A stretch of DNA of 55,466 nucleotides, taken from an archaeon 13_2_20CM_2_53_6 (GTDB lineage Archaea; Thermoproteota; Bathyarchaeia; 40CM-2-53-6). The translations under genes were made by a program, and so were the position numbers. This document shows, one piece after another, positions 1-55,466 of this stretch (its first letter is position 1; each line of letters opens with the position of its first letter). The stretch lies in assembly GCA_001915065.1 (NCBI GenBank), contig MNDT01000062.1, positions 1 to 55,466 on the forward strand, written 5' to 3'. A model generated the notes under the pieces. It saw only the letters and a program-made list of their open reading frames with translations, was not told the origin of the DNA and searched no databases.

Positions 1-1236
1 GGTCTTGGTGGGGGCTCCTCCTAGCCTCTGACCCATATCCTCGAGCTGGAGGCTCGCGGATTGGAGGGCCCGCTTCAGACCGTCATAGGAAAACTGGTTC
101 TTGAGCAGCTCGTCGACCCCGACGACGAGGAAGCCACCATTCGCACGGTGGAGGGAGCCTGCCTTTATCAGGGTGAAATCTGTGACGAGAGCTCCGAACC
201 TGGACTCGTACTCGATCTTGCCTAAGAGATTAGTAGCGGTGGGATTGTCCTCGGCGATGACCGGGGCGCCTTTCAACTCGGAGTTGTCAACGATCACGTT
301 GACATCGTATCTTCGAAACGCGTGGTCCGTGAGTTTGCTCTCTACAGGATTCCGCTGCTCCTCGTCAGGCTTCTCTTCCGCCCCGCCCCCTTCCGTGAAG
401 ACCTCCGCATTCTCGAGAATATCATCGCGCACCTCGTTCAGATGCTGAAGAACCTTGGGAAGGTCCTGGTAGCGGGACGTGAGGCTGTTCATGAGACCGC
501 CGATGGCGTAGTGGACTGAATCATCTCTCAGCTTCTTCAACTCCTCAACTGTCGTCATGTCAAGATCGTTGATTCCTTTCCCCGCCTTGTCCAACGCGGC
601 CCGCATCGTGTCCCGAGTCTGTTCGTACTTTTTCTTCACTCGGGCTGGTAGAGAGTCGAAGTCTTCTTGGCTCACTGGCTTCCCAGCGACGACGGGGACG
701 ATTGTGATGCCAAGCTGGGTCATCCTGACCGTATATCCGAGAGTCTCAGCCCGTTTGTTCAGATCATTGAGAATCTTGTTCCGATCCGTTACAGCCTTCT
801 TCGTGGTGTTGTTGGTTCGAGAGACAAACTCTTCGCTCTGGAGAGTTGCAGGGATCGCGCGCTTCGCCTGTTCTATGAAATTCTTCAGATCCTTCTGGAA
901 GACCCGCGCCTTCCCGGGAGGAAACATCAACGCCTTCGGCTCGTACTGGTTCTGGAAATTGTTCACATAAGCCCAGTCGGACGGGACAGGCCTCGTCTTT
1001 GCGATGGCTTCAAGAAAACTTCTGGTCGCAGGCCTCTTTCCCGTGATCGGTGGACCGGCAGCATAAACGTTGAAGCCCTTACCCTTCATCTCAATGCCGA
1101 ACTTGAGAGCCTTGAGGGCCCGATCTTGGCCGATGATGCCTTCTACCGGACCCAGCTCGGCACTGGTTTCACATCCCACTTGGCCGGGCGGACACTCGAG
1201 TCTCAGTTTTTCAGGAGAAAGCTCAGCAATAGTCAT
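1..1236 (-). CDS. Lon-like ATP-dependent protease, AAA_32-type N-terminal part (truncated by window edge)
   Basis: Hand translation of the minus strand from ATG at 1236: MTIAELSPEKLRLECPPGQVGCETSAELGPVEGIIGQDRALKALKFGIEMKGKGFNVYAAGPPITGKR..., open to position 1. Resembles the AAA_32 Lon-like family. Absent from the ORF track because it has no stop inside the window. Confidence 0.8.
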   Translation of the reverse strand, partial: MTIAELSPEKLRLECPPGQVGCETSAELGPVEGIIGQDRALKALKFGIEMKGKGFNVYAAGPPITGKRPATRSFLEAIAKTRPVPSDWAYVNNFQNQYEPKALMFPPGKARVFQKDLKNFIEQAKRAIPATLQSEEFVSRTNNTTKKAVTDRNKILNDLNKRAETLGYTVRMTQLGITIVPVVAGKPVSQEDFDSLPARVKKKYEQTRDTMRAALDKAGKGINDLDMTTVEELKKLRDDSVHYAIGGLMNSLTSRYQDLPKVLQHLNEVRDDILENAEVFTEGGGAEEKPDEEQRNPVESKLTDHAFRRYDVNVIVDNSELKGAPVIAEDNPTATNLLGKIEYESRFGALVTDFTLIKAGSLHRANGGFLVVGVDELLKNQFSYDGLKRALQSASLQLEDMGQRLGGAPTKT

Positions 1237-1396
1237 TGGTCGCCGGAGACAGCGAGGATTCTGTTAAGTCTTCTTTTTCCAAGACTTTTTGTCTTCGCGC
1301 GCCACTTTTGAAGGTTAGAGGAGGATAGTTTGTCATTCCTGAAGCTCGCCCTGCACGGGCGACGAGCTTATACTCCACAAATAGAACTATGTATGA

Positions 1397-1786
1397 TTGA
1401 GGCATAGAGAGCTTTTGGGCTTCAAAGCCTCCGACATAATGGCCTCGACGATGATCGCTTTCTTCGCAGCAGTCGTTGTGAGTCTAGTCTATAGACTCGA
1501 CTGGCTCTCGCTGCTGGTGATCACGGTAGGCCTTGACGGCCTGTTTCTCTACCTCTTCCAAAACCAGTCGAAAAACTACAGAAAATGGAGCAAGCATCCC
1601 ACCGTATTCCCGAACCCTATGGGAGGCGGAATCGTAGGCGAGTACATGCTCCGCCCTTGGCAGAATGAGCTGGACTCAATGGGCCAACCCAAACTGGAAA
1701 CATCGGATCGTGAGCTGAAGAAGCTTGATCGCATGTCCAAGAGACGCGCTCGGAGAATGAGACAACTGCAGAAGCTCAGAAGCTGA
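1397..1786 (+). CDS. Hypothetical membrane protein (two hydrophobic segments, basic C-terminus)
   Basis: ORF with TTG start; an internal ATG at 1439 is an alternative start. Confidence 0.6.
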   Translation: MRHRELLGFKASDIMASTMIAFFAAVVVSLVYRLDWLSLLVITVGLDGLFLYLFQNQSKNYRKWSKHPTVFPNPMGGGIVGEYMLRPWQNELDSMGQPKLETSDRELKKLDRMSKRRARRMRQLQKLRS

Positions 1787-1808
1787 GCCTAGGCAGAGAC
1801 TCGTAAGT

Positions 1809-2210
1809 CTAGTTCGACCCTAGGTCTACCGGCCTGATACTGTCGAAGTCGATCGTCGTCGCCGGAATAGCCAGTTCCAAGGTCTCAGGCAGATCTCCTT
1901 TACCAAGACACTTGAATTCGCTGTTGTGGCATTTTGGACATTTGAGGTCAGACCGCAACTGCCCCACCTCTGCATTTTCTTCGCGTACGATTCGATATCC
2001 ACAACCCTGTCTCGTACACTCGAAAACATAAGTCGCACCATTCGCCGTCCTGTGACCAGAGGATTTGCGACTGGCTACTCGTCTAGTCGCCGTAGACCTC
2101 TTAGCGTGACTCTTGACTCTCCGTGTCTTAGTGTTCTTCGAAGAACCTCTCTTTGCGGTTGTCTTTCTAGATGAACTGGCTGCCTTCTGTGTCCTTGGCA
2201 AATACGTCAC
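1809..2210 (-). CDS. Zinc-ribbon protein with a Lys/Arg/Ser/Thr-rich basic N-terminal tail
   Basis: ORF: about 55 residues of K/R/S/T-rich tail, then CTRQGCGYRI...LKCPKCHNSEFKCLG. Confidence 0.7.
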   Translation of the reverse strand: MTYLPRTQKAASSSRKTTAKRGSSKNTKTRRVKSHAKRSTATRRVASRKSSGHRTANGATYVFECTRQGCGYRIVREENAEVGQLRSDLKCPKCHNSEFKCLGKGDLPETLELAIPATTIDFDSIRPVDLGSN

Positions 2211-2312
2211 TATGCAACACGCTAGGCTGAACTTTCAGAATAGTGTTACTGACGCCGTGAAACGACGAGAAACACGCGACTCGTTTCGCATCAACGTCCC
2301 TTCGCTCGGACC

Positions 2313-2678
2313 TCAAGTGCGTGCTTGTAACGACTCGAACTCGGCATGATACACATGTTTTCCGGATATGAGGAGATCGAACCTGGAGTGGAGCCGTTCG
2401 AGGTCAGGATTCTTCGCGACCAGCGAGTGAACCTCCTTCATGTGGGAAGCATCCTTGAACTTGGCAATCTCAATCCAGAGCTCCTCATCAGCGGCCAAGT
2501 CTATGGCCGTCGGAAGACTTACTCCTCCAAACTTTGCCGACACGTCCTTTGGACGCAGGAGCTCGTCCGATAGACATCCCGCATCCTCGAACAGCTTCAT
2601 TATGGGTCTGAGGGCGTGGATGAAAGCCTCTGCCTTCCGTCTTGGCACGCGATAAAGAAAGACGGAACAGTAGGCCAT
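2313..2678 (-). CDS. DUF1428-like protein
   Basis: MAYCSVFLYRVPRRKAEAFIHALRPIMKLFEDAGCLSDELL...; start at ATG 2678 rather than the longer ORF. Confidence 0.6.
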   Translation of the reverse strand: MAYCSVFLYRVPRRKAEAFIHALRPIMKLFEDAGCLSDELLRPKDVSAKFGGVSLPTAIDLAADEELWIEIAKFKDASHMKEVHSLVAKNPDLERLHSRFDLLISGKHVYHAEFESLQART

Positions 2679-2781
2679 AGCTATTCTCCATCTCGCGTGA
2701 CCGGTTTTATTTAGACCCCACCCACCTTTTCTCGGACGAACCAGAAGAAGCCTTACTAGCCGTCGAGTTCTCGCAGCGGGC

Positions 2782-3939
2782 ATGAGTAAGGAAGCCTCTC
2801 GGCGAGTCGCGACATTCACAGAATCGGTAATCCGTGAGATGACGCGACTATGCCAAGCATACGGGGCGATAAACCTGGCGCAGGGATTCCCCGACTTCGA
2901 CCCTCCTGTTGCGATGAGGAGAGCCGCGGCCCAGGCCATCAGACAAGGCTACAACCAGTACTCCACAACTCACGGATCAATCCGCCTCAGACAAGCCATC
3001 GCCCAGAAGATGCGAACATACAACCATATCCCGTGCAACGCAGAAGACAACATCACGGTCACATGCGGCACAACTGAAGGCATGATAGCCGCCCTCCTCG
3101 CTCTACTGAATCGCGGCGACGAGGTTGTGATTCCCGAACCGTTCTACGAGAACTATGGTCCGGACTCGATCCTCTCCGGCGCAAAGTGTCGATACGTCGA
3201 ACTAGACGAACCTTCATTCAAAATAGACGAGGAAAAACTTAAGGAAGCATTCTCCAGAAAGACCAAGGCGATCATTATCAACACTCCTCACAATCCCACT
3301 GGCCGAGTCTTCTCGAAGAGTGAGCTAGAGCTGATTCGAGATTTGTGTCGAGACTACGACGCTTTCGCGATAACGGACGAAATCTATGAGCACATCACCT
3401 ACGACGGTCGAAGGCATGTCAGCATAGCCAGTCTCGACGGAATGAACAACCGTACCATCACCATTTCAGGGTTCTCGAAAACCTACAGCGCGACTGGCTG
3501 GCGGGTCGGCTATATCATAGCTCCGAGGAAACTGACTGCTGCGGTCAGAAAGGTCCACGATTTTCTAACCGTATGCGCTCCCGCACCGTTACAGGAGGCA
3601 TGCATAACAGCTCTGAAGCTGCCCGCGTCGTATTACGAGAATCTCCGACGACTCTACAGCACAACCCGGAGCCTACTGCTGCAAGCGTTGGAGGAGGCTT
3701 CATTCACATGCACCAGTCCCGAGGGCGCGTACTACATATGGACTGACATCGGACATACCGGCTTCAGAGACGACAGACAACTCGCCAAGCACCTAATATC
3801 CCGTGTCGGGGTTGGCGCTGTTCCCGGGTCCAGCTTCTACCATCGCCCGTCCAGGGGGAGGCTGAACCTACGCTTCTCCTTCTCGAAGAAACCCGAAACG
3901 ATCCGGAAGGCGGCTGCTAGACTGGCAAGATTCCGATGA
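2782..3939 (+). CDS. Pyridoxal-phosphate aminotransferase, class I/II
   Basis: NLAQGFPDFDPP, NTPHNPTGRVFS, SGFSKTYSATGWRVGY motifs. Confidence 0.95.
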   Translation: MSKEASRRVATFTESVIREMTRLCQAYGAINLAQGFPDFDPPVAMRRAAAQAIRQGYNQYSTTHGSIRLRQAIAQKMRTYNHIPCNAEDNITVTCGTTEGMIAALLALLNRGDEVVIPEPFYENYGPDSILSGAKCRYVELDEPSFKIDEEKLKEAFSRKTKAIIINTPHNPTGRVFSKSELELIRDLCRDYDAFAITDEIYEHITYDGRRHVSIASLDGMNNRTITISGFSKTYSATGWRVGYIIAPRKLTAAVRKVHDFLTVCAPAPLQEACITALKLPASYYENLRRLYSTTRSLLLQALEEASFTCTSPEGAYYIWTDIGHTGFRDDRQLAKHLISRVGVGAVPGSSFYHRPSRGRLNLRFSFSKKPETIRKAAARLARFR

Positions 3940-3956
3940 ATCATCCAGACCTGCGG

Positions 3957-5093
3957 TCAGCTCAGCCAGTCTCTTTCGCGTCTCACCTTGTCCAGGTACC
4001 ACTTCCGGCTTGCAGGGTGAAACTCTAGCCTGGGAGGATTCGATAGGAAGCTCCCTCGGAGGAATGCGCTCTCCGACTTGGACACTTGCAAGTGGCATGA
4101 GCCTATCCCGTCCCATTGCCTCATCTCTCCCTTGCCCGCAAGCGATACGGCAATATTATTGGCCACGACCTCAGCCTGGCCCTGAGCAAAAACGCCGGCC
4201 TTGGGAAGGAATGGAGCGTGACCGTGGGGCGTCTCCATCGACGTGACATCGCCGATCGCGTACACATCATCGAACCGAGTCGCAAGATTCTGAGGATTGA
4301 CCGGCACCCAGCCCGACTCCCCAGTTAGACCGGCCTCCACCACGACCCTGGGTGGGCGGTGTGGCGGGATTGCGACGAAAAGATCGTACTTGAGTGCGGA
4401 ACCACCTTCGAACTCCACTCTATCGCGCTCGACCTTGACCAGCTTCGTCTTCGGAAGATACTTGATCCCTCGACTGGCGACAAGTCTCTCGACCTGTTTT
4501 GCAATGACGCTTCCCGCCGCAGGGACCGGGTGTGGTTCAGGTGTGAAGAGTTGAATGTCAACCCTCTTTCTGGCTCGTCGCATGGTCTCCTCCATTAGAA
4601 GCGATAGCTCGTAGGGTGCCGCGGGACACTTGTAGGGGATTCGACAGACCCCAATGACGATCGAGCCTCCTTGAAAGTTCTTGATCGCGTCCCGGAGTTT
4701 CAAAGCCCCCTCAAGGGAGTACATGGTGTGGCTGTACTTGTCCAGCCCAGGTATCTCGTCGAAGGCCAGATCGGCGCCTAGGGAAATGACAAGCTTGTCG
4801 TACAAGATCTCGTGCGACTGAGTCTTTATGATGCGTCCTGCGACATTGATTTTTTCAACCTTCTCGGCAACCAGCCGAACATTCTTTCTGTTTGCGAGGC
4901 TTTTCAGATCCTTCAGAATACTGTTCGGCTCACGCCAGCCGAAAGCAAGCCAGGGAAGTGATGAAGGAAGCGGGATCTTTGCTCGTGGCTCAACTATCGT
5001 GACGGTTCCAGAACGGCCCAATTGCTTCGAGACTAGGCCGGAAACCTTGAGTCCGCCGAGCCCGCAACCCAGAACCACAATGTTAGAAGTCAT
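3957..5093 (-). CDS. FAD/NAD(P)-dependent oxidoreductase, sulfide:quinone reductase/NDH-2-like
   Basis: N-terminal GCGLGGLKV dinucleotide-binding motif; YAIGDVTSMETPHGHAPFLPKAGVFAQGQAEVVANNI. Confidence 0.85.
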   Translation of the reverse strand: MTSNIVVLGCGLGGLKVSGLVSKQLGRSGTVTIVEPRAKIPLPSSLPWLAFGWREPNSILKDLKSLANRKNVRLVAEKVEKINVAGRIIKTQSHEILYDKLVISLGADLAFDEIPGLDKYSHTMYSLEGALKLRDAIKNFQGGSIVIGVCRIPYKCPAAPYELSLLMEETMRRARKRVDIQLFTPEPHPVPAAGSVIAKQVERLVASRGIKYLPKTKLVKVERDRVEFEGGSALKYDLFVAIPPHRPPRVVVEAGLTGESGWVPVNPQNLATRFDDVYAIGDVTSMETPHGHAPFLPKAGVFAQGQAEVVANNIAVSLAGKGEMRQWDGIGSCHLQVSKSESAFLRGSFLSNPPRLEFHPASRKWYLDKVRRERDWLS

Positions 5094-5263
5094 ACTGCTC
5101 TAGGTTGAGCGAGCGGTTCAGCCCGAGGCATAATACTTTGCTATCAGACCGCGAATCCCAGAGTGAACGCTGCCATCGAAGATGCGGTGTCACAAATTCA
5201 GACGGTATCCTACTTGTTTTCGCATTCTAGACGCTGGTTGTATCGTGTCGGACGGGGTGTGTT

Positions 5264-5476
5264 TCAGGATGCGGCTTCGACAGGGAACTCTCCCCGGCGT
5301 CTCACGTACCGTACTAGGCGCACCTGCTTACGAGCTTCCTCGTAGCAGAAGCCGCAGAGTCGCACCGATTTTTCTCCAGGTTCAGGCATGAACCATGTAG
5401 TCTCAGTTACCGGCTTAGGGTCCTTACACCAGGCGCATTCAACCATGTTCCTGGGAAGGAGTTCAAGTTCACTCAT
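5264..5476 (-). CDS. Small CxxC-containing protein
   Basis: MSELELLPRNMVECAWCKDPKPVTETTWFMPEPGEKSVRLCGFCYEEARKQVR; two CxxC pairs. Confidence 0.55.
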   Translation of the reverse strand: MSELELLPRNMVECAWCKDPKPVTETTWFMPEPGEKSVRLCGFCYEEARKQVRLVRYVRRRGEFPVEAAS

Positions 5477-5651
5477 GCCTGCCCGGATAGGGGCATTGCC
5501 AGAAGATAAGCCTAGCGTACACACGCGATTTCCATTACCTTCGCCATGTTTCGTCACATGAATGAGTGTGTGTCTTAGCCAGTGTGTGAATCGGCTAAGT
5601 GGGTCATGATTCTAATACTCGGCCAATCTTTCGCGCGAGTTCAAGGTTACT

Positions 5652-6557
5652 TTGCGAATCCTCGTCACTGGCGCAAACGGTTTTGTCGGGAGCAACCTAG
5701 TACCATATCTTCAGGCCAAAGACCTTGAGATATTGCGAACCGACATTGACAAGTCGGACATTAACGGCGATCTCACGGACCCCGAATTCGTCAACGACTC
5801 TCTAGGAACAAAAGACTTCGACGCCATAGTCCATCTGGCTGGGATAGTAAACATTCCCAAGTCTCTCGCCGACCCGTACACATGCTACAGGGTAAACTGC
5901 TTCGCCACCCTGAACCTCCTCAGCATGGCCGCGGATAAGAAAGTTCAACGTTTCGTCTACGCCTCTTCCAACAACGTCTACGGTCCGCCCAGAAGACTTC
6001 CGGTCAAGGAAGATGACCCGTACGATCCGAGATCACCCTACGACTACTCGAAGGTCGTCTCAGAACACTTCGTCAAGAGCTTTCACCAGCACAAGAGTCT
6101 GCCTACCGTCATTCTCCGGAGCTGGAACCTGTTCGGGCCCAATGACCAGCCGACCAGGGTTGTTCCACGATTCATCAAAGCCTGTCTCGCCAACGAGCCA
6201 ATCCCGTTATACAATGGTGGCAGAGACGCTGACAACTTCTACCATGTCAGCAACTACTGCGAGGCCGTCGTTTTGGCAGTGAACAGTCAGAAGGCCGTAG
6301 GCGAGACGTTCAACGTTGGGACCGGTCACGAAACGACCGTCCGACAGCTTGCTGAGATGGTCAAAGAGATCACTGGATCCGCCTCTAGACTCCAAACCTT
6401 GCCCCCGAGGACGCCTCTCGAAGCGAAGCCGAGAAGAACCAGACCATCGATCGGCAAGATACGCCGGGTCCTCGGCTACAAACCAGTCCTCGCGCTGAGA
6501 AACGGACTCGAACAGACTCTAGAATGGTACAGGAAACTGCCCACACAGTTAGCTTAA
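5652..6557 (+). CDS. NAD-dependent epimerase/dehydratase (extended SDR)
   Basis: RILVTGANGFVGSNL, YDYSKVVSEHF motifs. Confidence 0.95.
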   Translation: MRILVTGANGFVGSNLVPYLQAKDLEILRTDIDKSDINGDLTDPEFVNDSLGTKDFDAIVHLAGIVNIPKSLADPYTCYRVNCFATLNLLSMAADKKVQRFVYASSNNVYGPPRRLPVKEDDPYDPRSPYDYSKVVSEHFVKSFHQHKSLPTVILRSWNLFGPNDQPTRVVPRFIKACLANEPIPLYNGGRDADNFYHVSNYCEAVVLAVNSQKAVGETFNVGTGHETTVRQLAEMVKEITGSASRLQTLPPRTPLEAKPRRTRPSIGKIRRVLGYKPVLALRNGLEQTLEWYRKLPTQLA

Positions 6558-6596
6558 CCCGATCTTTCCCGATGGCTCTCCGCTGGCTCTAGACGA

Positions 6597-7463
6597 ATGC
6601 TTCAGAGAGACGGGCTCACAGCAACCCTTCTCGCAGGAGTCCTATTTGGGACCAGCGTCCCGGTAATCAAACTGGGCCTTGACCTGAACATTCCTCCCGA
6701 ACTGTTTGTAGAGTTGCGGTTCGCGATAGCATCCGGACTCATCCTCCTACTCCTCCGAGGAAAAGGATGGGTCAAGTGGGAGCTTTTCAAGTCAAGAGCA
6801 ATCTGGACTGTAGGACTCATCAATGCTGCAGGATACGTTACTCAGTTCCAAGGACAAGTCCTCACCACCTCGTCAAACGCGGCGCTCATAATCAGCACCG
6901 CGGCGCTCATGATTCCCATACTCTCACTGGTTTACGTAAAAGAGAAAATGGGTGGAAGAAAGATCGCCGGAGTAGTGACAGGATTCATCGGAACAACCCT
7001 AGTGGTCACCAGGGGCCAACCATTATTGCTAGGAAGCTCTGAGTTGGCTGGTGATATCCTGATCCTAGCAACAGCAGTCACCATAGCATTGGTTTTCGTT
7101 CTTTCAAAGCGCATCGTTGAAAGGCGCGGCGGAAGACCAGTCACAGGGGCGTTACTTGTCACGACTAGCCTTCTCCTGCTACCCACAACCCTTCTGGATC
7201 TGGGCCATCCACCTAACCTTACGATGACAGCATGGTTCTACATTAGCTACCTCGCTGTGTTCGCAACGGTGGGAGCCTACTACTATTTCATGAAAGGACT
7301 CGAAACAGTCTCGCCCACAGTATCCTCCATAATCCTACCCATCGAAGTGATAGTCGCGGTCGTATTGTCCGTACTACTCTTCAACGATCCGTTCAATCTC
7401 TACTCTGGTACAGGCGCAGTCCTGATAATCGCAGGTGTCGTTCTAGTATCCACTGCGGCCTGA
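6597..7463 (+). CDS. EamA/DMT-family transporter
   Basis: Multi-TM, duplicated EamA-like halves. Confidence 0.9.
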   Translation: MLQRDGLTATLLAGVLFGTSVPVIKLGLDLNIPPELFVELRFAIASGLILLLLRGKGWVKWELFKSRAIWTVGLINAAGYVTQFQGQVLTTSSNAALIISTAALMIPILSLVYVKEKMGGRKIAGVVTGFIGTTLVVTRGQPLLLGSSELAGDILILATAVTIALVFVLSKRIVERRGGRPVTGALLVTTSLLLLPTTLLDLGHPPNLTMTAWFYISYLAVFATVGAYYYFMKGLETVSPTVSSIILPIEVIVAVVLSVLLFNDPFNLYSGTGAVLIIAGVVLVSTAA

Positions 7464-7497
7464 CAGTAGCAAAAACAAACTGGTTAGTATGCTGGTC

Positions 7498-8205
7498 CTA
7501 TTGGTGAGCCCCACAGTTGGGACAATTGCTAGAGTTCTGGTTCATGAGAGCCTGGCAATACTTGCAACGGACCTGGGCGACCTGTTGGGGAGGCATCTGC
7601 TGCTGTGGAGGCATACCATACCCCGGCATCGGCTGTCCATACCCGGGACCCATAGGCATCCCATAGCCCGGATTCGGATTATAACCCGGATTGTATCCGG
7701 GCGGACCATAGCCCTGCTGCACCGGGTATCCTCCAGGCATATACCCCGGCATCGGCTGGGGCATGCTGCTGCCCGGCATGAAAGCAACCTGCGTATGACC
7801 AGTCATGTCCGGCCGGCCCTTGACCTGGACCACAGCCTTGAGACTATTCTCAATCGATCCTCCAGCTTTTGTTGGGCGACAGGACGGCATTCCGACGCTG
7901 AAAGGGAATGTTTGGGTTGGACCACTCCCAAAATCGTTGGGCCCGGTGACCTGGACGTCTCTAGAGAAGAGAACGTTCTGCCTGCGTTGATGCTCCTGAA
8001 CCCGCGTATTGTTGATGGTGACCCATACGAGCTCTGTATAATTTTCGAACACTCTAGCCTCGACTCTAACCCCGAGTGATTGGACATACTCGCCCGCCTC
8101 GACGTTTACCTTTCCAACTACAGCCTCTCCCTCTACGAAGGTAGGCTTATCGAAGCTGATCCAGACTTTCCCCTTCGGAGCTTTGAGGTGATCAAATAGG
8201 CCCAA
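7498..8205 (-). CDS. Arrestin-like/Spo0M-like N-domain, PGY-rich linker, C-terminal zinc ribbon
   Basis: KVWISFDKPTFVEGEAVVGKVNVEAGEYVQSLGVRVEARV...; then PGYMPGGYPVQQGYGPPGYNPGYNPNPGYG; then CKYCQALMNQNSSNCPNCGAHQ. Confidence 0.7.
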   Translation of the reverse strand: MGLFDHLKAPKGKVWISFDKPTFVEGEAVVGKVNVEAGEYVQSLGVRVEARVFENYTELVWVTINNTRVQEHQRRQNVLFSRDVQVTGPNDFGSGPTQTFPFSVGMPSCRPTKAGGSIENSLKAVVQVKGRPDMTGHTQVAFMPGSSMPQPMPGYMPGGYPVQQGYGPPGYNPGYNPNPGYGMPMGPGYGQPMPGYGMPPQQQMPPQQVAQVRCKYCQALMNQNSSNCPNCGAHQ

Positions 8206-8330
8206 GACTGTTCTCCGCCAGATATGCGAGCCTTCGCTGGAACCCGCCTATCAACAGAGCGTAACCCTACGGGCGAGGCTATAGAGAAACTCGTAACGTA
8301 TTCTACCGGACCCGGCGTGTCAGAAGGTTT

Positions 8331-8349
8331 AATTTTTCCCAGAAAAATT
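8331..8349. promoter_or_regulatory. Perfect 7-bp inverted repeat AATTTTT-CCCAG-AAAAATT upstream of grpE
   Basis: Read directly; lies about 55 bp upstream of the likely GTG start of grpE (8404). Confidence 0.4.
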
Positions 8350-8403
8350 GGGTTGTCAGACGAAGTAAGAACTGGCGAGCGGACTGGGAAAGAGTGGTCT
8401 CTG

Positions 8404-9036
8404 GTGAGCTACATATTGGATGAGAAAGAAGCTGGGAAATCTTCGGAAACGGTAGAGGACAAACCGCCGAAGACCCTGCCAATCCAGCAGAAGAAGAATC
8501 TGGAGCAAGAGCGACAAACCGACCTGGACGACCGTGTGTCCGAGTTGGAGAAGGCTCTGAAACTAGAGAAGGACAAGTCAGAGGATCTTCTACGCCGACT
8601 CCAGTATCTCCAGGCCGACTTTGAGAACTACAGGAGGCGAGTAGAGAAGGAGATAGGGGATGTCAGGAAGTTCGGGAACGAGAGACTACTCTCCGATATC
8701 CTGACAGTCAAAGACGAGCTCGAACTGGCATATGCCAAGGCCCAAGAGAGCAAGCAGAACCCCGCGATAGTGGATGGGGTCGGAATGATCCTAAAGCGGA
8801 TCCAGTCCCTCCTTTCCAAGGAGGGCGTAGAGCGGATTCCCGGCGTGGGATCCAAGTTCAACCCGGACTATCATGAGGCGGCCATGAGAATCGCTTCAGA
8901 CGAGGAGGGAACCGTTGTGGAGGAGGTCCGGCCGGGCTACCGGCTGAAAGGCAAGGTCCTCAGGGCGAGTATAGTTAAAGTGGCAGAGAAGAGACCCTTA
9001 GAGGAATCTGAAGGCGGAGAGGAGATGAGAGAATGA
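8404..9036 (+). CDS. grpE: GrpE nucleotide-exchange factor
   Basis: [27 protein letters not shown]...[15 protein letters not shown] 8404 favoured over the ORF start 8224 because the palindrome/TATA-like element lies between them. Confidence 0.9.
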
Positions 9037-10919
9037 GCAAGCATGAGACAGAGAAGATCATAGGTATTGACCTGGGAACGACGAATAGCGCAGCCGCGGT
9101 AATGGAAGCTGGGCGGCCCCTAGTCGTTCCTAGCGCTGAAGGCCAGACTGCCGCAGGGAAGATGTTCCCGTCGGTGGTCGCGTTCACAAAGGAGGGACAG
9201 ATGATCGTGGGAGAACCCGCGATTAGACAGGAGGCCACCAATCCTGAGGGGACAATCCGGGAGATCAAGCGTAAAATGGGCAGCGGCGACTACAAGGTTC
9301 GGATCTACGGAAAGGAGTACAGTCCCCAGCAGATATCCGCATTCATCCTCCAGAAGATCAAGAGAGACACTGAGACATTCCTTGGACGGCCGGTAAAGAA
9401 GGTGGTCATCACAGTCCCCGCGCACTTCAACGACAACCAGCGCCAGGCAACAAAAGACGCAGGAGAAATCGCAGGCTTCGAAGTAGACCGGATAATCAAC
9501 GAGCCCACAGCAGCGTGTCTCGCCTATGGCCTCGACAAGGGAGACAAAGAGATGAAGATCATGGTCTTCAGCTTCGGAGGCGGAACACACGACGTTACGC
9601 TGATGGAGTTCGGCGGGGGAGTCTTCCAAGTCTTATCCACAAGCGGAGACACCCAGACCGGCGGAACCGACATAGACAACGCCATCGTCGAACACCTCCT
9701 CACCGAGTTCCAACGCCAGACCGGCATAAGCCTCCGAAACGACCGTGCAGCCATGACCCGGCTGAAGGAGGCGGCCGAGAAAGCGAAGATCGAACTCTCC
9801 ACACTCCTCACGACAGACATTGATCTGCCCTTCATAGCATCGGACAGCTCTGGACCAAAACACCTCCACGTCACCCTGACTCGAGCGAAGCTCGAAGACC
9901 TAGCAGGTCCGATCGTCAAGAGGGTCGAAACGCCGATCCGACGGACCCTTCAAGATGCCAAGCTTGAGGCGAAAGACGTAGATCGAATAATCCTGATCGG
10001 CGGCCAGACACGAATGCCACTGGTCAGAAAGTTCGTCGAGGACATAGTCGGAAAGCAGGCTGAGAGAGGAGTGGACCCCATGGAATGCGTCGCAGTCGGA
10101 GCAGCAATCCAAGGAGCAGTCTTGGCCGGCGAGGTCAAAGACATCCTCCTATTGGACGTCACGCCATTGTCGCTGGGCGTCGAAACCTTGGGCGGTGTCG
10201 CGACGAAGATTCTGGAGAAGAACACGACGATTCCTACAAAACGCAGCCAAGTCTTCTCGACAGCAGCCGACTCCCAGACGACCGTCACGATTCACGTTCT
10301 CCAGGGCGAGAGAGCAATGGCCTCTGACAATATCTCGCTGGGAATGTTCAACCTGACCGGCATTCCACCCGCGCCCAGAGGCGTGCCTCAGATCGAGGTA
10401 ACCTTCGATATAGACGCGAATGGAATGCTCAACGTGAACGCAAAAGACCTAGGGACGGGAAAGGAGAACAAGATCACCATCACGGCCTCCACCAAGCTGT
10501 CCAAAGACCAGAAGGAGAAGATGGTCAAGGAGGCGGAACAGTTCGCGGAGCAGGATCTGAAGCGGAAGGAGGAGGTTGAGCTGAGGAACAGTGCCGAGAG
10601 CATGCTCTACACTGCGGAGAAGACGAAGGAGGAGCTGAAGGACAAGATATCCAGCGACCAGGTCCAGACGATCGACAAGGCGGCCGGAATATTGCGGGCT
10701 GCCATGTCGGGGAAGGAAGCTGACAAGATCAAGAGCGCGAGCGACGAGCTCAGCAGGGTCCTGCAGAAGATCGGCGCAGAAATCTACCAGAAAGTCGCAC
10801 AAAAGCAAGGCGATGAGAAGCCTCAGCAGGCCCCAACTCCGGGAGCGGGCCCGGCGGGAAATGCGGATAATGTGGTCGATGCTGAGTATCGGGAAGTAAA
10901 AGATGAGGGATCCCGGTAG
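9033..10919 (+). CDS. dnaK: Hsp70 chaperone DnaK
   Basis: [56 protein letters not shown]; overlaps the grpE stop. Confidence 0.98.
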
Positions 10920-10942
10920 AGAACGAGTAGAATGAACAGGGT

Positions 10943-12046
10943 ATGGACAAGCCAGACTACTATGACGTCCTCGGAGTCCCCAAGGGCGCCAACAAAGACG
11001 AGATAAAAGCAGCCTACCGAAAACTGGCCTTACAGTTTCATCCGGACAGAAACAAGTCGCCTGATGCGACAGAGCGGTTCAAGGAGATCTCGGAAGCTTA
11101 CGCGATATTATCGGATGATGAGAAGCGAGGTCAGTACGACCAGTTCGGCCGAGCCGGAATCTACGAACGCTACAACCCAGAGGACATCTTCAGGGGCGCT
11201 GACTTCGACTCGATATTCCGGGACATCGGCGGCTTCGGCGGAATCTTTGAACAGCTTCTACGAGGATTCGGCGGCTTCGGATTTCAGGGCTTCGCGGGTC
11301 CCCAGAGACCCTCCAGAGGAGAGGACCTGGTCTATGATCTCGGGATCAGCTTCGATGATGCTGCTCATGGAGTGAGCAAGGAGATCGAGGTCCCACGCCT
11401 AGCACAGTGTAGCATCTGCGGCGGCTCAGGAGCCCAGCCTGGCAGCCAACGGAAGACCTGCAAGACGTGTAACGGCCGCGGCCAGGTGCAACAGGTCCGA
11501 CGCTCAGGCTTCGCACAGATGATCCAGATCACCACCTGTCCCCGATGCAACGGTGAAGGGACGATTGTAGAGAAACCATGCAAGAACTGTGGCGGCTCAG
11601 GGCTGATGCGGAACAAGACAAAGCTTCAGGTCAAGGTGCCCGCCGGAGCTGACGAGGGACAGAGTCTGAGGTTACGCGGCGAGGGCAACATGGTCCAGGG
11701 AGGACGAGCAGGCGACCTCTACGTCCGAATACACCTGAAACCCCACGAATATTTCAAGCGAGAGGGAGACAATATCCTCTATGAGACGAGGATTAGCTTT
11801 CCAAAAGCCGTGATGGGTGGCGAGCTTGAAGTCCCGGCGATCGACGGGAAGGCTAGGGTAAAGATTCCGGCCGGCACCAAAGCCGGGACAGTGTTCCGTC
11901 TGGAAGGCAAGGGCTTCCCACATGTCGAGGGCTGGGGCCGCGGGGACGAGCTGGTCAGAGTCGACGTGGATATTCCACAGGATCTGAACAAGAGAGAAAG
12001 AGAATTGCTGCTAGAATTGGCCAAGCTGCGCGGCGAGAACCTCTAG
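10943..12046 (+). CDS. dnaJ: Chaperone DnaJ, type I
   Basis: J-domain with HPD, G/F region, four CxxCxGxG-type repeats. Confidence 0.98.
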   Translation: MDKPDYYDVLGVPKGANKDEIKAAYRKLALQFHPDRNKSPDATERFKEISEAYAILSDDEKRGQYDQFGRAGIYERYNPEDIFRGADFDSIFRDIGGFGGIFEQLLRGFGGFGFQGFAGPQRPSRGEDLVYDLGISFDDAAHGVSKEIEVPRLAQCSICGGSGAQPGSQRKTCKTCNGRGQVQQVRRSGFAQMIQITTCPRCNGEGTIVEKPCKNCGGSGLMRNKTKLQVKVPAGADEGQSLRLRGEGNMVQGGRAGDLYVRIHLKPHEYFKREGDNILYETRISFPKAVMGGELEVPAIDGKARVKIPAGTKAGTVFRLEGKGFPHVEGWGRGDELVRVDVDIPQDLNKRERELLLELAKLRGENL

Positions 12047-12047
12047 G

Positions 12048-12512
12048 TCAGCTGGCATCCTTCTTCGATTCACTCTTCTCCGGGACTGGAACTATCGCGG
12101 TCAGCGTGGAAGAGGTCGACGGTGCTGGAGCATCAGATGCTTTGGGCTCTATGGCGACGCTAGACGAAGAACGCGCACCGCTTACAGGTAACCCTGTGCT
12201 CAGCTTGCCAAACCGTCCTCTGAACCTCGGCGCGTGAGTTGTTTCCAACCCGTGCCTAGCATTCCGCAGGATCTTGTAACACGCGACCGCAGCTGCGCTA
12301 CACCCCATCCCAATTCCCAGCCCGAGTATGGCCGTGTACCACGTAACATGACTCAGCAGAGCCTGATCAACATAAGAGTGAAAAGATACATCATAGACAT
12401 ACTCGCTCATTAGCCAGTAGCCTAGGAACGCGATTATCCCCGCCTCAACTAGCATTAACACTTTGACCGAATATGGTGTGACCGCCTCCCGCGGACCCCT
12501 CGTCGTGCTCAA
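12048..12512 (-). CDS. Hypothetical membrane protein (about two TM, Ser/Pro-rich tail)
   Basis: ORF with hydrophobic segments; convergent with dnaJ. Confidence 0.6.
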   Translation of the reverse strand: MSTTRGPREAVTPYSVKVLMLVEAGIIAFLGYWLMSEYVYDVSFHSYVDQALLSHVTWYTAILGLGIGMGCSAAAVACYKILRNARHGLETTHAPRFRGRFGKLSTGLPVSGARSSSSVAIEPKASDAPAPSTSSTLTAIVPVPEKSESKKDAS

Positions 12513-12665
12513 GCCTGAAACTCACTCTGTCAGCGGCTGAGTCTAATTCAGACCAGCGATTTGAGATGATTGTATCCATGTTGAATGGTCTGGAAGAACG
12601 AACACGATGAGCGGACAAGAAAATCAGCGATGCCAGTCCTGCGTCCTATGTCAGACCTAAGTAAG

Positions 12666-13232
12666 CTAGATCTGCCGGGCCATTATCATTGAGTCCAAGA
12701 ATTTTCCGTTTCTCTTAACCTTCGCCGGAATTCTGCCAACCTCTCTGAACCCTGCTTTCTGGTAGGTGTGTATCGCGGCCTGATTTGTTGAGAGAAACTC
12801 GACCTCCAGACTCCTCAGGCCGATTCTCTTCGCTTCACGCAGAAGGACCTTTACCATTTCTCTGCCGATTCCCAGGCCCCTATACTCAGCGATCACGGTA
12901 AGACCCAGCTCACCATGGTGGCGGGTTTCTCCATAATGGCCTCTATCTATGTCCCCGCTGGCAACTATTCGTTTGCAGACTTCTGCTAGGACGCTGACCA
13001 TATCGCCGTTCTCTATCTGCACCGTGCGATTGGCGAGCCAGTCGGCCTCCTCTTCCCGGGCAATCTTCTGTTCGAACCCTGTGAAGACCTCCGAGCCTCG
13101 GCCTCGTTTCTTATCATCGACTAGTCCGTTTATGAACGCTAGCAGCTTGTCAAGGTCGTCCCATCCCATTGATCTCAAGACTACGCTCTTACCATTGACC
13201 CTGAATTTTCGGTAGACATGCTCAGACACCAA
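12666..13232 (-). CDS. GNAT-family N-acetyltransferase
   Basis: LGLTVIAEYRGLGIGREMVKVLLREAKRIGLRSLEVEFLSTNQAAIHTYQKAGFREVG. Confidence 0.9.
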   Translation of the reverse strand: MVSEHVYRKFRVNGKSVVLRSMGWDDLDKLLAFINGLVDDKKRGRGSEVFTGFEQKIAREEEADWLANRTVQIENGDMVSVLAEVCKRIVASGDIDRGHYGETRHHGELGLTVIAEYRGLGIGREMVKVLLREAKRIGLRSLEVEFLSTNQAAIHTYQKAGFREVGRIPAKVKRNGKFLDSMIMARQI

Positions 13233-13400
13233 GACCTCAGACTCACACTAGTTGGTTGACTGATAGGCTTTGTAAGCCTTGAAGATGAAAAGGGAGAGCT
13301 GGTTAAGGGACTAGGCAGAAACGGTCACTAAAGTTATCCTTACCTACTCAGTTCGAGGAGACTACTAAGTATATATTGCGAAGCGCCTCTACGGTAGGCA

Positions 13401-14039
13401 GTGACATCGACGAGAGAAAGCGAGAGCTCTACACCGGTCCCAACCTTTGAGGATCTGGATGAGAGCAATCTCACAGCCAGGGATACTGGCGTCATCCAGG
13501 CTATAATGGAAGAGGGTCTGACGGTATTCACCTTCGATGGGTTGAAGAGACTAGTTGGCCTGCACCAGGAGAAGCTGTCCCGGATCATTGATCGTCTAGA
13601 GGAAGAAGGGTTCGTGGAGAAGGTGACGGAGGGATACAGGATAACGGCTAGAGGAAATGTAGTAGTCGCGCGACCCATGGGATCCGTCCAACCAGCGATG
13701 CCTATTGTTCAGTCGCTTCTTCCTAGAGACGTGGACCTCGAGAGCATACTCTCCCAATTGAAAGGCCGCTGGTTCGGCAAGCTCCGATGGCTCGGATACG
13801 CGAAGAACGATGATGGAATTGTTCTGAAATGGATCGCGGAAGAAGACGGGTTCCAGATAGACGCGAAGTTCACGGATAACTACCTGAGCATCGACGCGAA
13901 GATTGCTGAGGCAGGGAAGACCAGCGAGGCCGTCAAAGCGGCTCACCTATTGCTGGGACATGTTTCACGATCATACACCACTCCACGACGGAGGGGCCAT
14001 ATGGTCTCTCCAGTAGTCTTCTACACTGACTTCGCCTAG
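13401..14039 (+). CDS. Winged-HTH domain protein (paralogue of 36890..37444)
   Basis: FDGLKRLVGLHQEKLSRIIDRLEEEGFVEKVTEGYR; C-terminal GRWFGKLRWLGYAK domain. Confidence 0.7.
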   Translation: MTSTRESESSTPVPTFEDLDESNLTARDTGVIQAIMEEGLTVFTFDGLKRLVGLHQEKLSRIIDRLEEEGFVEKVTEGYRITARGNVVVARPMGSVQPAMPIVQSLLPRDVDLESILSQLKGRWFGKLRWLGYAKNDDGIVLKWIAEEDGFQIDAKFTDNYLSIDAKIAEAGKTSEAVKAAHLLLGHVSRSYTTPRRRGHMVSPVVFYTDFA

Positions 14040-14110
14040 TCTTGTGACCAGTTCTCCGACATCATTGGTCAACAAATAGACCACCCTACCCTACTGGGGT
14101 AGGTGAAAAA

Positions 14111-15025
14111 ATGAGTAAAACAACCAGTTCGTCAGCGATTCTGGAATCCGTATCAGACGCCATCGTAGACGTGACTGAGCGAGTATCCAAATCCGTCGTC
14201 CGGGTTGGAGCCGGAAGATGGAGAGGCGGCACAGGCACCGTCTGGAGCAAAGACGGGCACATCGTAACAAGCAACCACGTCATCGGAGACATGCGTGAAG
14301 TAGAAGTCGGCTTCAGCGACGGCACAAAGCAAGTCGCTAAGGTGGTAGGGCGCGATCCCTACTCCGATCTAGCACTGTTGAAGGTGGACTCCAACAACCT
14401 AACACCCGTCGAGACAGGCAACTCTGACAACCTCAAAGTAGGACAGTTCGTCATCGCGGTCGCAAATCCTTTCGGCAGACAACCAAGCGCCACGTCAGGC
14501 ATCGTCACCAATCCCACATTCAGCACAAGAAGATGGTGGGGAGGCGGAGGACTCGACAAGGTCCTCGTCACAGACGCACGACTAAACCCAGGCTATTCTG
14601 GCGGTCCACTAGTGGACGCTAGGGGTAGAATGGTCGGAATCAACGCAGCCTACGCCAACAACCGAGGAATATCGGTGCCAGTCAATACGATCAAGACAGT
14701 CGTCGACAAGCTACTCCAGGATGGAAAGATCAAGCGAGCCTACATGGGCATCACAGCAGAAACAATCCGCCTACCAGACAACCTGGTCGGCCAACCCGCA
14801 GGACTCATCATCTACGGTGTCGACAAAGACAGCGCAGCCAAGAAAGCGGGCGTCGCAATAGGCGACGTCATAGTAAAACTCGACGGCAAACCAGTCGAGA
14901 CGCTCGCAGACCTACGCGGACTCCTTGACGATGGAGCGATCGGAAAACAGGTCAAGCTATCAGTGCTACGCGGAGAGAAGCTCACAGAGCTGACGATAAC
15001 ACCAACAGAAGCAGAACAAGACTAG
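14111..15025 (+). CDS. HtrA/DegP-like serine protease with PDZ domain, no evident signal peptide
   Basis: Triad motifs TSNHVIGD, DPYSDLALL, NPGYSGGPL; PDZ-like AGVAIGDVIVKLDGKPVETLADLRGLL. Confidence 0.95.
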   Translation: MSKTTSSSAILESVSDAIVDVTERVSKSVVRVGAGRWRGGTGTVWSKDGHIVTSNHVIGDMREVEVGFSDGTKQVAKVVGRDPYSDLALLKVDSNNLTPVETGNSDNLKVGQFVIAVANPFGRQPSATSGIVTNPTFSTRRWWGGGGLDKVLVTDARLNPGYSGGPLVDARGRMVGINAAYANNRGISVPVNTIKTVVDKLLQDGKIKRAYMGITAETIRLPDNLVGQPAGLIIYGVDKDSAAKKAGVAIGDVIVKLDGKPVETLADLRGLLDDGAIGKQVKLSVLRGEKLTELTITPTEAEQD

Positions 15026-15075
15026 AGAATCGCCAATGCGAAGAGGACTCTGGCCTAAAACCCCGGAGTCCAACC

Positions 15076-15083
15076 TTTTTTTT
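15076..15083 (+). terminator. T8 tract downstream of the htrA-like gene
   Basis: Eight consecutive T on the coding strand about 50 bp after the stop; archaeal termination commonly uses T tracts. Confidence 0.5.
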
Positions 15084-15192
15084 GGTTATCTCATACCGAC
15101 GCGAGAGCTTGTTCCCCTGTATCCAATCGTCGTTTGACTACGGTTAAACAGGGCTTAAGTGTACTCCAAAGATAAGATCTATTGGACACAAT

Positions 15193-15396
15193 TTGAGGAA
15201 GGTAATGCTTCTAACCGGCCTCATGCTCTTGCTCTCAGGCATCATCTCAGAGGCGATGTACATAGCCACATCCAGGGTCGCCTACGCGGGCACGGTAGCC
15301 GCAAACGAATACCTCATCTTGGGCATCCTCTTAATCCTTGTCGGATTCATCTTCACCTTGAGCAGCGTAAAGATTCCCAAGATCCGAGTACGTTAA
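15193..15396 (+). CDS. Small two-TM membrane protein
   Basis: MRKVMLLTGLMLLLSGIIS...EYLILGILLILVGFIFTLSSVKIPK. Confidence 0.5.
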   Translation: MRKVMLLTGLMLLLSGIISEAMYIATSRVAYAGTVAANEYLILGILLILVGFIFTLSSVKIPKIRVR

Positions 15397-15513
15397 TCTA
15401 ACACAGCAGAGAGATCTATCCCCCTGAGTCCCTCGTCTTAGTACAGTCAAGGGCTATGATGCTCTAATCCACTGGATACGATTGAAACTTAAACCCTTGA
15501 ACCCTCACGCCCT

Positions 15514-15918
15514 CTAGTCACTCCAACCCGCATACGAGCCGGTCTTGTCCTCAAAGGCTCTAGTATCAACATCCCTCCGAAAATGCTTGGGAATCAGTTT
15601 CTGCATCAGAATATTCTCAGTCAACTGAGCCATTCGATTGCCGAGCGAGTCCGAGTACCCCAAGTTGAGAGGAATAGAATATTCCTCACAGAGCTTGGCA
15701 AGCGTTCCTATCATAACAGAACGCCCACCCTGGCCATAGAGCTCGACCAGGACGCCCTCCACGTCTTCAAACCGACTCGACAGATCCTCCTTGCCAATCC
15801 CCCTTCTATCGAGGAAGTCATAGATTATCCGCTTCGTTCTCTCCCCCAAAGTGCTCAACACCTGGTCGAAACAGAATGAAACCGTCTCGTGGATCAGAGT
15901 GATGTTGGGAGTCCGCAT
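15514..15918 (-). CDS. Hypothetical helical protein, homologous to the adjacent 15923..16237 product
   Basis: FDQVLSTLGERTKRIIYDFLDRRGIGKEDLSSRFEDVEGVLVELYGQGGRSVMIGTLAKLCEEY; start at ATG 15918. Confidence 0.65.
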   Translation of the reverse strand: MRTPNITLIHETVSFCFDQVLSTLGERTKRIIYDFLDRRGIGKEDLSSRFEDVEGVLVELYGQGGRSVMIGTLAKLCEEYSIPLNLGYSDSLGNRMAQLTENILMQKLIPKHFRRDVDTRAFEDKTGSYAGWSD

Positions 15919-15922
15919 ATTA

Positions 15923-16237
15923 CTACTGAGCCTTCCAAAGAGTCGAGCGGAGTTCCTCCACCATCCAGAACAGGCTGTTTCCAAGCTTGGGTGGGTCCAG
16001 CTTCAATTGTGAACTGGCTTCGAGAATCGTAATGTGCTTGATGATCTTGGAAAACTTGCCGAATAACTCGTCTAGAACTGTATCGATCTCTCCCAGATGT
16101 GAGGTCAGACTCGCCAATGGTACATCTCGTCCGCTCCCTAGTAGAGAGAGGACTGATGATAGACAATCCTCTCCCAAGCTACGGAGCGTGCTCGATAGAG
16201 AGATCTGAATCGCTGAGTCAAACGCCGCTCTCTCCAA
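15923..16237 (-). CDS. Hypothetical helical protein (tandem homologue of 15514..15918)
   Basis: SLSSTLRSLGEDCLSSVLSLLGSGRDVPLASLTSHLGEIDTVLDELFGKFSKIIKHITILEAS; 4-nt gap to the next start. Confidence 0.6.
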   Translation of the reverse strand: MERAAFDSAIQISLSSTLRSLGEDCLSSVLSLLGSGRDVPLASLTSHLGEIDTVLDELFGKFSKIIKHITILEASSQLKLDPPKLGNSLFWMVEELRSTLWKAQ

Positions 16238-16565
16238 AAGTCAGATCTCCTTTAGGACATCCCTCCCCGGTCAGGACGTCACGACTACAGGCTCCCGTCG
16301 AGCGTTATCTTCATTCTACTCATGACTTCTGTAATCTCCGAACAGGCACGATGTCTAGCCAGTGTGCGATCGATAATGTCTCGCTCTAAGTCACAATGTT
16401 ACCCGAAATATCCCCTCACAGTTTAAGAAAATAGAGGTGGACTGCCGTCCAGAACCCATAAGTGTAGTCTCCGAAGCCATAGACCGGTTCATTCCCTGTA
16501 GCTTCGAGCGGGATCCCCTCTCTCTCAGGAGTTTTAAGAGCACGTAGTGGCACGACCGTGCTGAT

Positions 16566-16723
16566 GCGGGGGTTCCCGAGACCATGCGGGTCGCCGTATT
16601 GGCGGGATTCAGGTCAAAGGGGCAGGGCCGCTCGCGGAGAGCAGTGCTCGACTTAAGATCCGACTCACAGGAGAAATCCTGTGGCGTAGGCCTTCATGGG
16701 TTCGAATCCCATCCCCCGCACCA
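16566..16723 (+). tRNA. tRNA-Leu (anticodon UAA) with three apparent introns; CCA encoded
   Basis: Acceptor GCGGGGG/CCCCCGC; T-arm ATGGG-TTCGAAT-CCCAT; class II variable arm; anticodon loop CTTAAGA assembled from exons. Removing about 16584..16610, 16628..16651 and 16658..16675 leaves an 86-nt canonical tRNA plus CCA. Exact splice sites not fixed. Confidence 0.85.
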
Positions 16724-17049
16724 CTCGCATCGTCTCTTCTCACAGAACTCTCAGTCCATTCGCTGTTCCTCTTCACTTCCCCTATGGGTACAGGATTCTC
16801 CATAAACTGGAGAGAGGTACATTGAGCGTTGATGAGAATTGGATAGGTGCGAAGCATGTGAAAGGATTTCCGCATGTACGGTCTGCGGGCACCGCGTGAC
16901 AGGGTTCGACCATATCGGAGTTCGCGCTTCCACTTCACGACGAGAAGAGACGGCCTCGGGATCAGGTCGACCCCGGGTTACCAGTGGATCGGGTGTGTGG
17001 CACTTTGCTCGTCCTTGTGGCCACAGATCAAGTTCTGCTGCCGGTTCTC

Positions 17050-17801
17050 CTCGGGTCAAATACAATGGAGGCCCGCTCTGGAAGACTGGCTATACTTGGC
17101 AGAGTGTTTACTGGGGTACCTACTTCACGACTCCAAGCGGTTCATCCTGGGTTAAGCGAGTTGACGATGCGGTTCTGAACATTGAAACGGACAAGGCCTA
17201 TTCGGGTGGACTTTCTGAGTACAATGTTGGAATAGGCAGGGTCATACCTCACACTATCATCAAAACTAGCCCACCTGGGAGATTATCAGACTTGCAGATC
17301 AAACAGGCCCTCACAGGCTGGATCAGCCAAGGAGCAGTCTCGAGCCTCGGAACTGAGGGGGCCTACAACATATTCCTACCACCCGGCGTCACGGTCTCCC
17401 TATCACCCCTTGAAGCGTCTTGCAAGGTCTTCTGCGACTACCACAATACTGTCAACAATGCGAAGGGACCCTTCTACACGGTCGAACCATACCCCTGCCC
17501 TCAAGGCTGCAATCAATGCACCAGCGACCCGTTCGACACCCTCACCCAAGGGTTATCCGAGGAGATTGTGGAGCTCAAGACGGACATGGATCCCGGGACG
17601 GGATGGGTTATCGGAAACGAAGAACTCTGTGACTATTGCAACACCAAGTTTGTCTGCAACAGAATCAGCACCGGCGAATACGTCAACGCCTGGTACGACA
17701 AGGGAAAGAACGCCTGCTGGAAGGGACCCGCCGGTCAGGGTTCAGAGCTGCTCTCGTCCGACCTTGACACAAACAGGGCTCGGGTCGGAACAGGCTCTTG
17801 A
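17050..17801 (+). CDS. EXORDIUM/phosphate-induced-protein-like or zinc-peptidase-like protein; N-terminus unresolved
   Basis: C-terminal part of ORF 16839..17801: VKYNGGPLWKTGYTWQSVYWGTYF...CKVFCDYHNT...GLSEEIVELKTDMDPGTGWV...NAWYDKGKNACW. The N-terminal ~70 residues of the ORF look non-coding. Confidence 0.5.
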
Positions 17802-17856
17802 GGATACGATCGCGTTCGAATCCATCAACGGTTAAATCACGACCGTCAACCATCAT

Positions 17857-18051
17857 GTGTCCGTGAAAGAGCGAAGAAAGACCCTTCCACCAAAGCTCAA
17901 GCAAATATCCGATGGAATAAACGACGCCATCCAGGAAGCAAAGAGAATACGTGAAATGTCGATCCAGGAAGAGGTCGTGCAAGAGCTGGATAAAGTCAAC
18001 ACGACTTTAGAAGAGGCCAAGAAGCAGATCTCGAAAATAATGGAACTCTAG
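17857..18051 (+). CDS. Small coiled-coil protein
   Basis: Short GTG-start ORF with heptad-like, charged helical composition. Confidence 0.45.
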   Translation: MSVKERRKTLPPKLKQISDGINDAIQEAKRIREMSIQEEVVQELDKVNTTLEEAKKQISKIMEL

Positions 18052-18144
18052 GGTGCACTACAGAGGGCTGTAGGACGGACCGACCTGAGCCCTAAGCCCA
18101 TGGCGTTTTCTACTCAGACAGCTTGCCCGATCTCCTAGTCGTAC

Positions 18145-19458
18145 TCAGAACTTGAGCTTCTCCCGGTACGCTGGCAAGTCTAGAAATCCATGTCCAGAGA
18201 CATTGAACGCTATGACCTTCTCCAAGTTCCTTCGCTTGCATTCTAGAGCCTGGTCTATCGCAGCTCGTATGGCATAGGCGGACTCGGGAGCAGGCAGAAA
18301 CCCTTCAACCTGGACGAAAGTCTTAGCCGCTTCAAACACAACTCGTTCATCGTCGGGGTATGCCACAGCCTCCACGTGTCCGAGATGCTTGAGGTAGCTG
18401 ATCAGAGGAGCAGCCGCATGATACCGGAGCCCATCCGCTTTGATTGGAGTCATTTCAGTCTGGTGGCCGAGAGTGAACATCTTCAACAACGGAGTCTTCT
18501 CTGCATGGTCGCCATAGTCGTACCTGTACTCGCCCTTGGAAAGGTTAGGCGCCGAGGATGATTGCGCAGCGAGGAATCTGCACTCTCGCTTCCCCCTCAC
18601 AACCTCTCCCGCGAAGGGAAGGATGAAGCCTCCGAAGTTGCTGCCTCCTCCTAGGCAGCCGATCATAATATCAGGCTTCTCGTCGATCAGGTCAAACTGT
18701 TTCATCGTCTCTAGCCCGATGATCGACTGGTGAATCAGCACATGATTGAGCACGCTCCCCAGGCAGTATGCATAACCTGGGTTCTGTTCGGCATACTCCA
18801 ATCCCTCCGAGACTGCTATGCCCAGACTGCCAGCCTGACCAGCATTCTTCTGTAACAGATCCCGACCAACAGACGTTTCGCTGCTCGGAGAAGCGAATAC
18901 CTTCCCTCCATAGAGGCGCATGAGCGCTCTTCGGTCCGGTTTCCAGTCGTAGACTGACCGGACCCAGAAAATCACACATTTGAGACCCTGAAGACTCGTA
19001 GCGTAGGCTAGTGCTGTCCCCCACTGGCCCGCACCAGTCTCGGTCGAGACACCGACAAGCCCCTCTTCTGCCGCATAGTAGGCCTGAGCGAGAGCAGTAT
19101 TGACCTTGTGCGACCCGGTGGGAGAGAGATCCTCCCTCTTGTAGTAGAGCCGCGCAGGGGTTTTGAGATACTTTTCGAGCCGTCGTGCACGGTAGAGGGG
19201 CCGAGGCCGCCCGGCCTGACGATAAAGGTCCTGAACGTCGCTGGGAATAGAGATCCACCTATCGGTCGAAGTCTCCTGCTGAAGGCAGTGTTTCAGGAGG
19301 ACCTTCGAGAGGAACTCAAGCCGGGAGGGACCCTCATCCGGATCCTTGGGTCGCGGAAAATCTCCGGGAAGATCTGCAAGAATGTTATACCAAGAACCTG
19401 GAAGGTCGTCGGGGTTGAGAACAACCTGGTCTCGCGCCTTTACTAGGGCCTTTTGCAA
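18145..19458 (-). CDS. trpB2: Tryptophan synthase beta-like (TrpB2 type)
   Basis: RPRPLYRARRLEK...YYKREDLSPTGSHKVNTALAQAYYA, GGGSNFGG phosphate-binding motif, extended N-terminus. Confidence 0.95.
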   Translation of the reverse strand: MQKALVKARDQVVLNPDDLPGSWYNILADLPGDFPRPKDPDEGPSRLEFLSKVLLKHCLQQETSTDRWISIPSDVQDLYRQAGRPRPLYRARRLEKYLKTPARLYYKREDLSPTGSHKVNTALAQAYYAAEEGLVGVSTETGAGQWGTALAYATSLQGLKCVIFWVRSVYDWKPDRRALMRLYGGKVFASPSSETSVGRDLLQKNAGQAGSLGIAVSEGLEYAEQNPGYAYCLGSVLNHVLIHQSIIGLETMKQFDLIDEKPDIMIGCLGGGSNFGGFILPFAGEVVRGKRECRFLAAQSSSAPNLSKGEYRYDYGDHAEKTPLLKMFTLGHQTEMTPIKADGLRYHAAAPLISYLKHLGHVEAVAYPDDERVVFEAAKTFVQVEGFLPAPESAYAIRAAIDQALECKRRNLEKVIAFNVSGHGFLDLPAYREKLKF

Positions 19459-19518
19459 CTCAGTAACCGGGCTCTCTTGAGCAAGCCGAGAATTAAGCCT
19501 TCAAAAAGACGCTGAGTC

Positions 19519-20094
19519 TCACCAATGCTGGGAGTGAACCACCTGGCTCAAAGGTCGTCTTCCACGATCAAGCGATGGCGATGGAACATGTCTATCATAG
19601 TCAGGGTACCCAATTGAGATCACTCCCACCGGGACGAAATCATCTGGAATCCCCAGTTCCTTTCTGAGAAGGTCGGGTCTGAACGCGCCTGCCAGATAGG
19701 CCGCCAAGCCCTCGTCAACGACGGCAAGAAGGACGAGTAGCGAAGCACAGCCAGCGTCAAAGTACCAGTAGGGTACAGGCCATTCAATCTCAGTGCCGTT
19801 CGGGCGGATCTTGTCAGGCTCATGATACCTATCATGGTAGAGCTTCTCACTAACACAAGGCACCATCAGCACCGGAGCGTCTCCCCGGAGCCTGTTCAAT
19901 TCTCGAATTCTGCGGACCCGCTCAGGCTCAGTCACGACGATAAAGGCCATGCCCTGGCTGAAACCAGCGCTTGGATAGTGCTGCGCCAGTTCAACTATAC
20001 GACCGACCTTTTCCTCTGGAACAGGCAACGGTTTGAACGCTCGGATCATCCGCCTCTTCCGAACCACCCGTTCGAATTCCATGCGACTGCCCAT
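19519..20094 (-). CDS. Nitroreductase-family protein
   Basis: FERVVRKRRMIRAFKPLPVPEEKVGRIVELAQHYPSAGFSQG. Confidence 0.85.
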   Translation of the reverse strand: MGSRMEFERVVRKRRMIRAFKPLPVPEEKVGRIVELAQHYPSAGFSQGMAFIVVTEPERVRRIRELNRLRGDAPVLMVPCVSEKLYHDRYHEPDKIRPNGTEIEWPVPYWYFDAGCASLLVLLAVVDEGLAAYLAGAFRPDLLRKELGIPDDFVPVGVISIGYPDYDRHVPSPSLDRGRRPLSQVVHSQHW

Positions 20095-20138
20095 CGAGGA
20101 ACCCTCTTGAAAAGAATGCTCTGAAAGAATTCGCGCGT

Positions 20139-20309
20139 CTAGCCTGTTCTTGCCGCCGCCTCTTCGCTAGTCCCGGGCATCTGCCCGATCGACTTACGCG
20201 GGAAGCTTAGCACTCGGCCGTGCGCTTTCATAATGTGCTCCCGCAACTGCTCCTCAGACTCTATGAACTGCAGAAAGGCGGAATCGCAGTAGGGACACGT
20301 ATACTTCAT
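20139..20309 (-). CDS. 56-aa C2H2-type zinc-finger protein
   Basis: Hand translation: MKYTCPYCDSAFLQFIESEEQLREHIMKAHGRVLSFPRKSIGQMPGTSEEAAARTG; C-x2-C...H-x4-H. Below the length cutoff of the ORF track. Confidence 0.6.
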   Translation of the reverse strand: MKYTCPYCDSAFLQFIESEEQLREHIMKAHGRVLSFPRKSIGQMPGTSEEAAARTG

Positions 20310-20385
20310 ACGACTGGACTAGCAATAGCCTAATGAGACCGTTAAGCATTACTCTCCACGAAGTGCCCAACCTAGACACGAAGAG

Positions 20386-20613
20386 TCAATCCCGTTCTTT
20401 TTCCAGCTTCTCGACTGGTCGCTGCCGACGCTGAAACGCAGAGAGACCTACAAGGATCGCTGCAGCTTCTGCAAAGGCGACGAGAACGAGCACAGATCCT
20501 GCAAGCGTGACTTTGAAGCCGGAGGACAAGGCTCCCAATAGGCCCCCGATTCCAATAAGCAGAACAAACGCGAGCGTCAGACTCCGGGATGAATTGTTGT
20601 GCTTCCGGAACAT
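20386..20613 (-). CDS. Small membrane protein
   Basis: Two hydrophobic stretches and a basic C-terminus. Confidence 0.45.
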   Translation of the reverse strand: MFRKHNNSSRSLTLAFVLLIGIGGLLGALSSGFKVTLAGSVLVLVAFAEAAAILVGLSAFQRRQRPVEKLEKERD

Positions 20614-20818
20614 TCCCTTGTTGGAATCTGGAGATAGCTGCTCCTAATAGAAAAGAGTCGTCTACCTTTGTCCCTGCAAAAGATTCCAATCCCCTTAAAT
20701 TCGATCCATTATAGCAGAGATGTTTCCTCTAGGACGCCGGCTCTCTTGTTTCCGGCCTAAATTCGAGCGCAAGATTCGGAGTCAAAGTACTTATTCGAAG
20801 CAGGAAAGATTGTCTCTC

Positions 20819-21922
20819 ATGTTGAATACCCAGCAGACAAATTTTGAGCTGGAGGATGTTGCCAGGAACCGTCAAGGCCTGGCATCGGAAGCTGACAAGT
20901 GGAAGGCGATTCTCGCTAGAGATAAGACCCAAGACGGGACATTCGTTTTTGGAGTCCGTTCGACAGGAATCTACTGCAAACCTTCGTGTCCAGCCAGACA
21001 CCCTCACATTGAACAGGTTGTATTCTTCTCTGGACCCGGCGAGGCGGAACAGTCCGGATTCCGAGCGTGCAAACGATGCCGTCCTAGAGAGCAGAGGAGT
21101 TCACAAAGAACAGAACTGGTCCAACGGGTCTGCGAATTCATAGAACACCACCTAGACGAGAAACTGACTCTCACCAACCTCAGTCGAGAGGCAAGTCTAA
21201 GCCCATTCCATTTCCAGCGGACCTTCAAGAGAATCCTCGGAATCTCCCCCCGCCAGTACATAGAAGCCCGACGCCTCGAGAAGGTCAGAAGATCCCTGAG
21301 ACGTGGCGAGACCGTGACCGACGCCCTCTACGGAGCCGGCTTCACTTCTAGGGGTAGACTCTACGAAAAGTCTCCGGCCCAGCTCGGGGTCAACCCGGGC
21401 ACATTCAGAAGAGGCGGTGAAGGACTGTCGATACACTATACGATCATAGACTCTCCAATAGGACGGCTACTGCTAGGAGCAACCGGGACGGGAATATGCG
21501 CCGTCTGCATTGGTGCCTCAGACGAAGCTGTCGAAGCCGCGCTGAAGGAGGACTACTATGCCGCGGACCTATACCGAAACGATCGTCAGATGAAGAGGTG
21601 GGCCGAGGAATTCGCAAAGTACTTTGACGGCAGAGAGTTCCCGGCGGGCTTGCCAATAGATGTACAGGCAACGGCCTTTCAATGGAGAGTCTGGAAACAG
21701 ATCCAGGCCATACCATACGGCAAGACCTCCACCTATAGCGAGATCGCCGAGACACTTGGCAAACCCCGGGCAGTTCGGGCAGTTGCCAATGCATGCGCCA
21801 GCAACCATGTGGCAATCCTGATCCCGTGCCATAGAGTCGTTGGAAAGAAAGGCGACCTCCGAGGCTATCGATGGGGAGTCAAGAGAAAACAAACACTGCT
21901 TTCCCTAGAAGGACATCGCTGA
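20819..21922 (+). CDS. ada: Bifunctional Ada-like regulator / O6-methylguanine-DNA methyltransferase
   Basis: STGIYCKPSCPARHP...FRACKRCRP, AraC-type HTH, IPCHRVV active site. Confidence 0.95.
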   Translation: MLNTQQTNFELEDVARNRQGLASEADKWKAILARDKTQDGTFVFGVRSTGIYCKPSCPARHPHIEQVVFFSGPGEAEQSGFRACKRCRPREQRSSQRTELVQRVCEFIEHHLDEKLTLTNLSREASLSPFHFQRTFKRILGISPRQYIEARRLEKVRRSLRRGETVTDALYGAGFTSRGRLYEKSPAQLGVNPGTFRRGGEGLSIHYTIIDSPIGRLLLGATGTGICAVCIGASDEAVEAALKEDYYAADLYRNDRQMKRWAEEFAKYFDGREFPAGLPIDVQATAFQWRVWKQIQAIPYGKTSTYSEIAETLGKPRAVRAVANACASNHVAILIPCHRVVGKKGDLRGYRWGVKRKQTLLSLEGHR

Positions 21923-22251
21923 GACTGACCTCAATACTCTACAACCTACGAGACGGCACCTGTCAAGCTGTTCCGGGGCTTACTGTTACCATTCACGGTT
22001 ACCAAACCCGTTACCATCCAAGAAATCTCAAAAGCGTTAATCCTCGCGACACGAGAGTGCGACCTTGAAAGATCTAGCATAGCGAAATCCTCCTCAAAAG
22101 AGAAGACTATCAATTTCAATCCCCGAGTACGCCTAGTAGGACACTTTCGCCGAACAGCCGGGAGGTTACCAGCCAACTTCGCTCCCAGCCCAGCCGGCAG
22201 CTCACACTTATCACGCGGCAACTATCCTCGGGCTCGACGGAGCAAGTCTGC

Positions 22252-23541
22252 TTGTCCAACCCGAACACTACTCTACGAAAGGCGGTGACAACCCGCTATG
22301 CGGTAGCCTTGTACATGAGCTCAGTCCTAGGCTCAGGAATCCTCGTCCTTCCCGGACTGGCCGCCCAGATAGCAGGACCCGCATCACTGATCGCCTGGGT
22401 CGGACTCTCGCTCGCGAGCTATCCGCTTGCCTACACTTTTGCCAGTCTTTCCACCCGTAGACCAGAATCCGGAGGGGTGTATGGCTTCGCCAGAGAGAGC
22501 TTTGGGCCTCGTGCGGCTAACGCCGTCAGCTGGCTCTTCATCATATGGTACATCTCCGGAGCACCCGTGGTCACTGTCATCGCAGCCTCCTACCTGGCCT
22601 ACGCTGTACCGATGAGCCGAACTCTCATCTACATAATCGCCGGGAGCATCATGCTAGCAGCGTTTCTCATCAACTATCGTGGGATAATCGTCAGCAGCAG
22701 AGTTCAGCTGGCAGTCATCACCGCTATCGTCGGACTGCTCGTCACTGCAGTAATAGCATCAGCACCATCCGTCAACAGCTCCAACTTCTCCCCCTTCTTC
22801 CCCCAAGGGCTATTACCCATCGGGGTCAGCGCCGCCCTCATCTTCTGGTCGTATCTGGGATACGAGAACGTTTCCAACGTGGCTGAGGAGTTCAAGAATC
22901 CCGAGAGAGACTTCCACCGAAGCATCCTCTACAGCGTAGCAATCATCAGCCTACTCTACACCTCCGTTGCAGTATCCGCCATCGGCACACAGGCCTACAA
23001 AGCAGGTGGAAACATAGCACCCTTCGCCGTCATGCTGTCCAACGCGCTAGGAACATATGGTGCGATCGGAACGGCAGTACTCGCCATCGTCATAATCTTC
23101 GGCACAGTCAACGTCTACACAACAGGCATATCGCGAGTCATCTACGCCACCGCCAAGGAAGGAGGGCTTCCGAGATTCCTCGACAAGGTCCACGCCCGGA
23201 CCCGGGTCCCGCACCGGACTCTAATGTTGCTACTGGGACTATCATGGCTCACACTCGCCCTATTCTACTTCCTAAATGTGGACCTAGCGAGTGAGCTGTT
23301 GATTCCTAGCGGAGCGGCTATACTCGTGTACGTTGTGGGATCAACGTCAGGCATCAGACTCTTGAAGGCCCGCGGCGTGAAGAGAACTTTTCCATGGATC
23401 TCGCTCCTGATCTCGATAATCATGATCCCCTTTGTTGGACTGTTAATCTTCATCAGTCTAGCATTCGCAGCCACTGGCTTCCTCTACAAGCGAGGCAAAC
23501 CCGAGCCGAGTGAACAAGCCAACGGACCCCGAATAGAATAA
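22252..23541 (+). CDS. APC-family amino acid permease
   Basis: Multi-TM; SSVLGSGILVLPGLAAQIAGPASLIAW. Confidence 0.95.
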   Translation: MSNPNTTLRKAVTTRYAVALYMSSVLGSGILVLPGLAAQIAGPASLIAWVGLSLASYPLAYTFASLSTRRPESGGVYGFARESFGPRAANAVSWLFIIWYISGAPVVTVIAASYLAYAVPMSRTLIYIIAGSIMLAAFLINYRGIIVSSRVQLAVITAIVGLLVTAVIASAPSVNSSNFSPFFPQGLLPIGVSAALIFWSYLGYENVSNVAEEFKNPERDFHRSILYSVAIISLLYTSVAVSAIGTQAYKAGGNIAPFAVMLSNALGTYGAIGTAVLAIVIIFGTVNVYTTGISRVIYATAKEGGLPRFLDKVHARTRVPHRTLMLLLGLSWLTLALFYFLNVDLASELLIPSGAAILVYVVGSTSGIRLLKARGVKRTFPWISLLISIIMIPFVGLLIFISLAFAATGFLYKRGKPEPSEQANGPRIE

Positions 23542-23566
23542 TAACAATCGGTTCTCAGTCCTCATC

Positions 23567-23865
23567 ATGGTCGTTGTAGTTTCAAACAGAATCCCCGTCA
23601 AAAAGGGCCACGAGGAAGAGTTCGAGCGCCGATGGAAAACCGAAAGTGGAGCATCGCTAACAGTCCAGGATTCATTCGGACCGAGGTCCTACGACCAGTC
23701 AAAGGCGAGAGTTACATCGTGGTCACGCACTGGCAGTCAATGAAGGAGTTCGAAGACTGGACTAACAGCGACGCGTTCATGGAATCCCATTCAAACGCGC
23801 CGCCACGCGAGGCCTTCTCCGGTCCCAGCCAATTGGAGATACACGAAGTAATAGCTGAACGATAG
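23567..23865 (+). pseudogene. Antibiotic biosynthesis monooxygenase (ABM/HmoA-like), frameshifted
   Basis: Frame 1 from ATG 23567: MVVVVSNRIPVKKGHEEEFERRWK; family-like sequence continues in another frame as NRKWSIANSPGFIRTEVLRPVKGESYIVVTHWQSMKEFEDWT. Shift lies at the A4 run 23636..23639. Confidence 0.8.
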
Positions 23866-23920
23866 CTCGACCCTCGATGAGGATCTAACAGAAGAACAGA
23901 TCTACAGCCCCTCTGGCGAG

Positions 23921-25099
23921 GTGCAGCCCGTGAAGACGGACTTCTGCGTGCTAGGCGGAGGCATAATGGGTCTCGCCACAGCGTGCACCCTCAGCGAGAC
24001 GAGCGACTCCCAAGTCCTAGTCCTAGACCGACACGGAGTCGGAAGTGAATATTCCAGCTCGAACGACGTAAACCGAGTCTTCCGATACTCCTACGGAAGC
24101 GACCAGCTGTACACGAAAATGGCCGTTGAGAGCCAGAAGCTTTGGAGAAAGTTGGAAGAAGAATCGGGACAAGAGCTTCTCCTCCCGACGGGCCTTCTGC
24201 TTCTCCAAGGCGCAGACGAGAACGCCAACAGGTTCAACGAAGCCAGCTACAGAACTCTGTCGCACTTGAAACTGGGAGCGGATAGACTTGACAAGGAAGA
24301 CCTGAAGAAACGTTTTCCTCAGTTCAGATCTGAAGAAGCATTCTTCGACCCTCATGGCGGAGTCCTGTTAGCATCAAAGGCCCTTCTAGCACTCGAGTCT
24401 CTGGCCAAAGCTGCTGGTGTGAAGTTTCAACAAGGACAGGCTCGAGACATAGTCTTTGAAGAGCATCCTTACATTAAGATTGATACGCAAGAGAAGATTG
24501 AGTTTCGAAAACTCGTGGTCACTATTGGACCATGGTCCAATAGACTACTTAGAAACGGGCTCACCTCGATAAGACCGACGCGACAACAACTCGTCTACTT
24601 CAAGCCCCACGGAGGGCTAGACCATTTCCGCCCAAACTCATGCCCCGTCTTCTTCACCGACAGACATTACGGTCTGCCGGCAGCAGGCATCGATGCAGTC
24701 AAACTGTCACCAAAAGAGTTGTTTGAGTCAGTAGACCCTGAGTCGGCCAAGAGATCAGTTGACGATGAGCAGATCGTCGATTGTAGAGAGGCCTGCCGGA
24801 GGTTCGTCCCTGACCTTGCGGATGGCGAAGTTGTTCAGACCAAAGTCTGTCTTTATGATATGACAGAAAACTCGGACTTTGTAATGGACAAGGATCCAGA
24901 GCGAACCAACGTGGTCTACGGGTACGGCTTCTCAGGACACGGATTCAAGTTTGCACCGCTGATAGGAAAGCTGCTTGCCGAGCTCACACAAGACGAGAAA
25001 CCCGGCTTCAATCTGGAAAGATTCTCTATCCTCCCCGCCCGGAGAAGGACCCCGGCCCTAGGGGCTCACCTAGGCAAGGGCGAGTATAGTGGCCAGTAA
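23921..25099 (+). CDS. FAD-dependent oxidoreductase, sarcosine/N-methyltryptophan oxidase-like (DAO)
   Basis: CVLGGGIMGLATACTL...SSSNDVNRVFRYSYG...YGYGFSGHGFKFAPLIG. Confidence 0.9.
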   Translation: MQPVKTDFCVLGGGIMGLATACTLSETSDSQVLVLDRHGVGSEYSSSNDVNRVFRYSYGSDQLYTKMAVESQKLWRKLEEESGQELLLPTGLLLLQGADENANRFNEASYRTLSHLKLGADRLDKEDLKKRFPQFRSEEAFFDPHGGVLLASKALLALESLAKAAGVKFQQGQARDIVFEEHPYIKIDTQEKIEFRKLVVTIGPWSNRLLRNGLTSIRPTRQQLVYFKPHGGLDHFRPNSCPVFFTDRHYGLPAAGIDAVKLSPKELFESVDPESAKRSVDDEQIVDCREACRRFVPDLADGEVVQTKVCLYDMTENSDFVMDKDPERTNVVYGYGFSGHGFKFAPLIGKLLAELTQDEKPGFNLERFSILPARRRTPALGAHLGKGEYSGQ

Positions 25100-25501
25100 G
25101 ACAGCCACTGCCAGAGCCTCAACATGCATCCTCAGTGCCCTCCGTCGGTCGAGCTTCTTCCAATCCTCCGACCCGACTCTGTTCACAGTCTTAGACCGGT
25201 TGGATGCGAAGCCCATCGGCTCGTGGAAGTCATAGGTGCCACGGGCTGCGTGAAGGACACAAAACGACGTTGATCCCTCCAGAGCTGCCAACATCCCGGC
25301 ATACAATGGCAGAACGAGGGCAAGCCTGACTACCCAGACCACTTGGGTTAGGGCGGTTACTCCGAGAATTACCGATAGTGCGATAAGGACGGCTCCTGTG
25401 GAGAGCCGTATGGCCCTGCCCCGGCTACCAATGTTGCACTTTCCGGGGGTGTATTCGGGGGTCATTCCTGACCAGTTTTTACAGATAGTAACAAGCTTCA
25501 T
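25070..25501 (-). CDS. DUF4395/DUF2892-like small membrane protein
   Basis: CNIGSRGRAIRLSTGAVLIALSVILGV...; alternative start at 25465. Confidence 0.6.
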   Translation of the reverse strand: MKLVTICKNWSGMTPEYTPGKCNIGSRGRAIRLSTGAVLIALSVILGVTALTQVVWVVRLALVLPLYAGMLAALEGSTSFCVLHAARGTYDFHEPMGFASNRSKTVNRVGSEDWKKLDRRRALRMHVEALAVAVLLATILALA

Positions 25502-25513
25502 TTGGGCCCCATG

Positions 25514-25521
25514 GTATATAG
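25514..25521 (+). promoter_or_regulatory. TATA-box-like element upstream of tfb
   Basis: GTATATAG about 95 bp upstream of the likely ATG at 25616. Confidence 0.4.
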
Positions 25522-25615
25522 ATTGGCAGAGATGGCGGGCGCCTCCACCGTTACCGAGGAAAAGGATCAACTCGCCCCAGCCCAGACCCCGCAGACCTAC
25601 CCGGTCCAGGGACGG

Positions 25616-26560
25616 ATGATGAGCGCGCGGAGGACCAGACCCCGGGACGAAGTGGGACACTACGTCTGTCCCAACTGTGGAAGCCCTAGCTTGGTAAGGG
25701 ACGCAGAGACGGGCGAAGTCATATGCACCAATTGCGGCTTCGTTCTGTCAGACCCGACAGAGCAGTATGCTGCACCAGTCCCGAGACGTACCGAAGAGGG
25801 TCTTCTAGAAAGCCAGTCCGGACCGCCTGGAAGATTCTCCGCCTTCGACAAGAACCTCTCCACGATCATCTCTCGCGCCCAAGCGTCTAACCGGAACATT
25901 AGCGCCGACGAGAGGCTCCAGCTCTGGCGGCTCCGGCGCACCCAGCTGCGTGCATCGGCCGGTTCGTCAATGGCGCGGAACCTCTCCCGAGCGATGAGCC
26001 AGCTTAGAGGACTCTCCGGTCGCCTAAACCTTCCCGAAGTTGTTACAGAAAGAGCTGCGCTGATGTACCGTCGAGCGCTCAACAAGGGTCTCGTCCGAGG
26101 ACGACCCATAAATGGTATGGTGGCGGCGTCAACTTATGCTGCCTGTAGACTCACAGACGTACCGCGCTCGCTGAGCGAGATTGCAAAAGCGTCGGGTATG
26201 AGCCGGAAACTGCTCGCTCACTATTACAGAGCTCTTGTCCGCTCACTTGATGTGACCATGGCCATTGAGGATCCACTTAAGAGAGTGTCAAAGATCGCTT
26301 CGCGCGCCGGTGCTGACTCTCAGACTGAGATGCTGGCAGGGAAGATTCTGCGAGAAGCCATTCGACTAAGGGTTAACGTTGGAAAGGATCCTGATGGATT
26401 GGCAGCCGCCGCGCTGGACCTAGCAGCAAGAATTCGAGGCTCAATGGTCATGCAGCGAGACCTTGCGAAAGCTGCCGGCGTATCCGAGGTCACCATTCGA
26501 AGCCGCATGAGAGACCTCAAAACGGCCGCGAAGTCTCTAGGATTGCCCGACGTAGCATAA
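25616..26560 (+). CDS. tfb: Transcription initiation factor IIB (TFB)
   Basis: N-terminal zinc ribbon YVCPNCGSPSLVRDAETGEVICTNCGFVL and two cyclin-like repeats. Confidence 0.95.
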   Translation: MMSARRTRPRDEVGHYVCPNCGSPSLVRDAETGEVICTNCGFVLSDPTEQYAAPVPRRTEEGLLESQSGPPGRFSAFDKNLSTIISRAQASNRNISADERLQLWRLRRTQLRASAGSSMARNLSRAMSQLRGLSGRLNLPEVVTERAALMYRRALNKGLVRGRPINGMVAASTYAACRLTDVPRSLSEIAKASGMSRKLLAHYYRALVRSLDVTMAIEDPLKRVSKIASRAGADSQTEMLAGKILREAIRLRVNVGKDPDGLAAAALDLAARIRGSMVMQRDLAKAAGVSEVTIRSRMRDLKTAAKSLGLPDVA

Positions 26561-26750
26561 GGCTGTCACCCGCCGGGATTCGAACAGGTAACGCCACTCT
26601 AAACCCCCTTAGAACGAGCGGTGCCTCCGCAAGGAGGGTATGAGGCCAGCCGCTGAAAATGCTGGCATAGGTTGTGCCTAGAGGCCGGAGACTACGCTAC
26701 CATACATAGACGCCACTCTGGACTCCGCTGCGATCATAGCGGACGCCTTA

Positions 26751-28577
26751 ATGATACTCTTTCTATCAAGAAACTCCCTATCATATTTTCAGTCATACAA
26801 GGACTACTTCGTCGCAATCTATCTCATATTTCTCGGGTTCCCGGTGGGAGACCTATTGCTCATGGCCTCCTCTTCGTCAGCATTGCAGAGGATCTCAATA
26901 CAAGGAATCGTGACATCCGGGTCTCTCATCGCAATCATTTGGGGCTATGTTGCGACAAAACTGTACGTTTATCCTGAAACGTTCTCTCCAAAGAGGCTTA
27001 TCTCAAGGCCGTTCCGTCCGATTTTTCTCGCCTACGCGCTATATCTACTGCCGATGATTTTTGCTCTCATCGACGGATGGGTAGATCCGCTCGCGATCAC
27101 TTCGACCTCAATTCAGGCTACATATCCTTTCGACAATATCACGCTCCCTTCCTCGACGGTATCTGTCCTACTGGTAGGGATGGGATTGGGTGTAGTTGCC
27201 GTGTTCACATCCTACCCACTGGCCGTCCTCTCACGACGTCGGGCACTAGTAAAGGACCGAGAAGTTAGGCGGGCTCTGAGATTAATTGCGTCATCTTTTG
27301 GTGTGATAAGTCTTGCTTCGGCCCTTGGCTTCGGTCTCCTAGCTTTTGGGCAGAATGTTCTCGGACCCGCAAATTTTCTCTCAGTGATTCTGATCATAGT
27401 TGCGGTTCAAGCCTTCCGAAAACCGACCTTTCTGAAAACCTTCCTTGGCGTTGTCCCCTCGCTTCAGTCTTCGCCGGGGGCTTCCCATTATGATCAGATG
27501 CTACTGATTCATGGTCCTGGAGATGAAAAATTTGGTCCGATCGCCAAATACATCCTGGACGGGGTCAACCAGCGAGAACGAGTAATCTACTTTCATGATG
27601 GTGATGTTTCTGTCGTTTCGGAGGGCCTTTCCCGTCAAGGGGTAGATGTTACTAGACTTATGTTGAAGGGGGCTCTGAGGGTTCCTCCTTTAGGAAGTGC
27701 GTATCCGTCGAGAGGCGTGCTGGACGACACACCTCTCGAGGTTGTCCAAGAACTCGCTGCCGAGGCGAAGACTCTGGGCAACGAGGGGCTAAGAGTAATC
27801 CTAGACTATGATGACTTCATCATACGTCCTCTCCAAAAGTTTGTCAACCATTTAACCGACCCGAGATGGACGAGCCCGGACCATCATCTGCATGTGCTTA
27901 TGGGATTCAACTCGACAACATTTCGGGGAGAAGAAGCGTCTCTAGCCGAACTCGAGAGAAAGATACGGACCCTTGATCTCTCAGAAGCACTTGACACCTT
28001 CTCAAGTACAGTCGGACTGTCCCACGACGAAATTTCAGGAAGGAAGTTGCTCCTAGAGTTTGACCCCCAAGGAGACTATGAGCGCGTCTTCAAGTCTCTG
28101 CTGGCGGAGACTGCTTCCAACTTTGAAAGGACAGTTGTCTTCACTAGGAAAGATAGCTTGATCTATTCACTTGTGGAAAGGCAACCAGCAGCGAAAATCT
28201 TCGTCATGACATCAAGAGTATCATATCCGAAGATGGAGAATGAGAACCTGTTTCTGCTGCCGACATATGACACTTCCTTACTTCTTGATGCGCTGAACAA
28301 GACCATTGAAGCCTATACAGGCTCAGACTTCACTATTATCTTCGACAACATCTCACACCTCGTGTTCACACTAGGGCCTGAGAGAACATACTCGCTCGTT
28401 CGACAGGCCCTCGAACTGATGATCTCAGACAAGATCACTGCGATCTTCTCGATGAACTCCAAAGCCCACGACCAGAAGATCATGTCGACGTTTGAAAACA
28501 TGTTCGACCTAGAACTCGTATGTGAAGCGGGGAGGAGTGTTCCTGCGATCAGAAAGAAGATAACTGTTCCGGGCTAG
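26751..28577 (+). CDS. Membrane protein with N-terminal TM domain, MEDS-like domain and C-terminal DUF835-like domain
   Basis: About six or seven TM; YDQMLLIHGPGDEKFGPIAKYILDGVNQRERVIYFHDG (MEDS-like); LLLEFDPQGDYERVFKSLLAETASNFERTVVFTRKDS...VSYPKMENENLFLLPTYDTSLLLDALNKTIEAY (DUF835-like). Confidence 0.7.
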   Translation: MILFLSRNSLSYFQSYKDYFVAIYLIFLGFPVGDLLLMASSSSALQRISIQGIVTSGSLIAIIWGYVATKLYVYPETFSPKRLISRPFRPIFLAYALYLLPMIFALIDGWVDPLAITSTSIQATYPFDNITLPSSTVSVLLVGMGLGVVAVFTSYPLAVLSRRRALVKDREVRRALRLIASSFGVISLASALGFGLLAFGQNVLGPANFLSVILIIVAVQAFRKPTFLKTFLGVVPSLQSSPGASHYDQMLLIHGPGDEKFGPIAKYILDGVNQRERVIYFHDGDVSVVSEGLSRQGVDVTRLMLKGALRVPPLGSAYPSRGVLDDTPLEVVQELAAEAKTLGNEGLRVILDYDDFIIRPLQKFVNHLTDPRWTSPDHHLHVLMGFNSTTFRGEEASLAELERKIRTLDLSEALDTFSSTVGLSHDEISGRKLLLEFDPQGDYERVFKSLLAETASNFERTVVFTRKDSLIYSLVERQPAAKIFVMTSRVSYPKMENENLFLLPTYDTSLLLDALNKTIEAYTGSDFTIIFDNISHLVFTLGPERTYSLVRQALELMISDKITAIFSMNSKAHDQKIMSTFENMFDLELVCEAGRSVPAIRKKITVPG

Positions 28578-28653
28578 TGTCACATTGAATTGTGTTGCAC
28601 TTCGGTTCTGTATAGAACGTGACGATGTTTCGGGACGGTTCTACTCGCGCACA

Positions 28654-29643
28654 CTATCGGAGTGATCTGCTGCCCTCGAATCTCTCGAGTAGCTCAGCAA
28701 GATAACCGGAGAAGCCTCTGATATTGAGACTCCGAACTTCTTTCTCATACTCAGCAACCCTTCTAATGTAGGTATACGCCTTGTTCTTGAATATCCATTC
28801 CAGCTTACTTAACCTCGGAAGGACGGCCTTATCCCCGAGTTCCTCCTTTCGAATCAAGCCCTTTCTCATCGCGAGAGAGATGATGGGACTAGAGACGTCA
28901 CGCTCTACGAGTTCGCTCGGATAAGTCGTCAACAAGTTTGCTATATGGGCGATCTTTTGCGCGAGGCTAGCAACGGTTCTCATGGGCCCCAGCTCTTTCA
29001 TGTCAAACGCTGGTGAGCACATGAGGTCCATATCCATCGCGAGTTCAACTACACATCCGTACGATGAATAGAAGTTTGTTTCAACTGGATTCTCGATGCC
29101 CTCAGTGTTTGCTAGATAACTATACAGCATGGAAGAGAGAACTTGGCGAAGATCGAAATAGAAAATCCTCTCGAACTCGCCAAATCTAGGATATAGGGAA
29201 ACGGAGGAAATGAGATCCTCCCACACCTTCCGCGCGACCTGAAGATAATCATTTGTTTCAACTGAAGTATCCTCGGCTTGCCATGGGATTTTGGTGAGCT
29301 GTTCAAGCATGGCGAAACTGCGCGTCGTGTAGTTATCTGCCAGATCGTCAGCTAGAATGTCGAAGATAGCAAGTTTGGTCTTGTCTTCACCAAGAACCTT
29401 TCTTCGGTCAAAACTCACGCTGGGCAGGGTTATCCAAGAGTACACATCGTGAATCCAAGCGAAGTACCCGATATTCCTGCGACCTACAGATTTGTATAGG
29501 TCGAGGACCTCCGTCAATTCTAGCCGTTCCCTGGATCGACTGAGGAGTCTGAGTTCCGCTGCAGTCCGTTCTGAACCATCATGCGTAGTTCTAGCTTGTT
29601 CTCCACCTTTTGAATCGTTGAGGATCTGGTGAGTTACTGACAA
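28654..29643 (-). CDS. Class I terpene synthase-like (isoprenoid synthase fold) protein
   Basis: FDILADDLADN (DDxxD) and, about 135 residues later, IANLLTTYPSELVERD (N-x3-T-x3-E, NSE-like). Confidence 0.65.
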   Translation of the reverse strand: MSVTHQILNDSKGGEQARTTHDGSERTAAELRLLSRSRERLELTEVLDLYKSVGRRNIGYFAWIHDVYSWITLPSVSFDRRKVLGEDKTKLAIFDILADDLADNYTTRSFAMLEQLTKIPWQAEDTSVETNDYLQVARKVWEDLISSVSLYPRFGEFERIFYFDLRQVLSSMLYSYLANTEGIENPVETNFYSSYGCVVELAMDMDLMCSPAFDMKELGPMRTVASLAQKIAHIANLLTTYPSELVERDVSSPIISLAMRKGLIRKEELGDKAVLPRLSKLEWIFKNKAYTYIRRVAEYEKEVRSLNIRGFSGYLAELLERFEGSRSLR

Positions 29644-29814
29644 TTAGCATCCTTTGTGTTTGCTTAGTTTCACCTGTGTCCTTACATTATAATGGTGGCC
29701 TACTTTTCTAGGGAAAAAAATTCTACGCGCCTTATATAGGCCGCATATTTGGTGCTAGTTGGCCCCTCAATAGCTATCGGGAATGTACAAGAATCTTTCT
29801 AGGGAACTCAGCCT

Positions 29815-30166
29815 TTAGGCGAAGTGGTCTTTACTCGCCCAAAACTGATAGTTCTTCCTTAGTCCAAGAAACAAGAAGAGGGCCCCTACAGTCTGCATCA
29901 CTCCCCCTACGGCCAACAGGCCCATAGGTGCGAGTGAATCGACGAGGAACATGACCACACCGACTCCAAAGAACAGCACTTAGCGATATGTACGTCCAAG
30001 CTCTAGCGGCTACGTTTCCCTTGAAGAGTTTCAGAGTCTTGAGACCATAGTAGAGCAGCACCATGGTCAACGCCGTGCCGACGGTGTAGACGCTTAGAGA
30101 AGCAAAGTCCAAGGAGTCCCAGCTCATTTCCGCTTGAAACTCGTTATTTACAAGAATTGTTACCAT
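29815..30166 (-). pseudogene. Small membrane protein, frameshifted
   Basis: N-terminal part in the ORF-track frame (...AARAWTYISLSA); membrane-like sequence continues in the +1 frame: VLFFGVGVVMFLVDSLAPMGLLAVGGVMQTVGALFLFLGLRKNYQFWASKDHFA*. Confidence 0.75.
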
Positions 30167-30293
30167 CGAATTTCACACGGCCCGGGAGCGTGAGAAACTT
30201 GGAACCACGGAGTTGGTGCTTGAGGGTCAATTCGTTAAACTGCTGGGACCTCGGATTCTCGAGTGTCTCGGTCCCTGGTTGACGGGTTGTTAA

Positions 30294-31505
30294 TTGGCTT
30301 CAACTCCTGAATTCTCCCTCCTCCTCAACCTCGGACTGGCAATATTCGCGGCTTTCGCCTTCAGCATCCTCTTCTCGAAGATCAAGCAACCCGTTGTTCT
30401 GGGTCAGCTGATCGCTGGAATCATCATCGGACCTTTCGGCCTAGGACTCGTCCAAGACCTAGGCGCGATCAGTCTTCTCGCCTCGCTCGGAATAGTGCTC
30501 CTCCTATTCACCGTCGGGCTGGAACTCGACCCGCTAGAGATACGAAAGATCGGACCAGACAGTTTCATACTGACCACCGTAGAACTGACGATCAGTTTTC
30601 TCTCAGTCTTCGGCGTGGCACTCCTAGCTGGTCTAACCAGCATCGAGGGGGTTTTCGTCGCTGCGGTCGTGGCGACGACGAGCACTGCGATAATGAGCAA
30701 GATACTGCTGGAATCGAAAAGTTTCCACGCTAAAGAGTCCCAGATGGTCATAACAGCCTCAGTCATCGAAGACTTCGCCACCGTCTTCATCCTCCTACTC
30801 CTCCCAGGCCTCGCAGCAGCCAGCAACCAAGTTCCACCCTCCGAACTCGCATTACTGATAGCGAAAGGCATTCTCCTAGTTGCAGTCATCTTCGGCTTCG
30901 GCTGGAGAGTTGCACCACTCATCATTGATCGTATGACTGAGGGGGATCAAGAGTACAAGGAGACAGCGTTCTTGCTTGCTCTTTCCTTCGGATTCGTTTT
31001 CGCTGTACTCTCGTCTTTCTTAGGTTTCTCTCCAGCCGTAGGCGCCTTTCTGATGGGATTGATGATTAGAGGAAAGCAGGCTGAGTTCGTACTAAGCAAG
31101 GTTGGTCCGATAAAGGACCTCTTCATAGTCCTCTTCTTCGTCTCTATGGGAACACTCATCAACATCGGAGCTGTCCTCACCCTTACTCTTCCTATACTCG
31201 CTGTTCTGACAACAGCGATCATTGGTAAGTTCTGGGGCTGCTGGACTGGAGCGAAACTATCCGCCGCGAAACGGCAAGCAACCAGAGTGGGCGTGTCAAT
31301 GCTCCCCCGGGGAGAGTTCTCGTTCATAGTAGCGAGCGAAGGGACGGGTCTTGGTGTGGCGTCGCAGATACTCTTTCCCATCGCCGGGCTGACGACTCTG
31401 ATCAGCTCGATACTATCGTCAATCGGGATGCGACTGATCAAGACGCGTACGATGAAAACTAACGCAATCACCGTCCCAGTAGAGAAGGTCGGGAAATCGG
31501 AGTAA
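30294..31505 (+). CDS. Cation:proton antiporter, CPA2/KefB-like membrane domain
   Basis: KQPVVLGQLIAGIIIGPFGLGLV...LLFTVGLELDP; multi-TM. Confidence 0.93.
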   Translation: MASTPEFSLLLNLGLAIFAAFAFSILFSKIKQPVVLGQLIAGIIIGPFGLGLVQDLGAISLLASLGIVLLLFTVGLELDPLEIRKIGPDSFILTTVELTISFLSVFGVALLAGLTSIEGVFVAAVVATTSTAIMSKILLESKSFHAKESQMVITASVIEDFATVFILLLLPGLAAASNQVPPSELALLIAKGILLVAVIFGFGWRVAPLIIDRMTEGDQEYKETAFLLALSFGFVFAVLSSFLGFSPAVGAFLMGLMIRGKQAEFVLSKVGPIKDLFIVLFFVSMGTLINIGAVLTLTLPILAVLTTAIIGKFWGCWTGAKLSAAKRQATRVGVSMLPRGEFSFIVASEGTGLGVASQILFPIAGLTTLISSILSSIGMRLIKTRTMKTNAITVPVEKVGKSE

Positions 31506-31511
31506 CGCAAG

Positions 31512-32180
31512 ATGGTCGGAGAATCGAGAATACCTCCGGGAGTGAGCCTCCTATTGATAGGGTCGGGGCTCTACTGGATCCTATCTAGTCAGCTAATCTC
31601 ATCCTTCACGGTTCTGACTCCAGGACTTTTTCAAGACAACACACTAGGCGGGTCGTTGATCACTGTCGTCGGAACAATATCCGCCGCTATGGGTCTCTGG
31701 ATTGTCCGAGTAGACCTTGACGAGTTCCGCGGCCTCGTCGCACGGCGTGACGGATGGACCTTCACGATTCCACTCGCACTCGCCTCCAGCGACGCGTTTC
31801 TCACACTAGTCGTCCTCTCGACAAATTCCCAGATAGTCGAGTTGAATCCGTTCGTCTCATCTGCCATCGCGATAGGCTCAATCGCCGTGGTCCCCTTCAT
31901 CCTCTCGTATCTAGCCCTCTCGCAAGGCCTCGGTCTCTTCATGTTGAGAGTCGGCGCGTACCTTTTCGGTCCTTCGAAGTCTTACAAGTATCTCCCGTTC
32001 GTTCTTATCTGTGGAGTGGCCGCGTTCGGTCCAGTTAGCAATCTAGTCTTGTCCCTTGACCCCAGCGCGGGCATGTCTGCATACTTTCTTGGCGCGATTG
32101 GTTGCTGTGCGGTCTCGATATTCTTGTTCACGCACATCGATGCGCGGAGAAGCAGCGTAGGTAAGGCTAAGTTTCAGTAG
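31512..32180 (+). CDS. Hypothetical multi-TM membrane protein
   Basis: Hydrophobic ORF directly following the antiporter gene. Confidence 0.65.
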   Translation: MVGESRIPPGVSLLLIGSGLYWILSSQLISSFTVLTPGLFQDNTLGGSLITVVGTISAAMGLWIVRVDLDEFRGLVARRDGWTFTIPLALASSDAFLTLVVLSTNSQIVELNPFVSSAIAIGSIAVVPFILSYLALSQGLGLFMLRVGAYLFGPSKSYKYLPFVLICGVAAFGPVSNLVLSLDPSAGMSAYFLGAIGCCAVSIFLFTHIDARRSSVGKAKFQ

Positions 32181-32205
32181 CCATTACAAATGAAGAAGTC
32201 TCATC

Positions 32206-32622
32206 ATGGCACGTGGCCTTCGTTTCATGGTTCAAGAGCACCACGCAACTCGGCTCCACTGGGACTTCCGCCTAGAGCTTGATGGTGTCCTGAAGAGCTG
32301 GGCGGTCCCGAAAGGCCCACCCACCGAGACAGGCGTTAAGCGGCTTGCAATCCAAGTAGAGGATCATCCGCTAAGCTATTGGGGATTTCAAGGAACTATT
32401 CCGGAAGGGGGATATGGGGCTGGGAGTGTCAAGGTCTGGGACAAAGGCACTTACGTTCTTGAGTTGAGGGAGCCGCGAAAGTATCACGTGTTGCTCAAGG
32501 GTAAGAAGCTGAAGGGCGACTATCGTCTCATCAATTTCAAAGACCGGAACTGGCTCATGTACAAAGTAGACAGCATCGAAGGACCGGCTAAGGATTCGTC
32601 CGGATTGAAGTCGCGATCGTAG
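32206..32622 (+). CDS. Stand-alone LigD-type 3'-phosphoesterase (PE) domain protein
   Basis: EHHATRLHWDFRLELDGVLKSWAVPKGP...VEDHPLSYWGFQGTIPEGGYGAG; H-x5-H-x-D and H-x3-Y residues conserved. Confidence 0.93.
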   Translation: MARGLRFMVQEHHATRLHWDFRLELDGVLKSWAVPKGPPTETGVKRLAIQVEDHPLSYWGFQGTIPEGGYGAGSVKVWDKGTYVLELREPRKYHVLLKGKKLKGDYRLINFKDRNWLMYKVDSIEGPAKDSSGLKSRS

Positions 32623-33757
32623 TTCTTGGACTCTCCTTGAGTAGCAATTGTGAAGATACCGCTGTAGCGAGAGCGATCGCTAGAGAGAAGACGATGACCG
32701 CTTGCAGTTGAGCCGCATCCGCTATCAAGCCTCCCGCCAAGGGTCCCAGCCCTCCTCCCAAGCTTAGCGCAGACTCTAGGAGCCCTAGCCCCTTGCCTCT
32801 GTCAGCGGCTGATGTGTAATCCGACATGAAGGCGGCGGATGCTGACTGTGCTAACGGATAAATGGGCAGAACCCAGAGTATTGTGACAACGGTTATGTTT
32901 GTGACGAAATAGAGTATTGTGTAGTAAGCTGCGTAGCCCGCAGCGCCGAATAGGAATACGGGCTTTCTGCCGATCCTATCGTTCAAAGGTCCTACGTACC
33001 TGTAGGCGAGTGCCCCGAGGATTGTTGTTGCTGTAGCCGCTAAGCCAGCGACCAGCTTTGATCCGTTTAGGATGTTGACGAGGTAGACTGTGAAGAAGCT
33101 GTTGAACGCTGACGCCGATACTAGGACTGCCACGGATAGAAGACATAGCAGTGCAATCTTCCGTTGTCTCAGCAGTCCCCAGTATCCTCGTGGACGCTCC
33201 AGTGATTTGGTCAAGGTCAGTGCATCGCTAGGTGCGAAGAGAATGACAAGAAAGCCTGAGAAGGCGTAGAGTGCACCGAGAATGAAGAGATAGTTAACCT
33301 GGAAGTATTGGTAGAGGAATCCGCCGAGAAGTGTGACTGACGCATAGCCGAGTGATGCTGAGACCCAGAATCTTCCTATCGCCCGTCCATACTGCGGACT
33401 TGCAACCGTTGCCATTGCCGCGTAGACGGGTATGAAGCTGGACGAGAACAGACCAATCAATGAAACGACGATGACGAATCCTTCCGGATTGCTCAAGAGT
33501 GGAAAGGTGGAGAATCCGACCGCTTGTGCTAGAAAGGAGAGGAGCAGAATGTTGTGGCTTTTCCCTGTCTTGTCCAGGATTCCTCCCCAGAAGGGCGAGA
33601 GTGCTATGGTCTCGACTGCTGGTACGAGTGGGACTAGTGAGATGAGAAAGTATGACGCGTGTAAGGATCGTAGATGGATGGGGAGGAACGCCCAGATTAT
33701 TCCTGTTGGGCCGAAGGCGAGAGCGGTCGAGAGTTGAACCGTGAATCGTTCGTTCAT
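32588..33757 (-). CDS. MFS transporter
   Basis: 12-TM-like; FWGGILDKTGKSH, GPLNDRIGRKPVFLFG. Confidence 0.93.
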   Translation of the reverse strand: MNERFTVQLSTALAFGPTGIIWAFLPIHLRSLHASYFLISLVPLVPAVETIALSPFWGGILDKTGKSHNILLLSFLAQAVGFSTFPLLSNPEGFVIVVSLIGLFSSSFIPVYAAMATVASPQYGRAIGRFWVSASLGYASVTLLGGFLYQYFQVNYLFILGALYAFSGFLVILFAPSDALTLTKSLERPRGYWGLLRQRKIALLCLLSVAVLVSASAFNSFFTVYLVNILNGSKLVAGLAATATTILGALAYRYVGPLNDRIGRKPVFLFGAAGYAAYYTILYFVTNITVVTILWVLPIYPLAQSASAAFMSDYTSAADRGKGLGLLESALSLGGGLGPLAGGLIADAAQLQAVIVFSLAIALATAVSSQLLLKESPRTTIATSIRTNP

Positions 33758-33794
33758 CTGAAGCCTAGACCTGAGAAGAGAAACTCAACTCTCC

Positions 33795-33816
33795 CAAAGA
33801 GCACTTTTGTGTCGCG
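33795..33816 (+). repeat. 22-bp dispersed repeat, copy 1 (CAAAGAGCACTTTTGTGTCGCG)
   Basis: Exact reverse complement of 39533..39554. Confidence 0.85.
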
Positions 33817-33839
33817 AGGAGCAGCGCTTTTGAGATTTT

Positions 33840-33858
33840 CTGGAGGAGGTCCCTCCAG
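33840..33858. repeat. Hairpin CTGGAGG-AGGTC-CCTCCAG
   Basis: 7-bp perfect inverted repeat in an intergenic region. Confidence 0.6.
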
Positions 33859-34084
33859 GTGAAACTGATTCATGCCAATCCCCGAATTCAGGGCACAGAA
33901 TAAGCCGGCCCGGCGTTTTCGAAGTTGCAAGTTATCCGCATGAATCAGCGTGAAAAAGTGTCGATTTCAAATCGCACGCCCCGATTTCTGATCAGGATTC
34001 ATTCCGCGCCTCTCCTGTTCGAAAGGCCGTGATCTGCGTATTCGCCATGAGAGCTTCATTGGGTGTTGCAGGCAGGATTACGCT

Positions 34085-34333
34085 CTATTCTTGCCTGGGA
34101 GCCTGCCCCATCTTCTTTCTAATCTCTTCGCTGAACCGCCGCTTCTCATCATCGTTCTTCGCCATTATCCATTCAAGCTTCAGCCTGAACACTTCTTCCT
34201 CCAGACTCGGCTTCTCCTTCTGGACCGCGCTCGCCGTGCCTGGAGCCAACTGAGATCTGGCGCCTAACCTTGGCAACTCGGATTTAACAGGTTCTGAACC
34301 CGCGTCCAGCTCAGAAGCCAAGAACCGCACCAA
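34085..34333 (-). CDS. Small charged helical protein overlapping the 3' end of the ubiA-like gene
   Basis: SLEEEVFRLKLEWIMAKNDDEKRRFSEEIRKKMG. Confidence 0.5.
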   Translation of the reverse strand: MVRFLASELDAGSEPVKSELPRLGARSQLAPGTASAVQKEKPSLEEEVFRLKLEWIMAKNDDEKRRFSEEIRKKMGQAPRQE

Positions 34334-35258
34334 CGGTGAATCCGAGGATGGCGAGAATTCCGAACGCGAGGTGGAGGAATATAGTGTTGGCGTTGGCCGG
34401 AATTATCGCGTGGGGGTCCTTGTAGTTGGCTCGAAGAACTTTGACAGCTTTCATCGCGAACGGAAGGCTCAGCAATGCGACTAGCGAGGCTAGACTCGTT
34501 ATCGGGACAAGTGAGAAGACTGCTAGCAGGGCATAGACTATGAGCAGGAAGTATGCCGCGACGACCATTCCAATGTAGACGCCGATGGATCGCGAGTAGC
34601 CAAGCCTCAACACGAGAGTCCTCTTCCCAACAGCGCCATCAGCATCCATGTCAGGAAACTCGTTGATCCATAGAATAGCCGCGACCAGAAGTCCAACCGG
34701 GATCGATGCGAGCAGCGGCTCCCAAGCAAAACTTCCGGCCTGGACATAGTATGCGCCCAGCGTCATGATAGGACCGAAGTTGACCCCTACAATGACCTCT
34801 CCTATTCCCCGATAGGCGAAACGGAAGGGCGGTCCCACGTAGAAGTATGAAGAGATGACTCCGATGACGCCGAGTGCGAACAGGTAGGGTAGAGAAAAGG
34901 CGAAGACCAGGTAGAGTCCGATTAGACAACCCAGAAACAGGCACATGCTTGAAACCAGAAGATGGGTCGAGGGCTTGACGAGACCTGCCGTCAGGACTCG
35001 CCCTCCACCCGCGAACGGGTTTTGATGCTTGACCTGGAAATCGTTTCCGCTCTTGAAGTCGAAATAGTCATTGAACATGTTGGTGGCGATGTGGATCAAA
35101 CTCCCCCCCACCAGGGTCAGGAGAAACGTGGCTAGGTTGAATACGTGGGCCAGTTGGAGCGCGAGGACCCCCCCGAGGACGACCGGGACGAACGATGCTT
35201 GCAAGAACGGAACGCGCATGGTTTTCAGCCAGAGCAGCAAGAACGGGGGTCTTGCCAC
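34311..35258 (-). CDS. UbiA-family prenyltransferase (MenA-like)
   Basis: NMFNDYFDFKSGND prenyltransferase motif, multi-TM; GTG 35258 favoured over the ORF start 35405. Confidence 0.9.
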   Translation of the reverse strand: MARPPFLLLWLKTMRVPFLQASFVPVVLGGVLALQLAHVFNLATFLLTLVGGSLIHIATNMFNDYFDFKSGNDFQVKHQNPFAGGGRVLTAGLVKPSTHLLVSSMCLFLGCLIGLYLVFAFSLPYLFALGVIGVISSYFYVGPPFRFAYRGIGEVIVGVNFGPIMTLGAYYVQAGSFAWEPLLASIPVGLLVAAILWINEFPDMDADGAVGKRTLVLRLGYSRSIGVYIGMVVAAYFLLIVYALLAVFSLVPITSLASLVALLSLPFAMKAVKVLRANYKDPHAIIPANANTIFLHLAFGILAILGFTVGAVLGF

Positions 35259-35426
35259 GTCTGAAACCGGGCTAGCTGTCAACGAACATTGGTCTCCTGC
35301 TGACTCTGGCGGGAATCGGGCCGGAGATGATATAAACACTTGATCACTTATAGTTCGGACTACGGGACGAAAGGCTAAAGTCGACTGGGAGAGCCGAGTC
35401 GGCACGCTGTTTGAAGGGAGTATAGT

Positions 35427-36830
35427 TTGGAAGAGAGAGACGTAGTCGTAGTAGGCGCCGGAATAGCAGGCTGCATGACCGCAGCCACAATAGCGATCAA
35501 ATCCAAAGGCAAAATCGACGTTCTGCTTCTCGACCGGAACCCCCAGTCGGAAGTAGGTAAGAAGACCACCCTAGGCTGGGTCTGCGGCGACGCAGTCGGA
35601 GAGCATCACATCAAGTTCCTCAACGAACACCTCGGCGTAACCTACGGCAAACCCGAGATGGAAAACCGGGTCACAGCCGTCTACGTTTACTCACCCGACA
35701 TGAAAGTCAGGGTCCCATTCGAGGGTCCCGGCTATGTACTGGATCGGCCAAAGTTTGGCAAGCGATTGCTTGAGGATGCGCTGAAGTCTGGAGTAGAATT
35801 CCGTGGCGGCGTCCAAGCGCTGGACCTAGTCGAAGATTCAGGCCGGATTGTGGGGCTCAAGGGACAGACTGTCGGCGAGAATGTTAACAAGCCGTTCGAG
35901 ATAAGATCCAAGCTCGTCATCGACACGTCAGGCATGTCCACAAAGCTTCGTAGAAACCTTCCCATCCCGAGCCACATTGAGAAAGAGATCGACAAGGACG
36001 ACATTGAGCCGACAGCAAGGCTAAACGCAAAACTCCGGGACGGAGTTGAGGTCGAACCCTTCCACTGCGACATCTACCTCGACCAGGAGAAGGCACCGGG
36101 AGGTTATCTGTGGCTGTTTCCGAAGAGCGAAGACAAAGTCAACATCGGTCTGGGGATTCAGCAGAAGAGAAGCTCGAAACCCTTGAGCGCACTTCTGAAG
36201 GACTGGCTCGCAACAGACGACCGGTTCAAAGAGATGACTCCTCTCAGCGATGACAGCAACCTGACCGGAAGCTGGCAGGTCTCGGTGAGACACCAGAACG
36301 ATTGTCTCGTCGCGAACGGGTACATGATCTGTGGCGACACGGCATGGTTTCCCAATCCAATAAGCGCAGGCGGCATTGGTCCCGGGCTGATCGGAGGAGT
36401 CTTAGCGGGAGAGACAGCGATTCGCGCAATAGAGTCCAACGACTTTTCGGAGAAGAACCTCTGGCAATACAACATCGACTTCGTCAACCATTACGGAAAC
36501 AAGACGGCCGGGCTGGAGGCGTTCAGAATGTACCTCCAGACACTGAACAATCAGGAGATCAACTACGGCATGCGCCATTTCTTGTCGGGTAAGGAGGCCA
36601 CTGAGATCTCACTCGGCGAGATGCCTCACCTATCACCCCTCGAGAAGCTCGTGAAACTGTTCCTGGGACTCGGATCCTACAAAGCCTTCCGGGGACTAGT
36701 GTACACGATGAAGCAGATGGAGACGCTCAACAATCTTTACCAGAACTATCCTAAAGACCCCTCACAGTTCGAAGCGTGGAAGCACCAGGTAGATTCGATT
36801 CTAGCTGAAACCAGAACACGGTTCGGCTAG
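35427..36830 (+). CDS. Geranylgeranyl reductase-family FAD protein
   Basis: EERDVVVVGAGIAGCMTA; YLWLFPKSEDKVNIGLGIQ; GDTAWFPNPISAGGIGPGLIGG. Confidence 0.92.
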   Translation: MEERDVVVVGAGIAGCMTAATIAIKSKGKIDVLLLDRNPQSEVGKKTTLGWVCGDAVGEHHIKFLNEHLGVTYGKPEMENRVTAVYVYSPDMKVRVPFEGPGYVLDRPKFGKRLLEDALKSGVEFRGGVQALDLVEDSGRIVGLKGQTVGENVNKPFEIRSKLVIDTSGMSTKLRRNLPIPSHIEKEIDKDDIEPTARLNAKLRDGVEVEPFHCDIYLDQEKAPGGYLWLFPKSEDKVNIGLGIQQKRSSKPLSALLKDWLATDDRFKEMTPLSDDSNLTGSWQVSVRHQNDCLVANGYMICGDTAWFPNPISAGGIGPGLIGGVLAGETAIRAIESNDFSEKNLWQYNIDFVNHYGNKTAGLEAFRMYLQTLNNQEINYGMRHFLSGKEATEISLGEMPHLSPLEKLVKLFLGLGSYKAFRGLVYTMKQMETLNNLYQNYPKDPSQFEAWKHQVDSILAETRTRFG

Positions 36831-36889
36831 CCGAGCGAGCGTCACACAGTCAATAAATACTCCAAAATCCTCCGGGTGTCTAGAAGCGT

Positions 36890-37444
36890 TTGCCTTCTCC
36901 AGACATTACTCCATTCGAGTCCAGACCAGTCGACGATCAGGCACTTGTTATGGAAATGTTGTCTGCAGAATCGGACTCGACGTACACTTTCCAGGGTCTC
37001 AAGAGAAGGCTCGGACTTCACCAAGAGAAGCTGACCAGGATACTCAGGCGACTCGAGGATGACAATCTTGTTGCGAAGACAGAGGAGGGATATCGCACCC
37101 TTAAACAGCCGCGTAAGCGAGAGCATCACCTGGTCGATGGAGACCCAGTAATTCGCGGCCAGCTTCCGCCCGGCATCAACTCACGGGTCTTGCTGGAAAG
37201 GATCAAGGGACGATGGTTCAAGAACTTCCGCTGGGTAGGATATGCCAATGGCAGAGATGAGCTGTCGCTGTACTGGATTACGGAAGACAACAAGTTCCAA
37301 ATTAGGATTCAACTATCGCTAATCGAGATTCTAGTCTGGTCCCAGCCCACAGAGCCGACGGAGACAATGTCCCCGGTGGCTCCGGCTTACGAGCTGTTCG
37401 ACCGTATCAGCCGGATGCTACCCGAACTCGGCGAAAACAGCTAG
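36890..37444 (+). CDS. Winged-HTH domain protein (paralogue of 13401..14039)
   Basis: FQGLKRRLGLHQEKLTRILRRLEDDNLVAKTEEGYR; GRWFKNFRWVGYANG. Confidence 0.7.
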   Translation: MPSPDITPFESRPVDDQALVMEMLSAESDSTYTFQGLKRRLGLHQEKLTRILRRLEDDNLVAKTEEGYRTLKQPRKREHHLVDGDPVIRGQLPPGINSRVLLERIKGRWFKNFRWVGYANGRDELSLYWITEDNKFQIRIQLSLIEILVWSQPTEPTETMSPVAPAYELFDRISRMLPELGENS

Positions 37445-37460
37445 ATTTCCTCCGAGCATG

Positions 37461-37484
37461 GACTGGGTACCCATTTCCCCAGTC
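37461..37484. repeat. Hairpin GACTGGG-n10-CCCAGTC just after the wHTH stop
   Basis: 7-bp perfect inverted repeat. Confidence 0.5.
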
Positions 37485-37884
37485 AATATGGGTCACCCAC
37501 GACAATCCTATCATGAGGAAGAAGAGCATGGTTGGGGAAAACGGATCTTTAGATTACGATTTCCACGTAGTGAGACTAGACTGGCAACCTATTGAGAGGC
37601 ATCCTAGACCGTTCCGAAGAAAGAACCCAAACGATTTCGGGCAAATGGCCTACCGGTTCTGTCCAAGCCTTTCGCATATGCTGTTGTAGCTCCTCGGCTA
37701 TTGAATCGCGCCTCTGCCCGAATATCTGGGACTAGTCTGTTCGAAGGACTCGATCTTTCAAGCGATTCAGCCATGATGGCCTTGAGGAGAAGCGTTGTAC
37801 ATGCGAGTGGCTGTGCTGCAATCGGAGTTAGATAGAACAAATACCAACTCTCTGATCCATCTTCCATTCTAGAATAACCCGGGG

Positions 37885-38220
37885 CTACTGTCGTCCTGGG
37901 AAGAAGTATGGCATCGTTTCGGGGGCGGTCGGAGGACGGCCCTCGGACGGTTTCTGATCCTGCTTTTCATCAGGTGGTACAATCTCCAGAATATCTGGGC
38001 GGCTGTGAACCTTGTATCCGTCCAGCCCTCTGTGATAGAGGAATTTATGGAGGAGCAACTTCAGCTCATGGTGCTCAACCCCGTCAACCAGTATCTGGCT
38101 ACCTTTCACCCGCAAGGACCCTTTGATATGAGCTTGCAAGAACTCTGATGCCGGGCCAGTCTCAGCATGAACTTTCTTCATCTCCACTACCTGCAACTCT
38201 TCCTCGCTCCCATTCCGCAA
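37885..38220 (-). CDS. Conserved-looking hypothetical protein
   Basis: IKGSLRVKGSQILVDGVEHHELKLLLHKFLYHRGLDGYKVHSRPDILEIVPP. Confidence 0.6.
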   Translation of the reverse strand: MRNGSEEELQVVEMKKVHAETGPASEFLQAHIKGSLRVKGSQILVDGVEHHELKLLLHKFLYHRGLDGYKVHSRPDILEIVPPDEKQDQKPSEGRPPTAPETMPYFFPGRQ

Positions 38221-38281
38221 TGATCTTCCGGACTTCTAACTTAAGAACTGGTCGCCTGGCGAATTATCCATTGAAGCGGAC

Positions 38282-38797
38282 ATGTCCAAGCTGATTCAGC
38301 CGAAACAGTCCCGGAGCCTTGAGGAACGGTACGAGATGCTAAGGAAGACGCTGGCTCACTATCTTCTCCTCCAAGTGGGCACGTTCGTCGCCGCGGCCGG
38401 CTTTGATGCGATTGGACCTGCCATGGACATCCTGACGAATATGAAAGCAGAGCTGAAAGTTCAGGACATCAAGGCGAAAAGTAACGGAAGTAAGGTTGAG
38501 GCCCTGTCGCAGAACCTGGCTGAGAGTATGGGCGAAACCTTCGACAGCGACTACGATATCGAAACGGGTGAAGGATTCCGGACCGTGAGGCTGGACAGGT
38601 GTGGATGCATAGAATCCGTGGTGGCACAGGCAGAATCATACGGGCTGACTAAAGCCCAAGCAAGGTCGATCTTCTGCGGGACCTGCATGAGCAGCTACCG
38701 AAAAGCCGCGGGAACTCTAGAAGTGAGCTTCAAGGGAAAACTCCGAGGAGAGCACGGTTGCTCGATGAGCTTCTCTACAAACAGTCAGACCCCCTGA
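38282..38797 (+). CDS. Hypothetical Cys-containing protein
   Basis: RLDRCGCIESVVAQAESYGLTKAQARSIFCGTCMSSYRKAAG; CGC and CGTC clusters. Confidence 0.65.
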   Translation: MSKLIQPKQSRSLEERYEMLRKTLAHYLLLQVGTFVAAAGFDAIGPAMDILTNMKAELKVQDIKAKSNGSKVEALSQNLAESMGETFDSDYDIETGEGFRTVRLDRCGCIESVVAQAESYGLTKAQARSIFCGTCMSSYRKAAGTLEVSFKGKLRGEHGCSMSFSTNSQTP

Positions 38798-39521
38798 ACG
38801 CTAGCAAAACTAACGTGTCATTCGCAGCGTTCGCCGCCAAGGCGGCCGCGGCGCGCACGAAATGAGCGGACAATTAGCCTAGGCTCTCACGCCTGAGGGA
38901 GCTCTTCCGTTCGGAAAGACTTACAGTCTGCCAGAAGCACAGATACTGATGGAGGAATCTCCCTCTGCCATCCGCCCGACCAATCCTTCTCTACGACAAT
39001 GATTGCGGAATATGTTCCAGGTTCGCCAACATTGCCAGAAAAACCTCCAAAAGCTGGATCGACCCTGTGGGTCTGTTTACTGAGCGCGGATCCAGAATAA
39101 AGTCTGGCTTCTTCAGTCAAAGGGATCAGCCTAACGACATGTTCTGGCTCCTCATCGGAGAAGTCGGATATGGAGGAAGAAGTGGTCTACTGCCGCTCGC
39201 GCGAGAGATAGTCAGAGGCCTAGTCCGATGAACGAGAACCAGGGCGAGTCATGTACTCGGCCAAAGAACGCTGTGAGCAGGATCCTAGGTACCCTGCGTC
39301 GAGGAAGAGTAGTTAGGCGAAGAACCGACCCCTGAAATCGCCCAGAATAAGCCCTGATCCGGAATCTGGGAGGGGGGTCCCAGGCGGTGGTTTCGCACAC
39401 TTGGAGGCCGCCACACGGCAACTATTGAAAAAGGCTGATCAGCCCGTTCCGTGCGACAAACCGGAGATCTCGCCCAGAACGGTTTCAGACGGGGGGACGA
39501 CCCTTCCTAGAATTTAGAAAT

Positions 39522-39530
39522 AAAAAAATT
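39522..39530 (-). terminator. T7 tract (minus strand) downstream of the radical SAM gene
   Basis: AAAAAAA on + strand at 39522..39528, about 50 bp past the stop. Confidence 0.45.
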
Positions 39531-39532
39531 TC

Positions 39533-39554
39533 CGCGACACAAAAGTGCTCTTTG
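39533..39554 (-). repeat. 22-bp dispersed repeat, copy 2 (inverted)
   Basis: CGCGACACAAAAGTGCTCTTTG; exact reverse complement of 33795..33816. Confidence 0.85.
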
Positions 39555-39575
39555 TGCTGGAATAGCCGACGGCAT

Positions 39576-41126
39576 CTAGTTCAGTCGCAGGCTCTTGTCT
39601 GCGTCGAAGCCCCGCGACCTGCCCCAGGCCTTGATACCGTCCAGGATCTTCTTCGAGCCGAACCAGCAGAGAGTAGTGAATATCGCTTTGAGCGCCGGGT
39701 TCAGCTGGATAAGTGTCGGCGGCATCGTATGCAACTCTAGCACAGTATGCCTCCAGCTGCGATAGATCACCCAGAACCGCGCCTCATCAATCTGGTCATC
39801 AATATTGTAGAACCCGCTCTTCTTCAAGACCCCGAGAGGAACGAAGCTGAGAGGAGTCACCGTAAAGTGCGCCATATTACCAATCTCCTTATGGAGCCCA
39901 TGCTCCATCCGGTCAATCAGACGCACCGTCTCCACAGCATCCTCCGTAGTCTCACCCGGCAGCCCGACAATAATCGTATACGCCGGGAACCAGTAGTTCT
40001 CGTTGAAAATCCGCGTCCCGTTATAGATAACATCCGGCCACTCATCAGGACTGAACGGCTTGACCTTCAGCGGCATATACTTCTTGATCAGCTCACTAGA
40101 ACCCGTCTCCAGACCCGACTGGATACCGATGTGGCGCTTCGTCCCCTTCCGGACAGTCTCCGAAATGTCCCGGATCAGCTCGGGATCCGCCCAGGCAGGA
40201 GCAGTGGTCCCATGAGTCGGATTCGCATAAGAAATCCCCTTCTGAGACATCACCGTATCAAATAGTTCCACGACCGCGTCATGGTTCGGCATGAACCCCC
40301 TCTTGTCCTCTAGTTTGTAGAGGAAAATGTCCTCACTGTGGACCCAGACGTTCGGGTTTCCAATCTTCCGGTTGACCGCGATCTCGCGCTCGATCTTGTC
40401 CCGAGGATAGTACTTTGCAATCCTAAGATTCGGCTCGCAGAATTGGCAGTTGCGGCCACAACCCCGCATAACCTCCACAAGCCCATGAACTGTAGGAGAG
40501 ACGATGTCGGGGATATCTTCCAGCTTCGGACCCCGCGGAACATGAATATACTCCGGCGCCCCGTTGAACTCTATATCCCGGTAAATATCCTGGATCACAT
40601 GATCGCACTCGCCGACCACCACATGGTCGACGCCCAAGGCCTTCGTGTCCTTGTCCCGGACCTCCATCTGCCAAGCGCCTGACCCTCCCAAGACCAGCTT
40701 AGCCTTTGGAAACTTCTTCCGGGTCTTGTTGATCTGTCCTACAAGCTCGAGAAACTTCTGCTTTGAGTAGGCAGTGAGCTTCCCGCCGTCGGTGAACATC
40801 ATGCTCACCGGGCCCAGCCCGAGCGGGTCCATCGTTGATATCCCGATGATGCTCGTCTTGTCGTCTACGAACTTTGAGACGTGGTCCGGATGAGCAACGA
40901 CCACCTCATCAGGACGATAGTTCCTGAGAATGGAGGCTTCCAGCTTCCGCAGACCATAGGGAGCCTTTATCGCCACACCGTTGTTGTGTTCCACTGATGG
41001 CGATAGGAAGTCGAATATGAAACGGGGAACCTTCTCAGCAGGAGCACAGCTGAAGAACGGGAGCAGCGGAATCCCCCAATACTCGCTCATCTGGGTAGGG
41101 TCTGCAGTAAGGACAATCCTCGTCAT
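39576..41126 (-). CDS. Radical SAM protein with B12-binding-like N-terminal region
   Basis: VMRGCGRNCQFCEP (Cx3Cx2C); N-terminal domain with KLVLGGSGAWQMEV...VGECDHVI. Confidence 0.88.
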   Translation of the reverse strand: MTRIVLTADPTQMSEYWGIPLLPFFSCAPAEKVPRFIFDFLSPSVEHNNGVAIKAPYGLRKLEASILRNYRPDEVVVAHPDHVSKFVDDKTSIIGISTMDPLGLGPVSMMFTDGGKLTAYSKQKFLELVGQINKTRKKFPKAKLVLGGSGAWQMEVRDKDTKALGVDHVVVGECDHVIQDIYRDIEFNGAPEYIHVPRGPKLEDIPDIVSPTVHGLVEVMRGCGRNCQFCEPNLRIAKYYPRDKIEREIAVNRKIGNPNVWVHSEDIFLYKLEDKRGFMPNHDAVVELFDTVMSQKGISYANPTHGTTAPAWADPELIRDISETVRKGTKRHIGIQSGLETGSSELIKKYMPLKVKPFSPDEWPDVIYNGTRIFNENYWFPAYTIIVGLPGETTEDAVETVRLIDRMEHGLHKEIGNMAHFTVTPLSFVPLGVLKKSGFYNIDDQIDEARFWVIYRSWRHTVLELHTMPPTLIQLNPALKAIFTTLCWFGSKKILDGIKAWGRSRGFDADKSLRLN

Positions 41127-41648
41127 TCACGCGCACTCCTCATAACCGGCAAGCTTTCTTGACGTCTGGCTCCTAAAACGTACTATTCTCGGGTCGTTGA
41201 ATATTTTAAGCTAGTGGACGTTTTTCCCGGAAATCATTCCCAATAACCGCGAAACGGCCCCCCTCCCAAGGATTCCGCAGACGAAAACTCTGCAGGCCCG
41301 TTTTCCTAATGGGGCAACTATTGCGCCTCAAACCATGACACTACCGTTTTTACCGAAACAAAGTAGGAACAAAAGCGGGAATCGCGGACTCAAGTTCAGG
41401 AGACCGTCGCAACATTCGCTCAAGCACAAACAGGAGAGGTGCTCGATATGCTAGGCGATCCTTCTCAACGCTAGAAGAATCCAGACATGCCGCAAGCTCC
41501 GATCCCGTGCTCTCTCAATCTTGATAGACATGTGGAGAACATAGCCTGGCCCATCCAAAAAGCCAGAGAGCATGAGAAAGCTTCCAAAACTGTCACCCCT
41601 CTCCGCGAGAGCAATGACCATAAATCCCGCCGAGCCCTCCACACTACC

Positions 41649-42110
41649 ATGCAAGCCGCCACGAGCCTTCAAGCGGGAATGATAGCCCCTGACTTCAAAG
41701 CCCCAGTCACGACCGGCAAGACCGTCCATCTCAGCGACTATAGAGGCAAGAAAGTTGTCCTCTACTTCTATCCGAAAGACGATACACCCGGATGCACGGT
41801 CGAGTCGTGCGGACTCAGAGACCAGTACCAGAAGATCCGAGAACTTGGAGCGGAGGTGCTGGGAGTCAGCGTAGACGACACAAACTCTCACCAGAAATTC
41901 ACTGCAAAATTCAACCTACCCTTCCAGCTAGTCGCCGACACAGACAAGCACATAACCAAAACCTATGGCGTGCTCAACGAAAAGTCGAACATGGCGAGAA
42001 GGACCACCTTCCTCATAGACGAACAAGGCAAGATTCAGAAAATCTTCGAGACTGTAAAGCCTGACCAACACCCCCAAGAGATACTTGACGCACTAAAGCC
42101 AACCGCCTGA
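41649..42110 (+). CDS. bcp: Peroxiredoxin, BCP type
   Basis: APDFKAPVTTGKTVHLSDYRGKKVVLYFYPKDDTPGCTVESCGLRD; start at internal ATG. Confidence 0.93.
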   Translation: MQAATSLQAGMIAPDFKAPVTTGKTVHLSDYRGKKVVLYFYPKDDTPGCTVESCGLRDQYQKIRELGAEVLGVSVDDTNSHQKFTAKFNLPFQLVADTDKHITKTYGVLNEKSNMARRTTFLIDEQGKIQKIFETVKPDQHPQEILDALKPTA

Positions 42111-42209
42111 GACGATAACAGCCAGCGGACCTGTCACCCGAGAGCGGTGAATCATCCGTCCCGTTCCAACGCCAGCATCATCGGTGCTAGCCAAAGCTAT
42201 CTATCATAG

Positions 42210-43073
42210 ATGACGCCCCGGCAGAGCTTGATGGTAAGAGTCGGGGTCCACGTAAGCATCGCAAAATCACTAGACACAGCCATCGACAAAGCGCTAGAAG
42301 AAAAATGCGACACCTTCCAGATCTTCACCAGAAACCCGAGAGGCTGGAAATTCAGCGACCTAGACCCTAAAGAAGCCGCCGGCTTCAAAGAAAAACTGAA
42401 ACAGAGCCAACTCGACCCCGCGGTAGACCACATGCCCTACCTACCAAACCTCTCATGCCCAGAGGACGAGCTCTACCAGAAATCCACGACCACGCTCACA
42501 GCCGAGGTAGAACGGTGTATACAACTAGGGATCCCATACCTCGTCACGCATCTAGGCAGCCATCTCGGCGCTGGCAGAGAAGTCGGCCTTCGCAGAATTA
42601 GCAACGCGCTCACCCAGGCCCTAAAACGAGCGAAAGGACAGTTCCAGATATGCCTCGAGAACATGGCCGGCACAAAGAACAGTATGGGATCAAAGTTCGA
42701 AGAAGTCCAGGAGATCCTCGAAAGTGTGAAACAGAGAGACCACATCGCAGTCTGCCTAGACACATGCCACGCCTACGCAGCAGGCTACGACCTGCACGTG
42801 GAGAAGGCGGTCGAGAAAACCCTGACACAGTTTAATGATACGATCGGATTCGAAAACCTCCGCGTAGTACATCTAAACGACTCTGAAAGCGGACTGGGCT
42901 CCGGCCACGATCGACACGAACACATCGGACTCGGCTATATCGGAACCTCGGGCTTCAAAGCGATCCTCCACCACAAAGCCATCAGAGACCTGCCGTTAAT
43001 CATGGAAACGCCGATCGACGAGAGACGAGGCAACGCTGGCAACATAGAAACTGTCCGGAGACTCGCCAAGTAG
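42210..43073 (+). CDS. nfo: Endonuclease IV (AP endonuclease)
   Basis: VRVGVHVSIAKSLDTAIDKALEEKCDTFQIFTRNPRGW...CLDTCHAYAAGYDL...HLNDS. Confidence 0.95.
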   Translation: MTPRQSLMVRVGVHVSIAKSLDTAIDKALEEKCDTFQIFTRNPRGWKFSDLDPKEAAGFKEKLKQSQLDPAVDHMPYLPNLSCPEDELYQKSTTTLTAEVERCIQLGIPYLVTHLGSHLGAGREVGLRRISNALTQALKRAKGQFQICLENMAGTKNSMGSKFEEVQEILESVKQRDHIAVCLDTCHAYAAGYDLHVEKAVEKTLTQFNDTIGFENLRVVHLNDSESGLGSGHDRHEHIGLGYIGTSGFKAILHHKAIRDLPLIMETPIDERRGNAGNIETVRRLAK

Positions 43074-43769
43074 TTGCAAATGACCGTAGACCTTCAGTCT
43101 CCAAAGATTCTCCACCAGATAATACAGGATGCGAGCCATGCGATAGAGAAGGCGAGAAGAGAAGACCCGACAGCTCTACAAGAGCTAAGCGACTCGACAG
43201 ACGGGGATCCTTTCAGAGTCCTGATAGCCACGGTCCTCTCCCACAGGACAAAGGACCCGGTCACGGCACGAGCTTCTACCCTACTCTTCGCAAAATATGC
43301 CGGCCCGAAGCAGCTTGCGAGATCTGACACACGTACTGTGTCAAGGCTCATCCGGCCTGTAGGATTCTACAAGACTAAGGCAAAGACGATCAAACGGATT
43401 GCCAAGATAATTCTGGAAAAATATGATGGGAAGGTTCCAGAGGATATGGACGAGCTGCTGGAACTGCCATCTGTCGGACGGAAGACAGCCAACTGTGTTC
43501 TCGTATATGGATTCAAACGGCCCGCGATACCAGTTGATACTCACGTCCACAGAATCTTCAACCGTATCGGCGCAGTCAAGACCAATACACCCGACGAGAC
43601 AGAGCGGGAGCTTACTCGGATAGTAGACAAGAAAGACTGGCTGCCGCTTAACGAGGTCTTCGTCAAGTTCGGCCAACTAATCTGCAAGCCCATCGGACCC
43701 AAGTGTCCCGTCTGTCCCCTCACCGACAGGTGCCGATGGTACCATGACAACTATCGACCCAAGGCCTAG
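43074..43769 (+). CDS. nth: Endonuclease III
   Basis: LPSVGRKTANCVLVYGF, VDTHVHRI, C-terminal 4Fe-4S Cys cluster; ATG 43080 is an alternative start. Confidence 0.95.
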   Translation: MQMTVDLQSPKILHQIIQDASHAIEKARREDPTALQELSDSTDGDPFRVLIATVLSHRTKDPVTARASTLLFAKYAGPKQLARSDTRTVSRLIRPVGFYKTKAKTIKRIAKIILEKYDGKVPEDMDELLELPSVGRKTANCVLVYGFKRPAIPVDTHVHRIFNRIGAVKTNTPDETERELTRIVDKKDWLPLNEVFVKFGQLICKPIGPKCPVCPLTDRCRWYHDNYRPKA

Positions 43770-44197
43770 TCACATTTCTGAGACTCGATAGCAGTCTTGA
43801 TCTTCCTGCCGATCTCGTCAAGCTCTGCTCGATGAGTCTGCTTCCGGTTCGGAAACCCGCTCATCATCTCATGATTGAACCGGGGTATTATGTGGACGTG
43901 CATATGGAAAACCTCCTGGGAAGCGGCCTTACCGTTTGACTGGCCTATGCTGATCCCGTCAGCTTTCGAAGCTTTCTCGACTCCTCTCATGACCTTCGCC
44001 ACAGAAACGAAAACGCGTCCCGCTTGTTCTGTCGGCATTTCGAGCATATTCGTAAAGTGTTTCTTAGGAATGACGAGCGTGTGCCCCGGATTTAGCGGGT
44101 GAATATCCAAGAACGCTAGGGTCTGAGAATCCTCATAGACGACTGTGGCATCGGCAGCTTTCCCGGCGATCCTGCAGAAGATACAATCCTCCTTCAT
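43766..44197 (-). CDS. HIT-family hydrolase
   Basis: MHVHIIPRF histidine triad; N-terminal CIFCRI. Confidence 0.95.
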   Translation of the reverse strand: MKEDCIFCRIAGKAADATVVYEDSQTLAFLDIHPLNPGHTLVIPKKHFTNMLEMPTEQAGRVFVSVAKVMRGVEKASKADGISIGQSNGKAASQEVFHMHVHIIPRFNHEMMSGFPNRKQTHRAELDEIGRKIKTAIESQKCD

Positions 44198-44225
44198 TCA
44201 ACTACCCGCTTCCACAATCGCGAGC

Positions 44226-44792
44226 TCATCGCGAGATCCATTCCTCTTCGGGGACCCGCTGTTTCTTGTTGACTGCTCGGGCAAGGACGAAGAGGAGGCT
44301 CGATAGCCTGTTGATGTATGGGATCACGTCAGGATTGATTGATTCAGACTTGGATAGGGAGACAATCCTTCTCTCTGCCCTCCTGCAAACTGCCCGGGCC
44401 ACGTGCAGTTCAGCCCCAGGAAGGCTTCCCCCGGGTAGTATGAACCTGCGCAGAGTGGCGAGCCCAGAGTTCAGTTCATCAGTTGCGGATTCTAGTCTTT
44501 GAAGCTCCTTCTTCCCGATACGCGGGACCTTCGCATTGACAAGCTCGCTCGCCAAGTCGCCCCCTAGTACAAAGAGATCCTCCTGAACATTCTTCAAGAT
44601 CTGGATCAGCTTAGGGTCTTTCAGGAGGGCCCTCGCGACTCCAACCTGGGAGTTGAGCTCGTCGACTGCTCCATAGGCTTCGACTCTAGGGTTCTCCTTG
44701 CTGACTCGTGTCCCGCCATAGAGGCCGGTATCGCCCTTGTCGCCAGTTCCCGTATAGGCCTTCAACATGTCACTCCTATCAGATACTGACAC
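44226..44792 (-). CDS. Cob(I)alamin adenosyltransferase, PduO type
   Basis: YTGTGDKGDTGLYGGTRVSKENPRVEAYGAVDELNS. Confidence 0.95.
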   Translation of the reverse strand: MSVSDRSDMLKAYTGTGDKGDTGLYGGTRVSKENPRVEAYGAVDELNSQVGVARALLKDPKLIQILKNVQEDLFVLGGDLASELVNAKVPRIGKKELQRLESATDELNSGLATLRRFILPGGSLPGAELHVARAVCRRAERRIVSLSKSESINPDVIPYINRLSSLLFVLARAVNKKQRVPEEEWISR

Positions 44793-44939
44793 TTCGAGGG
44801 CATTAGCGCAGAGCTATCCTCGAGGAACCTTGGTTGCGGGTAAAGGGGTAAGGAAAGGGATTTCAATCCGCTAGACGGAGTATTGTGTAGGCTGGGCCGC
44901 CTTGAAAAGTTGTTTCCGAGCCTAGCAGGATAGACAAAC

Positions 44940-46001
44940 ATGATACGAGAAGCCTTGCTCTACGAACCTCTCTCAGACTCGAGAGTCAGATGCAAGGCCT
45001 GTGCTCGGTACTGCAACATTCCCGAGGGCAAGATCGGCCTATGCGGGGTAAGACAGAACATCGGCGGCAGACTCCAGCTACTAGTCTACGGCAAGGTCAT
45101 CAGCGGTCATATAGATCCGATCGAAAAGAAACCCGTTACACACTTCATGCCTGGCTCCAAAATATTCTCGATCGCAACGACCGGTTGTAACTGGCTCTGC
45201 TCTTATTGCCAGAACTTCGACATCAGCCAGCGGCGGAAGGTCGAAGGGACGGATATGATGCCGCCGGAGGTTGCCGCCATGGCCAAGGGATATGGTTGTC
45301 AGGGGCTTGCGTACACGTATAATCAGCCGACGATCTTCATGGAGTTCGCTCGGGACGTGGGCGTTGAAGCCCGGAAGAATGGGTTGATCAACATATTCGT
45401 CTCGAACGGTTACGATACGCCGGACACCGTGGGGATGATGAACGATTTTCTGGACTGCATCACAATCGACTTCAAAGGCAACGCCGCGACAGATTTTGTA
45501 AGAAAATATATCGGGATTGCGAATGCTGAGCCTATCTTCCAGACGATTCTAGAGATCAAGAACAAGACGAAGGTCCACATGGAGTTCACGGACTTGGTGA
45601 TCCCACAAGTAGGAGACCGCCTTGACGAGGCTCGGAAGCTGAGCCGCTGGCTCTACGATAACCTGGGCCCCGACTTCCCCATCCACTTCCTACGCTTCCA
45701 CCCCGATTACAAGATGATGAACCTGCCCTCGACGCCTGTGAAGACCTTGGAGGACCACTGCAGGATTGCCAGGGAGGAGGGACTGCAGTACGTCTATGTC
45801 GGCAATGTTCCCGGTCATCCATGGGAGCACACGTACTGTCCAGAATGCAACTGCATCGCGATCAAACGATACGGATTCGATATCACCGGCTGGAACCTTG
45901 ACGAGAACAACCGCTGCGCCAGTTGCGGGCATCAACTGCCCATAGTAGGAGAGCTCTCCTCTTCTGTCTCGGAAGAACGATTCCTACCCGTCATTAACTA
46001 G
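44940..46001 (+). CDS. amrS: AmmeMemoRadiSam-system radical SAM enzyme
   Basis: C-terminal CPEC/CASC pairs; TTGCNWLCSYCQNFDISQRR motif. Confidence 0.93.
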   Translation: MIREALLYEPLSDSRVRCKACARYCNIPEGKIGLCGVRQNIGGRLQLLVYGKVISGHIDPIEKKPVTHFMPGSKIFSIATTGCNWLCSYCQNFDISQRRKVEGTDMMPPEVAAMAKGYGCQGLAYTYNQPTIFMEFARDVGVEARKNGLINIFVSNGYDTPDTVGMMNDFLDCITIDFKGNAATDFVRKYIGIANAEPIFQTILEIKNKTKVHMEFTDLVIPQVGDRLDEARKLSRWLYDNLGPDFPIHFLRFHPDYKMMNLPSTPVKTLEDHCRIAREEGLQYVYVGNVPGHPWEHTYCPECNCIAIKRYGFDITGWNLDENNRCASCGHQLPIVGELSSSVSEERFLPVIN

Positions 46002-46098
46002 GCGCAAGAACGCCCGGTAAGCATCACACTGCACTCTCGAAGAGAAGAGAATAATCTCCTCGAAATATGCAGGTGGCAGAGGGAGTCTCAAGGCACCC

Positions 46099-47208
46099 TT
46101 GAAGATTGAAGGAGTGGAACTTCGAGAGCTAAAGATTCCTCTGGTCTCACCGTTCGAGACTAGTGGTTGGAGGGAGGAAGAGAAGAATTGCATTATCGTA
46201 GAGATGATGAGCGGTCATCGGACAGGTTTCGGAGAATGCGCCGTCACCGCTGGTCCCTGGTATGGTCCGGAAACTACACAGAGCGCATGGCATGTCATGA
46301 AAGACTATTTCACTCCTGTGATACTGGGCCGAGAATTCTCAACTCCGAGCGACCTTCTCGATTCTCTCTCATTCGTCCGGGGCAATAACATGGCGAAGGC
46401 AGCTTTCGAGATGGCCTTCTCTGACCTGTCCGCGAAAGAGGAAGGGGTGTCCTTGAGCAAGTTCTTGCTCGGCACGAAATCGAAGGTCGAGAGTGGTGTG
46501 AGTGTAGGCATCCAGAAAGATGCTAAACGACTCATCGAAGCTGTCTCAGACTACTTAGACCAAGGCTATCGAAGGATAAAGATCAAGATCAAGCCCGGAA
46601 ATGATTTAGATGAAGTGTCAATTCTACGACAGCATTTCCCAGACATCATGTTGATGGCAGACGCCAACGGCGCCTACAAGAGCACCGACTTTCGAACCTT
46701 GGTGGGACTGGACCGATACGGGCTTCTCATGCTAGAACAGCCTTTCGCCTGGGACGACCTGGTCGACCACGCGAACCTTCAGAGAGCCATGACTACACCG
46801 ATCTGTCTCGACGAGAGTGTCGCTAGTGTGAACGATCTCAAGACGGCTCTGGCGATGCGGAGCTGTCGCATCTTGAACCTAAAACCGGCCCGAGTCGGTG
46901 GGCTCAGTGTATCCAGGATAATCCATGATATCTGTCGCTCTCACGTAATGCCAATCTGGTGCGGGGGACTATTGGAGACGGGAATAGGGCGAGCCCATAA
47001 TGTTGCGGTTTCGAGCCTGCCAGGGTTTGTCTTGCCCAACGATATTTCCGCGAGCAATCGCTATTTCAAGGAAGACATCGTCAGCCCAGAGTTCAAGCTG
47101 AACCCTGATGGAACAATAACCGTCCCAACAGGCCCTGGTCTCGGGGTCGAGATCAGACGCGATAGATTGGAGAAGTACACTAAAACAAAGAGACGGCTGA
47201 CCGCATAG
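46099..47208 (+). CDS. Enolase superfamily: o-succinylbenzoate synthase / N-acylamino acid racemase-like
   Basis: KIKIKPGND, LMADANGAY, LEQP, CLDES, WCGGLLETGIGR. Confidence 0.88.
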   Translation: MKIEGVELRELKIPLVSPFETSGWREEEKNCIIVEMMSGHRTGFGECAVTAGPWYGPETTQSAWHVMKDYFTPVILGREFSTPSDLLDSLSFVRGNNMAKAAFEMAFSDLSAKEEGVSLSKFLLGTKSKVESGVSVGIQKDAKRLIEAVSDYLDQGYRRIKIKIKPGNDLDEVSILRQHFPDIMLMADANGAYKSTDFRTLVGLDRYGLLMLEQPFAWDDLVDHANLQRAMTTPICLDESVASVNDLKTALAMRSCRILNLKPARVGGLSVSRIIHDICRSHVMPIWCGGLLETGIGRAHNVAVSSLPGFVLPNDISASNRYFKEDIVSPEFKLNPDGTITVPTGPGLGVEIRRDRLEKYTKTKRRLTA

Positions 47209-47582
47209 AATATCAGGAAAACTTATCAGACAGACCGGCCAAAGCAGGCGATATCGCTAACAGAAGGATATGACTGAGGTAAGAGCGATGTCCAACCGTC
47301 GCGAGACTTTGAATCTTCGCTCAAGCACTCGGACACTGAGGCGAAGAAGAGTCAAGAGAGAATTTCGTACACGGCTGATCCATGTATCAGCTGCAGCAGG
47401 CTGAAAGGGCCAATAGGCCAAACTTGACCCAGTGGTTATGTCTGCCAATCGCAGCTCCCTCGTATAATCACAGATGACCGCCTCGTAAATCCGTCAGAAG
47501 GTTGATGAAGATAGAATTGATTAGTCTCTCTAACTATTTCACCACTTCAAGCTAAGGCCTTACTAATGATGTTGCATAAGGC

Positions 47583-48008
47583 TCACTCATGAGCCGCTAG
47601 GTCGAAATGTTCAGGCGGCTTCTTCGGCAGAACGTACCGGATAAAGCCGTATCCGTGTTTTTCATGAAACTTGTTGGCCTCCTCAATTCCATTCTTGTAG
47701 GCATCCTCGAATCCTTTCCAATCCTTCGCTCGGATTTTCTCACTAATCGGATCGAGATGCGACTGAGTGAAACTGGTGAAGTCTTGGTTGAACTTGGGAC
47801 GTAGGGCTGCTCCCACTCTGAAGATGCTTATCACTACGTTTAGTTCGTGCTGGGCGAGCTTCCAGTTCCCAGCTTTCGCTGCATAGTATAGCACGTGGTA
47901 TCTCTCGCCGATCTCCTTCATCTGTCGCGCTATTCCAGGCTGGGCCTCGGCGAGTTGTTGGAGGGTCAATTCTCCATGCTTCGTCTTGATCACGACTTTT
48001 TCGTCCAT
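47583..48008 (-). CDS. Helical protein resembling a cytochrome-c-like family but lacking CXXCH
   Basis: GERYHVLYYAAKAGNWKLAQHELN...EEANKFHEKHGYGFIRYVLPKKPPEHFD. Confidence 0.6.
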   Translation of the reverse strand: MDEKVVIKTKHGELTLQQLAEAQPGIARQMKEIGERYHVLYYAAKAGNWKLAQHELNVVISIFRVGAALRPKFNQDFTSFTQSHLDPISEKIRAKDWKGFEDAYKNGIEEANKFHEKHGYGFIRYVLPKKPPEHFDLAAHE

Positions 48009-48164
48009 ATCAAACTCCGCTTCCTGGATCGAATTCCCAGCTCATATAGCTGTCACACTCCTTTTTGTTTGGACGGGACTTGTCCTTCAACAAGGATTCT
48101 CCGCGGATATTCGTCAAAGGCTTAAAGGTCTCAGAGAGAAACGCATTACTGAAGGCTTCGCTTC

Positions 48165-48401
48165 TTGTGGGTAGAGTTCAAGTGTCCTCTGTGCGGAAAG
48201 GACCTTGACGATGACAAGACGATGGCCAACTTTTTGGTCTGCAGTGACGCATCGCATGGTCTCCTACGATTCTTCACGGGCGACGGCTGCTACTTCACCA
48301 CCGACCAGAAGGTCGCGGAAGACCTGATGAAGAAAGGAAAGCGGGTCCATGTGGTTGACCCGAAAGAGTTCTTTGGAAACCAGACCGTGAATCTTGAATA
48401 G
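48165..48401 (+). CDS. Small zinc-ribbon-like protein
   Basis: VEFKCPLCGKDLDDDKTMANFLVCSD. Confidence 0.55.
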   Translation: MWVEFKCPLCGKDLDDDKTMANFLVCSDASHGLLRFFTGDGCYFTTDQKVAEDLMKKGKRVHVVDPKEFFGNQTVNLE

Positions 48402-48453
48402 AAGGCCTCCTGCGTTAGGAATCATTAACTATCCTTTCGACTGCGCCAATCTC

Positions 48454-48563
48454 GGGCCCGTAGCTCAGCCTGGATAGAGCGGCAGTCCCGGTCAGGCTGA
48501 ACCCCCTATGCGTTGGGCGGGTTGAGCTGTAGGTCCGGGGTTCGAATCCCCGCGGGCCCGCCA
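48454..48563 (+). tRNA. Intron-containing tRNA (isotype unresolved; Arg/Lys-like acceptor and G73); CCA encoded
   Basis: Acceptor GGGCCCG/CGGGCCC; D-arm GCTC...GAGC; T-arm CGGGG-TTCGAAT-CCCCG; anticodon stem GCAG/CTGT; 40 nt where 8 are expected between stem strands. Confidence 0.8.
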
Positions 48564-48589
48564 CAGTCAATGTGACTCGCGAGAGGGAC

Positions 48590-49039
48590 CTATGTTGTCG
48601 AACCCGGGTCTTGCTTCGGCAAGGCTGCGTGGGCTGATTTAGCACGCGTCAGATAGAATGCGAGACCAATCAGCAGTATCATCGTGAAGCCGATCAGTCC
48701 AAGCCCGACGGAGTGGGTCATGTTGTACGATCCTATTCTGAGGCCCGAGGCCACGTACGTAGCGTCAGGTTCACTCACGTAGAAGATGCCGAGACCGTAG
48801 ATGATTCCAATCAATACCGTCAAACGCGTTCCAAGCCCCGCTAGGGAGGTCGTGTAAAGTGCTATCACGAAACCTAGCACGCTTATCGTGTCCGCGTAAG
48901 GGACCAGCCACACCTGCGCAAGACCGTTGCCGATCTCGTTCAGCACTAGCCCGAAGGCGTAGAAGACGATTCCGATCATAGCATAGCTACGAAGCGTGCT
49001 ACTCGGAAGTGCTGGCTTCGCCGTCTCGGCCAGGCTCAT
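48590..49039 (-). CDS. Hypothetical four-TM membrane protein
   Basis: Hydrophobic ORF. Confidence 0.65.
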   Translation of the reverse strand: MSLAETAKPALPSSTLRSYAMIGIVFYAFGLVLNEIGNGLAQVWLVPYADTISVLGFVIALYTTSLAGLGTRLTVLIGIIYGLGIFYVSEPDATYVASGLRIGSYNMTHSVGLGLIGFTMILLIGLAFYLTRAKSAHAALPKQDPGSTT

Positions 49040-49106
49040 AGAGACTCAGGATTGTTCCAGTGCTCTTTAAGCGAATAGTAACCTGCCGAGCGAATACCAT
49101 AGAGTA

Positions 49107-49922
49107 TTAGGAGTGAGGCTCGCCAGTCTGTTTAGTCTCTTCGGTCACTTTAACTGAGCGTAAGGTTGGAGCCGAGGTAGACGGAAGAGTTGGTCCAGAA
49201 GGCTGAGGAAAGAAGCGCGCCATGGTTACCGCTGCTTTGCTCTGCCGGATCTTTGCTATAATCCCAGGCTCCAATCTGCGATAGAAGAGAGTTGGCGCAA
49301 GAATGCATGAGGGCAGTAGAGAGACGAGAAGGGTGAAAGCTAGTGAGACTGCTCTATCGAGGTTCCCCCCCGTCGCCACGGCAAATGAGACGAAAGCGCC
49401 GAGGCTTCCAAGGGAAGCGAGCCATCTGGATGTCCAGGCAGCAGGAACCGTGATGGTGACTCTTGATATGTTGTGACAGCGGAGCCCAGAGTCCTCGAGG
49501 ACCCAGAGAAGGACGTGTATGGATGATGGGATGGCTAGAAGGAAGATTGCTACGTAGATGAACGGGTTACTTCCAAATACAAGATTATTGGGAGTGACTT
49601 GCGTCACTTGTGGCACTATTAGAGCGGACAGCAAGAATACGAAAATCAGGACACGAAGGTCTCGGAGGAGTCTGCGCGAAACTCCCGGCATGCCTACCTG
49701 CTTCTCGAAATAGTACTGATGGCCTGAAGACTCGCGAAACCGACAGACCACCCTCAGAACTAGGAAAGCTAGGCGATCCACAAGAAGGCTCCAGATCAGA
49801 AGCGGGACGCCTATGTACACTACAAGAATGGTTACCAGCCAACCTAGGCCCCTTGATGCACCTGTCTCTAGGAGGGGCAGGAGGGATAGGATGCCTAGGG
49901 CGTACTCTGTCCTGTAGGTCAA
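49107..49922 (-). CDS. Hypothetical multi-TM membrane protein
   Basis: Hydrophobic ORF with polar Ser/Thr/Pro tail. Confidence 0.65.
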   Translation of the reverse strand: MTYRTEYALGILSLLPLLETGASRGLGWLVTILVVYIGVPLLIWSLLVDRLAFLVLRVVCRFRESSGHQYYFEKQVGMPGVSRRLLRDLRVLIFVFLLSALIVPQVTQVTPNNLVFGSNPFIYVAIFLLAIPSSIHVLLWVLEDSGLRCHNISRVTITVPAAWTSRWLASLGSLGAFVSFAVATGGNLDRAVSLAFTLLVSLLPSCILAPTLFYRRLEPGIIAKIRQSKAAVTMARFFPQPSGPTLPSTSAPTLRSVKVTEETKQTGEPHS

Positions 49923-50057
49923 GGGTCCACGAGAGGAGTTCTGATGGTCAACTATGAGTCTTCTAGAACCTGCAACCCCGACTTCCCGGGGCCAACTGTC
50001 GCCTATAACGAAGTCCTGAGACTTTCTCTATTCCGTGCTTCGGCCCGGAGTAGAACA

Positions 50058-52610
50058 CTACGATCTTGAGCTGGTCGCGGCGGGATCAATCGTCTCCTCT
50101 GAAGCCTTGGCCGATGCTTCATTGTTCTTTTCGAATCTGACCCTTCTCAGCCGGTTTGGCCCCCACCAAGCCCTACGTCCTAGCAGCGACATGCCTGCAG
50201 GAACAAGATAGGTGCGTACCACCATTGCGTCTAATATGACTGCGAGCCCGATGGCGAAGCCGAAGCCTTGCAGCAGACGATTAGATGATAATAACAGAGA
50301 GCCCAGCGCCCCCGCCAGAATCAGGGCGAGTGCAGTTATGATGCCACCCGTCCTATCGACTGCGTCAACCACAGCCTGATGGGTTTCCTTGCCCCTTTGA
50401 GCCTCCTCTCTGATCCTGGTTAGAATGAAGATATTGTAGTCCATGCCGATTCCGTAGAGTAGCAGAAACAGGACAAGTGGTATGATGAAGAGGACGCCTG
50501 ATTGCAGTACATGATTGAAGAAGAGAAGGGTGGCCGCGTATGCCCATGTGATGCTCAGTCCAATCGACAGTATGCCAGTCATAGCCAAAGGATACGAGCC
50601 GAGTACTACCAGGAGAACGAAGAATATTGCGACGACCGTAATGACCCTCATCGTATTGAACTGGCTTATCGTCTCGTTGGCAAAGTCCAGGGTCGAGGCC
50701 GAAGCACCTCCGACAAGTATCGTGTCCTGTGCGAGCGACGGGTCCGAACTCTGCAGATTCACGACTAGGTTTCGTATCTTACTGACAGTATCGAGAGAGT
50801 TTGGCGTGAACGGCTCTTCATTGAAAAGCACGGTGAGCATGCCAGTCCGGTTGTCTCTTCCAATACTGCCTAGAACCGCAAGTTTCTGTTCCTGAGTCAG
50901 ACTCGTCATGTTGGTTGCGTCGACGAGGATACCGTTGGGACGCGTTGGTCCGGTAACCTCCCTCACATTGGAAAGGTTTCCGATGCCCTGGCTCAGTTTT
51001 TCAATGCTGTCCGCCGAAACTCTTGAGAGATTACCGTTTGCGAGGATAATCCCGGGAAACTGGATTATGACCTGGGTAGGGCCGATCTGGCCAGCCCCGA
51101 AACTCTGCTCCAGGGCGGTGATACCGTGTACACTCTCGGCCTGGGTTAGACCTGCGGAGAAGTCGTATGAAGTGGATCCGGTCAGGGTTATGTAGATAGC
51201 TGGAAGCGATACTAGAAGTGCGAGTCCCAAGACCAGGACCGGACGTTTTACGCTGAAGCTTGCAGCTCGCCGGAAATATCCAGGCCTGTCAGACCTTCTC
51301 TTCCGAGCCCTCGCCGCATACCTCTCAAATCTCCTTCCGGATATGGGCCAGAAGACCCGATCGCCGGCCATGAGGATTAGAGACGGAATCAGCGTCAGAC
51401 TCACGAGCAACGCGATTAGGACTCCGAAACCCAGACCGAAGCCTATGGCACGTAGCAGAGTGAAGCTGCTGATCGTCATAGCACCGAATGCGATAATGAC
51501 CGTGGTCGCGCTGGTTGCGATGCTCTCGCCGGACCACGTAACTGATGTCTGCACTGCTTGGGCTCTGTCTCGGCCCTCAACTCTTTCTTCCCGGTAGCGT
51601 GCCATGAGGAAGATGGCATAGTCCGTGCCCACTCCGAGCATTATTGTGAACAGAAACGTGGTGGTTGTGTCTCCGATTGGAATGATGTATTTGCCGATGA
51701 GGAACAGCCCCCCTTCGGCAATCACCAGCGCCATTCCGATAGTGCCTAGAGGGACGAACGGGGTCACGATTGCAAGAAAGAACAGTCCCACTAGGACCAG
51801 TATCGCACCTATGGTTACGGGTTCTATGAGGCTGAGATCCGCGTGGCTTCCGAGAGAAGAGTCGGCCGTCGTGGCCAGATCACCTGTAACGTAGGTTTGT
51901 GTTGGCCCACCGTCACTCGCTTTCAGCTGAGAAATGATGTCCCTGATCGTAATCACGTTCTTCAGGATCGGGTCAGTGTCCGCAGAGCCGAACGAGCCAG
52001 GGGACTTCGAGAAGTCGACCAAGATGATCATCGCGTCCTTGCTTGGGCTTATGAAATTCCGGAGAATCTCAGAGGGAATCTGTAACGGATACGTGGAGAG
52101 GGTAAATGCCCATAACGTCTGATTGGCGTGCAATTGTGCCATGGAGTAGGAATCGCCAGTTTGGAGAAAGTATACCAAGAGAAGTGTTCTCTCAAGACTA
52201 TAGACTGTGGTGACATTCTCGACGCCGTTAAGGACACCCGGAGCGAGAAGGCGTTCTTCTAGGTCAATGGTGAATCGTTTGGTCGCGTTATTGGTCACAT
52301 CGTTGCCTTGAAGGAGAATTATGGTGCTTGTGTTGGCTTGTGGATGGGGAAACTCTTGAGCCATGAGGGCTTGAGCCTTTGCCGACTGGGAAGTGGTCGA
52401 CTGGCCACCACTGGTGGTTGACGTGATGACTTGGGAGAGTTGCTGGAATAGTGGAAAACTTACGACTAGGAGAAGGACCCAGAAGATCACTATGATTCTG
52501 TGCCTTCTGCCCACAAAGGAGGCGATTCTGGCGAAGGTAGGGACACGCGGGCCGGGTGCCCTTGCACCAAGCTTTCTTGAAGCAAGGTAGCCAGCTCCTA
52601 TAGCGAGCAC
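50058..52610 (-). CDS. MMPL/RND-superfamily exporter
   Basis: Two MMPL halves: LGVGTDYAIFLMARYREE and YGIGMDYNIFILTRIREEA; likely extends upstream of 52610. Confidence 0.93.
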   Translation of the reverse strand: MLAIGAGYLASRKLGARAPGPRVPTFARIASFVGRRHRIIVIFWVLLLVVSFPLFQQLSQVITSTTSGGQSTTSQSAKAQALMAQEFPHPQANTSTIILLQGNDVTNNATKRFTIDLEERLLAPGVLNGVENVTTVYSLERTLLLVYFLQTGDSYSMAQLHANQTLWAFTLSTYPLQIPSEILRNFISPSKDAMIILVDFSKSPGSFGSADTDPILKNVITIRDIISQLKASDGGPTQTYVTGDLATTADSSLGSHADLSLIEPVTIGAILVLVGLFFLAIVTPFVPLGTIGMALVIAEGGLFLIGKYIIPIGDTTTTFLFTIMLGVGTDYAIFLMARYREERVEGRDRAQAVQTSVTWSGESIATSATTVIIAFGAMTISSFTLLRAIGFGLGFGVLIALLVSLTLIPSLILMAGDRVFWPISGRRFERYAARARKRRSDRPGYFRRAASFSVKRPVLVLGLALLVSLPAIYITLTGSTSYDFSAGLTQAESVHGITALEQSFGAGQIGPTQVIIQFPGIILANGNLSRVSADSIEKLSQGIGNLSNVREVTGPTRPNGILVDATNMTSLTQEQKLAVLGSIGRDNRTGMLTVLFNEEPFTPNSLDTVSKIRNLVVNLQSSDPSLAQDTILVGGASASTLDFANETISQFNTMRVITVVAIFFVLLVVLGSYPLAMTGILSIGLSITWAYAATLLFFNHVLQSGVLFIIPLVLFLLLYGIGMDYNIFILTRIREEAQRGKETHQAVVDAVDRTGGIITALALILAGALGSLLLSSNRLLQGFGFAIGLAVILDAMVVRTYLVPAGMSLLGRRAWWGPNRLRRVRFEKNNEASAKASEETIDPAATSSRS

Positions 52611-53055
52611 GATGAGGCCAGTCGCAGCCGCGATCGTCGTCGCTAGATTGTCGGAGACGTACTGTCTGAGGTAGATGTTGTTCCGGTATTCCAGAACGAG
52701 AGCCGTGAGCTCGCCCAGACTGACTATTAGGAGTAATATGAAAATTCCTATCCATCGGGCGTTGGCAGAAGAGGATTTGCTCAGTAGAAATACCTCGCGC
52801 AGTAGACTCTAAGGACACTAACCCTTCTTTGGGTCAACGGTTGGTTGTGCCGGGGGGTCGACCTTCCGAGTATTTACGTTTGAGTCAATCCTAGCTTCGT
52901 CTTGAGGTGGCCTGCCAAACTCATGCTGACTATCAAGATGCCATTGAGATATCACAGTCCAACTGATCCTAACTTGCCCAGATTCTTCCGCACGGCGTGG
53001 TGCCAGTCACGACTGAAAGAGAATCTGTTGAGTTAGGGATATCTGGAGGTTATCT

Positions 53056-54192
53056 TTACCACGAATCGTCTTCGGACCATTTGTCCTGATCACCGGAAGC
53101 ATTCTCTCCATTCCGTGGATCGCTGCGCTCATCTCCCAATTCGAGATGTCCCTTGTGTCCATGGTGATGCGCGACAAAGAATTCCGTCATTGGAGAAGCG
53201 TTCGCATCATTACTTGTGAGTGGCTGCAGATGCCATACTCTCTCGAGAGTGCTCAATAGTGAATAGTGGCTGAAGTAGCTGGACGATACGAAGTCCGTCT
53301 TTACGACAGGCCCGGCCCAAACCGAGTAAACGTAATCATACGGATAGCGAGTGTTACCTTCGTCAAAAGTGATGAAGAGAGCAGCTTTCTGCTGCGTGAA
53401 GAGTTTGCTGGCAAGGATCTTGGGGACTAGTTGTGAAAGATACTTATCTCCGTTGGAGATAGAGTCGGTGCATAGGACTGTACCGTTGTGATAGGTGAAC
53501 CCGTGCGTGTCGTTGCAACTGTTAGGAGTAAGCCACATGAAATTTGATGCTGTAGATGGTGATGAGAGGTCAGATAAGAAGAGGTCATCTGGACTGCCGC
53601 TAGTGCCCGAATTGGCGGGGACAATTCTAGAACATCTCGCGGTGCTATTAGCAATGTCTTCGAAGTAGACGAATGGATCATGCCGAGCCGCGTATACGCC
53701 CGCTCCATTGTCACCTACAAAGCAGTTTCCTGGAGAGCAGTGTGACCCACAGGTGGAGGGGTAGTCTTCCATGTACGCCTTCCAGGTCAATCCCCTGTTT
53801 TCCAGGCTGTCCACTAGGTTGGGAGTTGATCCGGCGCTACATCCCGGGCGAGGGCTACAGTCTGAGCTACTCCATGAGGAGAAATCTTGGCCTGAGATTA
53901 ATCCGAGGTAGTTGGGCAGACTGGGGTGATCAATCGCAGTGTAGTTGACAGCAAGGCCGTAAGAAGAGGCCAACTGATTCATGAAGGGCGCAGAGGATAC
54001 GTTGATTACGTCCCTGAGCCCATGGTTCTCCATTACTATGACTACGACATAGTTGAAAGCCCGATTCACGTCCACATGTCCAGTGGTTTGAGTAGCGGCA
54101 ACAGGATTCGAAAGCGCTAAGGCCAAAACCAACATCGTTACAATCATTTCGAACAGATGTTCCGTTGGATAGCCGAGCGGTGGGTTTGACAC
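53056..54192 (-). CDS. Secreted phosphoesterase (phospholipase C/acid phosphatase-like) with His-rich and acidic tail
   Basis: Signal-like N-terminus; VVVIVMENHGLRDV, DHPSLPNYLGLISG, FITFDEGNT; tail AHHHGHKGHLELGDERSD. Confidence 0.85.
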   Translation of the reverse strand: MSNPPLGYPTEHLFEMIVTMLVLALALSNPVAATQTTGHVDVNRAFNYVVVIVMENHGLRDVINVSSAPFMNQLASSYGLAVNYTAIDHPSLPNYLGLISGQDFSSWSSSDCSPRPGCSAGSTPNLVDSLENRGLTWKAYMEDYPSTCGSHCSPGNCFVGDNGAGVYAARHDPFVYFEDIANSTARCSRIVPANSGTSGSPDDLFLSDLSSPSTASNFMWLTPNSCNDTHGFTYHNGTVLCTDSISNGDKYLSQLVPKILASKLFTQQKAALFITFDEGNTRYPYDYVYSVWAGPVVKTDFVSSSYFSHYSLLSTLERVWHLQPLTSNDANASPMTEFFVAHHHGHKGHLELGDERSDPRNGENASGDQDKWSEDDSW

Positions 54193-54556
54193 TTGATGAA
54201 GCTTCCGATGGATAGGTTATCCGGGTGTGCAACCTGATGCCTCAGGGTATAGGCGTATATCCATCCATGGCTGATTCTCGCGACGAGCGTGCATAATGAG
54301 CCAGTATCTAGTCGGGTTTGCTAGGTTGGGACCCTGGCCACGTGTGATGCAAATTACCCTAAACCCAGTGACGGGTCAAGCAAGATTGGTGCGGAAGATC
54401 AGTCATTCCTAATTGGCCGAGCTGATTACCAATAATCTCTCCGAAGGAATTTCTTGTCCTCGTAATAGACCTAGGAGCAATTTCCCGATCCTGAGCTAGG
54501 AAAAAGTATAACTCTCTTGTTTATCCGCGGTAATCTCAAGAGAAGGGCGTCATGGA

Positions 54557-54603
54557 TACTCCCGTGATTTAGACTGAGAATCTAACGGAATCCTACGGGA
54601 GTA
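54557..54603 (+). promoter_or_regulatory. 47-nt hairpin in the apparent leader of the PPOX gene
   Basis: 9-bp perfect arms TACTCCCGT/ACGGGAGTA with internal TTAGA/TCTAA. Confidence 0.5.
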
Positions 54604-54688
54604 GAATCGCTGTACCTGGCAGTACTACTCATTGTCAGCTGGTACGCGTTCGGGCGTTCCCAGATAGTCGAGTCGGCGTGAACTTGGA

Positions 54689-55100
54689 TTGGCGACCGAG
54701 TCCAAGTCCTCTACTGACGTGAAGCTCTCTCCCGCAGAGATCGATTTCCTGAAGAGTAACGAGATGTGCAGGTTTGGGACGGCTTCGCGGACTGGGGAGC
54801 CGCACGTGGTACCTGTTTCGTACGTGTGGGACGATAACCGTGCGTATATTGTTACAGACTACCGGACTCGGAAACTGAAGAACCTCAGAGAGAACCCTCA
54901 AGCGGTGATTCTGGTAGACTCAGGCGGCACGAGGAAGCTTATCCTGATCAGCGGGCCAGCTGAGATTATTGAGAAGGGAAAGGAGTACCAGCTTGTTATA
55001 CAAGCTGTTCTATTCAAGGCTGGACTGGGTCAAGCGGGACCCCTGGAAGGAAGGCGAGGCTCCGTTCGTCAAGATTACCCCAAGATTCAAGGCTGGCTAG
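54689..55100 (+). pseudogene. Pyridoxamine 5'-phosphate oxidase-like (PPOX) flavin-binding protein, frameshifted
   Basis: MCRFGTASRTGEPHVVPVSYVWDDNRAYIVTDYRTRKLKNLRENP..., then family-typical C-terminus in another frame: YKLFYSRLDWVKRDPWKEGEAPFVKITPRFKAG*. Confidence 0.8.
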
Positions 55101-55466
55101 GGCCTGGGCTAGAGCTGGAATAATATCCGCCGTCACTAGCATTCTTGGTGAATAGCCTGCCGAATGAGGGGCTGGTCTGCCTGATGAAGTGCAACTGACC
55201 TCTTCTGCCAAGAGGGAAGAATCCAGTCGCATAGTCGAGGACAAACGTCAAACAGGCATTCTCCTCAATGCTTCCAACCCGGATGTTCTTTCAGAGAACT
55301 GCTAATCGAGGTTCCTTGTTGCGACTAGCCCTTCACCTTGCACTCCGACCCGCGACGAGTGGCGATCAAAAACATAGATCATTAGCATGTACTGCAGGGA
55401 ACTCAGTGTTCAAGCCAGTTTAACGTTCCCCGAGACCGAGTCCGGTCCGATCCTCCTCTCGGATCC

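Follow-up and report, generated by a model that had tools for sequence, protein, structure and literature searches.

A candidate non-canonical class I terpene-synthase-like family in Bathyarchaeia, encoded at a locus that can carry an unrelated gene instead

Results

The locus and its neighbours

We describe here a gene, referred to as T, that lies on a 55,466-nucleotide stretch (contig MNDT01000062.1) of the archaeon 13_2_20CM_2_53_6, the whole of which is called the window. The plus strand at 28654-29643 contains many stop codons, and the 329-codon open reading frame is that of the minus strand. The features of the locus are as follows.

26751..28577, plus strand: 608-aa membrane protein with a MEDS (DcmR-type sensory) domain (Pfam PF14417; synteny)
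28654..29643, minus strand: terpene-synthase-like gene (the T allele), 329 aa, TTG start (open reading frame, homologues, AF2 model with Foldseek, dN/dS)
28912..28938, minus strand: N236-LLT-T240-YPS-E244, NSE-like second metal motif (conservation; aligned by hhalign opposite NDxxSxxKE of terpene synthases)
29056..29070, minus strand: Y192-S-S-Y195-G196, at the place of the effector triad (sensor Arg) of canonical enzymes (hhalign; the interpretation is inferred)
29332..29349, minus strand: DDLADN (D99-N104), first metal motif, where a long predicted helix ends (conservation; hhalign against the DDxxD of known terpene synthases)
29663..29740, minus strand: leader or promoter-like block common to both alleles, ATATAA..GTAGA.TTTTTT..GAAA.GTAGG..A..ATTATA..GACA.AG.TGAAACTAA (upstream alignment of 16 genomes)
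29831..30166, minus strand: small membrane protein directly upstream of T (synteny)

T is arranged tail to tail with the MEDS gene, which is the convergent neighbour in all genomes that have either T or the alternative allele H described below. On the other side, where the contig reaches that far, are the small membrane protein gene and a Na+/H+ exchanger gene, and beyond this block a TFB gene and an FAD oxidoreductase gene. The small membrane protein of the window appears to be frameshifted relative to intact relatives of about 95 residues, either truly or through an assembly error. The MEDS protein has an N-terminal membrane part and matches two haloarchaeal domains of unknown function (DUF7090 and DUF7504) weakly, and it is highly variable, with 46-97% identity between species whose adjacent TFB proteins are more than 91% identical. 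The GC contents of T, H, and the MEDS gene (0.46-0.51) are lower than those of their neighbours (0.53-0.58). No Rfam match was found in 28400-30400. Some 5 kb away, at 34311-36830, there is a divergent pair of UbiA prenyltransferase and geranylgeranyl reductase genes, likely lipid genes; we considered them as part of the same system and rejected this, as they do not adjoin T in most genomes and lie outside the conserved block.

Conservation and distribution of the T family

The sequence-only reading had called attention to DDLADN and N236-x3-T240-x3-E244, about 135 residues apart in the 329-residue product, with Leu at the second position of the NSE motif where Asp is usual. Both motifs are exactly where it placed them, the distance from D99 to N236 is 137 residues, and position 237 is indeed Leu. 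A DDxx[D/E] motif followed 110-170 residues downstream by [ND]xxx[ST]xxxE arises in 0.67% of shuffles of the protein (0.25% if only N is permitted), and given that the reader was scanning about 50 proteins, the motif pair alone is a suggestive but weak sign. We consider the pair to be real because it is conserved across homologues whose pairwise identity falls as low as 25%.

The source genome (1.79 Mb, 80% complete) has one copy of T. Ten of the 38 genomes of the order carry it, nine from the same genus (the source genome included) and one from a sister genus, with records that describe soil 'Candidatus Bathyarchaeota' and 'Crenarchaeota 13_1_40CM' MAGs. A class-wide search gave no T homologue in further genomes of the class, a phylum-wide search gave two distant copies in genome G512, which share about 27-30% identity with the window protein, and further searches centred on G512 yielded another pair in G672 and one truncated copy in G867; these three genomes are of a family and order outside the class of the window but inside its phylum. 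The T homologues found, with identities of 25-97%, are thus confined to one Bathyarchaeia family and a few scattered genomes elsewhere in the phylum, a patchy spread as expected of a transferred accessory gene.

Among the 14 full-length members, 36 of 329 columns are invariant, including D99, D100, D103, N104, T240, and E244. Counting the truncated homologue as well, DDxxD and T240 are each present in 15 of 15 sequences, and E244 in 14 of 14. Residue 236 is Asn in 13 full-length members and Asp in one, a substitution at this position of the NSE/DTE motif that known enzymes also tolerate, and residue 237 is Leu, Met, or Ile throughout the family instead of Asp. Loss of these residues from homologues would have refuted the sequence-only reading; this was not seen, the single N-to-D change being the only departure in the full-length set. 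Y241, E247, and D249 are also invariant and extend the motif to N-L/M-x-x-T-Y-P-x-E-x-x-E-x-D, and the other invariant charged residues are R56, K88, E188, D204, D206, and R222. The truncated member (L107, from G867), in which the contig ends before E244, keeps DDxxD and T240-Y241 and, in the family alignment, carries Leu at position 236 and Ile at position 104. The dN/dS ratio between T orthologues is 0.06-0.16, and T is therefore a working gene.

Two further observations concern the distant genomes. A relative in the genus of G512 contains what appears to be a decayed T-like remnant (G678:C13:8562-8762, L110), with five stops in 67 codons and a weak match (E 4e-4). Beside the truncated homologue in G867 are a 448-aa orphan with DD-rich motifs and no database match, and a V4R-domain protein (L108:5432-6778 and 6860-8368, both plus strand); we tested for a link between this V4R-domain protein and the window's MEDS protein and found no support for it.

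Predicted fold and profile comparison

A first AF2 model built from 10 close homologues was poor (pLDDT 57), and nearly all of its top PDB matches were already class I terpene synthases. The model built from 15 homologues, distant ones included, has a pLDDT of 85.1 and a pTM of 0.84 and upholds the earlier view of an all-helical protein. All of its best 50 PDB matches by Foldseek are class I terpene synthases of bacterial, fungal, or plant origin with probability 1.00, at TM scores (query length) of 0.48-0.63 and 9-15% identity, the best E-value being a modest 8e-4. The prediction was run without templates and without terpene synthase sequences and hence owes little to the motif argument, with the reservation that the pattern may be among what AlphaFold has learned. 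A class I terpene-synthase-type fold is thus very likely, resting as it does on prediction, and the earlier inference of an isoprenoid-synthase fold or a derived relative of it passes the structural comparison that could have refuted it.

By hhalign the T family profile was compared with 13 terpene synthases encoded on plasmids, two of them haloarchaeal. The alignment spans 197 columns, places both DDxxD and NSE in register, and scores 21.5. The controls score lower: 11.4-19.3 over short stretches for nine other families (eight neighbour families and the polyprenyl synthetases), 15.0 when the profile is reversed, and at most 19.9 in 150 column shuffles, none of which reached 21.5. The positive control, terpene synthases against the polyprenyl (FPP) synthetases to which they are known to be related, scores 24.2. 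Because the absolute probability is low (about 1%, P = 0.05), this profile alignment supports homology without proving it alone.

Neither Pfam nor NCBIfam gives a family for the window protein at E up to 10, Pfam likewise fails for all members, and PADLOC and PDB-sequence searches with the protein, the members, and the profiles returned nothing relevant; weak LAGLIDADG and reticuline oxidase scores were dismissed as chance. PF19086 detects none of the T members. Its sole match over the cut-off in 260 genomes of the class (L080) was examined as a candidate and is a polyprenyl synthetase adjoining a geranylgeranyl reductase, not a terpene synthase.

Relationship to known terpene synthases

Measured against canonical class I enzymes, T meets the DDxxD/E motif, the (N/D)Dxx(S/T)xxxE triad in all 14 full-length members with only the second, non-ligand Asp missing, and, by prediction, the fold, but it does not meet the sensor Arg, the RY pair, or the family sequence profiles. 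In the hhalign alignment Y192 stands opposite the invariant Arg of the reference set that acts as pyrophosphate sensor, and residues 180-200 of the window protein contain no Arg or Lys, the canonical sensor Arg being about 46 residues before the NSE Asn. At this position the family has Y192-x-x-(Y/H)195-(G/S)196, with the spacing of R-x-x-D-G, which we infer from the alignment to be a modified effector triad. No conserved R-Y pair is present near the C-terminus of T, as it is in the reference set. Lacking the sensor Arg and the RY pair, T is filed here as non-canonical class I terpene-synthase-like rather than canonical.

With canonical bacterial enzymes (epi-isozizaene synthase, 3kb9; T-muurolol synthase, 9hr0; type I diterpene synthase, 9m25; pentalenene synthase; selinadiene synthase) T shares the predicted fold, the size, and the order and spacing of DDxxD and N-x3-S/T-x3-E, but no pairwise or family-profile similarity to them is detectable, and T is without their sensor Arg, RY pair, and NSE Asp. 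The closest likeness is local, N-D-L-C-S-L-P-K-E-I-A-G-D of 3kb9 resembling N-L/M-x-x-T-Y-P-R-E-L-x-E-x-D of many T members.

Non-canonical terpene synthases with the class I fold that are hidden from sequence search have been described as classes IB-IF (BalTS, AsR6, PeuTPS, and others), the candidates being of actinomycete origin and having homologues among bacteria, fungi, protists, and plants, and archaea not being named (PMC11234867). T resembles them in having a predicted terpene-synthase fold that escapes sequence search and an expected Mg2+ dependence. The class-specific motifs of IB (DYLDNLxD and DY(F,L,W)IDxxED) and ID (D(N/D), ND, and RxxKD) (PMC11234867) are not met in the T family, which conserves DDxxDN and NxxxTYPxE instead; this comparison is by motif inspection only and the sequences were not compared. 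The class ID enzyme PeuTPS is active without a recognisable effector triad (PMC11234867), so the loss of the triad does not exclude activity of T.

The haloarchaeal terpene synthases of Halocatena marina (WP_264556469) and Actinarchaeum halophilum (WP_330633571) are archaeal like T and align with class I enzymes, but they are canonical by sequence (NDVYSLQRE and NDVYSLQKE, with sensor Arg) and adjoin a polyprenyl synthetase gene, and no pairwise sequence relation between them and the T family is detectable. We note in passing that the haloarchaeal plasmid genes at L113:2494-3933 and L119:2509-3900, which lie beside a polyprenyl synthetase and encode a class I terpene synthase domain of the canonical type, are misleadingly annotated as SRPBCC family or hypothetical protein.

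An alternative allele and a shared leader

Members of the genus that lack T are not empty at the locus. Seven of them, and a second short contig of G012, carry in the same place and orientation a different gene, H, an open reading frame of about 220-240 codons (about 230 aa) whose start codon is unclear in several members. The H sites are as follows.

L062:3058-3747, minus strand: H
L063:6360-7049, plus strand: H
L064:1057-1743, plus strand: H
L065:315-1034, plus strand: H
L066:3-659, plus strand: H
L067:1881-2597, minus strand: H
L068:6598-7290, plus strand: H
L050:220-900, plus strand: H

H has no Pfam, NCBIfam, or PDB match. Its conserved residues are D62, E94, D119, W122, R151, H153, D157, and H196-D197-x-H199, and the R-x-H-x3-D and HDxH patterns suggest a putative metal site. 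Homology of T and H was tested and is unsupported (hhalign score 13.8, P 0.45; hmmsearch E about 1). The stretch of about 78 bases that precedes the start (29663-29740) is strongly conserved between T and H loci, and conservation is much lower further upstream; the full two-part leader was not found in 748 kb of fetched loci other than at this locus and on the second G012 contig, which may be a strain variant or a contaminant. In a tree of the MEDS proteins the T/H label changes at least four times, as forced by well supported branches, and both alleles are under purifying selection (dN/dS about 0.06-0.18). We read the pattern as repeated exchange of alleles by recombination in the conserved flanks. 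A binning error is an unlikely source of the swap, with both alleles inside continuous contigs that have the same flanking genes.

Discussion

We propose that T is a non-canonical class I terpene-synthase-like enzyme that ionises prenyl diphosphates in a Mg2+-dependent manner, and put the probability of this reading at about 0.72, with Mg2+ binding, substrate, and catalysis all inferred. That T is a catalytic, prenyl-diphosphate-ionising enzyme at all is likewise an inference, and a probable one; whether it is a cyclase in particular is an even call from the same inferred catalysis. The protein would fold as a single helical bundle, with Mg2+ ions held between D99, D100, and D103 at the end of one helix and N236, T240, and E244 on another. 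The substrate would be an allylic prenyl diphosphate, either FPP or GGPP, supplied by the genome's own polyprenyl synthetases, with three Mg2+ binding its diphosphate; such substrates are plausible because the source genome has two polyprenyl synthetase genes. The diphosphate would then be pulled off, and the resulting carbocation would yield a cyclic or linear terpene or an alcohol. Without the sensor Arg and the RY pair, T must recognise the diphosphate in a manner that differs in its details from that of canonical enzymes, and the conserved K88, R56, R108, and R222 are candidates for this role. Counting against our proposal, there is no terpene gene cluster around T, and the same holds for the lack of family matches, the low hhalign probability, the modest Foldseek E-values, the missing sensor Arg, RY pair, and NSE Asp, the Leu at 236 of the truncated homologue, and the predicted nature of the structural evidence.

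Other functions for a protein of this kind have to be weighed. The lack of the sensor Arg and the change at the effector position hint at a different chemistry, and T could ionise a prenyl diphosphate within an isoprenoid-synthase fold and yet transfer the prenyl group to another molecule, as an N-prenyltransferase does, or hydrolyse it, rather than cyclise it. DsKabA (9m1w), an N-prenyltransferase with a terpene cyclase fold, is among the matches of the first, poor model, but the best 50 matches of the good model are all terpene cyclases or synthases, and we regard this function as unlikely. We are still more doubtful that T is a non-catalytic or repurposed protein of the same fold, for example one that binds prenyl or terpenoid compounds in partnership with the adjacent MEDS sensor. 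Its constant position beside the MEDS gene, its replaceability by an unrelated protein, and the loss of the sensor Arg would all fit such a role, but a pure binder needs neither DDxxD nor N/T/E, and all metal ligands are kept under strong purifying selection.

The polyprenyl synthetases and the squalene/phytoene synthases belong to the same fold superfamily, and the DDxAD of T presumably resembles the first motif of the latter, so that chain elongation or head-to-head condensation also needs consideration. The sequence-only reading had judged that T is not obviously a prenyl diphosphate synthase, and the evidence bears this out: T has one DDxxD where two Asp-rich motifs would be needed, hhalign against polyprenyl synthetases gives only 15.1 over 16 columns, and the genome already has ordinary polyprenyl synthetases. 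No protein of either kind is among the best 50 fold matches, T has no Pfam match, and a squalene/phytoene synthase (PF00494, SQS_PSY) was not detected in 16 related genomes including the source. We consider a function of this sort highly implausible, and prefer the prenyl-diphosphate-ionising, terpene-synthase-like enzyme.

The surroundings of T suggest what its product may be used for. PMC11507031, citing Anantharaman and Aravind (2005), gives simple hydrocarbon derivatives as what MEDS domains are predicted to sense. Both the adjoining sensor gene and the swapping at this locus point to an accessory small molecule more than to a core lipid, and because T is an alternative payload beside a MEDS sensor gene, it may produce a small signal or a specialised metabolite and not a housekeeping lipid. 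A bolder and rather unlikely extension is that the locus is a chemotype switch, in which one promoter and one MEDS sensor gene are combined with either T or H, as enzymes that make alternative signals or defence compounds.

All archaeal lipids are made from isoprenoids, and to our knowledge class I terpene cyclases are hardly known in archaea outside the haloarchaea. No account of such an enzyme from Bathyarchaeia or Nitrososphaeria turned up in the open literature, subscription papers and preprints not being covered; what is known already are the terpene synthases hidden from sequence search in bacteria (classes IB and ID-IF) and the canonical ones of haloarchaea. The T family hides from sequence search and keeps the catalytic metal motifs, and it would extend non-canonical terpene synthases to another domain of life. 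Its altered effector position offers a way to ask directly how much of the canonical machinery ionisation requires, and the swap locus provides a natural control, with two unrelated genes in one place behind one promoter-like leader. Were the chemotype switch true, it would mean a terpenoid-based chemical language in uncultured soil archaea, with recombination in the flanks exchanging its alleles between lineages.
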